Below are positions 1 to 63,110 of a stretch of 63,110 bases of DNA, in pieces (position 1 is the first letter of the stretch; each line of letters opens with the position of its first letter). Below the pieces are notes generated by a model that saw nothing but the letters and a program-made list of their open reading frames with translations, searched no databases and was not told the origin of the DNA. The stretch spans positions 1-63,110 of the forward strand of contig JAGWBM010000013.1 in assembly GCA_021295895.1 (NCBI GenBank), read 5' to 3'. Both the position numbers and the translations under genes were made by a program. This DNA comes from Pseudomonadales bacterium (GTDB lineage: Bacteria > Pseudomonadota > Gammaproteobacteria > Pseudomonadales > Azotimanducaceae).

Positions 1-653
1 CCCAACGGCGTGACGCGACAGCGCAGGGCGCATACCTGAACGCCGTCGGCCACCGCGCGTCGCAGGGCGAGCCCGTAGCCGGGATCGATCTCGTCGGCGC
101 TGCGAACCGTGGAGATGCCCGAATGCTGAACGCAGAACACCAACGCGGCCCCTCCCCCCTTGCGCGCCAGACGGGACAGCGTGTCCAGATGACGCGTCGC
201 GCGGACGCTCACGGCATCCGGAAACGCACCGCTATCGGCGAGTTTGAGGGTGACCGACTTCACTTCCACGTAGATGTCGTCCACCAGCAGGTCGAGGCGT
301 CCGGGCTGACCGGGAATCACCACTTCGCGTTGCACTCGGGCGTTCTTCGGGAACCCGGGCAGCAGGTCGGCCTCCAGTGCTTCCACGACCAACTCGTTGG
401 CGCGGGCGGAGTTGATTCCGATGAAATGACCGTCCCGATCCTCCACGACTTCCAGCGTGTGGGGGTACTTTCGGCGCTCGTTGGTGGAAGTGGAATACCA
501 GGCGACGCTGCCGGGATCGGCACAGCCCGTCATCGCCCCGGTATTGGGGCAGTGCAGGGTCAGCGTTTCTCCCGCGGCCGTCTCCACATCGGCGAGAAAG
601 CGCTTGTAGCGGCGAATCAGGGTGGCGCGTTGAAGGGGCGGTTCGAACTTCAC
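1..653 (-). CDS. sfsA: SfsA family protein, partial (3' end outside window)
   Basis: Translating the minus strand from a GTG at 651-653 gives about 217 residues that I recognise as SfsA, beginning MKFEPPLQRATLIRRYKRF. It continues with the family blocks HCPNTGAMTGC, SARANELV, a PGRLDLLVDD-like segment and YVEVKSVTL, and ends near DEIDPGYGLALRRAV. SfsA was first described as a stimulator of sugar fermentation and has a DNA-binding, nuclease-like fold; its cellular role is unclear. Full-length members are about 230-240 residues, so only the C-terminal end is cut off. A GGGAAG ribosome site sits about 10 nt upstream of the GTG. It is divergent from dksA, whereas in E. coli sfsA and dksA run in the same direction. 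Confidence 0.9.
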   Translation of the reverse strand, partial: MKFEPPLQRATLIRRYKRFLADVETAAGETLTLHCPNTGAMTGCADPGSVAWYSTSTNERRKYPHTLEVVEDRDGHFIGINSARANELVVEALEADLLPGFPKNARVQREVVIPGQPGRLDLLVDDIYVEVKSVTLKLADSGAFPDAVSVRATRHLDTLSRLARKGGGAALVFCVQHSGISTVRSADEIDPGYGLALRRAVADGVQVCALRCRVTPL

Positions 654-718
654 GGACCGGTAACTTCCCGTAACGCATTCGGTGTGGTTATTGGGAAGTC
701 CTTTTGGTAGGTTACGCG

Positions 719-769
719 CCCTCTCGAAAGAGGGGCCTCTCGATAGAGAGGCACTTGGCGGCGGCCAAG
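719..769 (+). promoter_or_regulatory. Three consecutive perfect hairpins in the dksA 5' leader
   Basis: Three back-to-back inverted repeats, each with a 6-bp perfect stem and 4-nt loop, lie 33-83 nt before the dksA ATG: CCCTCT-CGAA-AGAGGG (719-734), CCTCTC-GATA-GAGAGG (736-751) and CTTGGC-GGCG-GCCAAG (754-769). The first two can also pair with each other in alternative registers because both are CCTCTC/GAGAGG modules. They lie in the sfsA/dksA divergent spacer. Regulation of dksA through the leader (mRNA stability or a protein site) is inference. Confidence 0.6.
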
Positions 770-801
770 CATACTGGATCAAGAGGATTCCCGGTAAAGC
801 C

Positions 802-1269
802 ATGACCAACGAAGCAACCAGCGAAGCATCCATCGGGACGGCCTCCGGCGGCGACTCCCCGTTTCGAAACTTCGTACCCTACAGTCCAGGTTCGGACGAG
901 GAATACATGAACCCGGGCCAAGTCGCCCACTTCAGCCAAATCCTCAAGGAATGGCGACGAGATCTCATGGAGCAGGTGGACCGCACCGTCAACCAACTCC
1001 AGGACGAAGCGTCCAACTTTCCCGACGAACTCGACCGAGCCACCCGCGAGGAGGAACTCGGGATCGAACTGCGAACCCGTGACCGCGAGCGGCGCTTGAT
1101 CCGCAAGATCAACGAAACCCTGGACCGGATGGACCGCAACGACTACGGGTACTGCGATACCTGTGGCGTCGAAATCGGTCTGCGCCGCCTGGAAGCGCGA
1201 CCCACCGCGACCCAATGCGTGGACTGCAAGGCCCTGGACGAACTCCGCGAGAAACAACTCCGCGGTTAA
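802..1269 (+). CDS. dksA: RNA polymerase-binding transcription factor DksA
   Basis: A 155-residue protein. DksA binds the RNA polymerase secondary channel and, with ppGpp, redirects transcription during the stringent response. The coiled-coil tip keeps the essential acidic pair in FPDELDRA (D75, D78). A C4 zinc site follows in YCDTCGVEIG and QCVDCK (C118, C121, C139, C142). The stretch from EEELGIELRTRDRERRL to the C-terminal REKQ closely resembles E. coli DksA. I chose ATG 802 (MTNEAT) because the frame open back to 682 crosses the hairpin leader and that extension has no DksA similarity. Followed by gluQ, as in enterics and pseudomonads. Confidence 0.97.
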   Translation: MTNEATSEASIGTASGGDSPFRNFVPYSPGSDEEYMNPGQVAHFSQILKEWRRDLMEQVDRTVNQLQDEASNFPDELDRATREEELGIELRTRDRERRLIRKINETLDRMDRNDYGYCDTCGVEIGLRRLEARPTATQCVDCKALDELREKQLRG

Positions 1270-1350
1270 ACGCTCGTCGTACCGGACGCGACGTGTCCCA
1301 ACGGGCCCGTTGGCGTTTCGCCATCGCGGAACCTCCATTTCCAAGGAACG

Positions 1351-1391
1351 CTAGCGCGTCTCGCGAGCACCCGAGCGCGTCTCGCGAGTAC
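1351..1391. repeat. 41-bp repeat, left copy (inverted partner at 3744-3784)
   Basis: A 41-bp segment in the dksA-gluQ spacer, made of two tandem units of about 21 bp centred on GCGCGTCTCGCGAGTAC. Each unit contains the palindrome CTCGCGAG. The reverse complement of 3744-3784 matches it at 39 of 41 positions, so the two copies form a long inverted repeat around gluQ and the CNNM/CBS gene. Confidence 0.85.
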
Positions 1392-1472
1392 ACGGGCCGT
1401 CCAAGAGCGACCCCAACCGTCTTGCCACATGCAACCTACGCATAAACACCCGGGCTGCTCAGGGAATCCAGT

Positions 1473-2339
1473 GTGACGCCGCAATACGTTGGCCGATTCG
1501 CACCAACCCCATCGGGTCCCCTGCACCTCGGATCCCTGCTGACCGCCGTCGCCTCCTGGCTTGACGCCCGCGCCCACCACGGCTCCTGGCTGCTTCGAAT
1601 CGACGACTTGGACACGCCACGGGTCGAACCCGAGGCCGAACCCGCCATTCTTGCCACCCTGGAGTCCCACGGACTTGCCTGGGACGGACCCGTCCACCGC
1701 CAAAGCCACCAACTGCAACGCCACCACGGCGCGATTCGACAACTGGGCGAGAGATGCTTCGCCTGCGGTTGCACGCGTCGTGAACTACGCGGGCTCGACC
1801 GGTACCCGGGGACATGCCGGGATCGTGGGTTACCGCGGGATGGCAACGCCCTGCGGGTTCGTGCCGAGGCGGCAGCCCCCGCGTTCGTGGATCGGGTACA
1901 GGGCGACGTGAACATGTCCAACCGCACGTTAAGCGACTTCATCGTGCAACGCCGCGATGGCTACGCCTCGTATCCGCTCGCCGTCGTCGTCGACGATCTC
2001 GCGTTGGGCGTGAACAACGTCGTCCGGGGTGCCGACCTCCTCGAAAACACGGCGGAGCAGCTTCTACTCATGCGGTGGCTCGACGTTCCGCCACCCACAT
2101 ACGCGCATGTCCCGGTCGTGGTCGAAGCTTCCGGCGTCAAGCTATCCAAGCACAACCGCGCAACGGCCATCGACAACCGGTGGGCACCGCACAACCTCGC
2201 TACCGTACTCTCGCTTCTCGGTCTCGAGGCGCCCCTCGATCAGGTCGAGACGATGCTCGCATGGGCAGTTGGCGAATGGAACATCGCCCGCGTACCCCGG
2301 GGTACGAGCCTCGCTGGCTTCTCCGCCCTAGCCCGTTGA
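1473..2339 (+). CDS. gluQ: Glutamyl-Q tRNA(Asp) synthetase
   Basis: A 288-residue class I aminoacyl-tRNA synthetase paralogue that glutamylates queuosine at the tRNA-Asp wobble position. It has the GluRS catalytic core without an anticodon-binding domain, which accounts for the short length. The N-terminus GRFAPTPSGPLHLGSLLTAV carries the HIGH-equivalent, and KLSKHN near residue 230 is the KMSKS-equivalent. A zinc-type cluster (CFACGCTRREL followed by YPGTC) lies near residues 94-115. The start is GTG 1473. The dksA-gluQ pairing is conserved in gammaproteobacteria. A repeat cluster occupies the spacer upstream. Confidence 0.95.
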   Translation: MTPQYVGRFAPTPSGPLHLGSLLTAVASWLDARAHHGSWLLRIDDLDTPRVEPEAEPAILATLESHGLAWDGPVHRQSHQLQRHHGAIRQLGERCFACGCTRRELRGLDRYPGTCRDRGLPRDGNALRVRAEAAAPAFVDRVQGDVNMSNRTLSDFIVQRRDGYASYPLAVVVDDLALGVNNVVRGADLLENTAEQLLLMRWLDVPPPTYAHVPVVVEASGVKLSKHNRATAIDNRWAPHNLATVLSLLGLEAPLDQVETMLAWAVGEWNIARVPRGTSLAGFSALAR

Positions 2340-2355
2340 CGTCGGGCGTGCCGCT

Positions 2356-3606
2356 CTACAACGCGATCCCCTTGACGGTACGAATGACGTTGTCGGTGAT
2401 CCGGGCCGTCTCGATCGCGTAGCGCCCGATTCGGACGCCGACCTGGCCGTCCGGGAATGCCTCGAGGTGCTCGAGGACGAGTCCGTTCATCGTCCGTGGA
2501 CCCGAGGTCGGGAGGTCCCAGCCGAGCGCGCGGTTCACGTCGCGGACGAGGACACTGCCGTTGATCACGTAGGATCCGTCGTTCTGCCGGTGAATCTCGC
2601 CCAAGTCGGAGGTGAAGTCGGTCGTGAACTCGCCGACGATCTCCTCGAGGATGTCCTCCAACGTCGCCATGCCCTGGATCTCGCCGTATTCGTCGACCAC
2701 CAGCGCAACGCGCCGCTTCTGACGCCGGAAGTTGAATAGCTGGGTGTGGAGCGCCGAACTCATCGGGACGAAGTAGGGCTCCTCCGTCTCGCGCACGAGG
2801 GCGGCCTTGCTGAACGTCTCCCGGCTTGTGAAACGGGACGCGCGCCGCAAGTGGAGGATGCCAACCACGTCGTCGATGTGCTCGCGGTATACGGGCAGGC
2901 GCGTGTGCTGCGAACTCTCGATCGCCTCGAGGATCGTCGCCGTATCGTCGTTGATGTCGATGCCGGCGATCTCCGCGCGGGGCACCATGATGTCCTCAAC
3001 CGTGGCGTTCTCCAAGTCGAGAATACCGACGATCATGTCCTGATGGACGCGTGGGATCGTCGTGTGCTCGTTCAGCACCGTCTTGAGTTCGGCGACCGAA
3101 AGCGTCTCGGACTTCTCCGCAGTCCGCGCGATCAACGGTGCCGCCATCAGGTTGCTGATCCAGTTGACGAAGATCACCAATGGACGGGAGACCTTCAGCA
3201 GCGGTTGCAGGATGTAGGCGGATGAGAAGGCAAGCGCCTCCGGCCGCGCCGCGGCGACTGTCTTGGGTGTCACCTCCGCGAATATCAGCATGTACACCGT
3301 CAGCACGATGGCACCTACGATGGGTCCGGCGGTATCGCCGAGCAGCCGCTCGGCCACCTCCGAGGCGACGAATGCCGCGAGAATGATGACGATGTTGTTG
3401 CCCACCAGGATGACGCCCAGGAGCCGGTCGGGTCGTTGCAGCAGACGGTTCGCCTTGCGCGCGCCGCGATGACCCTCATTCGCGAGGTGCCGAAGCCGGT
3501 AGCGGTTCAGCGCCATCATCGCCGTCTCGGATCCCGCGAAGTACGCGGAGATGATCGTCAGGACGACGATGATCAAGAGCAGCATGCCCATGGAGAGTTC
3601 GCTCAT
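2356..3606 (-). CDS. CNNM/CBS-domain membrane protein (HlyC/CorC/CorB family)
   Basis: A 416-residue inner-membrane protein. The N-terminal CNNM domain begins with a hydrophobic helix (MLLLIIVVLTIISAYFAGSE), then MALNRYRLRHLA and further membrane segments. A CBS pair follows (VEDIMVPRAEI, HTRLPVYREHIDDVVGILH), and the C-terminus has the CorC/HlyC transporter-associated domain (ALVVDEYGEIQGMATLEDILEEIVGE). Family members are linked to magnesium and cobalt efflux or resistance; the substrate here is unknown. ATG 3606 is preferred over upstream codons because it starts just before the first membrane helix and has GCGAGGG upstream. It converges on gluQ with 16 nt between stops. In Pseudomonas this junction holds cbrA. 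Confidence 0.88.
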   Translation of the reverse strand: MSELSMGMLLLIIVVLTIISAYFAGSETAMMALNRYRLRHLANEGHRGARKANRLLQRPDRLLGVILVGNNIVIILAAFVASEVAERLLGDTAGPIVGAIVLTVYMLIFAEVTPKTVAAARPEALAFSSAYILQPLLKVSRPLVIFVNWISNLMAAPLIARTAEKSETLSVAELKTVLNEHTTIPRVHQDMIVGILDLENATVEDIMVPRAEIAGIDINDDTATILEAIESSQHTRLPVYREHIDDVVGILHLRRASRFTSRETFSKAALVRETEEPYFVPMSSALHTQLFNFRRQKRRVALVVDEYGEIQGMATLEDILEEIVGEFTTDFTSDLGEIHRQNDGSYVINGSVLVRDVNRALGWDLPTSGPRTMNGLVLEHLEAFPDGQVGVRIGRYAIETARITDNVIRTVKGIAL

Positions 3607-3743
3607 GGTCGTGACCCTCGCGGTAGTCGAACAGCCTCGTGGTACTCCGAGTCTTCCATGAAACAAACGCCAAGGGGAGCCCCGCGACATCACGTCGGCC
3701 ACTCCGCCGCTCGGTGATCGGCCTGCTAGCGTTCTTGACGAGC

Positions 3744-3784
3744 GTACTCGCGAGACGCGCTCGCGTACTCGCGAGACGCGCTAG
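3744..3784. repeat. 41-bp repeat, right copy (inverted partner at 1351-1391)
   Basis: Two tandem units containing GTACTCGCGAGACGCGCT, ending 11 nt before the CbrB-like start codon. As reverse complement it matches 1351-1391 at 39 of 41 positions. Being directly upstream of a regulator gene it could also be a binding site; that is inference. Confidence 0.85.
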
Positions 3785-3794
3785 TATTCGTTGG

Positions 3795-5126
3795 ATGACC
3801 CGCGTGCTCGTGATCGAAGAAGACGACTCGCGCCGTCAACGACTGCGAGAGGAGTTTGAACGCAACGGCTTCGGCGTCGTCGAAGCACCCCACGCGGACG
3901 CGGTGATCATGGACAACGCGCAAGCGGACACCGTCGTCGCCAATACGTCCTTCGCGGCGTCCTCGAACATCGTTGCGATGGCCGCTCCGGTCCCGGTCGT
4001 GCTTTTGGCCGACTCGCCGAGCATTCCCGAAGCGGTTGAATGCATGCGGCGCGGCGCCGCCGACTACCTGCCGAGACCATTTCAACCGAACGCCCTGATC
4101 GCCGCCGTCGAACGCGCCGTCGCCACGGCCGATGTACCCGCGGACAGTTCGGCGTTCTCGCCGATCGTCGGCCAGTGCGACGAAATGCAAGACCTGCTCG
4201 ACCGGGTCGCATCCGTGGCACCGACCGGGTCGTCGATACTGATTCTCGGTGAGTCGGGCACGGGAAAGGAACTGATCGCCCGCGCCCTTCACACCGCGAG
4301 CCTGCGCCGCCATGCGCAGGTGATCACCTTCAACTGCGCCGCGATTCCCGAGACGTTGATCGAGGTCGAACTGTTCGGGAGCGACTCGCCCAGCCGGTCG
4401 GCGACGGAAGACGCGACGACGGCGACGCGACGCGGGTTGCTCGAAGCCGCGCACGGCGGCACCTTGTTTCTCGACGAGATCGGCGACCTTCCGGCAAGCG
4501 CACAAGCGCGCCTGGTCCACTATCTAACCGAAGGGACGTTTCGTCGACTGGGCGGATCGGAGACGCACCGCATCGACGTCCGGGTCATCGCGGCCACCCA
4601 TCGCGACCTTCGGCAATTGACCAAGAACGGGCAGTTCCGTGAGGACCTGTTCGCGCGGCTCAACGCGGTTTCCCTCCGTGTACCGCCGTTGCGCGACCGC
4701 GGCGACGACGTGGTGGCTATTGCGCAAACCACGCTTGAACGCCTCGCCGACAAGTTCAACAAGCGTGGCCTCGCCCTATCCGCGGATGCGATCGAAGCCA
4801 TGCAGCGGTATCGCTGGCCCGGCAACGTGCGGGAACTCGAGAACGCTCTCGAGCGCGCGGTGATCCTGTGCCAGGCGACCACGATCAATGCCGACATGCT
4901 GCCCATACACGCCGACGCCTCCCGCGCCGCCCAAGCCGATGCGCAACGGGAATCGTCGAGTAGCCTGGAAGGCTATTTCCTGCGCTTCGTGCTCGACAAC
5001 GAGGATCACCTTACCGAGACGGAACTGGCGAAGTCCCTCGGGATCAGCCGCAAGAGCCTTTGGGAACGCCGCCAGCGTCTCAACATTCCCCGCCGACGGA
5101 CCCACAAGCGCGGCCCCCGACGCTAA
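3795..5126 (+). CDS. Orphan CbrB/NtrC-type regulator with degenerate receiver and no GAFTGA loop
   Basis: A 443-residue response-regulator-like protein with receiver, AAA+ and Fis-type helix-turn-helix domains. The receiver keeps the acidic pair (IEEDD, residues 8-11), but the usual phosphoacceptor Asp is Asn50 (DTVVANTS) and the conserved Lys is Arg94 (DYLPRPF). The AAA+ domain has Walker A GESGTGKE (152-159), Walker B LFLDE (224-228) and the arginine-finger segment FREDLFARLN. Between ELFG and RRGLLEAAHGG, where sigma-54 activators have GAFTGA, it reads SDSPSRSATEDATTAT. The C-terminus LGISRKSLWERRQRL is a CbrB-like HTH. The slot before pcnB is that of cbrB, but no CbrA kinase is present. 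ATG 3795 was chosen because the longer frame reads through the 41-bp repeat. Phosphorylation- and sigma-54-independent action is inferred. Confidence 0.88.
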   Translation: MTRVLVIEEDDSRRQRLREEFERNGFGVVEAPHADAVIMDNAQADTVVANTSFAASSNIVAMAAPVPVVLLADSPSIPEAVECMRRGAADYLPRPFQPNALIAAVERAVATADVPADSSAFSPIVGQCDEMQDLLDRVASVAPTGSSILILGESGTGKELIARALHTASLRRHAQVITFNCAAIPETLIEVELFGSDSPSRSATEDATTATRRGLLEAAHGGTLFLDEIGDLPASAQARLVHYLTEGTFRRLGGSETHRIDVRVIAATHRDLRQLTKNGQFREDLFARLNAVSLRVPPLRDRGDDVVAIAQTTLERLADKFNKRGLALSADAIEAMQRYRWPGNVRELENALERAVILCQATTINADMLPIHADASRAAQADAQRESSSSLEGYFLRFVLDNEDHLTETELAKSLGISRKSLWERRQRLNIPRRRTHKRGPRR

Positions 5127-5151
5127 CGTGCAAAGGAACATCCAATCGTCG

Positions 5152-5172
5152 GGGACGGGCTCGTCCCGTCCC
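5152..5172. other. 8-bp perfect hairpin after the CbrB-like gene
   Basis: GGGACGGG-CTCGT-CCCGTCCC lies 26 nt after the stop codon and 78 nt before pcnB. There is no U-tract, so a simple intrinsic terminator is not supported. It may be a processing hairpin or a diverged REP-like element. Confidence 0.5.
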
Positions 5173-5189
5173 GTGCAGAAGCAGCCGTG

Positions 5190-5217
5190 CTGGCAGGTGG
5201 GTGCGCCTGACTATACA
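5190..5217 (+). promoter_or_regulatory. Possible sigma-70 promoter for pcnB
   Basis: CTGGCA (5190-5195) and TATACA (5212-5217) are separated by 16 nt and lie 33 nt upstream of the pcnB TTG. This is pattern matching only. Confidence 0.35.
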
Positions 5218-5249
5218 ATCGCCGAACCTTCGCGACGCCGTCCCTTTCC

Positions 5250-6545
5250 TTGCTGAAGCGGATTACCGAACACGACATCGACCGCACTCGCGTGTCCGAG
5301 AAGGCGGTCGCCGTGATCGACAAGCTGCGCCGTGCCGGATTCGATGCCTATCTCGTCGGCGGCTGTGTTCGCGACCTGCTGCTCGGCAAGATGCCGAAGG
5401 ATTTCGACGTTGCGACCGACGCCACGCCAGAGGACGTGAGGGACGTCTTTCCGCGCGTGCGGCTAGTGGGCCGGCGGTTCCGAATCGTGCACGTTCGAAT
5501 GGGTCGCGAAATCATCGAGGTGTCGACGTTTCGACGCCCGGTCAGCGACGAGGAAGACCACGGGCCCCACCTCTCAGACGACGGCATGATTCTTCGGGAC
5601 AACCTCTACGGCACCATCGACCAGGATGCGTTCCGGCGAGACTTCACCGTCAACGCGCTCTACTACGATCCCGATGCGGACGTCGTACTCGATTATTGCG
5701 AAGGGATGAAGGACATCGCTTCCCGCACCCTACGGCTCATCGGCGAACCCAAGATCCGGTTCCAGGAAGACCCGGTGCGGATCCTTCGCGCCATCCGGTT
5801 CGCCGCCAAGCTGGATCTCGAGCTGCACCCCGATACCGAGGCTGCGGTCGCACCGATGTGCGAGATGCTCAACGCCATACCGCCGGCGCGGCTGTTCGAC
5901 GAATTCACCAAGCTGTTCCTCACCGGGCACGGCGAACGGGCCTTCGAATTGCTGTGCGAACACGATCTCGTGGAAATCCTCTTCCCGCTACCACCACACG
6001 GCGAAGCGCTCGCCACGCTTGCCCTTGCGAGTACGGATCAGCGCTTGAAGGTGAACAAGCCGGTAACACCCGGTTTTCTCATCGCCGCGTTCCTCTGGCA
6101 GGCGTATCTCGACCGCCTCGAGCGCACGGCGACCACCGCGCCCGATCAGAGCGACGACCCCGCCAGCACGGTGATCGCCGCCCAGCAGTCCACCATCTCG
6201 ATACCGCGCCGTCACGGCTGGTTCGTGCGCGATGTCTGGCACCTCCAGCCCCTTCTCGCCGACCGTACATCGCGCAATGTTGCGCGCGTACTCGCGCACC
6301 GACGGTTCCGCGCCGCCTACGACTTCCTGATGATTCGGTGCGCGACCGGCGATGCGCCCGAAGAACTAGGCGATTGGTGGACCAACGCCCAAACGCAAAA
6401 CACCGACTCGTTGTTGCGCGAACTACCCGGGGGTCCTCGTCGACGGCGCCGACGGCGTGGCCGCAATCGCCGGAATCGGGTTCCGGCCAATATGAACGCG
6501 GCGAACGGTGGTCCAAACATGCCCCAAGAGGCCGCGCAACCATGA
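5250..6545 (+). CDS. pcnB: Poly(A) polymerase I
   Basis: A 431-residue nucleotidyltransferase that adds poly(A) tails to RNA 3' ends and so promotes decay by enzymes such as PNPase, also encoded here. The catalytic head is recognisable: FDAYLVGGCVRDLLLG, then KDFDVATDATPE with the metal-binding Asp pair, RLVGRRFRIVHV, and RRDFTVNALYYD. The basic C-terminal tail (GGPRRRRRRRGRNRRNR) resembles the basic tails of bacterial PAP I and may contact RNA. The start is TTG 5250, just upstream of the family's usual N-terminal region. Length is close to E. coli PcnB (465). folK, the usual next gene, is absent. Confidence 0.94.
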   Translation: MLKRITEHDIDRTRVSEKAVAVIDKLRRAGFDAYLVGGCVRDLLLGKMPKDFDVATDATPEDVRDVFPRVRLVGRRFRIVHVRMGREIIEVSTFRRPVSDEEDHGPHLSDDGMILRDNLYGTIDQDAFRRDFTVNALYYDPDADVVLDYCEGMKDIASRTLRLIGEPKIRFQEDPVRILRAIRFAAKLDLELHPDTEAAVAPMCEMLNAIPPARLFDEFTKLFLTGHGERAFELLCEHDLVEILFPLPPHGEALATLALASTDQRLKVNKPVTPGFLIAAFLWQAYLDRLERTATTAPDQSDDPASTVIAAQQSTISIPRRHGWFVRDVWHLQPLLADRTSRNVARVLAHRRFRAAYDFLMIRCATGDAPEELGDWWTNAQTQNTDSLLRELPGGPRRRRRRRGRNRRNRVPANMNAANGGPNMPQEAAQP

Positions 6546-6561
6546 TCAGCCCACGGACGCC

Positions 6562-7245
6562 ATGGCGGTAGCGGCGCCAGAAACCCCGGTCGCAGAAGCG
6601 GATTCCGCACCACACTACATCGCGGTCGAGGGACCCATCGGCGTCGGCAAGACGACCCTGGCGCGTCGCCTCGCCGACACCTTCCACCGTCCCCTGGTCC
6701 TCGAACCGGCTATCGAGAACCCGTTTCTAGACCGCTTCTACCGCGAGGGACGGCGCTACGCGCTGCCCACCCAGTTGTTCTTTCTTCTGCACCGTGCCAA
6801 CCAGGTCGCCGGATTTTCACGGGACGACCTGCTTGGCCCGATCCTGGTTACCGACTTCCTGATGGAGAAGGATCGGCTCTTCGCCCAGGCGAATCTCGAC
6901 GAGAACGAACTCGAACTCTACGAACAGATACACCGAACCCTGGACGTTCGTCCGCCGGAACCCGACCTGGTCATCTACCTGCAAGCGCCGGTTGCCGTCC
7001 TGCTCGACCGGATTCGCCGCCGCGGCATCGCCTACGAGCAACGCATCGACTCGGAGTACGTCACGTTGCTCAGCGATTCATACACCGAGTTCTTCCACGA
7101 ATACGACGGAGCGCCGCTGCTGATCATCAACGCGGCGGAAATCGACTTTGCCGACAACGAGGCGCACTATCGGGCGCTCGTGGAGGAAATCAAGAACATG
7201 AGCGGCGTGCGCCAATACTTCAACCCGAGTCCCAGTCTTCTCTAG
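6562..7245 (+). CDS. Deoxynucleoside kinase (dNK/dGK family)
   Basis: A 227-residue P-loop kinase predicted to phosphorylate deoxynucleosides for dNTP salvage. It has Walker A EGPIGVGKTT near the N-terminus, a dNK-type ERS-like segment (DFLMEKDRLFAQANL), PDLVIYLQAPVAVLLDRIRRRG, and the lid region with AYEQRIDSEYV. The frame is open back to GTG 6508, overlapping pcnB, but ATG 6562 is 17 nt after the pcnB stop and gives the usual family length. In related genomes this kinase follows folK between pcnB and panB; here folK is missing. Nucleoside specificity cannot be read from sequence alone. Confidence 0.88.
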   Translation: MAVAAPETPVAEADSAPHYIAVEGPIGVGKTTLARRLADTFHRPLVLEPAIENPFLDRFYREGRRYALPTQLFFLLHRANQVAGFSRDDLLGPILVTDFLMEKDRLFAQANLDENELELYEQIHRTLDVRPPEPDLVIYLQAPVAVLLDRIRRRGIAYEQRIDSEYVTLLSDSYTEFFHEYDGAPLLIINAAEIDFADNEAHYRALVEEIKNMSGVRQYFNPSPSLL

Positions 7246-7279
7246 GTCGAGTTTGCGCCACCAAGTGCCCGCAGTCCCT

Positions 7280-7422
7280 AAGGTGTGGAGATGAGCAGCC
7301 AGGCCCGCAAGTCACCGGTTTCGCTGAATTCGCTGCAACGGAGGGTGAAGCGCCCAAGGTGTGGAGGACCTGTATGAGCAGCCAGGCCCGCAAGTCACCG
7401 GTTTCGCTGAATTCGCTGCAAC
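7280..7422 (+). repeat. Direct duplication of the panB start region
   Basis: An 11-nt AAGGTGTGGAG plus the first 49 nt of panB occur twice: 7280-7290 with 7291-7339, and 7356-7366 with 7374-7422. The second copy has 7 extra bases (GACCTGT) between the two parts, which moves the GGAGG ribosome site to proper spacing. The 49-nt blocks are identical, suggesting a recent event. Confidence 0.95.
7291..7377 (+). CDS. Possible 28-residue leader peptide coupled to panB
   Basis: The first copy of the duplicated panB start opens at ATG 7291 with the same 16 N-terminal residues as PanB (MSSQARKSPVSLNSLQ), then diverges to RRVKRPRCGGPV and stops at TGA 7375-7377. That stop overlaps the true panB ATG in an ATGA tetranucleotide. 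The GGAG before this ATG is immediately adjacent, a poor spacing, so translation may be weak. Leader function is inferred; it may be only a by-product of the duplication. Confidence 0.4.
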   Translation: MSSQARKSPVSLNSLQRRVKRPRCGGPV

Positions 7423-8195
7423 AGAAAAAGCGGCGCCGCCAACATTTCGCCTCGCTCACCGCCTACGACGCGTTGTTCGCCGAGCTGATTTCGACTTCGG
7501 GCGTCGACGTCTTGCTGGTCGGAGACTCCCTCGGCATGGTGCTGCATGGTCACGACAGCACCTTGCCCGTCACCCTCGACGACATGGTCTACCACATGAA
7601 CTGCGTCCACCGGGGCAACCGGGGCGCCTTGATCATGGCCGACCTGCCATTCATGAGCTATGCCTCGGAGTCGCAGTCCCTCGAGAGCGCCGCGGTGCTC
7701 ATGCGCGCGGGTGCGCACGTGGTGAAGTTGGAGGGGGGTGCGTGGCTCGCCGAATCGACGCGCCTGTTGACGGAGCGCGGGATTCCGGTCTGTGCGCATA
7801 TGGGTCTGACGCCCCAATCGATCAACCGCATTGGCGGCTACCGGGTGCAGGGGCGCGATCCAAGCCAGGCACAGTCCATGATCAACGAAGCGCTGATCCT
7901 GCAGGACTCGGGCGCTTCGATCATCCTTCTGGAGTGCGTACCGGTCGACCTTGGACAGGAGATCACCGAACGGCTCGACGTCCCCGTGATCGGCATCGGC
8001 GCGGGTCCTCACACTGACGGGCAGATCATGGTCATGCACGACATGCTCGGGCTCACCCCGTCGAGCATCCGGGTTCCGAAGTTCGTCAAGAACTTCCTCC
8101 CGGAAAGCGACGACGGGATACCCGGCGCGTTTCGCGCCTACGCGGAGGCGGTTCGTAGCGGCGCTTTCCCCGGTCCAGAACACTCCTTCACCTGA
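7374..8195 (+). CDS. panB: 3-methyl-2-oxobutanoate hydroxymethyltransferase
   Basis: A 273-residue PanB, which transfers a hydroxymethyl group from 5,10-methylene-tetrahydrofolate to ketoisovalerate, giving ketopantoate for pantothenate and CoA. Recognisable blocks are SLTAYDALFAELI, DVLLVGDSLGMVLHGHD, ALIMADLPFMSY, AGAHVVKLEGG, CAHMGLTPQSINRIGGY, LLECVP and VIGIGAGPHTDGQIMVMHD. ATG 7374 was chosen over GTG 7359 because a GGAGG sits 7 nt upstream and the protein then starts as in the duplicated copy. panC follows 8 nt later. panD is not in the cluster. Confidence 0.97.
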   Translation: MSSQARKSPVSLNSLQQKKRRRQHFASLTAYDALFAELISTSGVDVLLVGDSLGMVLHGHDSTLPVTLDDMVYHMNCVHRGNRGALIMADLPFMSYASESQSLESAAVLMRAGAHVVKLEGGAWLAESTRLLTERGIPVCAHMGLTPQSINRIGGYRVQGRDPSQAQSMINEALILQDSGASIILLECVPVDLGQEITERLDVPVIGIGAGPHTDGQIMVMHDMLGLTPSSIRVPKFVKNFLPESDDGIPGAFRAYAEAVRSGAFPGPEHSFT

Positions 8196-8203
8196 GTCCC
8201 GCG

Positions 8204-9046
8204 GTGGATGTCGTTCATGACATCGCGACGCTGCGCGCGACTCTCGAGGGTCAACGCCACGTCAGGACCGGCCTCGTCCCGACCATGGGCAACCTCCACG
8301 CCGGGCACTTGGCATTGGTCCAGGCATGCCGGCAGGCGAGCGACTTCTGCATGGTGTCGATATTCGTCAATCCCACCCAGTTCGGCCCCAACGAAGACTT
8401 CGCCAACTACCCGCGCACACTCGACGACGATCTGCGGCTGCTCGAGGCGGCGGGAACCGACCTCGTCTTCAATCCCTCGGTCGACGACATGTATCCCGGC
8501 GGCCAGGACGATCACGTGTCGGTCACCGTTGGGTCGCTCGCCCATAAGCTCTGCGGCGAAGCGCGCCCTGGCCACTTCGACGGCGTCGCCACCGTGGTCG
8601 CCAAGCTGTTCAATATCGTTGCCCCGAACGAAGCCTTCTTCGGCGAAAAGGACTGGCAGCAGTTGACCTTGATCCGCACGATGGCGCGTCAACTCGACAT
8701 GCCGCTCGAGGTGACCGGGGTACCCACCGTACGCGAACCGAGCGGTCTCGCCATGTCGAGCCGCAACAAATACCTGTCCGACGAAGAACGCGAGCGAGCA
8801 GCGTTGATCAACCGAGTCCTGATGCGGATCAAGGCCGCGATCGAACGCGGCGATCGCGCCTACGCGGATGCCGAAGCGCGCGGCGCCCGGGCACTGACCG
8901 CAGCCGGTTTCGACGTCGACTACGTGGCCGTCCGCGACGCCGTACGACTCGTGCCGCCGGATGACGATACCCGCACACTTCGAATCCTCGCCGCTGCCCG
9001 ACTCGGCAGGGCCCGACTGATCGACAATGTCGGCGTCGCAATCTAA
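8204..9046 (+). CDS. panC: Pantothenate synthetase
   Basis: A 280-residue PanC joining pantoate and beta-alanine with ATP. Active-site blocks are VPTMGNLHAGHLALV (HxGH), SIFVNPTQFGPNEDF, RPGHFDGVATVVAKLFNIV, AFFGEKDWQQL, and the KMSKS-like MSSRNKYLS. The start is GTG 8204, 8 nt after panB. The 3' end overlaps pgi by 20 nt, suggesting coupled translation. No panD follows, so beta-alanine must come from elsewhere. Confidence 0.97.
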   Translation: MDVVHDIATLRATLEGQRHVRTGLVPTMGNLHAGHLALVQACRQASDFCMVSIFVNPTQFGPNEDFANYPRTLDDDLRLLEAAGTDLVFNPSVDDMYPGGQDDHVSVTVGSLAHKLCGEARPGHFDGVATVVAKLFNIVAPNEAFFGEKDWQQLTLIRTMARQLDMPLEVTGVPTVREPSGLAMSSRNKYLSDEERERAALINRVLMRIKAAIERGDRAYADAEARGARALTAAGFDVDYVAVRDAVRLVPPDDDTRTLRILAAARLGRARLIDNVGVAI

Positions 9047-10580
9047 CCCACCCCAAGGTCTCGGTGCCTGGCAGCGGCTGGCAATTCTTGCCAAACCGCG
9101 TACCGGGACCCCGGCTCGAGCCACTTCCCGCTCCCGGCGCCTCGGACCGGTTCTCGTCGACTACTCCAAGCAAGCCCTCGACGACGAGGTCTTCGAAGCC
9201 CTCGCCGAACTTGCTGCCGAAAGCAAACTCCCCCGCGCCATCGGCGAACTGTTCGCCGGCGCGCGGATCAACAACACGGAAGATCGGCCGGTTCAGCACA
9301 CACTCCTTAGAGCCCCGGCGGGGGCATGTCCCAAGGAGGTCGCCGCGGAACGCGAACGCTTCCTTACGGTGGCCGATGCGGTGCGTTGCGGCCAGCGCCG
9401 TGGATATACCGGCAAACCGTTCGAAACCGTGATCGTCATTGGCATCGGCGGGTCGCAACTAGGTCCGGAACTCGTGGTCGACGCGCTACGGCCCCCGCAC
9501 GCACCCGATGTGCGGTTCCTCGCGAATATCGACGGCGACGCGGCCGTTCGGACGCTTGCCGGACTGGATCCGGCCACCACGCTGGTCATCGTCGTCTCGA
9601 AGAGCTTCACGACCCTCGAAACCCGCGTGAACGCGGAGACGACCCGCAGTTGGTTCCTCGAGCGGACCTGCGAAACCGGTATCGTCGAAGAGCACTTCCT
9701 GGCGGTCACGGCCAATCAGGCCGCAGCCGCCGAGTTCGGCATTCCGCCCGGCAACCGGTTCGCCATGTGGGATTGGGTCGGCGGACGTTTCTCGATGTGG
9801 TCCGCCGCCGGTCTGCCCATCGCCATCGCACTCGGTCGGGGTTGTTTCGAGGACCTTCTCGCCGGCGCGCACGGGGTCGATGACCACTTCCGGGAGACCG
9901 CGCCGAAGGACAACATCCCCGTTCTATTGGCGCTGCTCGCAATCTGGAACACGAACTTTCACGGCACCGCTACCCACGCGGTGCTCCCCTACGACCGTCG
10001 GCTACGACTCCTCCCGAGCTACCTGCAGCAACTCGAGATGGAGAGCAACGGTAAATCCGTTCGTCGCGACGGGGATGCCGTTCGCACCCACACGGCTCCC
10101 GTGGTGTGGGGCGGCGAGGAAACCAACGGCCAGCATGCCTTTCACCAGCTATTGCTCCAGGGCACCCGCGCGTTCAGCGCCGATTTCGTCGCCGTCGCCC
10201 GCGCCGGCCACGATCTCAAGGATCACCACGACTGGCTACTTGCCAATTGCCTGGCGCAAAGCAAGGCCATGTCGGAGGGACGGGCAGCCGACGGGCCACT
10301 CGGAAGCCACCGATCGGTTGCCGGGGGCCAACCGAGTACGACCGTGCTGCTCGACGAGTTGACTCCCCGTTCGCTCGGTGCGCTGCTGGCACTCTACGAG
10401 CACAAGGTGTTTTGCCTCGGCTCGATCTGGCAAATTAACCCTTTCGACCAGTGGGGCGTGGAGCTTGGCAAGGAACTCGCGGGAGAGATCCACGACGAAC
10501 TCACGAGCGGAGGGAGCCAAGGCGCAGGGAACGACGCGTCCACGGCCGGGTTGCTCACCCAAGTAAGAAGGGCACGTTAA
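9027..10580 (+). CDS. pgi: Glucose-6-phosphate isomerase
   Basis: A 517-residue cytoplasmic enzyme interconverting glucose-6-phosphate and fructose-6-phosphate. Signature blocks include [83 protein letters not shown] and [21 protein letters not shown] 9027 lies inside the end of panC. The stop overlaps the acs start (TAATG). Length is slightly below the 549 of E. coli Pgi. pgi between panC and acs matches the Pseudomonas arrangement. Confidence 0.96.
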
Positions 10581-12511
10581 TGGCGAACATCTATCCCGTA
10601 GAAGACGGCATCCGCGAGAGAAGCCACATCGACAGCGCGCGCTACCTCGAGATGTACGAGCAGTCGATCGCCGACCCTGACTCGTTCTGGAGCGAACGCG
10701 CACGCGAGTTCGTCGATTGGTATAGCGAGTGGACCGAGGTGTCCTCCCACGATTTCCCGAACGGTCGGGTTGGCTGGTTCCATGGCGCGACGCTCAACGC
10801 CTGCGCCAACTGTATCGACCGGCATCTGCCTCACCGTGCAACGCAGCCGGCCATCATCTGGGAAGGCGACGACCCGGATTCGGCAACGACCATCACCTAC
10901 CGGGAACTGTCCGACGCCGTCTGCCGCCTCGCCAACGCCCTTGCGGGCCGCGGCGTCGGCAAAGGCGACCGGGTGTGCATCTACATGCCAATGATTCCCG
11001 AAGCCGCCTACGCCATGCTCGCCTGCGCACGCATCGGCGCGATCCACTCGGTGGTGTTCGGCGGTTTCTCGCCCCAATCCCTCAAGGACCGCATCCTCGA
11101 TTCGGACTGCCGCACGCTGATCACCGCCGACGAGGGTGTACGCGGCGGACGCACGGTGCCACTCAAGGAGAACGCCGAGGTGGCATTGGCCGACTGCCCC
11201 AACGTCCACACGGTACTCACCGTGCGCCGCACCGGCGCCGAGGTGCCCTGGCAGGACGGCCGGGACGTCTACTACGACGAACTCGTCGACGGCCAATCGT
11301 CGATCTTCGAGCCCGCGGTCATGGACGCCGAGGATCCACTGTTCATCCTCTACACGTCCGGTTCCACGGGCAAGCCGAAGGGCGTGCAGCACAGCACCGG
11401 TGGCTACCTGTTGCATGCCGCCATGACCCACAAGTACGTCTTCGACTACCACGACGGCGATATCTACTGGTGCACGGCCGACGTCGGATGGGTCACCGGC
11501 CATTCCTACATCGTCTACGGTCCCCTCGCCAACGGTGCCACTACGCTGATGTTCGAGGGCGTACCGACCTACCCGGACGCTTCGCGCTTCTGGCAGGTGG
11601 TCGACAAGCACAAGGTCGACATCTTCTACACCGCGCCCACCGCCATCCGCCAACTGATGGGGCAGGGCGACGACTACGTCAAATGCACGTCCCGCGCGAG
11701 TCTCCGCGTTCTCGGCACCGTCGGGGAGCCGATCAATCCCGAGGCCTGGGAGTGGTACCACGGCGTGGTCGGCGAGCGTCGCTGTCCGGTGGTCGATACG
11801 TGGTGGCAAACGGAAACCGGCGGCATCATGATCACGCCGCTACCCGGTGCCACGGACTTGAAGCCCGGCTCCGCCACGCGGCCTTTCTTCGGCATCCAAC
11901 CGGCACTCGTAGACCCCGACGGTAACGTCATCGAAGACACCGAGGCGTCGGGCAATCTCGTCATCACCGCCCCGTGGCCCGGGCAGATCCGCACCGTCTA
12001 CGGCGACCACCAGCGCGTCGTGGACACCTACTACGCCACCTACAAGGGTTTCTATTTCACCGGCGACGGCGCACGCCGGGATGCCGACGGCTACTACTGG
12101 ATAACGGGCCGGGTGGATGACGTGATGAACATATCCGGCCACCGTCTCGGCACCGCCGAGGTCGAGAGCGCCCTGGTTCTGCACCCCGCCGTCGCGGAGG
12201 CGGCCGTGGTCGGTTTTCCGCACGCGATCAAGGGCGAGGGAATCTACGCGTTCGTGACCCTGATGGCCGGCATCAACGAAGGCGACGCCCTGGTCGACGA
12301 ACTCGTCCAACAAGTGCGTACGGAGATCGGTCCCATCGCCAGGCCCGACGTGATCCAACTCGCACCCGGTTTGCCGAAGACGCGGTCCGGCAAGATCATG
12401 CGGCGCATCCTGCGCAAGATCGCCGCCGGCGAGATCGACGACCTGGGGGACACCTCCACCTTGGCCGATCCCGCCGTCGTGGACGAACTCGTGGCAAGTC
12501 GTAGCAACTGA
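10580..12511 (+). CDS. acs: Acetyl-CoA synthetase (AMP-forming)
   Basis: A 643-residue Acs converting acetate, ATP and CoA to acetyl-CoA through acetyl-AMP. It has the adenylate-forming P-loop [39 protein letters not shown], the substrate motif [30 protein letters not shown] and the C-terminal catalytic lysine in [15 protein letters not shown], which is the acetylation-regulated site in the family. ATG 10580 overlaps the pgi stop and has AGAAGG upstream. Length is normal. The next downstream sequence is an FGE remnant, so this is the end of the conserved block. Confidence 0.97.
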
Positions 12512-12818
12512 TGGCCGTTTCGCTGAACGCGGCGCGCACCGTTGCCGTATTGACCCTGCTTGGCGGTCGGTACCGGCTACCAACGGAGGCGGAGTTCGAG
12601 TACGCCCTGCGGGCCGGGCGACACGGTCTACCACTTCGGTGACAACCCCCCAGACCCTCTGCGAGTACGGGAACGTCCCAGACCAGTCCCGCAATGCGGT
12701 CTCACCCGAACTGGTCACCGCAGCCTGCAGCGACGGTTTCGCGGACATGGCCCCGGTCGGGCAGTTCAAACCCAACGCCTTCGGCCTACACGACATGACG
12801 GGCAACGTCTGGGAGTGA
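12511..12818 (+). pseudogene. Remnant of a formylglycine-generating enzyme (FGE/SUMF1) family gene
   Basis: Joining three frames gives a typical FGE-sulfatase segment. GGRYRLPTEAEFEYALRAG is read from about 12565, in frame with an ATG at 12511 that overlaps the acs stop. After a shift near 12620 comes GDTVYHFGDN. After another shift near the C-run at 12646-12651 comes LCEYGNVPDQS, then CSDGFADMAPVGQF, KPNAFGLHDMTGNVWE and TGA 12816-12818. The catalytic C-terminal half is missing. FGE converts the CxPSR cysteine of sulfatases to formylglycine. It is a relic; two sulfatase genes lie about 17-21 kb away in the same window. Confidence 0.85.
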
Positions 12819-12819
12819 G

Positions 12820-13242
12820 CTAGCGCCGCGCTTTCACCACGTCAACTACGGACTCAGCAATGAGATCCTGAACCAGCTCGTTGTTGTATTCCAACCCGTA
12901 CATGCCGCAATGGGACTCGTCGTCCGCCTCCGGTTCGTGGACGAAGTTCAGCACCGAATGCGGCAAGACACTTCGCTTCGTCCCTCCAACATTGATGATC
13001 GCCAGCCGCGCCGTCCCGCTAACATTCAACTTGCGCTCCAACACGGCTCGCAGTGAGTCGAGTTGTTCACTACGGTCGCCGTCGAGCAGGTCAAGACAGT
13101 TCATGGACAGATAGGACTCTCCCTTGCGTAGTGCAAAGGCATCGCCCTCAACCCCATCGTCCTTTCGTATCTGGGTACCCTTGGCCAACCTCGCGCAATC
13201 GAACGCATCGGTGATCTCAACGATCTCCAAGCCACTAATCAC
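12820..13242 (-). CDS. Unknown protein, third gene of the three-gene cassette
   Basis: A 140-residue soluble protein that I do not recognise as a named family. It starts with GTG 13242 (MISGLEIVEITDAFD) and has CARLAKGTQIRKDDG, a central LAIINVGG, an acidic VHEPEADDESHCGMYGLEY segment and ends VVDVVKARR. The His-Cys-containing stretch looks like a conserved feature of small hypothetical proteins seen in such clusters, but I cannot assign function. The start overlaps the upstream gene stop by 8 nt (GTGATTAG). Bases are visibly less GC-rich than in neighbouring acs and pnp, suggesting transfer. It ends two bases from the FGE relic on the opposite strand. Confidence 0.65.
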   Translation of the reverse strand: MISGLEIVEITDAFDCARLAKGTQIRKDDGVEGDAFALRKGESYLSMNCLDLLDGDRSEQLDSLRAVLERKLNVSGTARLAIINVGGTKRSVLPHSVLNFVHEPEADDESHCGMYGLEYNNELVQDLIAESVVDVVKARR

Positions 13243-13927
13243 TCAGCGAGTCGATGCTCACGCACCGAAAGAAACCCTCGATGGAAGACTCCCCGCCAAC
13301 CCGATTAATCTGCGTTGGACGAGCACCGTCGGGTAGAAAGGTCACGAAGGAAACCATTCTGTCATCAAGGAATCTGATGCCAATCCGATGATCTCTGCTT
13401 CTTCTCCAAATCGCTCGCAACAACCCCTCTGTCGTCAGAATCAACTGGGGCCTCGACACAATTCTCGACCGATGCAAGTAGAGGAATCTGAAGAAACCAC
13501 GCAGTGACAATGGATTGAGCGCTTGTTGATCTTCCTCTGCGCCAGCCAACCCAACGAGCTCCTTCACCCTCCCTACGAGCGGCCGCAAGAAATCGTCCAA
13601 TTCCGCCATCGAAAGAAACACCAGCTGGTCCTCGACCGACATCGAATCGGACGGCACTTCGGACGATCTATCAAGTTCTGCTGGGTGGTGCAACGATCCC
13701 CCGTAATCCATGTCGGGCACCTTCGTTGGCATCACAGGATCTCCGGTAAGAGACCAGACAGGGTCGGACCACGTCGCAACCCGTCGCTGGACATCAGGCT
13801 CATACGCCTCCAAACGAAGGCGCGCAGACAACGCTTCCTTGGCTAGAAAAGCGCTCTGTCCAATCTCAGGGTAGGTGAGCTTGTAGTTGAACTCGTCATT
13901 TGGCACATCGTAGAGTACGTCAGACAT
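13235..13927 (-). CDS. Unknown protein, second gene of the three-gene cassette
   Basis: A 230-residue soluble protein starting MSDVLYDVPNDEFNYKLTYP. No signal peptide or membrane helix. The C-terminal half has a regular pattern (LRGFFRFLYLH, RPQLILTTEGLLRAIWRRS, IGIRFLDDRMVSFVTFLPD, INRVGGESSIEGFF) that suggests a compact alpha/beta or beta-rich domain found in uncharacterised proteins; no catalytic motif is obvious. ATG 13927 is chosen because it overlaps the upstream gene stop in ATGTCTGA. Its stop overlaps the next gene start by 8 nt, so the three genes form one translationally coupled operon. A defence or other accessory role is speculation. Confidence 0.65.
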   Translation of the reverse strand: MSDVLYDVPNDEFNYKLTYPEIGQSAFLAKEALSARLRLEAYEPDVQRRVATWSDPVWSLTGDPVMPTKVPDMDYGGSLHHPAELDRSSEVPSDSMSVEDQLVFLSMAELDDFLRPLVGRVKELVGLAGAEEDQQALNPLSLRGFFRFLYLHRSRIVSRPQLILTTEGLLRAIWRRSRDHRIGIRFLDDRMVSFVTFLPDGARPTQINRVGGESSIEGFFRCVSIDSLSD

Positions 13928-14585
13928 CGATCTCCATCCCGAAGTCAGTCGCAAATCTCATGAAATCCTCCAAGTCCGCACTTGTTTCTCCGATCGCCCG
14001 AAGAGCTATATCTTTGTCAGGGGTTTTTCTGTGGTAGTTCGCTGACATAAGGACTACGTTAACAGTCTTCGACTCATTCTCCTCCGACTTCTGCGCAGTG
14101 CTTGAGGACACATCCAGATGTCGTTCACAATCCCGAACGCCATGGTTCAGTTTGATAGATAGGGACGCCAATCCGTCCGTCCAATGACCCGTCCCGCCGA
14201 ACGTTTGGACCAGTCGGCGCGGCGCATTCGTGCACTCAACGTACGCCTTGAAGTTGCTCCCGACGGCCACGTATGGAATGTGTTTGAGTATTGATACGTA
14301 TGAAGTAGCCAGTTGCGAAACGACCCCGTCTGGGTCGGCCACAACGTTGCCGCCCAATGTCTGGGCCGTAATCGCCAACCGCGAGGGATCTAGTACGAGC
14401 CGGAGGTTGTTCTGATACTGAATACTTGACAGCGGCGGCGTAGTGAAAGGTAGCTCCGCGAACTCCCAACCACCCGGCAACTCCGGGAGCACTTTGTTGG
14501 CCAGCAACCAATCATGGTTAAGGATCGAGGGGTTGTGAGCGTTGGCCACAACAACGCTGGACACCTCTACCAACACGGGTGTCAT
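13920..14585 (-). CDS. Unknown protein, first gene of the three-gene cassette
   Basis: A 221-residue soluble protein beginning MTPVLVEVSSVVVANAHNPS. The early block ANAHNPSILNHDWLLANKVLP resembles an uncharacterised family I have seen with NPSILNPDFL-type motifs. Later it has LATSYVSILKHIPYVAVGSNF, and the C-terminal FMRFATDFGMEIDV. No catalytic signature is visible. ATG 14585 is preferred to TTG 14594; no strong ribosome site is seen for either. It lies 97 nt downstream of the pnp stop, same strand, and overlaps the next gene by 8 nt. AT content is higher than the backbone. Function unknown. Confidence 0.65.
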   Translation of the reverse strand: MTPVLVEVSSVVVANAHNPSILNHDWLLANKVLPELPGGWEFAELPFTTPPLSSIQYQNNLRLVLDPSRLAITAQTLGGNVVADPDGVVSQLATSYVSILKHIPYVAVGSNFKAYVECTNAPRRLVQTFGGTGHWTDGLASLSIKLNHGVRDCERHLDVSSSTAQKSEENESKTVNVVLMSANYHRKTPDKDIALRAIGETSADLEDFMRFATDFGMEIDV

Positions 14586-14682
14586 ATCATGCAAAGCCGC
14601 AGACGCGCTCGATCATTCCATTGCTAGACCCGCGAGTGGCGCCTGAGTTCCCTCTACTGTCGAAGGTGAATACTACTCTACT

Positions 14683-16779
14683 TCAATCGGCTGTCGCGTA
14701 GTTCTGCACCTCTTTCATCGAGAGCTTGATGCGACCGCGTTGGTCGGTGTCGAGGCAGACGACCTCGACCTGTTGGCCCTCTTCTAGGTAGTCGCTGACC
14801 TTCTCGACGCGTTCCTCGGCGATCTGCGAGATGTGCAGCAGGCCGTCCTTGCCGGGGAGGATGTTGACGAACGCCCCGAAGTCGACGATGCGTTCGACGC
14901 GCCCCTGGTAGATGCGACCCACCTCCGCCTCGGCGGTGATCTCCTGCACCCGCGCCACGGCGGCGTCCTTCGACGCGCCGTCTTCCCCATAGATGCGCAC
15001 CGTGCCGTCGTCTTCGACGTCCACTTCCGCGCCGGTTTCCTCCGTGATGGAGCGGATCGTCGCGCCGCCCTTGCCGATGACGTCGCGGATTTTCTCGGGA
15101 TCGATCTTCAGCACGACCATCGACGGTGCGTTGTCGGAGACAGTGTCCCGCGACTTGGCGAGCACCTTGTTCATTTCACCCAGGATATGCATGCGAGCAT
15201 CCAGGGCTTGCTCCAGGGCGGTCTCCATGATCTCTTCCGTGATGCCATCGATCTTGATGTCCATCTGCAGCGCCGTGACACCTTGGGCGGTCCCGGCGAC
15301 CTTGAAGTCCATGTCGCCCAGGTGATCCTCATCCCCGAGGATGTCGGTCAGCACGGCGAAGCGATCGCCTTCCTTCACCAAGCCCATGGCGACGCCGGCC
15401 ACCGGCGCCCGCATGGGTACCCCGGCGTCCATCAGGGCGAGCGAACTGCCGCACACGCTTGCCATCGAGCTAGAGCCGTTGCTCTCGGTGATCTCGGACA
15501 CGACGCGAACCGTGTACGGGAAGTCTTCCTCCGACGGCAGGCACGCCGTGATGCCGCGGCGGGCTAGGTTACCGTGGCCGATTTCGCGGCGCTTGGGGGC
15601 ACCGAGGAACCCTTCCTCGCCGACGCTGTACGGTGGGAAGTTGTAGTGCAGCATGAAGTTGTCCTTGAACGTCCCCTCCAGCGTTTCGACCAGTTTCGCG
15701 TCCCGCATCGAGCCAAGCGTCGCCACGACGATGGCCTGGGTCTCACCGCGCTGAAACAGGGCCGAACCGTGGGTTTTCGGCAGAATACCCACCTCGACGC
15801 TGATCGGTCGGACGGTCTTGGTGTCGCGGCCGTCGATTCTCGGCTCGCCCGCGAGCACACTCTGGCGCACGAGACTCTTCTCTAGCTTGTAGAACGCCTC
15901 GACGATGTCGTCTTCGACGAACTCGCCGTCTTCACCCGCGCACTGGGCCAGGACAGCCTCGCGGGCCGCGCGGACCTTTGCCTGGCGCTCCTGCTTATCG
16001 GTAGTCCGATAGGCTGACGCGAGGTCGTCGCGAGCGACCGAATCGACCTGCTCCGCCAAACTGGCGTCGATGACCGGCGATTCGAATTCCCATCCCGGTT
16101 TCCCCGCTTCCGCAGCGAGGTCCTTGATGGCGCCTAGCGCAACCTGCATCTCCTGGTGTGCGAAGAGCACACCCCCTAGCATCTGGTCCTCGGACAATTC
16201 CTTCGCTTCCGACTCCACCATCAGCACCGCCGATTCGGTACCCGCCACCACCATGTTGAGTGCCGACCCCGAGAGCACCTCGTAGCCGGGATTCAACAGG
16301 TAGCGGCCATCGGCGTAGCCAACCCGCGCCGCCGCGATCGGCCCGTTGAACGGGATCCCCGATACGGCAAGCGCGGCGGAGGATCCGATCAGGGCAATCA
16401 CGTCGGGATCCATGTCCCTGTCCACCGACATCACCGTTGCGATCACTTGCACCGCATTCATGAAACCATCCGGAAACAGCGGACGGATCGGCCGGTCAAT
16501 CAATCTCGACGTCAGCGTCTCCTTGTCGGAGGGACGTCCTTCACGACGCAGGAAGCCACCGGGGACTTTACCCGCCGCGTAGGATTTCTCCTGGTAGTTC
16601 ACGGTAAGCGGGAAAAAGTCCTGCCCCGCATTGGGTTTCGCGTTGGCAACCACCGTACACAGGACAACGGTGTCACCCATCGTCGCCATGACGCTTCCCG
16701 TGGCCTGCTTTGCGATCTTGTTGGTTTCAAGGACGACCCTATGGTCGCCGAATTGGAATTCTTTTCTTACTGGATTCAA
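14683..16779 (-). CDS. pnp: Polyribonucleotide nucleotidyltransferase (PNPase)
   Basis: A 698-residue phosphorolytic 3'-5' exoribonuclease, part of the degradosome in many gammaproteobacteria. Both RNase PH cores are present: [23 protein letters not shown] in the first; [13 protein letters not shown] and [24 protein letters not shown] in the second. Then come the KH domain ([20 protein letters not shown]) and the S1 domain ([26 protein letters not shown]). The start is TTG 16779 with GGAGAAG just upstream, as rare initiation codons are known for pnp. It follows rpsO with three hairpins between them, the region where PNPase autoregulates in E. coli. Confidence 0.98.
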
Positions 16780-16816
16780 TTTACTTCTCCTATTTACTTA
16801 CCGTCGAATTAGCGGG

Positions 16817-16870
16817 ATTCCGCCGGAATAGTTCACTCAGTGAATTTTTCCCTCGGACCGAAAAACGGTC
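16817..16870 (-). promoter_or_regulatory. Three perfect hairpins in the rpsO-pnp spacer (probable processing/autoregulatory leader)
   Basis: Read on the minus strand: GACCG-TTTTT-CGGTC (16870-16856), TTCACT-G-AGTGAA (16844-16832) and ATTCCG-G-CGGAAT (16829-16817), all perfect. The first follows the rpsO stop directly. In E. coli the pnp leader contains hairpins cut by RNase III, enabling PNPase autoregulation; an equivalent role here is inferred from position. Two of the hairpins have nominal 1-nt centres, so real folds would open a few pairs. Confidence 0.6.
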
Positions 16871-16873
16871 GCG

Positions 16874-17143
16874 TTATCTACGCAAACCCAAACGGGCAAT
16901 CAGCGACGAATATCGTTGCTGATCTTTTCCTTTCAAATAATCCAAGAGCTTACGACGTTGATTAATCATGCGAATCAGGCCGCGACGAGAATGATGATCC
17001 TTGCCGTGCGCCCGAAAATGCTCCTGGAGCGAATTAATGTTATAGGTCAGCAACGCCACCTGCACTTCCGGTGATCCGGTGTCGCTGTCGCCTAGCCGAT
17101 AGTCCTCAACTATCTTTTTTTTCGTTTCGGCCGTTAAAGCCAT
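16874..17143 (-). CDS. rpsO: 30S ribosomal protein S15
   Basis: The 89-residue primary 16S rRNA-binding protein of the small subunit platform. The sequence is typical of S15: [60 protein letters not shown] and [23 protein letters not shown] 17143 is preceded by GGAGAAG, and the upstream extension has no S15 similarity. It lies between truB and pnp as in E. coli. S15 represses its own translation in E. coli by binding its leader; the spacer upstream carries an inverted repeat that could serve this or termination. Confidence 0.98.
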
Positions 17144-17165
17144 GTCACTTCTCCAATATGCCTTG

Positions 17166-17208
17166 AAATAAAACGAGGGCACCGCGCATATGTACAGTTG
17201 ACCCTCGT
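17166..17208 (-). terminator. Terminator-like inverted repeat between truB and rpsO
   Basis: On the minus strand ACGAGGG and CCCTCGT (17208-17202 and 17179-17173) are separated by 22 nt and followed by TTTTATTTC. The U-tract suggests an intrinsic terminator after truB, but the loop is long. It may instead be part of an rpsO leader structure. Confidence 0.45.
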
Positions 17209-17218
17209 CAGTGATCTA

Positions 17219-18130
17219 TTAAACTATTAGCCGTCTCGGAGCCACGCGGCCATCGTTGAGAATTTCGCCGACTCCTATGAAGCGACCATCGTCGTTTTCC
17301 TGTTCGTACAGTCGTACCCACCCCTGGGTCGGGGCATGGGGTACCAGCACCGGTTGTCCCTGCTTGAGGTAGAACGCCGGGGCGCCGGCGAGTTCCACCG
17401 TCGGCCATTGGCCTACGGTTGTCGCCACCGGCTGAAGCAACTCGTCGAGCCGGCCGAGTTCGGCGCTGCGGGACATCGCGTCGAAGGTGACCAGGTCGTC
17501 TTCCCGGTACGGGCCCGCGGTCGTGCGACGCAGTGCCGCGACATGGGCGCCGCAACCTAGCTGCTCGCCCAGGTCGTGCGCAATGGTGCGCACGTAGGTG
17601 CCCTTGCTGCAATGGACTTCGAGGGTGAGCCGGTCGCCGGCGAAATCCACGATCTCGTTTGAGTAGATTGTGACGGGCCTGGCGTCGCGTTCGATCTCGA
17701 TGCCTTGGCGGGCCAGCTTGTAGAGCGGTTTGCCTTGGTGCTTCACGGCCGAGAACATCGACGGCACCTGTTCGATATCGCCGCGAAATTCATCGAGCGC
17801 CTCTTCGACGCGTTCGCGCGGCAGATCCCCCACGGCGCGTTGCTCGAGTACTTGACCATCCGCGTCGCCGCTGTCCGTGGACACGCCGAGGCACAGGGTC
17901 GCGACGTAGGTCTTGTCGGAGGTGAGGAGATACTGGGAGAACTTGGTGGCCTCGCCAAGGCACAACGGTAGTACCCCGGTGGCCAACGGATCCAAGCTGC
18001 CGGTATGACCAACCTTGCGGGCCGAGTACAACCGCTTGACGCGTTGCACTGCGTCGTTGGAACTCATCCCCTGGGGTTTGTCGAGAACGACGACGCCGTT
18101 GACGTCGCGGCCCCGCCGCCTACGCCCCAT
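17219..18130 (-). CDS. truB: tRNA pseudouridine(55) synthase
   Basis: A 303-residue TruB that makes pseudouridine 55 in the tRNA T-loop and acts as a tRNA chaperone. The catalytic Asp is in GHTGSLDPLATGVLPLCLGEA; NGVVVLDKPQGMSSNDAV precedes it, DKTYVATLCLG follows, and SKGTYVRTIAHDLGEQLGCGA is the second conserved block. A C-terminal PUA-like region ends in RLIV. ATG 18130 overlaps the end of rbfA by 11 nt, so the two are probably coupled; the longer frame upstream is rbfA in another register. Confidence 0.97.
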   Translation of the reverse strand: MGRRRRGRDVNGVVVLDKPQGMSSNDAVQRVKRLYSARKVGHTGSLDPLATGVLPLCLGEATKFSQYLLTSDKTYVATLCLGVSTDSGDADGQVLEQRAVGDLPRERVEEALDEFRGDIEQVPSMFSAVKHQGKPLYKLARQGIEIERDARPVTIYSNEIVDFAGDRLTLEVHCSKGTYVRTIAHDLGEQLGCGAHVAALRRTTAGPYREDDLVTFDAMSRSAELGRLDELLQPVATTVGQWPTVELAGAPAFYLKQGQPVLVPHAPTQGWVRLYEQENDDGRFIGVGEILNDGRVAPRRLIV

Positions 18131-18512
18131 CCCGAGAACTCCTTGCCCGCTCGTTGCCCCTATCGGCGCGCACGGCTCGGTCGATGAGCGCCCCGATACG
18201 TGCGCCACGCTCCGGCAGATCGTCGTAGTGGAAACGCAGCTTGGGCGTCTTCCGCCACCCCTGCCGCTTGGCAACGGCGCTGCGCAAATATCCGGCAGCC
18301 TTGGTCAGCACGGACACCAGTTCCCGCTGCGCCGCCTCGTCCGTCGCCGCGACCGACGACACGTAGACATCGGCGATGGCGAAGTCGCGGCTGACTTGCG
18401 TATCGGTAACCGACAGCAACGAAACGCGGGGATCGCGCATTTCCCGTTGCACGACCGTTGCGAGTTCCGCACGTATGTAGTCGGCGATGCGTTCGGCGCG
18501 GTCGGGCGTCAT
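18120..18512 (-). CDS. rbfA: Ribosome-binding factor A
   Basis: A 130-residue KH-like protein needed for 30S maturation and growth in the cold. Recognisable parts are [47 protein letters not shown], and [23 protein letters not shown] 18512 overlaps the infB stop in ATGA. Position between infB and truB is conserved. Confidence 0.96.
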
Positions 18513-21118
18513 ACTGCCGTTTCTGACGCTGCCATCGCCGGCTCCCATGGCTGCGACGGCTCGGCACCGAGCGCCCGTGCCACGCTCCTGGACTCGTACA
18601 CTTCGATCAGGTCGCCAGCGCGTACGTCGTTGTAGTTGCGCACCCCGATTCCGCATTCGAGACCGTTGCGGACCTCAGTGACATCGTCCTTTATGCGACG
18701 CAGGGACTCGAGTTCCCCCTCGAAGATGACGACATTGTCGCGCAGCACCCGGATGCTCCGGTTGCGTGCCACCGTGCCGTCCACGACCATGCAGCCGGCA
18801 ATCTGGCCGAACCGCGGCGAGTGGAATACTTCGCGAACTTCCGCCACACCGAGAATCTCCTCACGGATCTCCGGTGCGAGCATGCCCTCGAGAATCGCCT
18901 TGATGTCGTCGAGCAACTCGTAGATGACGCCGTAGTAGCGCAGGTCGATGGACTCGCGTTCGATGATGTCCTTGGCGGCGCGATCGGCCCGGGTGTTGAA
19001 CCCGAATATGGCGGCACCGTAGGTCGTGGCCATGTTGGCGTCGGATTCCGTGATGCCGCCGACACCGGATGCCAAGACGTTTACGGAGACCTCGTCGTTG
19101 CCGATGTCGGAACAGGCCTTCGTGATCGCTTCCAGGGATCCTCGTACGTCCGCCTTGACGATGAGCTTGAGCACCCGCTTCTCGCCCTGGCCCAAGCTCG
19201 CGAACATGCTCTCGAACGACGCCACCTTCTGGCTGGCATGGCGTTGAGCCTGGCTACGCCCCGCACGGAAGTCTGCCACCTCGCGGGCTTGGCGCTCGCC
19301 GGTAACCGCGGAAAACTCGTCGCCCGCCTCCGGCGTACCGTTCAGGCCGAGCATCTCGACCGGGGCGGACGGCGGCGCCTCGTGGACGTTTTCGCCGCGT
19401 TCGTTGGTCAATGCCCTGACCCGGCCGAAACTCTCGCCGGCAACAATGACGTCACCCCGTCTGAGCGTTCCGTTCTGCACCAGCAACGTCGCGACGGGTC
19501 CGCGTCCGCGGTCTAGGCGCGACTCGATGACCACACCCTGGCCGGGTGCCTCGGGCACGGCCGTGAGTTCGAGGAGTTCGGCTTGCAGTGTCACGGCTTC
19601 CAGCAAGGCGTCGATGCCTTCACCGGTCTCCGCGGACACTTCGATGAACTGCACCGTGCCTCCCCAATCCTCGGGAATCACGCCCAGCGCGCTGAGTTCG
19701 TTCTTGACCCGTTCCGGGTCGGCGGCTTCCAGGTCGATCTTGTTGACCGCGACGACCAGCGGAACATCGGCCGCCCGAGCGTGCTGGACCGCTTCCTCGG
19801 TCTGCGGCATCACGCCATCGTCCGCTGCGACGACGAGGATCACCACGTCCGTGGACTTGGCGCCCCGGGCGCGCATGGCCGTGAACGCGGCATGGCCCGG
19901 TGTATCGATGAACGTGATCTCGCCGTGTTCGGTCTCGACGAGGTACGCACCGATGTGCTGGGTGATGCCCCCTTCCTCGCCGGCCACCACGCGGGTATGG
20001 CGAATGTAGTCGAGGAGCGACGTCTTGCCGTGATCGACATGGCCCATGACGGTCACCACGGGCGGGCGGGGCTGGCGATCGCCTTCGACCTGCAACGACT
20101 TCTCGAGATCCAGTTCCACCTCGTCTTCCGCGACGAGCTTGACCGCGTGACCCATCTCCTCGACCAGCAGGACGGCCGTGTCCTGGTCGAGGACCTGGTT
20201 GATGGTGGCCATGACGCCCATGCCCATCAGGGTCTTGATCACCTCGCCAGCCTTGACGCTCATCCCTTGAGCCAATTCGCCGACGGTGGCCATCTCGCCG
20301 ACTTCCACCTCCCGAACGATGAACTCCTGGGGTTTCTCGAACTCTCCGCCCTGTTTCTCCACGGTGAGATGGCGACGCTTGGTGCGCCTCGATTCGTTCT
20401 TCAGAGACAATTCGCGGCGGCGAACCCTGCCATCGCCGAAGTCGTCTTCCCGGGCGGCGCGGTCGCGATGGCGCGCTCCCGCCCTTCCCGGCGCACGACG
20501 ATTGCCACTCTCCGCGGCACGCGCTTCGGCCTGGGCCTTGGCAGCGGCTTCCGCCGCCGCCCGCGCGACCGCTTCCGGAGACGTTTCAGAACGTTTTTTC
20601 GCGACTTCGCGGGCCTCAGCCTCCGCCTTGGCCCGAGCCTCGACTTCGGCCTGTCGACGCTCTTCCTCCTCGGCCTTGCGCTGGGCCTCCTGACGGCGCG
20701 TTTCCTCTTCTGCCGCCTTGCGTTTCAAATCCTCTTCGCGGATTCGTTCGGCTTCTAGCTGGGCTTGCGTGGGTGCGGCAGGAGCACGGGCCGCCGACTC
20801 ATCGGCCGCTTTGGGAGCGGGTGCGCGGCGAACGAAGACCTTCTTCTTGCGGGTCTCCACCTTGACGGCCGTGCCGCGACCGCCCTTGCCCGTTCGGAGC
20901 GTGCTGACGTTGCGACGGCGTACGGTGATCTGCTTCTGCTGTTCGGCCCGGTCCGTCTGCCGGCGACGAACGAAACTCAGCAACTGGGTCTTCTGATCGT
21001 CCGAGACGATTTCGTCGTCCCGCTCGTGCGGAAGCCCCGCCTGCTGCATGAGCTTCAGCAGGTCGTCGGAAGGTCGCTTCAGCGTCGTCGCGAGTTGTCC
21101 TACCGTGACGTCAACCAT
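18509..21118 (-). CDS. infB: Translation initiation factor IF-2
   Basis: An 869-residue GTPase that places fMet-tRNA on the 30S subunit. The N-terminal IF2N domain ([23 protein letters not shown]) is followed by a long charged region rich in Ala, Glu, Arg and Lys, then G-domain motifs [15 protein letters not shown] (G1), [15 protein letters not shown] (G3) and VNKIDL (G4), and C-terminal tRNA-binding domains ([19 protein letters not shown]). ATG 21118 has GGAG 6 nt upstream and matches the family N-terminus; ATG 21124 two codons earlier is also possible with a GGAGGAAG 12 nt upstream. It overlaps the end of nusA. The initiator tRNA gene is in the same operon. Confidence 0.97.
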
Positions 21119-22655
21119 GCGCATCTCCGACGGGGGCTTCCTCCGACTCCAAGTCTTCGAACCAGGGGGCGCGGGCGGTCATAATCAATTCGGCCGCGCG
21201 TCCTTCGTCGACTTCGTCGTTGATATCCAGTAGATCCGCGACGGACAACTCGGCGAGATCCTCCATTGTCACCACCCCCGCGGCGGCGAGCTTGAAGGCA
21301 AGCGGGTTGTCCATGCCCTCCATCTCCAGCAGATCCGCAGCCGGCGTGCCGGGCGCTTCCCCGGAGATCTCCATCTCCAATAGCGCGTCCTTGGCACGGT
21401 TTCTCAAGTCGTCGACCAGTTCGCGGTCGAAATCCTCGATGTTCGTCAACTCCTCGATGGGGACGTACGCGACCTCTTCGATGTCCGTGAAGCCTTCTTC
21501 GACCAGCACGCTTGCCACGTCTTCGTTTGCTTCAAGGACCTTCATGAAATACTCGACGTAACCGCGCGACTCTTCCTCCTGCTTCCGAGCGGCTTCGTCC
21601 TCGTCCATCACCTTGAGGTTCCAGCCTGTCATCTCGGTGGCCAAACGGACGTTCTGGCCACCACGACCGATGGCTTGGGCGAGATTGTCTTCCTCCACCG
21701 CGATCGTCATGGTGTGCGTGTCCTCGTCCTTGAAGATGGACTTGACGTCCGCGGGGGACATCGCGTTGACCGCCAGGATCGCCGGATCCTCGTCCCAGAG
21801 CACGACATCGATCTTCTCCCCGGACAATTCGCCGGACACGGCCTGTACGCGTGAGCCGCGCATGCCGACGCAGGCGCCGACGGCGTCGATCCGGCCGTCG
21901 TTGGTCTTGACGGCGATCTTGGCCCTGGAGCCCGGATCGCGGGCGGCGGCGCGGATTTCGATCACGTCCTCGGCGATCTCCGGCACCTCGATCTTGAATA
22001 GCTCGATGAGCACCTGGGACGTCGTGCGGGTAAGTACAAGCTGCGGGCTGCGCTGATCCGGCCGGACCTCGACCAACAGGGCACGAATCCGGTCGCCGAT
22101 TCGGAAGCTGTCCCGGGGAATCAGGTGCTCGCGGGTGAGTATGGCTTCCGCGTTGTTCCCGAGATCCACGATGACGCTGTCACGGGACGTCTTCTTGACC
22201 GACCCGCTAACCAGTTCGCCCACACGCGGCTCGTACATGGCGATAACACGGGCGCGCTCGGCTTCCCGTACCTTCTGCACGATGACCTGCTTAGCGGTCT
22301 GCGCCGCGATACGGCCGAATTCCACCGAGTCCACCGGGATCCGGAAGAAGTCGCCGATGCCGAGCGACGGATCCTTCTCCGCAGCCTCCTCCGGCGTCAA
22401 CTCCGCGTCCGGGTTCGGTTCCTCACCTTCCTCGAGTTCCCGGTCGGGATCGATCACCTCCCAAGTCCGGTAGGTTTCGTAGCTGCCGGACTCGCGGTCG
22501 ATGCTCACCGCGAACCTCGCGTTCTCGCGGTACTTCTTCTGGGTCGCCGTCGCCAGTGCCTGTTCGATGGCTTCGAAGATCACGTCCTTCGACACGCCCT
22601 TCTCGTGGGAGACGGACTCCACGACCATCAGTACTTCTTTGTTCATTTCCGCCAT
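21111..22655 (-). CDS. nusA: Transcription termination/antitermination protein NusA
   Basis: A 514-residue RNA polymerase-associated elongation factor. Domains in order: NusA N-terminal domain ([19 protein letters not shown]), S1 ([19 protein letters not shown]), KH1/KH2 ([52 protein letters not shown]), and two C-terminal acidic helix-hairpin repeats as in gammaproteobacterial NusA ([40 protein letters not shown]). ATG 22655 is chosen because AAGGGA lies at good spacing; ATG 22646 (MNKEV) aligns with E. coli NusA and is the alternative. Confidence 0.97.
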
Positions 22656-22700
22656 TGCGATTCCCTTAAGGCCCAGTCGCTCTTCGTCACCAAGCACGCG

Positions 22701-23165
22701 TTAGCGGGAAGCGCCTTCGAACACGAGGCGGGTACGTTGAATCTGTTCGAATGGCAGCACGACCTCGTGGTCCTCGACCTCGACGACGACGTCGTCGCCT
22801 TCGACGCCGGCCAGACGACCAGCAAGGCGTCGACGGCCATCAAACGGGAACGCCAGCCGGACATCGACTTGCTCGCCGACGTTTGCCAGATACTGTTCTC
22901 GGCGAAACAACACGCGGTCGATGCCAGGCGACGACACCTCCAAGCGGTACGAGTGGACAATGGGATCCTCGACGTCGAGCAGCGCGCTGACCTGTCGGCT
23001 AACCCGTTCGCAATCATCGATTCCGATACCGTCAGCCGAATCGATATAGAGTTTCAGCATCGAGTTGCGGCCCCGGGGTCGATATTCGATCCCCCAGATC
23101 TCGCAGCCGAGCGCGCGCACCGTCGGTGTCAAAAGCGTTTCCAGTTCCCGTTCCTTCCGCGTCAT
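22701..23165 (-). CDS. rimP: Ribosome maturation factor RimP
   Basis: A 154-residue 30S assembly factor. Recognised by TLLTPTVRALGCEIWGIEYR, LKLYIDSADGIGIDDCERVS, the block VSALLDVEDPIVHSYRLEVS followed by SPGIDRVLF, and a C-terminal SH3-like domain (GRLAGVEGDDVVVEVEDHEV). ATG 23165 (MTRKER) fits the family start; the longer frame crosses a terminator-like hairpin. It heads the protein-coding part of the tRNA-fMet-rimP-nusA-infB operon. Confidence 0.96.
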   Translation of the reverse strand: MTRKERELETLLTPTVRALGCEIWGIEYRPRGRNSMLKLYIDSADGIGIDDCERVSRQVSALLDVEDPIVHSYRLEVSSPGIDRVLFRREQYLANVGEQVDVRLAFPFDGRRRLAGRLAGVEGDDVVVEVEDHEVVLPFEQIQRTRLVFEGASR

Positions 23166-23201
23166 GGCTCGTGCCCTGCGCAGTTCCTCTCGCTCACACA
23201 C

Positions 23202-23224
23202 AAAAAATGGGCAGCAATGCCCAT
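23202..23224 (-). terminator. Intrinsic terminator/attenuator between tRNA-fMet and rimP
   Basis: On the minus strand ATGGGC-ATTGCT-GCCCAT is followed by TTTTTG, a compact stem with U-tract, 37 nt before the rimP ATG. It would separate tRNA-fMet transcripts from the downstream genes or attenuate readthrough. Confidence 0.65.
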
Positions 23225-23280
23225 CCGAGACCAATCAGGCACGCCCCATCTCGCTGACGCGGCGTGCGTCTACCGTTAGT

Positions 23281-23330
23281 ACCCGGTCAATCGCACCGGG
23301 TCATGTCACGGTGCCGCCCCTTGCGGCACC
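23281..23330 (-). other. Two perfect hairpins just after the tRNA-fMet 3' end
   Basis: GGTGCCGC-AAGGG-GCGGCACC (23330-23310) and ACCCGGT-GCGATTG-ACCGGGT (23301-23281), both perfect, follow the tRNA in its 3' trailer. No U-tract. They probably shape trailer processing, but this is inferred. Confidence 0.5.
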
Positions 23331-23341
23331 GCCACCATGCT

Positions 23342-23418
<77 letters not shown>

Positions 23419-23567
23419 TCAGGTCGCGGGATTATAGGTAGGCCACCCTAGGACGGCAAGTGCCCCCGGGGGCCCTGAAACCCCCCTCTCCAAGCAAATT
23501 CAATGCCAACGAATGGCATCCAACAGCGGATAATGAGAGGTCTCGAAATAGCCCAGGAGGGGTGGTC

Positions 23568-23885
23568 ATGCCTTCCCCCAGTAGCGCCACCGACCGGGCT
23601 CCGGAACTCCATGCAACACGCTGGTTCAACACCCCAAGGCCGCTGGCCCTCGGCGACCTCCGGGGTCGCGTCGTCGTCCTGATGGCGTTCCAAATGCTTT
23701 GTCCTGGCTGCGTCGCGCGCTCGATTCCGCTGGCGCAGCGCATTCACCAGACCTTCGACGGACGCGACGTGGCGGTAGTCGGTTTGCATACCGTCCCGTC
23801 CCGCCAACACCCGTGGCCCCACCATCAAGGACCCAACGGGCGATCGGCGACGATCAGTCCTCCTCGTCTCGCGACACGCGCCTGA
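23568..23885 (+). pseudogene. Truncated redoxin/AhpC-TSA-like gene
   Basis: ATG 23568 has an excellent AGGAGG 8 nt upstream. About the first 75 residues look like a thioredoxin-fold redoxin: LALGDLRGRVVVLMAFQMLC, then PGCVARSIPLAQRI (CPGC as the CxxC active site) and FDGRDVAVVGLHTV. After that the family pattern is lost and the frame runs into PSRQHPWPHHQGPN and a stop inside the convergent dioxygenase gene. The second half of the fold is missing, so it is probably a 3'-truncated relic. It sits beside tRNA-fMet, in the insertion between the two tRNA genes. Confidence 0.65.
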
Positions 23886-24798
23886 GCCGGTGCAGGCTAC
23901 CCCCCTCGCCGATGATGTAATCCGGAAACACCACGTCCGCGTTGCCGAACCCACCGGGATAGGCATCGGTCCTCGTCCCGTTCACACCACCCAACGTCCC
24001 ATAGCTACGCAAACCCATGCGGGCGCGCAGCTTCGGGCTCGCTTCGTCGAGCACTTCCTGCAGGCACGATACGCCCCAGTTCTCCTGCTGGCGCATCCAC
24101 GGCAAGCAGAAGTACGTCGTGATGCTGCGCCGGGGTTCGCCGTTGGTATTGACCCCCAGCCCGTGCCAGATCCGACCCTCCCACGCGAACACGCTGCCGG
24201 ACGGGGCTTCGACCTGCACCGACATTTCCCGAGGCGGGGCCTTGATCTGATACTCCGGGCGCCACCGATGGCTACCGGGCACGACGTGGGTACTGCCGCT
24301 CTCGGGCGTGAAATCGTCGAGCAGCCAAAAGAGATTGCACGCGGCGGGAAACCTGGCCATCGCCGGTACGAAACCCTGGTCGCGGTGCAAAGCCTGCGGC
24401 TCGGTGGTAGGCGCATGGAACATTCCACCGGTGATGCTGGAGACGAGGAACGTGCGACCGAGCAGGAAGCCCGCGAGTTCATCGGTCTCGTGACGCTCGA
24501 CCAGGTCCAGGAACACACGGCCCTTGTTGACCATGTTGGAGACGCTCTGTTTGTTGCCGAGCGCCCCGGGTGGCGCGAGGTCGCCGAGGTTCCGCTCCGC
24601 CGCCGCCTGTTCGTCGAGCGCCGTGCGGAGGCGTTCGATCTCCGCCTTGTCGAGCACATCCGGCACGAAGCACATTCCGTATTCCGACACGAGGTCGCGC
24701 GTTAGCGGCGGCAAGCCGAGCGCATCCGGGGGATCGAGAACCGGCGACGCCACGTAGCCGGTCTGTCGATGTTCCACGGGTTCCGGACGCAACGGCAT
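23854..24798 (-). CDS. Phytanoyl-CoA dioxygenase (PhyH) family protein
   Basis: A 314-residue Fe(II)/2-oxoglutarate dioxygenase of the PhyH fold. The iron ligands are visible as HxD in ALHRDQGFVPAM and the distal His in GRIWHGLGVNTNG; the 2-oxoglutarate-binding Arg is in PRRSITTYF. Other conserved pieces are SGSTHVVPGSHRW and GSVFAWEG. The substrate is unknown; family members hydroxylate lipids, natural products or small acids. ATG 24798 has GAGG upstream; the extension to 24831 is possible. The 3' end overlaps the truncated redoxin frame on the opposite strand. It is in the accessory segment between the two tRNA genes. Confidence 0.85.
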   Translation of the reverse strand: MPLRPEPVEHRQTGYVASPVLDPPDALGLPPLTRDLVSEYGMCFVPDVLDKAEIERLRTALDEQAAAERNLGDLAPPGALGNKQSVSNMVNKGRVFLDLVERHETDELAGFLLGRTFLVSSITGGMFHAPTTEPQALHRDQGFVPAMARFPAACNLFWLLDDFTPESGSTHVVPGSHRWRPEYQIKAPPREMSVQVEAPSGSVFAWEGRIWHGLGVNTNGEPRRSITTYFCLPWMRQQENWGVSCLQEVLDEASPKLRARMGLRSYGTLGGVNGTRTDAYPGGFGNADVVFPDYIIGEGGSLHRLRRVSRDEED

Positions 24799-25020
24799 GG
24801 CGCAAACCTCGTCAGTACTCGGGAAACACACGGGTCAACATATCATGGGCGAGTAAGGATGGGTGCCGACGGCTACGATCGCCACCCATCATGCCGTTGA
24901 CATCGTGGGTTTCCGTCGGCAGGTTTCGTTCATCGAGGGCTTCAGATCAATCGGAGTACACCTTATTTCCGCCCTCGGACTGTCCAACGAACCAGGACCA
25001 CCTCAGGATCTGACCTTCCT

Positions 25021-25898
25021 ATGAACGCCAAAAGAAGCTACGTAATCGGCGGCTTCGGTGCCGTATTGGCGGTCGGCATCGCTGTGTTGTTCGGCCCCCC
25101 GCAGGAATGGGCACGGGAGAACATGGCGGTCTCGACTATCGCCAAGAAGTCGGAAAGTGTGAACTCATTCATGAGGACCCACTCGAAGGCGGAAGGGCTA
25201 CTACGGTCCGTCACCGAGCGAACAGAGATGTTGCTAACCGGTGATTGCAGATCAGTTGTCGTCGAGCGAACAAACGATGGGGGAGTTGCAATTCAGCCAG
25301 AGAACGAATCGGATGTCTGCCGCGTTGCCGCAACGGTGCCGGTCGCCGCTGATGGCTACTTTCTCACGGCCGGGCACGCCGTTGTGGCGTGTTTCTCTAC
25401 CGACACGACGGCGAACTACAAGCGCGCACAGGTTCTGCACGGGTTGTTTGGGCTCCCGCCGATTGGCGCAAGCACCCCGATTTCGCCGTAGTTCATGCAG
25501 ACGTGGGACCGATCGAACCCTTCACACTTGCCGATTCGATTTTGTCCGACGACTTCGTCGTGGTGACCGGTTCAGCGGGGATGGGTTCCACAGCCGTCGG
25601 AAATGTCCTTACCATCGTCGAAGTCCCGCCGGGACAAGGCGAAATCAGGTTCCGGCTTGTTCACCACAATGCGCCTACGATGAAAGGAGACAGCGGTGGC
25701 GCGCTTGTCGATGAGAACGGGCACTTGATAGGTATCAACTCGGGAAGCCACCCGCCTGATTGGATCGCTTGGTTGCCCGGTCTTGGTGCGCGTATCAGCA
25801 ACCTGACTGGAGGAAGAGGCTCTTATTCGCAGGCGGTGGGTCCCTATGAAGACTGGTTAGTCGAGCTAATCCGAAAGGACCGCGAAATACGCCATTGA
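25021..25898 (+). pseudogene. Trypsin-like serine protease split by one frameshift
   Basis: Two overlapping frames together make one membrane-anchored trypsin-fold protease. Frame 1 from ATG 25021 has an N-terminal anchor (VIGGFGAVLAVGIAVLFG) and the catalytic His block DGYFLTAGHAVVA. Near 25387 the pattern moves to another frame: VFLYRHDGELQARTGS, HPDFAVVHADVG with the likely Asp region, and MKGDSGGALVDENGHLIGIN with the nucleophile Ser. A one-base deletion around GTGGCGTGTTT would explain it. No classic slippery heptamer is present, so programmed frameshifting is unlikely. It may be a true pseudogene or a single base error; all three catalytic blocks are otherwise kept. Confidence 0.75.
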
Positions 25899-26096
25899 CG
25901 TTGAACAAGCGCAGGGGGCATCCGATAGTTGGCGAACTGGACGACGGATTACGTCGGGGAGCTGTTCGAGCCGGTCGGCGTCGTTTTCTGGAGCCGAAGA
26001 GTCAAGGGCAAGCGAATCTCTGGATGGCCTGCCTCCGAGCGGTGGTAGTTGGCCCACTGTTCTTATGCGTGGCGCGCCGGCGTCCCATGTCGTGTT

Positions 26097-26183
26097 TGGT
26101 GCCGAAGAGAGGACTCGAACCTCCACGGACGCAAGTCCACTGCCCCCTCAAGGCAGCGTGTCTACCAATTCCACCACTTCGGC
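26097..26183 (-). tRNA. leuU: tRNA-Leu (GAG)
   Basis: An 87-nt class II tRNA with acceptor stem GCCGAAG/CTTCGGC, discriminator A and encoded CCA. Anticodon stem CTGCC/GGCAG encloses loop TTGAGGG; the anticodon GAG lies at 26147-26149. A long variable arm follows, as expected for Leu. Position after secG matches E. coli leuU. Confidence 0.95.
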
Positions 26184-26214
26184 ACGTCCCGCCGTAGGTC
26201 GACGGGGCGCGGGA

Positions 26215-26577
26215 TTATACATCGGGGAGATCGGAATCCGTGTCGGGATCCGGCGGCGGAGGACTGGATTCTTCGGTGTCGACCTCCGTCTCGAAGTCCG
26301 TGAAGTCGGACATGCCGTCGGTACGCAGGCCGACTGCAATCTCCTTGGCGGTGTACGCCAGACCGAACGCGATCACGAAGAACCCGATGGCCAGATAGAC
26401 CGTCATCCTGGTCAGGAACGACGTGGAGCCCGCGCTACCGAACACCGTGTTCGCGCTGCCCGAGCCGAACGCCGCGCCGACGTCAGCGCCTTTGCCTTGC
26501 TGCAGGAGCACGATGGCCGCCAACGCGACGGCATCGATGAGCAGCAAGATCAATAGAACCGTTTGCAGCGTTTGCAT
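26215..26577 (-). CDS. secG: Preprotein translocase subunit SecG
   Basis: A 120-residue inner-membrane protein of the SecYEG channel. Two membrane helices are evident (TVLLILLLIDAVALAAIVLL and MTVYLAIGFFVIAFGLAYTA), with the conserved cytosolic loop QQGKGADVGAAFGSGSANTV and FGSAGSTSFLTR between. The C-terminus is an acidic, Pro-rich tail (SPPPPDPDTDSDLPDV). ATG 26577 has GAGGAG 7 nt upstream; the longer frame upstream is not SecG-like. In most gammaproteobacteria tpiA lies immediately upstream; here about 7.2 kb of accessory DNA separates them. Confidence 0.95.
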   Translation of the reverse strand: MQTLQTVLLILLLIDAVALAAIVLLQQGKGADVGAAFGSGSANTVFGSAGSTSFLTRMTVYLAIGFFVIAFGLAYTAKEIAVGLRTDGMSDFTDFETEVDTEESSPPPPDPDTDSDLPDV

Positions 26578-26991
26578 CGTTGGACTCCTCTCGCGCGCAT
26601 TGCTCCGGATGAGGGCGAGCCTACCCGGCTCCTCAACGGCGCCTCGCGCGGCGGCGCAGCATATCTCGGAGAGCTCTGCGGCGTCCAGCGACAGCGCTCT
26701 CCAACGCTTGCGACCGCCTTGTCCAACGCGACGTGAGCCCGAAGTCGACGTGCGATTCCAACGCAAAGTGAGCCTAAACTGGGCTCGTTCGCCTCGACGA
26801 AGGCGACTGCGACGCGCCTCGACTAAGGTATCCGCGGGGTCATTTCTGGCACTATCCTTACATGCTGCTACGCGGCACCGGCGGCGTAGTGCGGTAGCGA
26901 CAACAAGCCGATCAGGTATTCGAACACAGAACAACCAGGAGGGAGTGAGGTGGCCGGCCCTGGTGCAAGGGCGGCTCCGAGCGGCAAGGGA
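26578..26991. other. Divergent spacer between secG and the DUF3604 gene
   Basis: 414 nt without a convincing gene. It must hold the secG promoter and probably that of the DUF3604 gene. I see a near-perfect 14-nt direct repeat, CGCCTCGACGAAGG and CGCCTCGACTAAGG, about 25 nt apart near 26790-26827, and no clear terminator. It marks the left edge of the insertion between secG and tpiA. Confidence 0.4.
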
Positions 26992-28911
26992 ATGAAGACG
27001 ACCGTTACCACCGCGTCCTTGGTTCTCCTACTTGCCCTTCCTGCGGCCGGTGCGTCGACCGGCGAGACGTATTCGCCCCATGTCGACAATCCCTACCCAA
27101 CCAATGTCTACTGGGGCGATACACATGTGCACACCGCGCTGTCGGGTGACGCGTTCGCGATGGGCGCCCGGTTGACGCCGGACGATGCGTATCGATTCGC
27201 CAAGGGCGAGACGGTGCGGGCGAACGGCGGCGAGGAGGTTCGTCTGCGGCGACCGTTGGACTTCCTGATGGTCGCGGATCACGCCGAGAACCTCGGCGTG
27301 CTGCCCCGGCTGGCAGCGGGCGACGGCTCCGTGCCGGCAACCGAGGTGAGTCGGCATTGGACGGATGCCCTTAACGAACACCCGCCCGTGCGGGACATTC
27401 TGCTCGCCGAAGACCTCGATGCCTACGATCGCGGGTGGCAACTCCTGGTGTCGGCAAAACCAGCGCATGGCGCCGACTATGCCCTCGACGAGAGCTTCGA
27501 GCGTTCCCTCTGGGAAGAGGTCATCGCGAACGCGGAGCGGCACAACGACCCCGGCACCTTCACGGCATTCATCGGCTATGAGTGGACGGCGCGGGCGGCG
27601 GAGAACAAGCCAAGGATGATCCACCGCAATGTGCTCTACGAGGGGGGTCCCGAGGAGGCGCGTCAGGTCCTGCCGTTCTCCCGCTTCCACAGCAGCGATC
27701 CGGAGGATCTGTGGGCGTACCTCGAAGACTACGAGGACCGGACTGGCGGCAAAGTGCTCGCCATCCCCCACAACGGCAATCTGAGCGGAGGCAACATGTT
27801 CGCGCTCAATACCCTCGGGGGCCAACCCTTCACTGGAGCCTACGCGAAGAGGCGTTCGCGCTGGGAGCCCATCGCCGAGGTGACCCAACTCAAGGGGGAC
27901 GGCGAGACCCACCCGCTGCTATCGCCAACCGATGAATTTGCCGACTACGAGACGATGGGCAGCTTCACGGCTGCGTCGGCCAAGGGCGACAAGGCCGCGC
28001 CAGAACCGAAAGCGCAAAGCAAGGGTCCCACGGCTCAGCAGGACCCCGTGGCGCTAGCCGCACAGTCCTACAGCCGCTCCGCCCTGAAGCTAGGGTTGGG
28101 TCAAGAGGCGCAGTTCGGCGTCAATCCCTTCAAGTTCGGCATGATCGGCAGCTCGGACTCCCACAATGCGCTGTCGACTACCAACGAAGCGAATTTCTGG
28201 GGCAGCAATGGATTGAGCGAACCCAGCCCGTATCGCGCCGAGAGTAGATGGGAGAGCAACGCCGCCGGCTACGCCGCAGTCTGGGCAACCGAAAACACCC
28301 GAGAAGCGCTATTCAGCGCGATGCGCCGCCGGGAAGTCTATGCGTCCACCGGCCCGCGCATCACCGTTCGATTCTTCGGTGGCTGGGACTACGAGCCGCA
28401 AGATGCCATGCGGCCCGACCTCGCCCGAATCGGGTACGCCAAGGGCGTACCGATGGGCAGCGATCTCACGCAACCGCCTGGTGAGAGCGCGCCGAGTTTC
28501 CTGATTCGAGCGGTGAAGGACCCGGATGGCGCAAACCTGGACCGGGTGCAGGTGGTCAAGGGCTGGCGTGACTCAGACGGCTCGTTGCACGAGAAGGTCC
28601 ACAACGTGGCCTTGTCGGATGGCCGGGAGGAAGACGCCGGGGGCCAAGTCATGCCCGTCGGCAATACCGTGGACGTGCAGAACGCCTCCTACACGAACAG
28701 CATCGGCGATTCGGAATTGGCCGTGGTGTGGACGGATCCCGACTTCAACAAGGACGAACTCGCCTTCTACTATCTGCGTGTCTTGGAGATCCCCACGCCT
28801 CGCTGGACGGCGTACGACGCGAAGTTCTACGGCTTGACCGACTTGCCGGACGAAATCCCCATGGTGACGCAGGAGCGCGCCTATACATCGCCGATCTGGT
28901 ATTCCCCTTGA
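26992..28911 (+). CDS. Secreted DUF3604 protein (PHP-like metal-dependent fold)
   Basis: A 639-residue exported protein with signal peptide (MKTTVTTASLVLLLALPAAG, cleavage likely after GASTG). It carries a PHP-type set of metal-binding blocks: YWGDTHVHTALSGDAFAMG, LDFLMVADHAENLG, VLAIPHNGNLSGG and MIGSSDSHNALS. The family DUF3604 is common in marine bacteria and uncharacterised; a phosphoesterase or hydrolase role is only inferred from the metal motifs. ATG 26992 is chosen because it begins the signal peptide; GTG 26950 upstream adds a non-hydrophobic lead. It is the first gene of the secG/tpiA insertion and looks intact, unlike the next two genes. Confidence 0.85.
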   Translation: MKTTVTTASLVLLLALPAAGASTGETYSPHVDNPYPTNVYWGDTHVHTALSGDAFAMGARLTPDDAYRFAKGETVRANGGEEVRLRRPLDFLMVADHAENLGVLPRLAAGDGSVPATEVSRHWTDALNEHPPVRDILLAEDLDAYDRGWQLLVSAKPAHGADYALDESFERSLWEEVIANAERHNDPGTFTAFIGYEWTARAAENKPRMIHRNVLYEGGPEEARQVLPFSRFHSSDPEDLWAYLEDYEDRTGGKVLAIPHNGNLSGGNMFALNTLGGQPFTGAYAKRRSRWEPIAEVTQLKGDGETHPLLSPTDEFADYETMGSFTAASAKGDKAAPEPKAQSKGPTAQQDPVALAAQSYSRSALKLGLGQEAQFGVNPFKFGMIGSSDSHNALSTTNEANFWGSNGLSEPSPYRAESRWESNAAGYAAVWATENTREALFSAMRRREVYASTGPRITVRFFGGWDYEPQDAMRPDLARIGYAKGVPMGSDLTQPPGESAPSFLIRAVKDPDGANLDRVQVVKGWRDSDGSLHEKVHNVALSDGREEDAGGQVMPVGNTVDVQNASYTNSIGDSELAVVWTDPDFNKDELAFYYLRVLEIPTPRWTAYDAKFYGLTDLPDEIPMVTQERAYTSPIWYSP

Positions 28912-28917
28912 GGGGTC

Positions 28918-30355
28918 TTACTCCGGGCCGGGAGCATTGACTTCGGGGAAGTGCTGAGCCAACCGGTTCATCACCTCGCGGTATTCGCCACGGCGAGATT
29001 GGTCCACTCGTCGGGATCCGCGTCGTGATCGTATAGCTCTTCGGTCCCATCGTGATAGCGGATATAGCGCCAGCGTTCCGACCGTATCGAATGATTCTGA
29101 TAACCATAGGTGCTGAGAACCGGTCGCGGCCAGGGTAGATCCGGCTCTTCCAGCAACGGGACGAGGGATTGCCCATCCAATCCCTCCCGCGGCTCGAGAC
29201 CCGCGAGTTCGATAAGGGTTGGATACAGGTCAAGCAAACCGACGACGCGATCGACGCGGACATTGCTCCTGACAAGTCCCGGTGCCGAGATCACCAGCGT
29301 TGTTCTGAGGCCATCCTCCCAGAGCGTGTGCTTGCGCCAGTGCTCCTTCTGCCCGAGGTGAGCCATGGTCGCCCCAGAGCACCACGATCGTGCTATCCGC
29401 ATGGGGTGAATCAGCCAGAGCATCGAGGACCCTCCCAACTTGTGCATCGGCGAAAGTGATGCTCGCGAGGTACCCCTGCACGGCCGCCGTCCACTGATCG
29501 TATTTGAGGACGTTGGCATGATCGCCCCCCTCGGCTGCATGATTGCGGTTGTTCGAAACATCCAATACCTCGGCGGCAAGCCGGCGGCCAAAGGGCGGTA
29601 CGTCATCGAGATCGCCTTCCACTACCTTCGGTAGTACCACCGATTCCCTGGGGTGCATATCGGGGCAAGTGCGGCATTGATGTGCCATAGGCCAGAAAGA
29701 ACGGCTTGTCATGTTCGACTTCGAGCTCGGCGACGATGTGATCGGCAACCTTGGCGTCAAACATCTCGCTATCGTCGGAAGACGACGGTCCCCAGGGTGC
29801 CCACTTGCCTGTTTGCGCGTTCTTCTTCGGCTTTTTCTTGCCCGCTTCTCCTTCGGGCAACTTCGGCTTCGCGTCTGTCTGGAAGTACTCGTCCCAGGAG
29901 GCTTCCTCTTCGCCCGACCAGCCATGGAATATCTTTCCGCCTCCCTTGACGCTGTATCCGTTCTGGCGAAAGTACTGCGGCAGGGTGACCGCGTCCGGTA
30001 GCTGCTCGCGTAGTGTCTCGAAATTGCCGTAGATGCCCGAGCGCGCCGGCATGACGCCCGTGAGCAGGCTGAGTCGTGAAGGATTGCACAGGGGCGCTGC
30101 TGCATAGGCACGGGAAAACGTCACTCCCGTGGCAGCAAGGCGGTCTATGTTCGGTGTCAGCGTGCCCGGATGGCCATCGAGGTGGCCAACCCAGTGATTC
30201 AGATCGTCGACCGCGATGAACAGGACGTTCGGCCGGGTCGAGGATTCCTGCGCGAGTGAAACACCGACGTTGAGCAGGGCGGTCAGGAGCAAGGCGAATG
30301 TGTAGATGTATCGGTCCATGTTCCTCAGCGCTCCCACGGTTTTCTGCGGGTTCAT
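28918..30355 (-). pseudogene. Sulfatase (iduronate-2-sulfatase-like), broken by at least three frameshifts
   Basis: The 5' frame starts at ATG 30355 (or MDRYIYTF at 30319) with a signal peptide, then PNVLFIAVDDLNHWVGHLDG, the FGly motif PLCNPSRLSLLTG and HDKPFFLAYGTSMPHLPRYA. Near 29620 the pattern shifts to VVLPKVVEGDLDDVPP and TIVVLWGDHG. Near 29365 it shifts to HLGQKEHWRKHTLWEDGLRT and SERWRYIRYHDGTEELYDHD. Near 28975 it shifts to EYREVMNRLAQHFPEVNAPG, ending at TAA 28918-28920. All family blocks are present in order but not in one frame. It overlaps the GH127-like gene by ATGA, so they were one operon. Either a young pseudogene or local sequence errors. Confidence 0.85.
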
Positions 30356-32080
30356 ACGGAGGCGTTCGCCTCGATGTTCTCGTGAAGCACGGCGTATTCC
30401 TCCTTGTTCTGGCCGGCATCAGCGAAGGTCACAAGCCGGTACTCCATCTCGACTCCCCCCTGTTTGACGACGCGCGTGTAGAGGGTGTCGCCCCACCACG
30501 ATTCCGGAATCCCGCCATCTGCTTCGATGGCCGTGTCCGTGGCGAGAACCTGCGGTCCTCTCACGAGGGCCACCGCGTCGGTGGTCTTGTCGCCGTCGGG
30601 AACCTGGCGGATATCAAGGGGAATCTTCACGCGTACCTTGTCGCCCTGTGACCAGAGGCGCTCGATCTCGATCAGGCGACCGTTCGATGGGGTGTGCGTC
30701 ACACCGCCGATGGTCGCCTCGAAACCCGGTGCCCAGGCGGGTGCACGCAAGACGCTTCCACCTCGAACTCGCCTGTCTGGGGATAGTCGCCGCCGACATG
30801 CAGCGTGACCTTCCTGCGCTTGTCGCCACTTGTGTAATGCAGCGCGTGCTTGCCCGGAACGTATTGCAGAAGCGCCGGTTTGCCGTTCAAAACGCCCGAA
30901 GCGAAGGTCGGAATCATCGCGATGCCCCGGGGAATACTGCTCGAGCAGCAGGAGATCGCGGACCGTTGTAGTACTTGCGTCCGGAGAGCGGTACGAAGTA
31001 GGTCACTTCGCCGGTACGGGGCGATTGTGCCGCGAGGAGCGCATTGTAGGTCGTGCGCTCGAGTTCGTCGGCATAGCGAACCTCACCCGTCAACTCAAGA
31101 AGGTGGCGGGTGAGTTGCAGCCAAGTCACCGTCACGCAGCCCTCTCCCGCGGCCTGGCCGGGCGGCAGTCGGTGATCCGGCGTGAAATGCTCGTGGTAGC
31201 TGGCGGTTCCGGTTATGTAGAGACGCTTGGTCGAGATGTCGTTCCATGCATTCGTGCAGGCCGTCAGATAACGCTCGTCGGGGTCGAGGCGGTACAACTC
31301 CAGTAGCCCCACCAGATTCGAGAGCATCTCGTAGGCTTTCCTGCCGGCGGTCCGGTAGACGTCTCCGTGCTCGAGGAGACTGGTGAGAAGCCGACAGCCG
31401 TCCTCGTTCATCCAGGTCTCCGGATCGTTCTCATCCTCCCAGGCATCGACGATCGCGTGACAGAACTCGAGATAACGCCGCTCGCCGGTCAGCCGATAGA
31501 GCATGGCGATGGGCTCGAGGACGCTTGTGGCCGCCATGCCCTGGTGGGCACTGGCGAGTCTCATGCTTCTCTTGCCGACGACGAACACCTCGTAGAGCAG
31601 GTCCGCCGCACGCCGGCTCGCCTCGAGCGATGGACCATGACCGGTGGCGGAAAAGTAGGTGAGCAATCCGATGAGAACGTACTTGTGCGTCCAGACATCC
31701 CAGACCGGACCGTCCCATCCGGTTCCGTCTCCTTGACCGAATTGGTCGGCCTCCTTGTACGTGCCTAGATAGCCATTGGGCAGTTGGGTGTCGATTAGCC
31801 TGCCGACGGCCGAGTCCATGCGCGCCTTGAGTCGATCATCCCCCGTGAATTGCCACGCGTACGTTGCCGCGTGCAGGAACTTCCCCACATGCTCCCCGGC
31901 CCACCATTGCTTGCCCGGCCGGTTCACGAACGGTTCGAGAATCATGTCCAAATCCAAGGTGAGCAGACGTTTCTCGACATTGATTCCCATGCGGTCCGCG
32001 ATCCACCCGTCGTACTGGATACCCGACAGATCGGCGGGCTCGAACGCAATCTCCACCTGGGTCTGAACAGCAGGCTTCAC
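30352..32080 (-). pseudogene. GH127/DUF1680-type glycoside hydrolase, broken by two frameshifts
   Basis: The first frame (to about 30970) has an alpha/alpha-barrel-like pattern: QWWAGEHVGKFLHAATYAW, DTQLPNGYLGTYKEADQF, GPVWDVWTHKYVLIGLL, AAGEGCVTVTWLQLTRHLLE and RYADELERTTYNALLAAQSP. The conserved double-Cys segment ISCCSSSIPRGIAMIPTFAS is in a second frame from about 30965. After about 30745 a third frame gives RAPAWAPGFEATIGGV and LDIRQVPDGDKTTDAVALVR. GH127 enzymes include beta-L-arabinofuranosidases that use a cysteine nucleophile. The family match is by pattern, so exact substrate is unknown. Together with the sulfatase it suggests lost degradation of a sulfated glycan. Confidence 0.8.
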
Positions 32081-32186
32081 TCGACACTTCCCCTGGGCAT
32101 GTCCCGCTCACAGACGCGAGAGGTCGGTCGTCATTGTAGGGATGCACGGCCCACGCCTTCAACGGAATCCGGCACCGTTGGCACCG

Positions 32187-32213
32187 TTGCCCACAGTACG
32201 CGGATGCTATAGT
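32187..32213 (+). promoter_or_regulatory. Possible promoter of the intact sulfatase gene
   Basis: TTGCCC (32187-32192) and TATAGT (32208-32213) are 15 nt apart, 24 nt before ATG 32237, next to a tandem GGCACCGTT direct repeat. The spacer is short, so this is tentative. Confidence 0.35.
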
Positions 32214-32236
32214 TCTCGAGGTTGGGGGATTGGCAA

Positions 32237-33673
32237 ATGAGATCTATGCGCTTGTTTTACAAACTGATATTGGTACTTACATGCGCCGCATATGCCCACG
32301 GTGACGACACGACGCCCCCGAATGTCGTCGTCATTTTTGTTGACGATCTCGGCTATTGCGACAGCGAACTCTACGGGTGCGACACGGTCCCCACGCCGAA
32401 CATCAAGCGCATCGCGGACGAGGGCGTGTTGTTCACCGATGGCTACGTCTCGAGTCCCGTTTGCTCGCCTTCCCGGGCAGGGCTTTTGACCGGCCGCTAC
32501 CAACAGCGTTTCGGGCACGAATTCCTGCCCAAAGTCGGGCAGGAAAGTGGCGACGGGTTGCCGGTGGGGGAGATGACCCTGGCAGATGCCCTGAGGAGCG
32601 CCGGTCATGTCACGGGCATGGTGGGCAAGTGGCATTTGGGTTCGCGGGAGCAATTCAATCCGATCAACCGGGGATTCGACGAACACTTCGGCATGAGTCC
32701 CGGGGGCACCGACTATCTCGACCCGACGCGAGACGACGCCAGAATCATGCGTCGTATTGGGGAACAGTTGATCGAGCCGGGATCGCCGTCAAAGTCGGCG
32801 TGGGAAGGCCGAGGCTACGGCACTTTGATGCGGGGAACTACCCCGGTCGAGGAAGACGACTACCTTACCGACGCTTTCACCCGCGAAGCGGTGGCGTTCA
32901 TCAGAAAACACCAGGAACGGCCGTTTTTTCTCTACCTACCGTATACCGCCGTTCACGGTCCCCTTCAGGTTACGCAGAAATACTACGACCGTTTCCCACA
33001 CATCGAAGACGAAGGTAGGCGCATCTATGCGGCAATGACATCCGCTCTCGACGACGGCGTCGGCGCCGTGTTGGATACGCTGGTGGAGGTCGGCCTCGAA
33101 GACAATACGCTGGTGGTTTTCCTCAGCGACAACGGTGCCGGCGTGTCCGATTACTGTAGCAACGAACCGCTTCGGCTGGGCAAGCAAACGATGTTCGAAG
33201 GGGGTATCCGTGTGCCGTTCACCATGAAGTGGCCAGCACGAATTCCCCAAGGCATTATCTACGAGCATCCGGTCAGCGCGCTGGACATCTTTCCGACAGC
33301 CGTCGCCGCCGCGGGCGGGGAGTTGCCGCCGGGTCGACACATCGATGGCGTTGACCTGATCCCGTATCTCGATGGTTCGAACAGCCAAAAGCCCCATGAC
33401 AAGCTGTTCTGGCGCGCCGGTTCCATATGGGCGGCTAGAGTAGGGGACTGGAAACTGATCTATGCCGCGGACCGCTACTGGCTCTACGATCTGTCCGAAG
33501 ACATCGGGGAGATCACCAACCTCGCCGACAAACGCGGGGATGTCATGAAAGTGATCAAAGCAAGCTACGCGCAGTGGAACAGCGGAAACATCGAACCGCT
33601 TTGGCCCTCGTTCGCCGCCAAGACCATGCCGCAATTCTCAGTGGACGGTATCCAGGTGCATTGGACCTTCTAG
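32237..33673 (+). CDS. Secreted sulfatase (type I, Cys-type)
   Basis: A 478-residue exported sulfatase. A signal peptide (LFYKLILVLTCAAYAHG) precedes PPNVVVIFVDDLGYCDSELY, with metal-binding Asp residues. VCSPSRAGLLTGR contains CxPSR, in which FGE makes the catalytic formylglycine. Also present are TGMVGKWHLGSREQFNPINR, LYLPYTAVHGPLQV, VVFLSDNGAGVSDY and VPFTMKWPARIPQG. Start ATG 32237 follows GGGGGA; TTG 32222 is an alternative. The frame is intact, in contrast to the neighbouring sulfatase, but the only FGE sequence in this window is a relic, so maturation depends on an FGE gene elsewhere. Substrate unknown. Confidence 0.9.
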   Translation: MRSMRLFYKLILVLTCAAYAHGDDTTPPNVVVIFVDDLGYCDSELYGCDTVPTPNIKRIADEGVLFTDGYVSSPVCSPSRAGLLTGRYQQRFGHEFLPKVGQESGDGLPVGEMTLADALRSAGHVTGMVGKWHLGSREQFNPINRGFDEHFGMSPGGTDYLDPTRDDARIMRRIGEQLIEPGSPSKSAWEGRGYGTLMRGTTPVEEDDYLTDAFTREAVAFIRKHQERPFFLYLPYTAVHGPLQVTQKYYDRFPHIEDEGRRIYAAMTSALDDGVGAVLDTLVEVGLEDNTLVVFLSDNGAGVSDYCSNEPLRLGKQTMFEGGIRVPFTMKWPARIPQGIIYEHPVSALDIFPTAVAAAGGELPPGRHIDGVDLIPYLDGSNSQKPHDKLFWRAGSIWAARVGDWKLIYAADRYWLYDLSEDIGEITNLADKRGDVMKVIKASYAQWNSGNIEPLWPSFAAKTMPQFSVDGIQVHWTF

Positions 33674-33699
33674 CGAGGCTTCGCCGGATTCTGGCCTGT

Positions 33700-33797
33700 C
33701 GGGCCACCCTTGCGGTCGCCCGCGACGACCGTAGGTCTTAGTCAATCCCAATACGGGCGACGACAACGCGCCCGCCAGGGCGCGCGGTCGCCCCTAC
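33700..33797. repeat. REP-like repeats between sulfatase and tpiA
   Basis: Two elements. The left (33700-33735) reads GGGCCACCCTTGCGGTCGCC and ends near a GTAG. The right is a nested inverted repeat: outer GGGCGAC (33755-33761) and GTCGCCC (33787-33793), inner CGCGCCC-GCCA-GGGCGCG (33767-33784), followed by CCTACG. Read from tpiA the head is GTAGGGGCGACC, whose TAG is the tpiA stop codon. The same head recurs at 39.4, 43.9, 48.8 and 58.2 kb. Confidence 0.8.
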
Positions 33798-34549
33798 GAT
33801 TGCTGCGCCGCGGCCCTGCATATCCCGGCGAACTCCCCGGCGTCCAACGATGCGCCGCCCACCAAGCCGCCGTCGATGTCGGCCTGCGCGAAGAGATCAT
33901 CGGCGTTGGCCGCATTGACGCTGCCGCCATAGAGAATTCGCGTCTCGCGTGGGAGAGCCGAACTCCTCCGTGCGAGGTAATCCCGGATGACGGCGTGCAT
34001 TTCCTGGGCTTGGGCCGGGGTGGCGGTCTCGCCGGTTCCGATTGCCCACACCGGTTCGTAGGCTATCACGACGTCTTCCCACGCGGCCGGTCCGGCACCG
34101 GCGTCGATGGCGTCGAGTTGCGCGAGTACGACGCCGACGGCCTTTCCGTCGCGCCGTTCCTCGAGTGTCTCGCCGACGCAGACGATGGGTGTGAGGCCCG
34201 CTCTTCGCGCGGCCAGGAACTTTTCGACAACGACCGCATCGGTCTCGGCGTAGAGGCGACGGCGTTCGGAGTGACCGACGATGGCGAATTCGGCGCCCAA
34301 GTCCCGGGCCATCTCGGCGGCATGTTCGCCCGTGAATGCGCCTGCGGCTTCAACCGCGGTGGTCTGCACGCCGAACCGGACGCCGCCACCGCGAAGCGCA
34401 GCCGCCAAGCGGTCGAGATAGGCCCAAGGCGGACAGAACACGACGTCGATGCCCGGGGGCGGATCAGGCCAGGCGGCCGCGTAGTCGGCGACGGCGTGCA
34501 CCGTGCCGTTCATCTTCCAGTTCGCGGCGACGAAGGGGCGACGGCGCAC
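33794..34549 (-). CDS. tpiA: Triose-phosphate isomerase
   Basis: A 251-residue glycolytic enzyme. Active-site blocks: FVAANWKMNG (Lys), FAIVGHSERRRLYAETD (His), VIAYEPVWAIGTGETATPAQ (Glu and loop 6), ILYGGSVNAANA and VGGASLDAGEF. The start is GTG 34549, 3 nt after the glmM stop, so translation is probably coupled. The TAG stop (33796-33794) is inside a REP-like head. tpiA normally precedes secG; here a sulfatase/glycosidase insertion separates them. Confidence 0.96.
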   Translation of the reverse strand: MRRRPFVAANWKMNGTVHAVADYAAAWPDPPPGIDVVFCPPWAYLDRLAAALRGGGVRFGVQTTAVEAAGAFTGEHAAEMARDLGAEFAIVGHSERRRLYAETDAVVVEKFLAARRAGLTPIVCVGETLEERRDGKAVGVVLAQLDAIDAGAGPAAWEDVVIAYEPVWAIGTGETATPAQAQEMHAVIRDYLARRSSALPRETRILYGGSVNAANADDLFAQADIDGGLVGGASLDAGEFAGICRAAAQQS

Positions 34550-34552
34550 TAA

Positions 34553-35893
34553 CTAGCCGCCGTTGACTTGCTCGACCACGGCTGCGAGGGACGCCGCCTG
34601 CTCGCTCACCTCGTCGGCATCCTCTCCCTCCACCATGACCCGCACCACGGGCTCCGTGCCGCTGGGCCGGATGACCACCCGGCCGCGGCCGTTCAAACGG
34701 GCTTCGAGGCCGCGGATGGCGTCGTCGACCAACGGGTTCTTGGCGATGCCGCCGGGATTGTCGATCTTCACGTTGACCATGGCCTGGGGAAGCTTCTGCA
34801 TGCCGTTGCGCAGTTCCGCAAGAGAACGCCCGCTCTCGACCATCGCGACCAGGACTTGAAGAGCAGATACGATGCCGTCGCCGGTGGTGGTAAGCGAGAG
34901 ACAGACCAGGTGGCCAGAGGCCTCGCCACCGAGTTGCCAGCCCCGGGCCCGCATGCGCTCCAGGACGTAGCGGTCGCCGACGGCTGCCCGCTCGAAAGGG
35001 ATGCCGCAGGTTTCGAGCGCCCGTTCCAAGCCGAGGTTGGACATCACGGTGCCCACCACGCCACCCGAAAGCCGGCCCTTGGGAAGACCCGTCTTGGCGA
35101 TGACGTAGAGCATCTCGTCGCCATCGACGATGTCGCCGTTGGCATCGACCATGATCACCCGGTCGCCGTCGCCATCGAAGGCGATGCCGGCGTCTGCACC
35201 GGTCTCGACGACCTTGCGCGCGACTGCCTCGGGATGCGTGGAACCGCATTCGTGGTTGATGTTGGTGCCGTCCGGATCGGCACCGATGAGGGTGACCTCG
35301 GCACCCAGTTCGGAGAACACCCCCGGCGCCACGGCGTAGGTGGCGCCATGCGCGCAGTCGATGACGAGCTTCAAACCCCGGAAGTGCACGCCGCGGTCGA
35401 TCGTGCCCTTGCAGAACTCGATGTAGCGACCTCTCGCGTCGTCGACGCGGTAGGCACGACCGAGTGCCTGGGAACCCACCGAGACTACCGGCTGGCGAAG
35501 CTGCGCTTCGATGGCGACCTCCATCTCGTCCGGCAGCTTGTTGCCGTCGGCATCGAAGAACTTGATGCCGTTGTCTTCGAAGGGGTTGTGCGAGGCGCTG
35601 ATGACGATGCCGGCGTCCGCGCGCAGCGTCCGCGTGAGGTAGGCGATGGCCGGCGTCGGTATCGGCCCGAACAGGTTTACGTCGACGCCGGCGGAGGCAA
35701 GACCGGCTTCCAGCGCCGACTCGATCATGTAGCCCGACACCCGCGTGTCCTTGCCGATGACCACGAGCGGCGAGCCGCTCGACGCAAGTACCTTGCCCAC
35801 CGCCCAGCCGAGATGAACGCAGAAGTCGGGGGTGATGGGTTTGTCGCCTACGCGACCCCGGATTCCATCCGTTCCGAAGTAGTCCCTGTCCAT
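34553..35893 (-). CDS. glmM: Phosphoglucosamine mutase
   Basis: A 446-residue enzyme converting glucosamine-6-phosphate to glucosamine-1-phosphate for peptidoglycan and LPS. Starts [20 protein letters not shown]; the phosphoserine is in [18 protein letters not shown]; the metal site is [13 protein letters not shown]; the sugar-binding EASGHLVCL and phosphate-binding [17 protein letters not shown] follow. ATG 35893 has GGAG 5 nt upstream. folP normally lies between ftsH and glmM; here they are only 48 nt apart. Confidence 0.97.
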
Positions 35894-35941
35894 GTCAACT
35901 CCAATCCGTATTCCCACGGAACGTGGGGGAGCGGCGAAAGA

Positions 35942-37894
<1,953 letters not shown>

Positions 37895-38010
37895 GTCCGT
37901 GTTAAGAGTTTCCTGTGGTTGGCAGCGCCGTTTTCGGCCTCGCCAAGCCCGACTCGAAGGTTACACCACCGCGTACGGCACGGCCACGCGCTTACCACCG
38001 CAGCGCTCGC

Positions 38011-38059
38011 CTCCACGTGGAGCATACGTGGGGGCGACGCGGACGGTTTGCAACCGTCC
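38011..38059. repeat. Palindrome and hairpin in the ftsH upstream spacer
   Basis: CTCCACGTGGAG (38011-38022) is a perfect 12-bp palindrome. GGACGGTT-TGC-AACCGTCC (38041-38059) is a perfect hairpin preceded by GTGGGGGCGACGC, which resembles the REP-like heads. They lie between the liv-type binding-protein gene and ftsH. They may be a REP-like element or the end of the liv transcript. Confidence 0.55.
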
Positions 38060-38079
38060 CGCTGGCATGAAACGGGTCG

Positions 38080-39294
38080 TCAATACGTGATCGAGGTGTC
38101 CAACGTGACCCAGCGGCCGTCTCGTACGACCGACAAGGCGGATTCGGAGACCCCCTTGTGATCGTTGGGGCCGAAGACGACCTTGTAGCCGAAGATGTCC
38201 GTGTAGTCGTCGATCGACTCCATCGCGGCGATGAACTTCTCCCGGGTAAGGTCGCGCCCCGCACGTTCCAGCGCGACCACGACCAGATCGGCACCCCGGT
38301 AGCCTTCCATGGCTGGAAGGCCCGCCTCCTCGCCGTATCGTTCACGGTACCGGCGCATCCAGTCCCGCTGCTCCTGGGATAGGGACTCGTCGTCCTCGTA
38401 GATCTTCGCCATGTGGACGAACGCGTAGTAGCCCTCGCCTGAACCGCTCTCCTGGTCGGCGATCACCTGCCCGTAGGCCGCGTTGTTGCCCACCCATACG
38501 ACGTCCTCCCAGCCGATCTTGCGGGCGGCTTCGAGGATCAGGATCGTGTCGCGGTGCACCGAACCCATGAGCACCACGTTGCAGCCGGCGTTGCGCAGCC
38601 GGATGAGCGGAGCCGTGAATTCGCTGTCCGTGATCTTGTAGGCGGCCGTTTCCGCGACCTCCAAGCCCATCTCCGCCGCCTGGTCCTGCGCCCCCTCTAG
38701 GATTTCAAGGCCGTATTCGTTGTTGAGGTACATGACGCAGGGGGTCGTCCGACCCTCTTTCTCGGCGAAGTACTTCGTCGCCGCCCGGATCTCGTCGTAG
38801 TAGGTGCCGTGCTGCGAGAACATCAACTTCTGGAACGGTTCGACCATGGAACGCGCCCCGCTGCCGGGAAACAGGTTCGGCACACCCGCCTCGAATTGAT
38901 CCTGCATGACTGCGTTGTTGGTCGGCGTGCCCACCGCCATCAGCATCGCGAAGATCTTGTCCCGGTTGATGAGCTTGTTCGCCGCGGAGATCGCCCGGGG
39001 TACCTGGTACTGGGTGTCTTCGGCGATGTAGCGAATCGTCCGACCGTGGACACCGCCTGCTTCGTTGACCTCCTCGAACCGCATTCGAGCGCCGTTCAAT
39101 ACGCCGACGCCCCAAATGGCGATGGCTCCCGAAAGGTCGGTGTGGGTTCCGAACACCACCTCGGTGTCCGTGACGCCGTCGACGGCGACCGGCGCCGCCG
39201 GCTCTTCCGCGGCGGGCGCTTCATCCGTCGACTCATCCGTCGTGCCGCACCCGGCAAGGGCTGCGGCGAAAGCCAAAAGCAACAGCTTCTTCAT
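38080..39294 (-). CDS. Periplasmic binding lipoprotein, branched-chain-amino-acid ABC transporter type
   Basis: A 404-residue type I periplasmic binding protein of the Leu/Ile/Val family. The lipobox LAFAAALAGCGTTDE marks it as a lipoprotein; a Glu/Ala-rich linker follows. Then EVVFGTHTDLSGAIAIWGVG, GARMRFEEVNEAGGVHGRTI, NEYGLEILEGA and AYKITDSEFTAPLIRLRNAG. It is the last gene of the transporter cluster, separated from the acyl-CoA ligase by a tandem hairpin repeat. The ligand is uncertain; many such systems import non-amino-acid acids. Confidence 0.9.
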   Translation of the reverse strand: MKKLLLLAFAAALAGCGTTDESTDEAPAAEEPAAPVAVDGVTDTEVVFGTHTDLSGAIAIWGVGVLNGARMRFEEVNEAGGVHGRTIRYIAEDTQYQVPRAISAANKLINRDKIFAMLMAVGTPTNNAVMQDQFEAGVPNLFPGSGARSMVEPFQKLMFSQHGTYYDEIRAATKYFAEKEGRTTPCVMYLNNEYGLEILEGAQDQAAEMGLEVAETAAYKITDSEFTAPLIRLRNAGCNVVLMGSVHRDTILILEAARKIGWEDVVWVGNNAAYGQVIADQESGSGEGYYAFVHMAKIYEDDESLSQEQRDWMRRYRERYGEEAGLPAMEGYRGADLVVVALERAGRDLTREKFIAAMESIDDYTDIFGYKVVFGPNDHKGVSESALSVVRDGRWVTLDTSITY

Positions 39295-39313
39295 CGGTCA
39301 ATCTCTCCATCCT

Positions 39314-39433
39314 GAGGAGAATTCGCGCAGCGAATTCTCGGGGCGACCGCGAAGCGGTCGCGTCCCCTACGCCAGAGGAGAATTCGCGCAGCGAATTCTC
39401 GGGGCGACCGCGAAGCGGTCGCGTCCCCTACGC
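39314..39433. repeat. Tandem 59-bp double-hairpin repeat (REP-like)
   Basis: Two identical 59-bp copies, 39314-39372 and 39375-39433, period 61. Each has GAGAATTCGC-GCA-GCGAATTCTC and GCGACCGC-GAA-GCGGTCGC, then GTCCCCTACGC. Read on the minus strand the head is GTAGGGGACGCGACC; in the right copy its TAG is the stop codon of the acyl-CoA ligase. Pieces of the same element (AATTCGCGCAGCG, GCGTCCCCTAC) recur near 58.2 kb. Confidence 0.95.
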
Positions 39434-41266
39434 GCCACGATACATCGCCTCGATCAAGTCCGCATACTTCTCGTTCACCACGGAGCGCTTGAGTTTCTGG
39501 GTCGGTGTCAACTCGTCGTCCTCCGGGTCCAGCAACTGGTCGATCAACCGGAAGCGCTTGATAGTCTCCACCCGCGCGAAGCGCGCATTGACGGACTCAA
39601 TCTCTCCCCAGATGAGGTCCTCGACCTCGCGTGTATGGCATAGGCTCGTGTAGTTGGTAAACGGCACGTCGTTGTCCTGGGCGAACTTCATGACGTTCTC
39701 ATCGTCGATCATGACCAGACACGTCAGGTAGGGCCGGCGGTCGCCGACAACCACCGCGTCGGTGATGTAGGGCGAGAACTTGAGCTGGTTCTCGATTTCG
39801 CTGGGCGTGATGTTTTTGCCGCCGGCGGTGATGATGATGTCCTTCATCCGGTCGATCAGGTAGACGAAACCATCGTCGTCGATGCGCCCGACATCGCCGG
39901 TGTGCAGCCATCCCTGACGAATCGTCTCGGCGGTCTTCTCCGGTTTGTTCCAGTAGCCCTGGATGACCCCCGGACTGCGGATGACAATCTCGTCCGATTC
40001 CGCCAAGGCGATCTCGACACCTTCCGCGGATTTGCCGACGCTGCCGATGCGGAAGTCGTCCCTCAAGTTCGCCGTGGCGATCCCTGTGCATTCGGTCTGA
40101 CCGTAGAGTTCGTACATGGGTTTGCCGAGCGCCCAATACCAGTCGATGAGATCGGGGGCGATCGGTGCGGCGGCCGTCGACAGCCATCGGCACTTGTCGA
40201 TGCCCAACAAACGCCGGATGTTCTTGAGGATCAACGCCTCGGCGAAGAAAAACGCGACCGCGAGGTGCAAAGGTACCGGGCGGCGTTCCTTCAAGATTGC
40301 CGCGCGACGCTCGCCGATGACCATGGCGAGGCGATACGCGGCGCGGCCGAGGGCCGTGCCTTCCTTGAGCTTGATCTGCACCGTGGAGAACTGCTTTTCC
40401 CAAACCCGGGGTACGGCGAAATGGATCGTTGGCGCGACCTCCTGCTGATCGTGGTTGATGGTCTCCGTGCTTTCCACGAGATTGACGACGCAACCGGACT
40501 CGATGGGCGTGAAGGTGTAGAACATCCGGCCGGCGACATGTGCCAGAGGCAGGAAGCCGAGTTGCTCGTCCGTCGGGTACACGCCGTAGCAGCTTTGCAC
40601 CGTCGTCATCATGAACAGCATGTTGGCCTGCGAGATCATCGCGCCCTTTGGCGGGCCCGTGGTCCCCGACGTGTAGGTCAGGATCATGAGATCGTCCGCC
40701 CGGGCCTTGTCGATCTCGTCGTCCCAGGCTTCAGCGTGGGTCTCGGCGTAGTCTCGGCCCAACGCCTGCAACGCTTCGAACGACAGGCACATGGGATCGT
40801 CGAGGCGACGCAGGCCCTCCATGTCGAAGATGATGATCTTCGTCAGCGTCGGCGTGCGTTCGCGCACCTCCAGGACCTTGTCGAGTTGCTCCTCGTCCTC
40901 CGCGAAGTAGAAGCGCGTACCACTGTCGTTGATGAGGTACTCGACCTGGTTCGGTGCATCCGTCGGATAGACGCCGTTGGTTATCCCGCCCATGCAGATC
41001 ACGCCGAGGTCGGCGAACATCCATTCCTTGTTGACCTCTGAGGCGATGGAGCAGACATCGCCCCGCTGAAGTCCGAGGGCCTTCAAGCCAAGTCCGGCCA
41101 GGCGTGCCTGTTCGCCGTACTCGGTCCACGAGTACTCGTTCCAGATTCCGAAATCCTTCTCCCGGATCGCGACTTTCTCCGCGAGGTCGGCGACGCGTTT
41201 GCGAAACAGCTTCGCCACGGTGTCGCAGCCGTCGATCGCGGTTGTGGCTTGTCCCGGGTTGCTCAC
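39428..41266 (-). CDS. AMP-forming long-chain acyl-CoA ligase
   Basis: A 612-residue adenylate-forming ligase of the long-chain fatty acyl-CoA synthetase type. P-loop TYTSGTTGPPKGAMISQANM; LGFLPLAHVAGRMFYTFTP; YELYGQTECTGIATANLRDD; GWLHTGDVGRIDDDGFVYLI; the segment DRMKDIIITAGGKNITPSEI; and a C-terminal lysine in TPTQKLKRSVVNEKY. The start is GTG 41266, sharing GTGA with the livF-like stop, so it is translationally coupled. A much longer open frame continues upstream through livF but is not real coding. The stop TAG lies in a REP-like repeat. Linked to the transporter, it suggests import and CoA-activation of an organic acid. Confidence 0.92.
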   Translation of the reverse strand: MSNPGQATTAIDGCDTVAKLFRKRVADLAEKVAIREKDFGIWNEYSWTEYGEQARLAGLGLKALGLQRGDVCSIASEVNKEWMFADLGVICMGGITNGVYPTDAPNQVEYLINDSGTRFYFAEDEEQLDKVLEVRERTPTLTKIIIFDMEGLRRLDDPMCLSFEALQALGRDYAETHAEAWDDEIDKARADDLMILTYTSGTTGPPKGAMISQANMLFMMTTVQSCYGVYPTDEQLGFLPLAHVAGRMFYTFTPIESGCVVNLVESTETINHDQQEVAPTIHFAVPRVWEKQFSTVQIKLKEGTALGRAAYRLAMVIGERRAAILKERRPVPLHLAVAFFFAEALILKNIRRLLGIDKCRWLSTAAAPIAPDLIDWYWALGKPMYELYGQTECTGIATANLRDDFRIGSVGKSAEGVEIALAESDEIVIRSPGVIQGYWNKPEKTAETIRQGWLHTGDVGRIDDDGFVYLIDRMKDIIITAGGKNITPSEIENQLKFSPYITDAVVVGDRRPYLTCLVMIDDENVMKFAQDNDVPFTNYTSLCHTREVEDLIWGEIESVNARFARVETIKRFRLIDQLLDPEDDELTPTQKLKRSVVNEKYADLIEAMYRGA

Positions 41267-42027
41267 CGCCAGGTCTTCCTCTGCTTCCAACGGCGCCTGC
41301 CGCGCACGCCCTGATCCTTCAGCCCTAAGTAGAACTCCTTGATGTCGGTGGCGTTCCTCAGTCGTTCGCAGGTGTCCTCCATGACGATGCGACCGTTTTC
41401 CATGACGTAGCCGTAATCCGCCAGGTCCAACGCCATCTTGGCGTTCTGTTCGACCAAGAGCATCGTCACCTCCTGCTCTTCGTTCAAGCGCTTGACGATC
41501 TCCGCCATCTCGTGGGTGAGGATCGGCGACAGGCCGAGTGATGGTTCGTCGAGCAGCATGAGGCGCGGCCGCAGCATGAGAGCCCGACCGATGGCGAGCA
41601 TCTGTTGTTGACCGCCCGACAGGAATCCGGCCGCGAGTTTGCGATGTTCGGCCAGGACCGGGAAGTAGCCGTAGACCAGTTCGAGGTCCTCGCCGATGTC
41701 GCCGTCGGTACGCGTGTACGCACCCATGCGCAGATTCTCGTCGACGGTGAGAAACGGGAACACTTCGCGACCCTCCGGCACGTGGCCAATGCCGAGCCGG
41801 GCGACCCGGTCGGGATCCAAGCCCGTGATGTCGGCACCTTCGAAGGTCACGCTCCCCTTCTGCGCTTCCATGGCCGCACTGATGGTCTTCAACACCGTGG
41901 TCTTGCCGGCACCGTTGGCCCCGAGGATGGTGACGATGTCGGACTGGCTCACGGTCAGCGACACGCCGCGGATGGCCATGATGGGTCCGTAGTAGGTCTC
42001 GATGTTGCGCAGTTCGAGAAGTGCCAC
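41263..42027 (-). CDS. livF: ABC transporter ATP-binding protein, LivF type
   Basis: A 254-residue ATPase with Walker A LGANGAGKTTVLKTI, signature SGGQQQMLAIGRALM, Walker B RLMLLDEPSLGLSPIL and H-loop MLLVEQNAKMALDL. Energises the liv-type permease. ATG 42027 is 2 nt after the livG-like stop. The C-terminus LGLKDQGVRGRRRWKQR is basic and a little longer than usual. Confidence 0.95.
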   Translation of the reverse strand: MALLELRNIETYYGPIMAIRGVSLTVSQSDIVTILGANGAGKTTVLKTISAAMEAQKGSVTFEGADITGLDPDRVARLGIGHVPEGREVFPFLTVDENLRMGAYTRTDGDIGEDLELVYGYFPVLAEHRKLAAGFLSGGQQQMLAIGRALMLRPRLMLLDEPSLGLSPILTHEMAEIVKRLNEEQEVTMLLVEQNAKMALDLADYGYVMENGRIVMEDTCERLRNATDIKEFYLGLKDQGVRGRRRWKQRKTWR

Positions 42028-42029
42028 CG

Positions 42030-42794
42030 CTAGTCTCCGAGATACGCCCGCAGGACATCGGGATGGTTTTGGATTTCGGTTGGGTCTCCGGTCGCCAACA
42101 CCGCGCCGTCGGCCATGGCGAGCACCCGGTTCGATACCGTGGCCACCAGGTTCATGTCGTGCTCGACCATGGCGACCGTGATCCCGAGATCCGCCACGAT
42201 GTCCTCGATCCAGAACGACAGGTCCTCGGTCTCTTCCGGATTCAAACCTGAGGACGGTTCGTCGAGCAGCAGCAGCTTCGGTTCGAGGCAGAGGGCGCGC
42301 GCGATTTCCACCATCTTGCGTGCGCCATAGGGAAGGCCGCCGATCGGCTGTTCGCGGTATCCCTGCAGGTCTAGGAGATCGATCACGTCTTCCACGCGGC
42401 GGCGAAAATCGAGTTCCTGGCGACGCGCGCCCGGCAGGAACAGCAGGTCGGTGACGAGGTTCGTCCGCCGATGCACGTGATGGGCGATCAGCAGGTTGGT
42501 CAGCACCGTCTCGTGTTCGAAGAGTTCCGTGTTCTGGAACGTTCGGGCGATACCCAGTTGGGCGGTGCGATGCGGCGGCACGTTCGTGATCTCCACGCCG
42601 TCGAACGTCATGCTCCCCGACTCGGTTTCGTAGAAACGGCTGACCAGGTTGAAGATCGTGGTCTTGCCGGCCCCGTTCGGCCCGATGATGCTGAACACTT
42701 CGCCGGCGTGAACGGCGAAGGAGACATCACGGACCGCCTTGATGCCGCCGAAGCTGACGGACAGGTCGCGCGCCTCGAACAGGGCCTCGCTCAC
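42030..42794 (-). CDS. livG: ABC transporter ATP-binding protein, LivG type
   Basis: A 254-residue ATPase: IIGPNGAGKTTIFNLVSRFY (Walker A), LGIARTFQNTELF, the signature-like GLPYGARKMVEIARAL (LPYGxxR instead of LSGGQ, normal for LivG), PKLLLLDEPSSGLNPEE and MVEHDMNLV. The start is GTG 42794, overlapping the livM stop in GTGA. The upstream extension in the same frame is livM in another register. Confidence 0.95.
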   Translation of the reverse strand: MSEALFEARDLSVSFGGIKAVRDVSFAVHAGEVFSIIGPNGAGKTTIFNLVSRFYETESGSMTFDGVEITNVPPHRTAQLGIARTFQNTELFEHETVLTNLLIAHHVHRRTNLVTDLLFLPGARRQELDFRRRVEDVIDLLDLQGYREQPIGGLPYGARKMVEIARALCLEPKLLLLDEPSSGLNPEETEDLSFWIEDIVADLGITVAMVEHDMNLVATVSNRVLAMADGAVLATGDPTEIQNHPDVLRAYLGD

Positions 42795-43867
42795 CGGACG
42801 CGCTCCGTCCGCAGGTAGCTCCGCTGGCGCTTGTAGGTAGCTCGACGGTACAACGGGAACTGGTCGAACCATGCGCGGACCTTAACCCAACGACCGTGGA
42901 TTCCGAGCGGCTCAAAAACTAGGAAGAGCACCAGGATCGCCCCGAATATTCCCGGTTCCAGACCGGGTATCTCGCCGATCCACTGCGGTAGCACATCCCG
43001 GCCGATGGCGATGGCCTGGGGCAGGAGACCCAGGAATATCGCCCCGTAGACCACGCCCTGCAGCGAGCCCAAGCCACCCACCACGACCATGAGAAGAAGC
43101 TGGATCGAGGTCTGGACGGTAAAGGCGTCCGGGGCGAGATAGCCGATCCGATGCGCGAAAAGGCTGCCCGCCAGCCCGGTGAACGCCGCGGACAGGGCAA
43201 ACGCCGTGCACTTCGTCCGTGCCAGATTGATGCCCATGCTCTCCGCCGAGACCTCCGAGTCCCGGACCGCGATGAAGGCCCGGCCCGTCGGCGATCGGAG
43301 CAAATTCAACGCCGCGAAGAGACTGAGTGCGAGGATCCCCAAGCACAGGTAGTAGAACGGCACCGGCCCGTCGAGACTCATGCCGAAGACCGTGGGATCC
43401 GGTACGCGCATGCCGAAATGGCCACCGGTCACCGACTCCCAATGCTCGATCACCCATGCCGCGATCCGCTCGAACGCCAGCGTCGCTACGGCAAGATAGA
43501 TCCCGGTCATGCGTAACGCCGGCAACCCGACGATGTATCCGATGACGGCGCAGAAGGCCGTCGCCAAAGGCACCGAGACGACAAACGGCACGCCCTGGGT
43601 TAGGAACCAGGCATGGGCGTAGGCGCCGATTGCCAGGAACGCCGCATGGCCCAGGCTCACCAGGCCGGTGTAGCCCACAAGGATCATCAGCCCGACCCCG
43701 GCGATCGCCCATATGTAGACGAAGGCGAACTCCCCCAGGTAGAACGTGTCCAGCATCAACGGCGCGAGCAGAACCGCGACGGCAAGCAGGCCGTACCAGA
43801 ACCGCTGGCCGTTGTGCAGGAACAGGTTGACGTCCTGGGCGTAGTTGGTCTTGAGGACGAATCTCAC
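42791..43867 (-). CDS. livM: ABC transporter permease, LivM type
   Basis: A 358-residue polytopic permease with about ten hydrophobic segments (LLAVAVLLAPLMLDTFYLG, VYIWAIAGVGLMILVGYTG, LLMVVVGGLGSLQGVVYGAI). The EAA-like loop SLGHAAFLAIGAYAHAWFL and later AESMGINLARTKCTAFALSA are typical of LivM. The start is GTG 43867. The C-terminus is longer and basic (YKRQRSYLRTERVR). A REP-like hairpin separates it from livH. Confidence 0.93.
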   Translation of the reverse strand: MRFVLKTNYAQDVNLFLHNGQRFWYGLLAVAVLLAPLMLDTFYLGEFAFVYIWAIAGVGLMILVGYTGLVSLGHAAFLAIGAYAHAWFLTQGVPFVVSVPLATAFCAVIGYIVGLPALRMTGIYLAVATLAFERIAAWVIEHWESVTGGHFGMRVPDPTVFGMSLDGPVPFYYLCLGILALSLFAALNLLRSPTGRAFIAVRDSEVSAESMGINLARTKCTAFALSAAFTGLAGSLFAHRIGYLAPDAFTVQTSIQLLLMVVVGGLGSLQGVVYGAIFLGLLPQAIAIGRDVLPQWIGEIPGLEPGIFGAILVLFLVFEPLGIHGRWVKVRAWFDQFPLYRRATYKRQRSYLRTERVR

Positions 43868-43886
43868 TTGACTACCTGGCTGACGC

Positions 43887-43910
43887 GGGCGACGACAAGC
43901 GTCGCCCCTA
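43887..43910. repeat. REP-like hairpin at the livH stop codon
   Basis: GGGCGACG-ACAAG-CGTCGCCC (43887-43907), a perfect 8-bp stem, followed by CTACAC. Read on the minus strand it starts GTAGGGGCGACG, and the TAG is the stop of the livH-like gene. Confidence 0.8.
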
Positions 43911-44819
43911 CACCTTCTTCTGCTGCAGCGTGGCGAAGATGCCTTCCGGGCGCACCACGAGCATGATCAGCAGGATCACGAACGCGCTCACCTCGGAAAG
44001 CCCCGGCGGCAGGTGAAGCGCAACGAAGGGCTCCGCGATACCGATCAAGAGTCCCCCCGCGATGGCGCCCGGCAGGCTGCCGAAGCCGCCGACGATCGCC
44101 GCGACGAAGGCCTTGATCCCGATGAACCCCATCAACGGGTCGATCAGCGTCACCGGCGCGACCAGGATGCCCGCCGCGGCCGCGATGGCAGCCGATATGG
44201 CCCAGACCAAGGAGAACACCCGCTTGACGGGTATGCCGACGTAGAACGCCGCCAGTTGATTCTGCGACGCGGCCTGCATCGCCACGCCGATGCGCGTGAA
44301 CCGGAAGAACAGGAACAGCGCCGCGCACAAGAGCGCCGTCCCCGCCACGATGGCGACGTTCTCGTAGCCGATGATCAGGCCACCGATGTCGAAGGTGCCG
44401 CCGGCAAACGGCGAATCCAGCGCTCGCGGTTGGTTCCCCCAGATCGCACCGGCAACGGCACGGAGCACGAATCCAAGCCCGATCGTGAGCATGAGCACCG
44501 CGAACGGCGGCTCGCCGATCATCGGCCGGAGCACGCCGCGTTCCAGCGCGATGCCGAAACCTGCCATGACGATCAGCGTGCCCACGAAGGCGAACGCGAA
44601 GGCCGCGCCGGGCAGGTCGCCCAGCAACGGCACATACGGCAACAGCCACTCGAACGCGTCGATCAGGCTGAACGCCACGAACGCGCCGAACATCATCATG
44701 TCGCCTTGGGCGAAGTTGACCATCTCCGTGGCCTTGTAGATCAGCACGAAGCCGAGCGCGATCAGGCCGTAGACGCAGCCCTGGGAGACGCCGATGATGA
44801 GAAGCTGAAGGGTTTCCAA
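43908..44819 (-). CDS. livH: ABC transporter permease, LivH type
   Basis: A 303-residue polytopic permease, the first gene of the transporter operon. Typical LivH N-terminus LQLLIIGVSQGCVYGLIALG, then FVLIYKATEMVNFAQGDMMM, the loop MQAASQNQLAAFYVGIPVKR and AFVAAIVGGFGSLPGAIAGG near the end. I chose TTG 44819 (METLQLL) because it aligns with family starts; no ribosome site is clear. ATG 44864 adds 15 residues and is the alternative. The stop is in a REP-like head. Confidence 0.9.
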   Translation of the reverse strand: METLQLLIIGVSQGCVYGLIALGFVLIYKATEMVNFAQGDMMMFGAFVAFSLIDAFEWLLPYVPLLGDLPGAAFAFAFVGTLIVMAGFGIALERGVLRPMIGEPPFAVLMLTIGLGFVLRAVAGAIWGNQPRALDSPFAGGTFDIGGLIIGYENVAIVAGTALLCAALFLFFRFTRIGVAMQAASQNQLAAFYVGIPVKRVFSLVWAISAAIAAAAGILVAPVTLIDPLMGFIGIKAFVAAIVGGFGSLPGAIAGGLLIGIAEPFVALHLPPGLSEVSAFVILLIMLVVRPEGIFATLQQKKV

Positions 44820-45344
44820 CGTTGTGCCGGCGTCGTGCCACGCCCTGGAGTACCACGCGGGCATGATACGCGGCTTTGTCGGCGCCAAGGGCCTCGCTGA
44901 ATGCCGACTATGGGTCGACACCTCGATGGCGTGCTCGGACCCTGGACCGGGTCCGGAGGACCATGCCCTGCCCCCGCGCGGTCGGGCACCCGCGTCGTCG
45001 TTCTCGGTGGCGTCCTGGCCGTCCTCGGCTACGCCGCCCCGCACGAAAGGCGAGGATGTGCCGCCTTCACATCCGTAGACGTCAGTTGCGACACGAACAC
45101 CAATCCCTCCGAACATAACCCTATTTGTGACGCGGCACACTAGAGATTCCTTGAGAAGCGCTGAGGTTCACACACAGGTTGCAAATGGAAATGCGCTTCG
45201 AACCGCTCTTGAACGGCTCCGGTTCTAGAGCAGTCGGCTGGCGTACCTTTCCACCTACCATTTTGGTAGTAATGCTACACTTGCCACCATCGGCCGAGGC
45301 CTCGTCGGCACCCGAGCCATAGACGACTTTCGCCAAACCTGCCA
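44820..45344. other. Divergent spacer between livH and the glutaredoxin-like gene
   Basis: 525 nt with no gene I can support. A plus-strand frame at 44901-45143 (80 codons) has a hydrophobic piece VVVLGGVLAVLGYAAP but no ribosome site or family similarity. The stretch should hold promoters for both transcription units. A perfect small hairpin is at 45255-45269. Confidence 0.4.
45255..45269. promoter_or_regulatory. Small perfect inverted repeat upstream of the glutaredoxin-like gene
   Basis: CTACCA-TTT-TGGTAG lies 76 nt before the GTG start, in an AT-richer patch. It could be an operator or leader hairpin. Confidence 0.35.
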
Positions 45345-46007
45345 GTGACCGATCCCGTCAAAATCACCGTCTTCCGATGGGCCGGCGCTTGGGGGCCTTT
45401 CAGGGTCAACATACCCTGCGGCGAATGTTCGTTGACAAAGGACATCATCCAGGACTGCATTGATACGGACCTGGCCGGCATCGAGGTCGACCTCGACCTG
45501 CGGGATTGGCTCACCGAGTGGTGGAAACCGTTGCCCAAGGGGGGCTGGCATGCGCCCATCGTGCTCGTCAACGGCAAGATCATCTCCCAGGGCCGGGCGC
45601 TCAACCGCGGCGTTCTCACCCAAACCGTCATCGAAGCCGCCACGTCGGAGACGCCGATCGAAGGCAACCACATCTTCGGCAAGGCAACCTGCCCGCATTG
45701 CGTCAGAGCCAAGGGCTACCTCGCGCAAGCCGATGTCCCCAACCAGTACTACGACGTGGTCAAGGACACGCGGGCGCTCTACGAAATGCTGGCCCGTGTG
45801 AAACCGATCATCGGACCCAAAACCCCGGTCACCGTGCCGCAGATCTGGATCGACGGGACGTACATCGGTGGCGCGGATGCCCTCAAGGAAGTGCTCGGGC
45901 TGGCCGAAGTCGTACCGAATCCGGATCGCGGCCAATGCTCCCTGTCGCCGGGGAAGGGCCAGGGGCATCGAACACCCGCCCAATCCAGCCGACAAGTTGC
46001 GGGCTGA
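45345..46007 (+). CDS. Two-module thiol protein with glutaredoxin domain
   Basis: A 220-residue protein with two CxxC motifs. The N-terminal part (to about residue 100) has VFRWAGAWGPFRVNIPCGEC, with CGEC, and HAPIVLVNGKIISQGRALNR, resembling a thioredoxin-fold module. The C-terminal glutaredoxin has IFGKATCPHCVRAKGYL with CPHC, and the cis-Pro and glycine pair in TVPQIWIDGTYIGGADAL. It probably reduces disulfides or glutathione adducts. The start is GTG 45345. The last 30 residues after VVPNPDRG look unstructured, so the true end of the fold is about residue 190. The DUF547 gene follows. Confidence 0.8.
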   Translation: MTDPVKITVFRWAGAWGPFRVNIPCGECSLTKDIIQDCIDTDLAGIEVDLDLRDWLTEWWKPLPKGGWHAPIVLVNGKIISQGRALNRGVLTQTVIEAATSETPIEGNHIFGKATCPHCVRAKGYLAQADVPNQYYDVVKDTRALYEMLARVKPIIGPKTPVTVPQIWIDGTYIGGADALKEVLGLAEVVPNPDRGQCSLSPGKGQGHRTPAQSSRQVAG

Positions 46008-46068
46008 TGGGTACTCTGGCAAGCCCAACTCTTGGACGCGGCGACCAATCGGGCTTCCGGCACTTCGG

Positions 46069-46887
46069 TTGGCGATAACTAGCGCTGTGTTGTTGGCAAT
46101 CGTCGGCTACGCTGCGGGGGCACACGCCGCCGCCCCGCCGGAACTGATTCCGATGTGGAATGCGAGCGACGAGTCCAACGCGGCGACTATCGACCACGGT
46201 CCGTGGCAGGAGCTACTTGACGCCCATTTGCAGGAGCATCCCTCCGGGATCAACCGCTTCGACTATGAGGGCCTAAAGGCCAACGCGGAGAACTACAAAA
46301 AGCTGTCCTCCTATCTCATGGGCTTGACCCGACTCGATCCCCGGGCTTATTCCCGGAATGCCCAGAAGGCCTACTGGATCAACCTTTATAACGGGTTGAC
46401 GGTGTACGTGATCGTCGGGCGGTACCCAGTGGAATCGATCCGGGACATCAAGAGCGGCCTGCTCACCCCGGGACCCTGGGAAAGGGAACTGATCACCATC
46501 CAGGACGAAAAGCTCACCCTGGACGATATCGAGCACGGCATCCTGCGTCCGATCTGGAAGGATCCCCGCATCCACTACGCGGTCAACTGCGCCAGCATCG
46601 GCTGCCCGAGTCTTTCCCCCGAAGCCTACCGATCCGACAACCTCGAACGGCTGCTCGAAAAAGGTGCGCGCGACTACGTCAACCACCCACGGGGAATGCA
46701 GATCGTTGACGACGAACTGGTGGTGTCCAGCATCTACGATTGGTTCAAGGTGGACTTCGGCGACACCGACGAAGGGGTCCTCGCGCATCTACGGCAGTAC
46801 GCGACGCCGGAAAACGCCAAGATGCTGGAGGGCAGGGACGACTTTGACGACTACTACGACTGGAAGCTGAACGCCCCGGGTTCGTAG
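46069..46887 (+). CDS. Secreted DUF547 protein
   Basis: A 272-residue exported protein. A hydrophobic signal (AITSAVLLAIVGYAAGAHA) is followed by the DUF547 domain: INRFDYEGLKANAENYKKL, QKAYWINLYNGLTVYVI and HYAVNCASIGCPSLSPEAY. The start is uncertain: no ATG precedes the signal in frame outside the glutaredoxin gene; TTG 46069 or GTG 46087 would fit. DUF547 is of unknown function and often found near thioredoxin-like or TVP38 genes, as here. Confidence 0.8.
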   Translation: MAITSAVLLAIVGYAAGAHAAAPPELIPMWNASDESNAATIDHGPWQELLDAHLQEHPSGINRFDYEGLKANAENYKKLSSYLMGLTRLDPRAYSRNAQKAYWINLYNGLTVYVIVGRYPVESIRDIKSGLLTPGPWERELITIQDEKLTLDDIEHGILRPIWKDPRIHYAVNCASIGCPSLSPEAYRSDNLERLLEKGARDYVNHPRGMQIVDDELVVSSIYDWFKVDFGDTDEGVLAHLRQYATPENAKMLEGRDDFDDYYDWKLNAPGS

Positions 46888-46914
46888 CCGTCTAACCCGC
46901 ATGGAACAGAGACG

Positions 46915-47610
46915 TTGAAAAAGAACCAGCTCATCGTACTCGGGGTCATTGTTGTCCTCGTGGCGTTGTTTTTCGTGTTCGACCTCGGCCGGTACATCAA
47001 CCTCGAGTTCTTCCAGGCCCAACGATCAGTGGTGGTCGGCTTTTACGAGGACAACCGGGCGCTGACGATCATGGCATTCATGGCAATCTACGTGGCCATG
47101 GCCGCCTTGTCGCTTCCCGGCGCGGCCATCATGACGCTCGCCGCCGGCGCGATCTTCGGACTGCCCATCGGCCTAGTGCTGGTTTCCTTTGCCAGCACGA
47201 TCGGCGCAACACTTGCCTGCATGCTCGCCCGCTACCTGTTCCGGGATGCCGTGCAGAATCGCTTCGGCAAGTACCTCGGCAGAATCAACGAGGGTGTGGA
47301 GAAGGACGGGGCGTTCTACCTATTCGCCCTTCGGTTGGTTCCCGCCTTCCCGTTCTTCGTCGTCAACCTGGTCATGGCGCTTACCCCGATTCGCCCTTGG
47401 ACCTTCTACTGGGTGAGCCAGGTGGGCATGTTGGCCGGCACGGCGGTGTACGTGAACGCCGGCAAGGAGATCGGCCAGTTGGAATCCTTGAGCGGTATCC
47501 TCTCGCCGACGCTCTTGATCTCCTTCGCGCTGCTCGGCGTATTCCCGTTCATCGCCAAGAAGGCTCTCAGCCTGGTGTCGAAGCGCTTCGGAAAAGGCGA
47601 GGCCGGCTGA
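46915..47610 (+). CDS. TVP38/TMEM64 (DedA-like) membrane protein
   Basis: A 231-residue inner-membrane protein: ITVIV-like first helix (LIVLGVIVVLVALFFVFDL), IYVAMAALSLPGAAIMTLAA, GAIFGLPIGLVLVSFASTIG and the conserved ALRLVPAFPFFVVNLVMAL typical of the family. Related DedA proteins act as lipid scramblases or affect membrane potential; the role here is unknown. The start is TTG 46915. It follows the DUF547 gene by 27 nt. Confidence 0.88.
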   Translation: MKKNQLIVLGVIVVLVALFFVFDLGRYINLEFFQAQRSVVVGFYEDNRALTIMAFMAIYVAMAALSLPGAAIMTLAAGAIFGLPIGLVLVSFASTIGATLACMLARYLFRDAVQNRFGKYLGRINEGVEKDGAFYLFALRLVPAFPFFVVNLVMALTPIRPWTFYWVSQVGMLAGTAVYVNAGKEIGQLESLSGILSPTLLISFALLGVFPFIAKKALSLVSKRFGKGEAG

Positions 47611-47796
47611 CGACGCCCGATCAGGACCGGCCGGTGCGGTGACCTGGATGACTTCGATCGTATTCGCGCGCGGGACGGCCTCGGTTCGGTCGGCGTGGGC
47701 CCCAAGTGTGACCCCAACGACGCGGTTTCCTCAGGGCGCAACTCCTAGGCTAAGCTACGCTCGTCGTCTCAACCGGAGGGGCAAGCCCCGCTGCAG

Positions 47797-48762
47797 ATGA
47801 ACATCACACCAGTCGAAGACAAGGTGTTCGGCGCGACGGTCACCGACGTCGCGCTGGGCAACCTCTCGGATACCGAATTCGCCGACATCAAAGCCGCGTT
47901 CCTGGACTACGGATTCCTCTTCTTCCCCGAGCAGTTCCTGTCGGATGAAGAAAACGTCGCCTTCGGCGAACGCTTCGGCGAACTCGAATTCGGGGGAAAC
48001 CCGATGTCCAACCAGGAGAAACTCGGCGACCGACGCTTTGGCAAGATCTTCGATATCGATACCCAGCGCATGCGCAGCAATGTCGGCAACGAGGCCTGGC
48101 ATACCGACTCGACCTACAAGCCAATCAGCAGCAAGTGCGGCATGTTGTCCGCGGTTGCGGTTCCCAGCACGGGCGGCGAGACGTCCCTTGGCGACCTGCG
48201 CGCCGGCTACGCGGCCCTGGACGAGGCGACCCGGGATCGCATCGAAGGTTTGAGTGCCTACCATTCGACGCAGTATTCGCAGGCCAACGACGTCGGCGAC
48301 TTCCCGTCCCAGAATCCGAACGGCATCTACCACGGCGAGGCTTATCTACGACCCCTGGTGAAAGTGCACCCGGAGACGGGGGTCAAGAACCTGTTCGTCG
48401 GTCGACACGCATTCGGCATACCGGGGCTCGAACGCAGCGAGAGCAAACGGCTGATCAAGTCGCTCGTGGAATTCGTCGTATCCGACCCGTCGCGGGTCTA
48501 CACCCACCGCTGGCGTCCCGGCGATACCCTGTTCTGGGACAACCGCGCAATCCTGCACCGGGCCCATTCCTACGACTACGCGGAGCCGCGGGTGCTGATC
48601 GGGACGCGAGTCGCCGGGGAGCCGGAGAGCGAACTCGCGTACTACCCCTCGGATTCCGAGGCCGAGTCCGGTCGTCAAGCCCTCAAGGCGGAACTGGACT
48701 TGCTGCGTCGGGAAACCGCCGACCGACGATACGGGGGAACCACCGCCACCCGGGTCGCGTAG
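47797..48762 (+). CDS. TauD/TfdA family 2-oxoglutarate dioxygenase
   Basis: A 321-residue Fe(II)/2-oxoglutarate oxygenase. Iron ligands HxD in EAWHTDSTYKPISSKCGML and the distal His in AILHRAHSYDYAEPRVLIGT, with the 2-oxoglutarate Arg in the same block. Other family parts: LDYGFLFFPEQFLSDEENVA, STGGETSLGDLRAGYAAL and YTHRWRPGDTLFWDNR. Substrate unknown (taurine, 2,4-D-like acids and others in the family). The stop TAG 48760-48762 is followed by GGGACGGCC, a REP-like head. Confidence 0.9.
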   Translation: MNITPVEDKVFGATVTDVALGNLSDTEFADIKAAFLDYGFLFFPEQFLSDEENVAFGERFGELEFGGNPMSNQEKLGDRRFGKIFDIDTQRMRSNVGNEAWHTDSTYKPISSKCGMLSAVAVPSTGGETSLGDLRAGYAALDEATRDRIEGLSAYHSTQYSQANDVGDFPSQNPNGIYHGEAYLRPLVKVHPETGVKNLFVGRHAFGIPGLERSESKRLIKSLVEFVVSDPSRVYTHRWRPGDTLFWDNRAILHRAHSYDYAEPRVLIGTRVAGEPESELAYYPSDSEAESGRQALKAELDLLRRETADRRYGGTTATRVA

Positions 48763-48915
48763 GGGACGGCCTCGGCCGGTTGGGACTGCGACCAGACGGC
48801 GATCCAAGCACGCGGTCTGACGGCGTTCCGTCCCGCGTCGAACGCCATGCGCATAACGCTGGGCGCGGGGGCAAGCCGACCGTGACCCGCACGGTGGCCC
48901 TCGGGTTAGCGCTGA

Positions 48916-49389
48916 TCAGATGTGCCGAACCGTGTCGACCTCGTACTCCCTCGTGCCTTGCGGCGTCTCTACAACCAGCGAGTCGCCCTCGGCCTTGCCA
49001 ATCATCGCCCGTGCCAATGGCGACATGATCGAGATCTTGTTCTCCTTGATATCCGCCTCGTCCTCGCCGACGATCTTGTAGCGGACCTCGTCGTCGGTGT
49101 CCAAGTCGACCAAAGTGACCGTTGCGCCGAATACGACCTTGCCGGTCGGCGGAATCCTGCCGATGTCGATGATCTGGGCATCGCCGAGCCATGATTCGAT
49201 TAGCCGGATGCGCGCCTCCGTCAATCCCTGCTGATCCTTCGCGGCGTGGTATTCCGCGTTCTCGCGCAGGTCGCCGTGTTCGCGCGCCTCGGCGATCGCC
49301 TTGACGATCCTCGGTCGCACGACCTTCTTCAAGTGCGTCAATTCCTCGCGCAGTTTCTCGGCACCTTCGACGGTCATGGGTGTCGGCAT
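48916..49389 (-). CDS. greA: Transcription elongation factor GreA
   Basis: A 157-residue factor that stimulates RNA cleavage by backtracked RNA polymerase. The coiled-coil N-terminus has [40 protein letters not shown] with the tip acidic residues, and the C-terminal [19 protein letters not shown] 49389 has GGAAG at good spacing; TTG 49395 is possible. It follows carB as in Pseudomonas, but the downstream yhbY-rlmE genes are absent. The 253-nt spacer toward carB holds nothing recognisable. Confidence 0.96.
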
Positions 49390-49642
49390 GGTCAAACTTC
49401 CGCTAAACGACTTCAGGGAGACCAGGGGCGAGGTACGCGTTCAGCGGACGACGCGTGGACATCCAACTGGCCGGTCAAAAAACGGGGTGTAGCACACTTT
49501 GTAACCGAGCGCACTCGTGGGCCGCAGGGCGCCGACCACTCCGACGACCCCTTAGGCGGCGACTCGGCGCAGGATCGCCATCCCCGCCGCGGCGTGGCGT
49601 GGATGGTCTACGAGGCCCGTGTCGAGCAGTATGGCGCCGTCG

Positions 49643-52893
<3,251 letters not shown>

Positions 52894-52894
<1 letters not shown>

Positions 52895-54051
52895 CAGACG
52901 TGCCCCTGGCGTGCCTCGGGCGACCGCGACGCCGGCGCGTCGCGGATCATCCCGACGAAGCGGTCGAACAGGTAGCCGCAGTCATGCGGGCCGGGGCTCG
53001 CCTCCGGGTGCCCTTGGAAGCCGAAGGCGGGCATGTCCGTACAGCGGATGCCTTGCACCGTGCCATCGAACAATGACCGATGGGAAACCACGACGTTGTT
53101 CGGGAGCGATTCGCCATCCACGGCGAATCCGTGGTTCTGGCTGGTGATGACTACCGCGCCACTCGATGTGTCCTTCACCGGGTGGTTGGCACCATGATGT
53201 CCGAACGGCATCTTCACCGTTCGGCCGCCGCAGGCGAGCGCCAGCAACTGGTGGCCAAGGCAAATGCCGAACACCGGCAAACCTTCGCCGAGCACTTCGC
53301 GGATTGCCGCGACGGCGTAGTCGCAGGGTTCCGGATCGCCGGGCCCGTTGGACAGGAAAACGCCATCCGGCGACAGGGCGAGGGTTTCCTCGGCCGACGT
53401 TTCCGCGGGAACGACGGTCACCTTGCAGCCCCGGTCCACCAGCATTCGCAGGATATTGCGTTTCACGCCGAAGTCGTAGGCGACGACATGTTGGCCTTCT
53501 TGCCCGTTCGCGGTGCCGTAGCCCCTCCCCAACGACCAGCCGCCGCCGTCCCAAGCACCAACGTCGGACCGGGTAACGACCTTCGCCAAATCCATACCCG
53601 CCAGACCGGGAAACGAACGGGCCTGGGCCAAGGCCGCATCCGGGTCGACATTCCCGGTCGCGATGCACCCCGCCATCGCGCCCTTCTCCCGGATCAGCCG
53701 CGTCAGACGGCGCGTGTCCAAGTCCGCGATGGCCACGATACCCGCGTCGCGCAGGTATTGCGGCAACGGCACCTCGGCCCGCCAATTCGAGTGTGTGGTG
53801 GGACAGTCCCGGATCACCAAGCCCGCCGCCCAGACCCGGGTCGACTCCGTGTCCTCGACGTTGACGCCGGTATTGCCGATGTGGGGATAGGTCAGCGTCA
53901 CGATCTGCCGCGCATACGAGGGATCCGTGAGGATCTCCTGGTAACCGGTCATCGCGGTGTTGAACACCACTTCACCAACGGCGGTACCGGGCGCACCGAT
54001 GGCAACGCCGCGGAAGAGGCTCCCGTCCTCCAGCATCAATAGCGCGGTCAT
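52894..54051 (-). CDS. carA: Carbamoyl-phosphate synthase small subunit (glutaminase)
   Basis: A 385-residue class I glutamine amidotransferase subunit. N-terminal domain [20 protein letters not shown] and [20 protein letters not shown]; the amidotransferase nucleophile is the Cys in [15 protein letters not shown], with His and Glu in [18 protein letters not shown] 54051 (MTALLML) fits the family start; the longer frame enters the leader terminator region. A terminator-like hairpin lies 50 nt upstream. dapB, the usual upstream gene, is 4.2 kb away. Confidence 0.97.
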
Positions 54052-54100
54052 GCCCTTCCTACCCGACACGCTTCGGCGCGGGCGGCACCCTCCAAATCGC

Positions 54101-54127
54101 AAAAAAGCCGCAGCACTGCCGCGGCTT
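54101..54127 (-). terminator. Intrinsic terminator or attenuator in the carA leader
   Basis: On the minus strand AAGCCGC-GGCAGTGCT-GCGGCTT is followed by TTTT. It lies 50-76 nt before the carA ATG and about 150 nt after the GPP34 stop. It could end the upstream gene or attenuate carAB; the two cannot be told apart here. Confidence 0.7.
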
Positions 54128-54279
54128 CAGCCCGGACGGGAACGTAACGCGGCCAAGCGGCAGCGCGGTAGACAACCGAGAAGAAAACTTAGCAGCCCTG
54201 AGCTAGGGAACCTGAGCGGCGATTCTAGCAGACTGGCTGCGTGTCGGTGCACGACCCAGTTCGATCCGCGATGGGTCTC

Positions 54280-54984
54280 CTACACCTGAAGCGCGGCCTG
54301 CTGCTGCAACACGGCGACCGACAACTCGATGTCGCTGATCGCCTGGGTCATGGCTTGGCCGATCAGGTCGAGCTTGCGAACCTGTTCGATACGCGATGCG
54401 GCTTGTTCGTGTTCGCGCCGGGACAGCAACTCCTTCAGGATGCCGCAGGCGTCCGCCAGACAGATGATCACGACGTCACGAGGTTCGGGTATGTCGTCGC
54501 TGAACAGGACGCCCATGATCCTCAACTTCACTTCGCGCTCGGCGCGGCCATCGACGACCGGATAGCGGCGTGATCGGAACACCCAGAGGAAACGGTCTTC
54601 ACGGCGCTCCAGGATGCCGCGTTCGATCAGCCGTCCAAGCGCCCGCTCCCGGATTTCCTCCGCGTATCCAGCGGTACGTTCCACCCAAAAACGGGCATCG
54701 CGCCGGTCCTCCGACTTGGCGATGTCGGCAAGCGTCGTGTCGAGCAGCGGATCGCCGGTTGGCGCATCGTCTATGAGAAGGAGGTGGGTGAGGTCGGTAT
54801 CTATCCGGTTCAGGAGCGCGAGATCCATGAGCACGCCGCCCGCGAGGGCGTAGTCCAGTGACCACCCGGGAACGCGCGCGAACTTCCCCTCGTGGTCGTG
54901 GAGGAGCAGCAGCATGATCTCCTCCGCGAATCGCAACGCCCCGTTGCCGTGTTCAGCCGTGTCCACGCTGCTCACCCGTCCCAC
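54280..54984 (-). CDS. GPP34 (Golgi phosphoprotein 3-like) family protein
   Basis: A 234-residue protein with the GPP34 pattern: ALRFAEEIMLLLLHDHEGKF, SLDYALAGGVLMDLALLNRI, ALGRLIERGILERREDRFLW and IICLADACGILKELLS. Eukaryotic GOLPH3 binds phosphatidylinositol-4-phosphate; bacterial homologues are known mostly from actinobacteria and have no agreed role. The start is GTG 54984, with other GTG codons close by. Its presence between carA and dapB marks an insertion. Soluble or peripherally membrane-bound. Confidence 0.8.
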   Translation of the reverse strand: MGRVSSVDTAEHGNGALRFAEEIMLLLLHDHEGKFARVPGWSLDYALAGGVLMDLALLNRIDTDLTHLLLIDDAPTGDPLLDTTLADIAKSEDRRDARFWVERTAGYAEEIRERALGRLIERGILERREDRFLWVFRSRRYPVVDGRAEREVKLRIMGVLFSDDIPEPRDVVIICLADACGILKELLSRREHEQAASRIEQVRKLDLIGQAMTQAISDIELSVAVLQQQAALQV

Positions 54985-55291
54985 CGCGATTCCTGCCGAG
55001 TGTAGCGGACATTAGCCGTTGCTGCGCAATTCGTCGGCATCCGGGTTGGGCCAGGGTGTCGCGCCTTTCTCCCGCGACGAGCCGCCGCCCTGCGCCGGTC
55101 ACGACATGTTCGATGGCTTCCGCCTGGTCGGGGCGAAACGCCGCGCTCAGGTTTCCAACGCCGGCGCGCAACAACGCGAGAGCACGGTTTCGATCAAACG
55201 TCGGCATTGGAAATCGCGACTACTAGGAGATCTCGCCGTCGACCGGTCGGCCGGTCGTTCGGCGTTGTGCGTTCGCTACCCGCCCGTAGGT
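54985..55291. other. Spacer between GPP34 and PP2C genes
   Basis: 307 nt without a supported gene. Contains a small palindromic patch ACCGGTCGGCCGGT near 55237-55252. It probably carries the GPP34 promoter on the minus strand. Confidence 0.35.
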
Positions 55292-56161
55292 CTAAACACC
55301 GCCCAGAACCTCCCGTTCGGGCGCATCGGATACCGGAACGTATTCCTCGGCCCGAGTGCTATGGCGCATCGGTGTACGCAACGCGATAGCCGTGGTGTTG
55401 TCTGCCGCGGCACCTGCGGTGAGAACGGACTCGACACGCGAGAGGAAATCTCGGGGATTCATGTGACCGAACGCCTCGCGCCACGCCGCCGGCATCCGCG
55501 CCTGTCCCCGCGCCGTCCGCCGATCCGTCCAGCCACCGGGCGTACCCCTGTGCTCGAGAACATCCATCCCGTCGCTCCCCACGAATATCAGTCTGCCTGG
55601 CGACACGGCGAGAGGGCCGGGGTGCAGGTCGATCTCGGTCACGCAGAATTTCGCCTCGATCGACCCGGCCCGAAAAGGCCCTGCCTTGGCAATCAAGCCG
55701 GAATCCACGCGATTGCCCTCACCGTGCCGACCGTTCACTCGGATCGGTGCGTATTCGCCGAGCACGTCGCTCATCCAAATGCCGCTGTCGCCCACGCTCA
55801 GCCAGCGCATTCCGTCCGGGTCTGCCCAGACCGCCGCCAGCGTCGTCGCCATGCCGTCCTCGCCATCTCCCCGGGCCAACGCTTCCGCCATGGCATCAAG
55901 TGCGCCGCGCAGACCGTCCATGAGCCGGACCGCCCAGCGCAGGTTGTTCTCCGATTCGTCCGGCGGCACACCGAACCCCCTCTCGAATCCGAGGATGGCG
56001 GACATCGACGCGACGTCTCCCGCCGGCTCGCCTCCCATGCCGTCGGCAACGACGAGCAGTCGCCCGCCACCATGACGGACATGAAGAGCCGCATCCTCCT
56101 GCCGCCTTCTGGGACCCAGGATCTGAAAGGCGGCGACATCCGCCATAGGTATCGTCGACAC
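55292..56161 (-). CDS. PP2C-type serine/threonine phosphatase
   Basis: A 289-residue metal-dependent phosphatase: RRRQEDAALHVRHGG (first motif), LLVVADGMGGEPAGDVASMS (metal-binding Asp), DGMATTLAAVWADPDG, MRWLSVGDSGIWM, VGSDGMDVL and AADNTTAIAL (last metal Asp). No kinase partner is in the window. GTG 56161 has AGAGG 8 nt upstream and lies 12 nt after the stop of the ligase gene, so the two are co-transcribed; ATG 56146 is the next choice. The C-terminus SDAPEREVLGGV is extra. Confidence 0.85.
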   Translation of the reverse strand: MSTIPMADVAAFQILGPRRRQEDAALHVRHGGGRLLVVADGMGGEPAGDVASMSAILGFERGFGVPPDESENNLRWAVRLMDGLRGALDAMAEALARGDGEDGMATTLAAVWADPDGMRWLSVGDSGIWMSDVLGEYAPIRVNGRHGEGNRVDSGLIAKAGPFRAGSIEAKFCVTEIDLHPGPLAVSPGRLIFVGSDGMDVLEHRGTPGGWTDRRTARGQARMPAAWREAFGHMNPRDFLSRVESVLTAGAAADNTTAIALRTPMRHSTRAEEYVPVSDAPEREVLGGV

Positions 56162-56172
56162 GGGTACAACCT

Positions 56173-57372
56173 CTAAGTGGATCGGTGGGAATCGCTTCGT
56201 TCCGCATCGTCGGAACAAACGACATTACTGACTCCCTGCCGAGTCTCGGCAATCACAAGATCAACTACCGACCGAAGAGCTTCCTCGTCCGTGTCCCCCT
56301 CCAGCCGGCGCAGGCGGTAGTGATCGACCTGGCGGTCCGCGCCGCTCCCGTCGCTGATGATCGTATGCACATGGCGCAACTCCGCCGCGCATCCCAAGGC
56401 GTCGGCGTCGTCGCGGAGTTCCTCAACGAGCCGCTCCGCCTCGTCGGCGATGTCCACGCGTCCGCCGCCACGCATGTCGCCGAAGAATGCCAGCACGCCG
56501 TAGCGCTGGGCGAGCCAACGATTTTCGCCGATGAGTTCCGTCGGGGGTTCCGGTGGCAGTTCGCCCGCCGCGTCCTGCCGCAACAGCCATCGGATCAAGC
56601 AGGCGTAGAGCGCAACGATACTCACCGCATCGTCGATGTGCGTACAGGTGTCGCAGATCCGCATTTCCACCGTGGGATAGGCCTTGGACGGGCGGATGTC
56701 CCACCAAAGCTCGCTGGCGTGCTCGATGAACGCCATCCGCTTGTATTCGCGAACCAAGTTCTCGTACTCGGCTTCGGACCAAAGAGCCTGGGGAAGCCCG
56801 GTGCGGTGCAGCGCGCCGAACAGGTTCATGCGCTGCGACTTGAAGCCGGTCTGGCGACCCACGAAGAACGGCGACGAGGTCGACAACGCGTGCAAGAGGG
56901 GTAGGTAGCGCCGGATGGCGGTCATGACGCGGATCCGCGAGTCGGCGTCCCCGAACCCTGCGTGCACGTGCATGCCGCCGGCGACAAAGCGCCTCAAGCT
57001 GTCCTGGAAGGAAACCGCGAAGCGTTCATAGCGTTCCTTCGGCGTCGTCAGCTGGGTGTCCCATGCAGCGAACGGATGCGTCGACGCCGCCATCACCGCG
57101 GCACCATGCCTAGCCGCAGCGTCGATCACCAGCGCCCGGGTCTCGAGCAACGCTTCCCGTACTTCGGCAACCGAGTCACAAACCCGGGAGTTGGTTTCGA
57201 TCTGCGCACGTAGAAACTCGGGCACGACCTTGTGGGGTGCCGCCCGCGCCTGGCATTCGGCAATGATCTCCGGGTCTGGGTCCCGAACGAGGTCGCGACT
57301 CTCGGGATCGACCAGGAAGAGTTCCTCCTCGACACCGAGCGTGATGGGAACCGTATCGTCTTCGCGAGTCAT
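56173..57372 (-). CDS. Carboxylate-amine ligase (YbdK/GCS2 family)
   Basis: A 399-residue glutamate-cysteine-ligase-like protein of the GCS2/YbdK family: TLGVEEELFLVDPESRDLVR, the block FLRAQIETNSRVCDSVAEVR, MHVHAGFGDADSRIRVMTAI, RRYLPLLHALSTSSPFFVGR and PTVEMRICDTCTHIDDAVSI. YbdK has weak ligase activity in E. coli. Here a ligase or peptide-amine role is likely but the substrate is unknown. ATG 57372 has AGGAG 7 nt upstream. It is directly followed by the PP2C gene. Confidence 0.88.
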   Translation of the reverse strand: MTREDDTVPITLGVEEELFLVDPESRDLVRDPDPEIIAECQARAAPHKVVPEFLRAQIETNSRVCDSVAEVREALLETRALVIDAAARHGAAVMAASTHPFAAWDTQLTTPKERYERFAVSFQDSLRRFVAGGMHVHAGFGDADSRIRVMTAIRRYLPLLHALSTSSPFFVGRQTGFKSQRMNLFGALHRTGLPQALWSEAEYENLVREYKRMAFIEHASELWWDIRPSKAYPTVEMRICDTCTHIDDAVSIVALYACLIRWLLRQDAAGELPPEPPTELIGENRWLAQRYGVLAFFGDMRGGGRVDIADEAERLVEELRDDADALGCAAELRHVHTIISDGSGADRQVDHYRLRRLEGDTDEEALRSVVDLVIAETRQGVSNVVCSDDAERSDSHRST

Positions 57373-57515
57373 CAAAAGCTCCTGACTGGGCCAACGACTG
57401 GACCGCACGGCACCGCTGAGTCCGATCGAACCCCATCGCCCGGCGGGTCGTGTTCAGTTCGCGTTCAGTTCGACTGCGCTACTAAGGGCAGCGCATCCAT
57501 CATAGGGGAAGCCAA

Positions 57516-58172
57516 ATGACCAAATCGAGAGCCACGGGCCGGTCCGCGCTATGCACGATCGTCTGCATGCTTGGGGCGTTCGCCACGGTGACAACCGAGG
57601 CCCAAAACCTCGGAAAGGCCGAGGAAGGCCGAGCGGTGGTCGGACAGTGCTACGCAAAGTGTATGGACAAGGCGTTTCGGTCGGTCGCGGCCACCCAGGA
57701 GAGGTCCACGAGACTGACCGAACTGATGATCTCCGACGACTTCTTCCTGCTAACCGACGACTCGCAGGACGACTTCATCGCGCTGTACCGGCTCGACGTC
57801 TGCCTGCTCGCGCAGAACCACGTCCGTGGCATCGATGCCTGTTACGCCGGCTGCGTGGACGTCGAACGAGCCTACGGCGTGGGAGGCACCAACGCGCGAA
57901 GTCGGTTCTACCGTCTTCTGCGGGATGACCGCTTGGCGCTCCAAGACGCGGGTCTTTGGCAGGACTACCGCACGTTTCCCGTGTTCGGTTCCTACGAATT
58001 CGAGGACGCCTGCGACCGCCTCTACGAAAACGGCACAGTGGTTGCCGAGGCGCAGGTGTCTCCCGCCCATGCGCCATCGTCCTTGGTCAACCGCCTGATC
58101 CGGCTGGAACCTAGACCGAAACGCAGGCCCGACAGGGATAGTCCGGGTAAGCCGCACCCTGACGGCCCGTAG
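57516..58172 (+). CDS. Secreted Cys-rich protein of unknown function
   Basis: A 218-residue protein with a signal peptide (LCTIVCMLGAFATVTTEA). Mature part has two CYxxC motifs, GQCYAKCMDKAF and IDACYAGCVDVERAY, plus single Cys in LYRLDVCLLAQ and DACDRLY, suggesting disulfides. No family is recognised. The C-terminus is Pro/Arg-rich (RLEPRPKRRPDRDSPGKP). ATG 57516 follows GGGGAAG. Its TAG stop is the head of a REP-like element. Divergent from the ligase gene, convergent with dapB. Confidence 0.65.
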   Translation: MTKSRATGRSALCTIVCMLGAFATVTTEAQNLGKAEEGRAVVGQCYAKCMDKAFRSVAATQERSTRLTELMISDDFFLLTDDSQDDFIALYRLDVCLLAQNHVRGIDACYAGCVDVERAYGVGGTNARSRFYRLLRDDRLALQDAGLWQDYRTFPVFGSYEFEDACDRLYENGTVVAEAQVSPAHAPSSLVNRLIRLEPRPKRRPDRDSPGKPHPDGP

Positions 58173-58290
58173 GGGCGACCCTGGGGCGACCCTTGTGGTC
58201 GCCCGTGCCTGAAATTCGCGCAGCGTCCGGGGCTTGCTGAGCGATCACGCAAGCGATGGGCTCGGGCCGCCGCAAGGGCGTCCCCTACAG
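58169..58290. repeat. Convergent pair of REP-like elements between the secreted-protein gene and dapB
   Basis: The plus-strand element starts GTAGGGGCGACC at 58169 and continues to GGTCGCCC near 58204; its TAG ends the secreted-protein gene. The minus-strand element starts GTAGGGGACGCC at 58288 and its TAG (58287-58285) ends dapB. AATTCGCGCAGCG between them matches the repeat at 39.3 kb. The head-to-head order resembles BIME pairs. Confidence 0.8.
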
Positions 58291-59094
58291 ACCCAGCACC
58301 TCGTCCATGCCGTAGAGTCCCGGGTCTCGGCCCGCAACGAACCGGACAGCCCGGACCGCCCCCGCCGCGAAGTTCTCCCGGCTGCCGGCACGATGTGTGA
58401 TCTCGATGCGCTCGCCGGTTCCGGCAAACGTGACCGTGTGTTCGCCGACGATGTCGCCGCCGCGCAGGCTGTGGAAGCCGATGGTGCGGCGTTCGCGTTC
58501 ACCGGTGATCCCTTCGCGACCGTAGACGGCATCGGAGGCGATGTCTCGATCCAACGTGTCGGCCAGTATTTCGCCCATGCGAACCGCAGTGCCGGACGGG
58601 GCATCGATCTTGTGGCGATGGTGGGCTTCGAATACCTCGACATCGACGTCGTCGCCGAGGGTTCGCGCGGCGAATTCGATTAGTTTGAAGGCGACGTTGA
58701 CGCCCACGCTCATGTTGGGCGCCATGACGATGGGCACTGTAGATGCCGCCTGGCGAATCGCCTCGAGGCCCGCGTCTTCGAAGCCCGTCGTACCGATGAC
58801 CAGCGCTTTGCCGTTGTCCTGGCAGAAATCCAGTTTGTCCAGCGTGGCGGTGGCGACGCTGAAATCGACGAGCACGTCGAAATCGACCAACTCCCCGATG
58901 TTGCCCACGATGGGGACGCCGAGATGCCCCACGCCGGCGAGTTCTCCGGCATCGGCCCCCTTCTCGGATACGTCGGGATGATCCACCGCACCGGTCAGGC
59001 GCAGGTCGTTGGCACCGGTGGCGGCTGAGACCAACATCCGCCCCATGCGCCCCGCGGCACCCGCAACCGCAACGGCGATCGATGCGTCGGTCAT
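58285..59094 (-). CDS. dapB: 4-hydroxy-tetrahydrodipicolinate reductase
   Basis: A 269-residue enzyme of lysine and diaminopimelate synthesis. NAD(P)-binding [72 protein letters not shown] and active-site [20 protein letters not shown], with [19 protein letters not shown] near the end. ATG 59094 overlaps the dnaJ stop in ATGA. The stop TAG is within a REP-like head. carA is no longer adjacent. Confidence 0.97.
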
Positions 59095-60218
59095 CGGGTC
59101 AGGCCGTCGAAGAAATTCTTCACGGACTGGAACCAGCTTGTCTCCCTGGGCGAATGGGTGGTGCCGTTGGCTTCGAGGGTGGCCTTAAATTCGCGCAGCA
59201 GGTCCTTTTGTTGCTCGGACAAGCGAACCGGTGTCTCGATCACCATGCGGCACAGGAGATCTCCGGTGGGACCGCCCCGCGCGCTGGGGCTGCCGCGACC
59301 GCGTAGCCGGAACAGCTTCCCGGTTTGGGTCTCCGGGGGAACCTTGAGCTTGACGCGACCGTCCAGGGTCGGGACGTCGATTTCGCCGCCGAGCACCGCG
59401 TCGACGAACGACAGCGGCACGTCGCAGTAGAGGTTCGTGCCATCGCGCTCGAAGATCGGATGTTCGGCGACGCCGAACTGCACGTAAAGGTCGCCCGGCG
59501 GCCCGCCGTGCAGGCCCGCATCACCCTTGCCGGTCAGACGCAGGCGGTCCCCGTCGTCGATGCCCGGGGGCACTTTCACGGACAGCGTTTCGCGGCGCTC
59601 GACACGTCCACCGCCGTTGCACGCACGACACGGATCCTTGATGACCTTGCCGGCGCCGCGACAGCGCGGACAGGTCTGCTGGAACGCCATAAAACCTTGC
59701 GAGACCCGAAGCTGGCCGGTGCCACCGCATGACGGGCAATCGACCGGCGAAGTTCCCGCCGTGGCACCCGTACCGTCGCAGTCGTCGCACATGTGCAGGG
59801 ACGGCACGCGAATCTCGACGGTGTCGCCGGCCACGGCTTGCTCGAGGGTAATTTCCAGCGAATAGCGAAGGTCGCCGCCTCGCTGGACGGAACTGCGTGA
59901 GCGCCCACGCCCGGCCGAGAACAGGTCGCCGAAGACATCGCTGAAGATGTCGCTGAAGTTGCCCGAGAAGCCGTCGAAACCACTGGCCATGCCCTCAACG
60001 CCGGCATGGCCATAGCGGTCGTAGCGCTCCCGTTTCTCCTTGTCGGCGAGGATCTCGTAGGCTTCGGTGGCTTCCTTGAAACGCTCCTCCGCGTCGGCGT
60101 CGTCCGGGTTCCGGTCCGGGTGGTATCTCATGGCCAGGCGGCGGTACGCCTTCTTGACGTCCGCCTCCAAGGCACCGTGATCGACGCCCAGGACTTCGTA
60201 GTAGTCGCGCTTGGCCAT
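59091..60218 (-). CDS. dnaJ: Chaperone protein DnaJ
   Basis: A 375-residue Hsp40 co-chaperone stimulating DnaK ATPase. J domain [20 protein letters not shown] with HPD in [15 protein letters not shown]; Gly/Phe region [20 protein letters not shown]; four zinc-finger repeats [24 protein letters not shown] and CRACNGGG; C-terminal substrate-binding domains ([20 protein letters not shown]). The start ATG 60218 and length are normal. It overlaps dapB by 4 nt. Confidence 0.98.
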
Positions 60219-60295
60219 CTTAAGCGTTCGCCTCGCGGTTTCTTGTCCCGCAATACCCGCGTTGGGGCTGCGGAGTTGTAGCTATCGGCCGTTCC

Positions 60296-62230
60296 CTAGC
60301 GATCCTTCTTCGCGTCCTTGTCGTCGACTTCCTCGAACTCGGCTTCCACGGCGTCGTCCGCGCCGCTAGCGCCCGTCTCGCCGGCCCCGGCGGCGTCGGG
60401 AGCTGCGTCCTGCGCCTGGTCAGCATACATCTTTTGAGCCAAACTGCCGGTGGCTTCGCTCAAGGCTTGGATCTTCGCTTCGATGGCGCTCTTGTCGTCG
60501 CCCTTGATGGCCTCTTCGAGATCCTTGGCGGCGTTCTCGATGGATGACTTCTCGTCGTCCATGGCCTTGTCGCCGGCTTCCGTGACCATTTTCCGAGCCG
60601 CGTGGACGAGACCGTCCGCCTGGTTGCGCATGTTCGCCAATTCCTCGAACTTGGCGTCCTCGTCGGCGTGGGCTTCGGCGTCCTTGACCATTTGATCTAT
60701 CTCTTCCTCGGACAGCCCGCTCGACGCCTTGATCACGATCGACTGTTCCTTGCCCGTCGCCTTGTCCTTGGCCGAGACGTTGAGTATCCCGTTGGCATCG
60801 ATGTCGAAACTGACCTCGACCTGCGGTACGCCGCGCGGTGCCGGCGGAATGTCGGTGAGGTCGAAACGACCCAGCGACTTGTTCTGCGCGGCCTGCTTTC
60901 GCTCGCCCTGCAGCACGTGAATGGTCACCGCGGTCTGGTTGTCGTCGGCGGTGGAGTAGACCTGCTGCTTCTTGGCCGGGATGGTGGTGTTCTTCTCGAT
61001 CAACACGTTCATCACCTGGCCCAGGGTCTCGATGCCGAGCGAGAGCGGCGTGACGTCGAGCAGGAGCACGTCCTTCACGTCGCCGGACAGCACGGCGGCC
61101 TGAATGGCGGCACCCACGGCCACCGCTTCGTCCGGATTGACGTCCCGGCGCGCCTCCCGGCCGAAGAAGGCGTTGACCTTCTCCTGCACCAAGGGCATGC
61201 GGGTCTGTCCGCCAACCAGGATCACCTCGTTGATGTCGCCCACGGCGAGACCGGCATCGGTCAGAGCGATCCGGCACGGGCCCATCGTGCGTTCCACCAG
61301 GTCCTCCACCAGCGCTTCGACCTTTGCCCGGGTGAGCTTGATGACGAGGTGCTTCGGACCGGTGTTGTCGGCCGTGATGTAGGGCAGGTTCACTTCCGTC
61401 TGGGTGCTGGAGGAAAGCTCGATCTTGGCCTTCTCGGCGGCTTCCTTGAGCCGCTGCAGGGCGATCGGGTCGGTGTTGAGATCGATGCCGTTCTCTTGTT
61501 TGAACTCCTCCGCGAGGTACTCGATGATCTTCAAGTCGAAGTCCTCGCCGCCGAGGAACGTGTCGCCGTTGGTGGACAACACCTCGAACTGGTGTTCGCC
61601 GTCGACCTCGGCGATCTCGATGATGGAGATGTCGAACGTACCGCCGCCCAAGTCGAACACGGCAATCTTCGAGTCGCCCCGCTGCTTGTCCATGCCGTAG
61701 GCCAGCGCGGCCGCGGTCGGCTCGTTGATGATGCGCTTGACCTCGAGGCCCGCGATCCGGCCCGCGTCCTTGGTCGCCTGGCGTTGCGAGTCGTCGAAAT
61801 AGGCGGGCACGGTGATGACGGCTTCCGCGACATCCTCGCCGAGGTACTCCTCCGCGGTGCGCTTCATCTTCTTCAGCACTTCCGCCGAAACCTGGGGTGG
61901 GGCTAGCTGCTCGCCGTTGCCCTCCACCCAGGCATCGCCGTTGTTGGCCTTGACGATGTTGTAGGAGACCATCGACAGGTCGCGCTGGACCACGTCGTCG
62001 GCGAACTTGCGCCCGATCAGGCGCTTGACGGCGAACAACGTGTTGGCGGGGTTGGTGACGGCCTGACGCTTGGCGCTTTGGCCGACGAGTACTTCACCGT
62101 CGGTGAAGGCAACGATGGACGGCGTCGTGCGGTCGCCCTCGGAGTTCTCGATGACGCGGGGATCGCGCCCGTCCATGACCGCCACGCACGAGTTCGTCGT
62201 GCCGAGGTCGATGCCGATGATTCTGCCCAT
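60296..62230 (-). CDS. dnaK: Chaperone protein DnaK (Hsp70)
   Basis: A 644-residue Hsp70. ATPase motifs [57 protein letters not shown] and [20 protein letters not shown]; linker [17 protein letters not shown]; substrate domain [21 protein letters not shown]-terminal Ala/Asp-rich lid ending [14 protein letters not shown], with the EEVD-like end. ATG 62230. Works with DnaJ and GrpE encoded on either side. Confidence 0.98.
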
Positions 62231-62327
62231 GGTAGGAGTCTCTCTGTTTGTCCGTGTGTCGTGGTCGTCGTGCCCGCGCCCGGCGCAGGTTTCAACGGTT
62301 TAGATTTGGTGGCGGACCCGCGCCGAT

Positions 62328-63035
62328 TCAAGCCTCGCCTTGGGGTGCGGGTTCCTTCGCAACGATGACCCGTGCCGCGCGCACCAGGCGACCGTTTACG
62401 GTGTAGCCCTTCTGGAACACCTCGATGACCGATCCGGGTTCCGCTTCGGGGTTTTCGATCATGCTCATGGCTTCGTGCAGGTTCGGATCGAACGGCGCGC
62501 CGATCGGGTCGACGACCTCGATGCCCTGGCGCTGCATGGCCTCCATCAAGAGCTTCAATGACAGTTCCACGCCCTCGGCCATCGCGGACACCGCCTCCCC
62601 CGCCGACGCCTTCAAGTCCACCGTGGCATCGACGGCCCGCTCGAAACTGTCCACCGCCGGGAGCAGGTCGTTGACGAAGCGCTCCAGCGCGTACTTGTGG
62701 GCGTTCTCGATGCTTCGGTCGGCGCGCTTTCGAACGTTGTCCGCCTCGGCGACCGCCCGCAGGGCCTGGTCCCTCAAGGATCCCGCTTCGGCGCGACTGT
62801 CTTCGAGTGCGGCCTGCGCTTCGGACAACGCGACGCGAAGCGCATTGATCGACTCCCCGGATTCGTCCGATTTCGGGGCATCGTCGTTTTTCGCGGGCGC
62901 GTCGCCATCCGCGGCTACTTCGGCGGTCTCCACCACGACCTCTTCCTTGTCGGGCGTCACCTGGTCGCCAGCGCCGTCGTCCTGCCCCGTCGACCGCGCG
63001 TTCTCGCCGTCCAGCGAGTCCGTATCCTCTGCCAT
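62328..63035 (-). CDS. grpE: Nucleotide exchange factor GrpE
   Basis: A 235-residue GrpE that releases ADP from DnaK. Acidic N-terminal tail (VVVETAEVAADGDAP), long coiled coil (LRVALSEAQAALEDSRAEAG; AVAEADNVRKRADRSIENAH), then LLPAVDSFERAVD and the beta domain with DPIGAPFDPNLHEAMSMIEN and VFQKGYTVNGRLVRAARVIV. ATG 63035 has a GGAAGGG ribosome site. A sigma-32-like promoter lies upstream, so it heads the grpE-dnaK-dnaJ heat-shock operon. Confidence 0.97.
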   Translation of the reverse strand: MAEDTDSLDGENARSTGQDDGAGDQVTPDKEEVVVETAEVAADGDAPAKNDDAPKSDESGESINALRVALSEAQAALEDSRAEAGSLRDQALRAVAEADNVRKRADRSIENAHKYALERFVNDLLPAVDSFERAVDATVDLKASAGEAVSAMAEGVELSLKLLMEAMQRQGIEVVDPIGAPFDPNLHEAMSMIENPEAEPGSVIEVFQKGYTVNGRLVRAARVIVAKEPAPQGEA

Positions 63036-63074
63036 TCGTTCGAACCCTTCCCGTTGACTGGCAATCGCGCCGTT

Positions 63075-63102
63075 AGATGGCGTCGCTTGGGACGATTTTC
63101 AA
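63075..63102 (-). promoter_or_regulatory. Sigma-32 (heat-shock) type promoter of grpE-dnaK-dnaJ
   Basis: On the minus strand TTGAAA (63102-63097), 14 nt, then CGCCATCT (63082-63075), close to the RpoH consensus CTTGAAA and CCCCATNT with 13-15 nt spacing. It is 40 nt before the grpE start. Confidence 0.75.
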
Positions 63103-63110
63103 CCGTTGGC

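Follow-up and report, generated by a model that had tools for sequence, protein, structure and literature searches.

A Pseudomonadales bacterium carries, among housekeeping genes, three genes, here called P1, P2, and P3, which on balance are best read as a horizontally moving three-component module of the toxin-antitoxin or abortive-infection type. They are part of the window, i.e., the whole stretch of 63,110 nucleotides that was analysed (Table 1). In this module, P3 would be a minimal ADP-ribosyltransferase-fold (ART-fold) enzyme serving as toxic effector and probably using NAD+ to act on a nucleic acid, on a protein, or on NAD+ itself. P2 would be an effector-specific antitoxin or adaptor holding P3 off, its C-terminal domain being the part kept with P3, whereas P1, with its weakly TBP-like duplicated fold, would be the common sensor or scaffold that frees P3 on infection or stress. 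We infer that P3 is toxic and uses NAD+, that P2 neutralises P3, that P1 acts as a sensor, and that the module works against phage.

Table 1. Features of the three-gene locus and its surroundings (window positions)
Feature	Position	Strand	Description
P1	13920..14585	-	221 aa; first gene; family with the [HN]NP[ST]ILNPD signature; common component of modular operons
P2	13235..13927	-	230 aa; second gene; proposed antitoxin or adaptor
P3	12820..13242	-	140 aa; third gene; GTG start; predicted ADP-ribosyltransferase-fold effector, PDC-M32B-like
Overlap ATGTCTGA	13920..13927	-	8 nt; P1 stop / P2 start
Overlap GTGATTAG	13235..13242	-	8 nt; P2 stop / P3 start
Gap between pnp stop and P1	14586..14682	-	promoter or leader presumed here
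FGE/SUMF1-like (formylglycine-generating-enzyme-like) relic	12556..12811 (about)	+	frame-shifted; scar of a variable site, outside the system

The locus and its relatives

The trio has acs on one side and pnp, rpsO, truB, rbfA, and infB on the other, and P1 and P2 are single-copy in a search of the window's genome. An earlier note on this DNA had described three minus-strand genes of no nameable family, more AT-rich than their flanks, and these points stand. Indeed, searches of Pfam, NCBIfam, and PADLOC gave no match to P1, P2, or P3 (a PHROG match of P3 was dismissed as chance), and their GC content of 54-56% and GC3 of 0.62-0.70 compare with 63-65% and 0.75-0.83 for pnp, acs, and pgi. A consensus search for promoter-like and terminator-like sites in the gap upstream of P1 found none, and neither direct repeats nor terminators delimiting an element were found around the trio. 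The FGE relic that the same note placed next door is real: it carries two frame shifts and ends with ...LHDMTGNVWE and a stop codon just short of the P3 stop, so that the acs/pnp site took up DNA earlier. An apparently intact sulfatase-like gene is found at 32222-33673 of the window and, given this gene, the relic may be the leftover of a sulfatase-maturation gene.

The test set beforehand, namely whether the trio travels together, gave a positive answer. A single scan with a P1 alignment, covering 84,980 species genomes, yielded 56 loci in Pseudomonadota, Acidobacteriota, Planctomycetota, Myxococcota, Nitrospirota, Nitrospinota, Bacteroidota, Cyanobacteriota, and others, and most loci with enough sequence display P1 followed on the same strand, with tight junctions, by genes of ~130-300 aa and ~125-215 aa. 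P1, P2, and P3 stand in identical order at ~20 further loci of many phyla (among others L004/L101, L060, L061, L066, L069, L075, L076, L078, L079, and L085), and the profiles made for P2 and P3 of the window type match at the expected positions in more than 12 of the scanned loci. The closest relative, L060, is 36% identical in P1 and in P3, and genome searches retrieved the same ordered trio from G133 (L004) and P1 relatives elsewhere too. The homologues thus do co-occur, and a match of all three proteins to housekeeping families was not found. The overlaps of exactly 8 nt, from which a fixed protein stoichiometry had been proposed, are present at both junctions, but among relatives the junctions vary from an overlap of ~22 nt to a gap of ~27 nt, which rules out the fixed overlap as a functional sign and points to ordinary translational coupling.

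A foreign origin, also suggested at the outset, gains support as horizontal acquisition: in 30 of 31 loci, the flanks exceed the trio in GC content, by 8 points on average. The scattering of pseudomonadotal P1s over the P1 tree, together with this low GC, is in line with horizontal transfer. P1 was absent from the viral contigs and phage records searched, so there is no evidence of phage carriage.

Predicted properties of P3, P2, and P1

P3 is predicted, with moderate confidence, to be an ART-fold enzyme. The best-ranked rows of a structural second look with its AF2 model (pLDDT 94.9) are mostly ART-fold proteins, with KptA/Tpt1 at a Z of 8.0 (rmsd 2.9, 95 aa), DarT at a Z of 5.1, and further ART proteins below, at Z values (8 or less) that can arise from a chance arrangement. 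CC0527, which is ART-like, is also among the best-ranked matches. The evidence for the fold is rated moderate because Foldseek alone returned no significant PDB match (best E 0.68). Within the 31 third-slot relatives, R18 and F36 are each conserved in 30, S46 in 28 of 29 (two gaps), and H111 in all; the L071 HEPN gene and its partner had been taken out of the profile iteration as false members by inspection. ARTs have their NAD-binding Arg in the first strand, and R18 is located in the first strand of the P3 model. The classical C-terminal ART glutamate is not conserved among these 31 relatives, their conserved set being R-S-H, and the activity of P3 is therefore uncertain.

P2 has a variable N-terminus and a conserved C-terminal domain (G168, W174, F186) that is kept with P3 and is related, via family members, to the C-terminus of PDC-M32A. 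By its position, P2 is taken as the effector-specific partner.

The sequence block noticed earlier in the first gene is genuine, NPSILN being the signature of the P1 family, in which N18, P19, L22, N23, D25, and L27 are invariant over 43 aligned relatives. The AF2 model of P1 (pLDDT 94.8) comprises two beta-alpha-beta3-alpha halves with a duplicated order of elements. Its structural matches in the PDB, namely McsB, AdoMetDC, and TBP at Z 7-8, are a mixed and weak set, with no clear solved homologue by model comparison; TBP reaches Z 7.2-8.0 at an rmsd of ~5, level with AdoMetDC and McsB, and no TBP-like function is claimed because these unrelated folds score equally. By sequence, P1 has no match in the PDB, where the P1 and P3 profiles retrieve nothing believable either. 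The fold of P1 is common to one unnamed viral protein in BFVD (E 3e-9, TM 0.64).

P1 homologues are also encountered in other settings. On cyanobacterial plasmids (L008, L009, L010, L015, L016, L017, L018, and L028), a homologue (~5950-6690) stands without P2 and P3, directly upstream of a giant gene of ~3,200-11,300 codons coding for a CARDB, Ig-domain, or "polymorphic membrane" protein, one being annotated as a colicin E3/pyocin S6 cytotoxin, and sometimes with a type I secretion cluster next to it; very large secreted proteins may be the partners of P1 in a second role. In Nitrospirota, including Magnetominusculus (L097, L102, L103, and L106-L109), P1 is likewise found without P2 and P3, and these proteins form one supported clade adjoining the HEPN-type operons on the P1 tree, a placement that suggests effector loss. 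Possibly another effector type of this layout is encoded in L005 (1-1896, minus strand), where a metallo-beta-lactamase-fold gene (Pfam 6.8e-5) comes third after a distant P1 homologue and a 193-aa gene.

Variable third genes and defence neighbourhoods

The gene in third position after P1 varies from locus to locus. It is P3-like at ~20 loci, a HEPN gene at L068, L071, L073, L082, L087, L100, and L111, a PIN gene at L063-L065, L067, L070, and L113, an HNH gene at L062 and L080, and a gene for an unnamed protein with a TQSCDL-like motif at L074, L083, and L098. Pfam recognised HNH at 7e-7, PIN at 2e-9 and 3e-5, and HEPN at 1e-3, the latter below the Pfam cut-off; all seven HEPN sequences have the SRAYYA and RNxADY motifs in common. 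In operons of the PIN and HNH classes, the gene in second position appears, from its sequence, to code for a short helical C-terminus of the antitoxin type. As toxin-class enzymes (ART-fold, HEPN, PIN, HNH) occupy the third slot in most types, P3 is the putative effector by position, and P1, being common to all classes, is the candidate sensor or scaffold. On the P1 tree, the effector classes require at least nine changes and cluster far beyond shuffles.

The first gene is not always P1. At L043, L044, L047, L048, L051, L054, L059, and L124, a TIGR04255 gene stands ahead of the same P2 and P3, and a P3 profile built from P1-type operons alone matches unseen third genes of TIGR04255 operons (L044 4e-18, L043 5e-10, L048 1e-8, L051 2.5e-8). 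The window P1 has no TIGR04255 match in NCBIfam. A homology of both families was rejected, a thin first comparison (E 0.012) being followed by nothing when 20 TIGR04255 were compared with 67 P1 sequences; with no sequence similarity detected, P1 and TIGR04255 are equivalents by position, not demonstrated relatives. TIGR04255 genes (L037-L059) head several kinds of three-gene operons, including M32-like pairs, PIN-like genes (L042, L046, and L055), and an HTH-containing protein with a "[TH]xxCD" protein (L037, L040, L041, L052, and L056). Of 143 genomes sampled from the class, 16 have the family, and it is not mentioned in the literature searched.

Several relatives are embedded in or adjoin defence loci, the neighbours having been picked by eye without a background rate. 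In Picosynechococcus PCC 8807 (L026), the trio is part of a type I restriction-modification (R-M) locus, with hsdR on one side and hsdS on the other. PADLOC places another between DUF499 and DUF1156 (L072), HmaC beside the trio at L061 and L088, PglZ and BrxL of BREX next to the operon at L071, and a type I R gene with an Hhe/PDC-S37-like helicase at L095, along with type IIG (L092), DrmMI/IIG-like (L074), and methyltransferase (L113) neighbours and a partial TmtA-like match (L077). The co-occurrence with defence loci that the earlier note asked about thus holds for relatives but not for the window copy, whose neighbours are housekeeping genes only, and numerous copies, including that of the window, are without a nearby R-M gene. 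The toxin-like or defence role, then offered as a guess, now has more behind it, given the homologues in defence loci and the toxin-class enzymes in the third slot.

The trio can also be read in other ways. In the first, which we regard as rather unlikely, the trio would be a purely selfish addiction (toxin-antitoxin) module, with P3 as toxin, P2 as antitoxin, and P1 as regulator or as a chaperone like that of toxin-antitoxin-chaperone systems, devoid of any anti-phage role and kept by post-segregational killing or chance. Plasmid and chromosomal copies, the patchy distribution, the low GC, PIN and HEPN toxins in the same slot, and the isolation of the window copy among housekeeping genes would all fit such a module, whereas the copies found time and again within or next to R-M, BREX, and Hma loci argue against it. 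In the second, improbable reading, P3 would have the ART fold but serve in regulation or modification instead of as a toxin, for instance as an enzyme of the Tpt1/KptA RNA-repair kind or one acting on neighbouring R-M proteins, and the trio would be a restriction accessory module. Indeed, Tpt1/KptA is the best structural match of P3 and several copies are found within type I R-M operons, but the copies remote from R-M genes and the nuclease toxins in the same slot speak against this reading. In a third reading, which is very improbable, part of the third-gene exchange would be an artefact, a promiscuous P1 landing beside unrelated toxin-antitoxin pairs without forming one unit with P2 and P3. 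The lone P1s of Nitrospirota and cyanobacteria and the dissimilarity of P1 to TIGR04255 speak for it, but order and strand are constant, with P1 first and tight junctions, across some 40 loci of many phyla and the classes group on the P1 tree.

The mobile three-component toxin-antitoxin or abortive-infection module stays the preferred reading, and a broader proposal can be put forward tentatively. P1, with TIGR04255 as functional equivalent, could be the shared sensor of a widespread, undescribed three-gene immune class with effector-specific second genes and interchangeable ART-fold, HEPN, PIN, and HNH toxins, of which the window would carry the ART-effector type and PDC-M32 would be a fused two-gene offshoot. 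If so, one common component would account for scattered hypothetical proteins of many phyla, the PDC-M32 candidate and the TIGR04255 family would gain a testable role, and an ART-fold effector would join the enzymes of bacterial self-killing immunity. As the layout is modular, with the same first gene and different toxins, operons alike in everything but their effector can be compared as a direct test of what P1 does.

Comparison with known systems

The nearest described counterpart is PDC-M32, a computational candidate of PADLOC that one paper annotates in a prophage of Sinorhizobium (PMC12429752); for many PDCs, validation is reported to be lacking (PMC12988326). It consists of two genes, M32A (~375 aa) and M32B (~123-131 aa), instead of the three in the window. 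In PDC-M32A, an unrelated N-terminal domain of ~255 aa is fused to the P2-like part, whereas the window P2 has no such domain and P1 is separate. The C-terminal domain of PDC-M32A matches relatives of P2 (L026 1e-5, L110 2e-4, L072 1.5e-4), PDC-M32B and P3 have the R...AF...LSV...H pattern and the gene order in common, and relatives of P3 match the PDC-M32B model at 0.015 (Picosynechococcus PCC 8807) to 7e-7. The canonical copies, like some relatives of the trio, are inside type I R-M loci. Full-length M32A proteins are found at L116-L118, and the M32A/B pairs of L116, L117, L118, and L120 adjoin hsdS-like genes; wherever the sequence extends to both sides, the pair is flanked by hsdM and hsdS.

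In PADLOC, the window P2 has no match to the PDC-M32A model up to an E of 5 and P3 none to the PDC-M32B model, for which a search of its own genome gave none either. The trio is thus not filed as a PDC-M32 member because its proteins reach no PADLOC model. Judged through their family members, P2 is a divergent relative of the M32A C-terminus and P3 one of M32B. The system was first described as a candidate for something undescribed, which holds for an operon unmatched by family libraries but not for the P2-P3 pair, given this distant kinship.

The operons headed by TIGR04255, a family labelled "sporadically distributed" in NCBIfam, likewise have three genes with the same P2 and P3, or PIN-like genes in other loci. 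In the ART superfamily, the P3 model aligns with proteins such as those of DarTG and KptA/Tpt1 over 93-101 residues (Z 8.0 to 4.9), but P3 has no sequence similarity to them, is smaller, and does not display the classical catalytic glutamate, and its partner genes are unlike DarG. Finally, toxin-antitoxin-chaperone (TAC) and other three-component toxin-antitoxin systems would be comparable in combining a toxin, its specific partner, and a shared third component in one operon, whereas here no result marks P1 as SecB-like, an HTH regulator is absent, and the order is P1-P2-P3 with the effector last.
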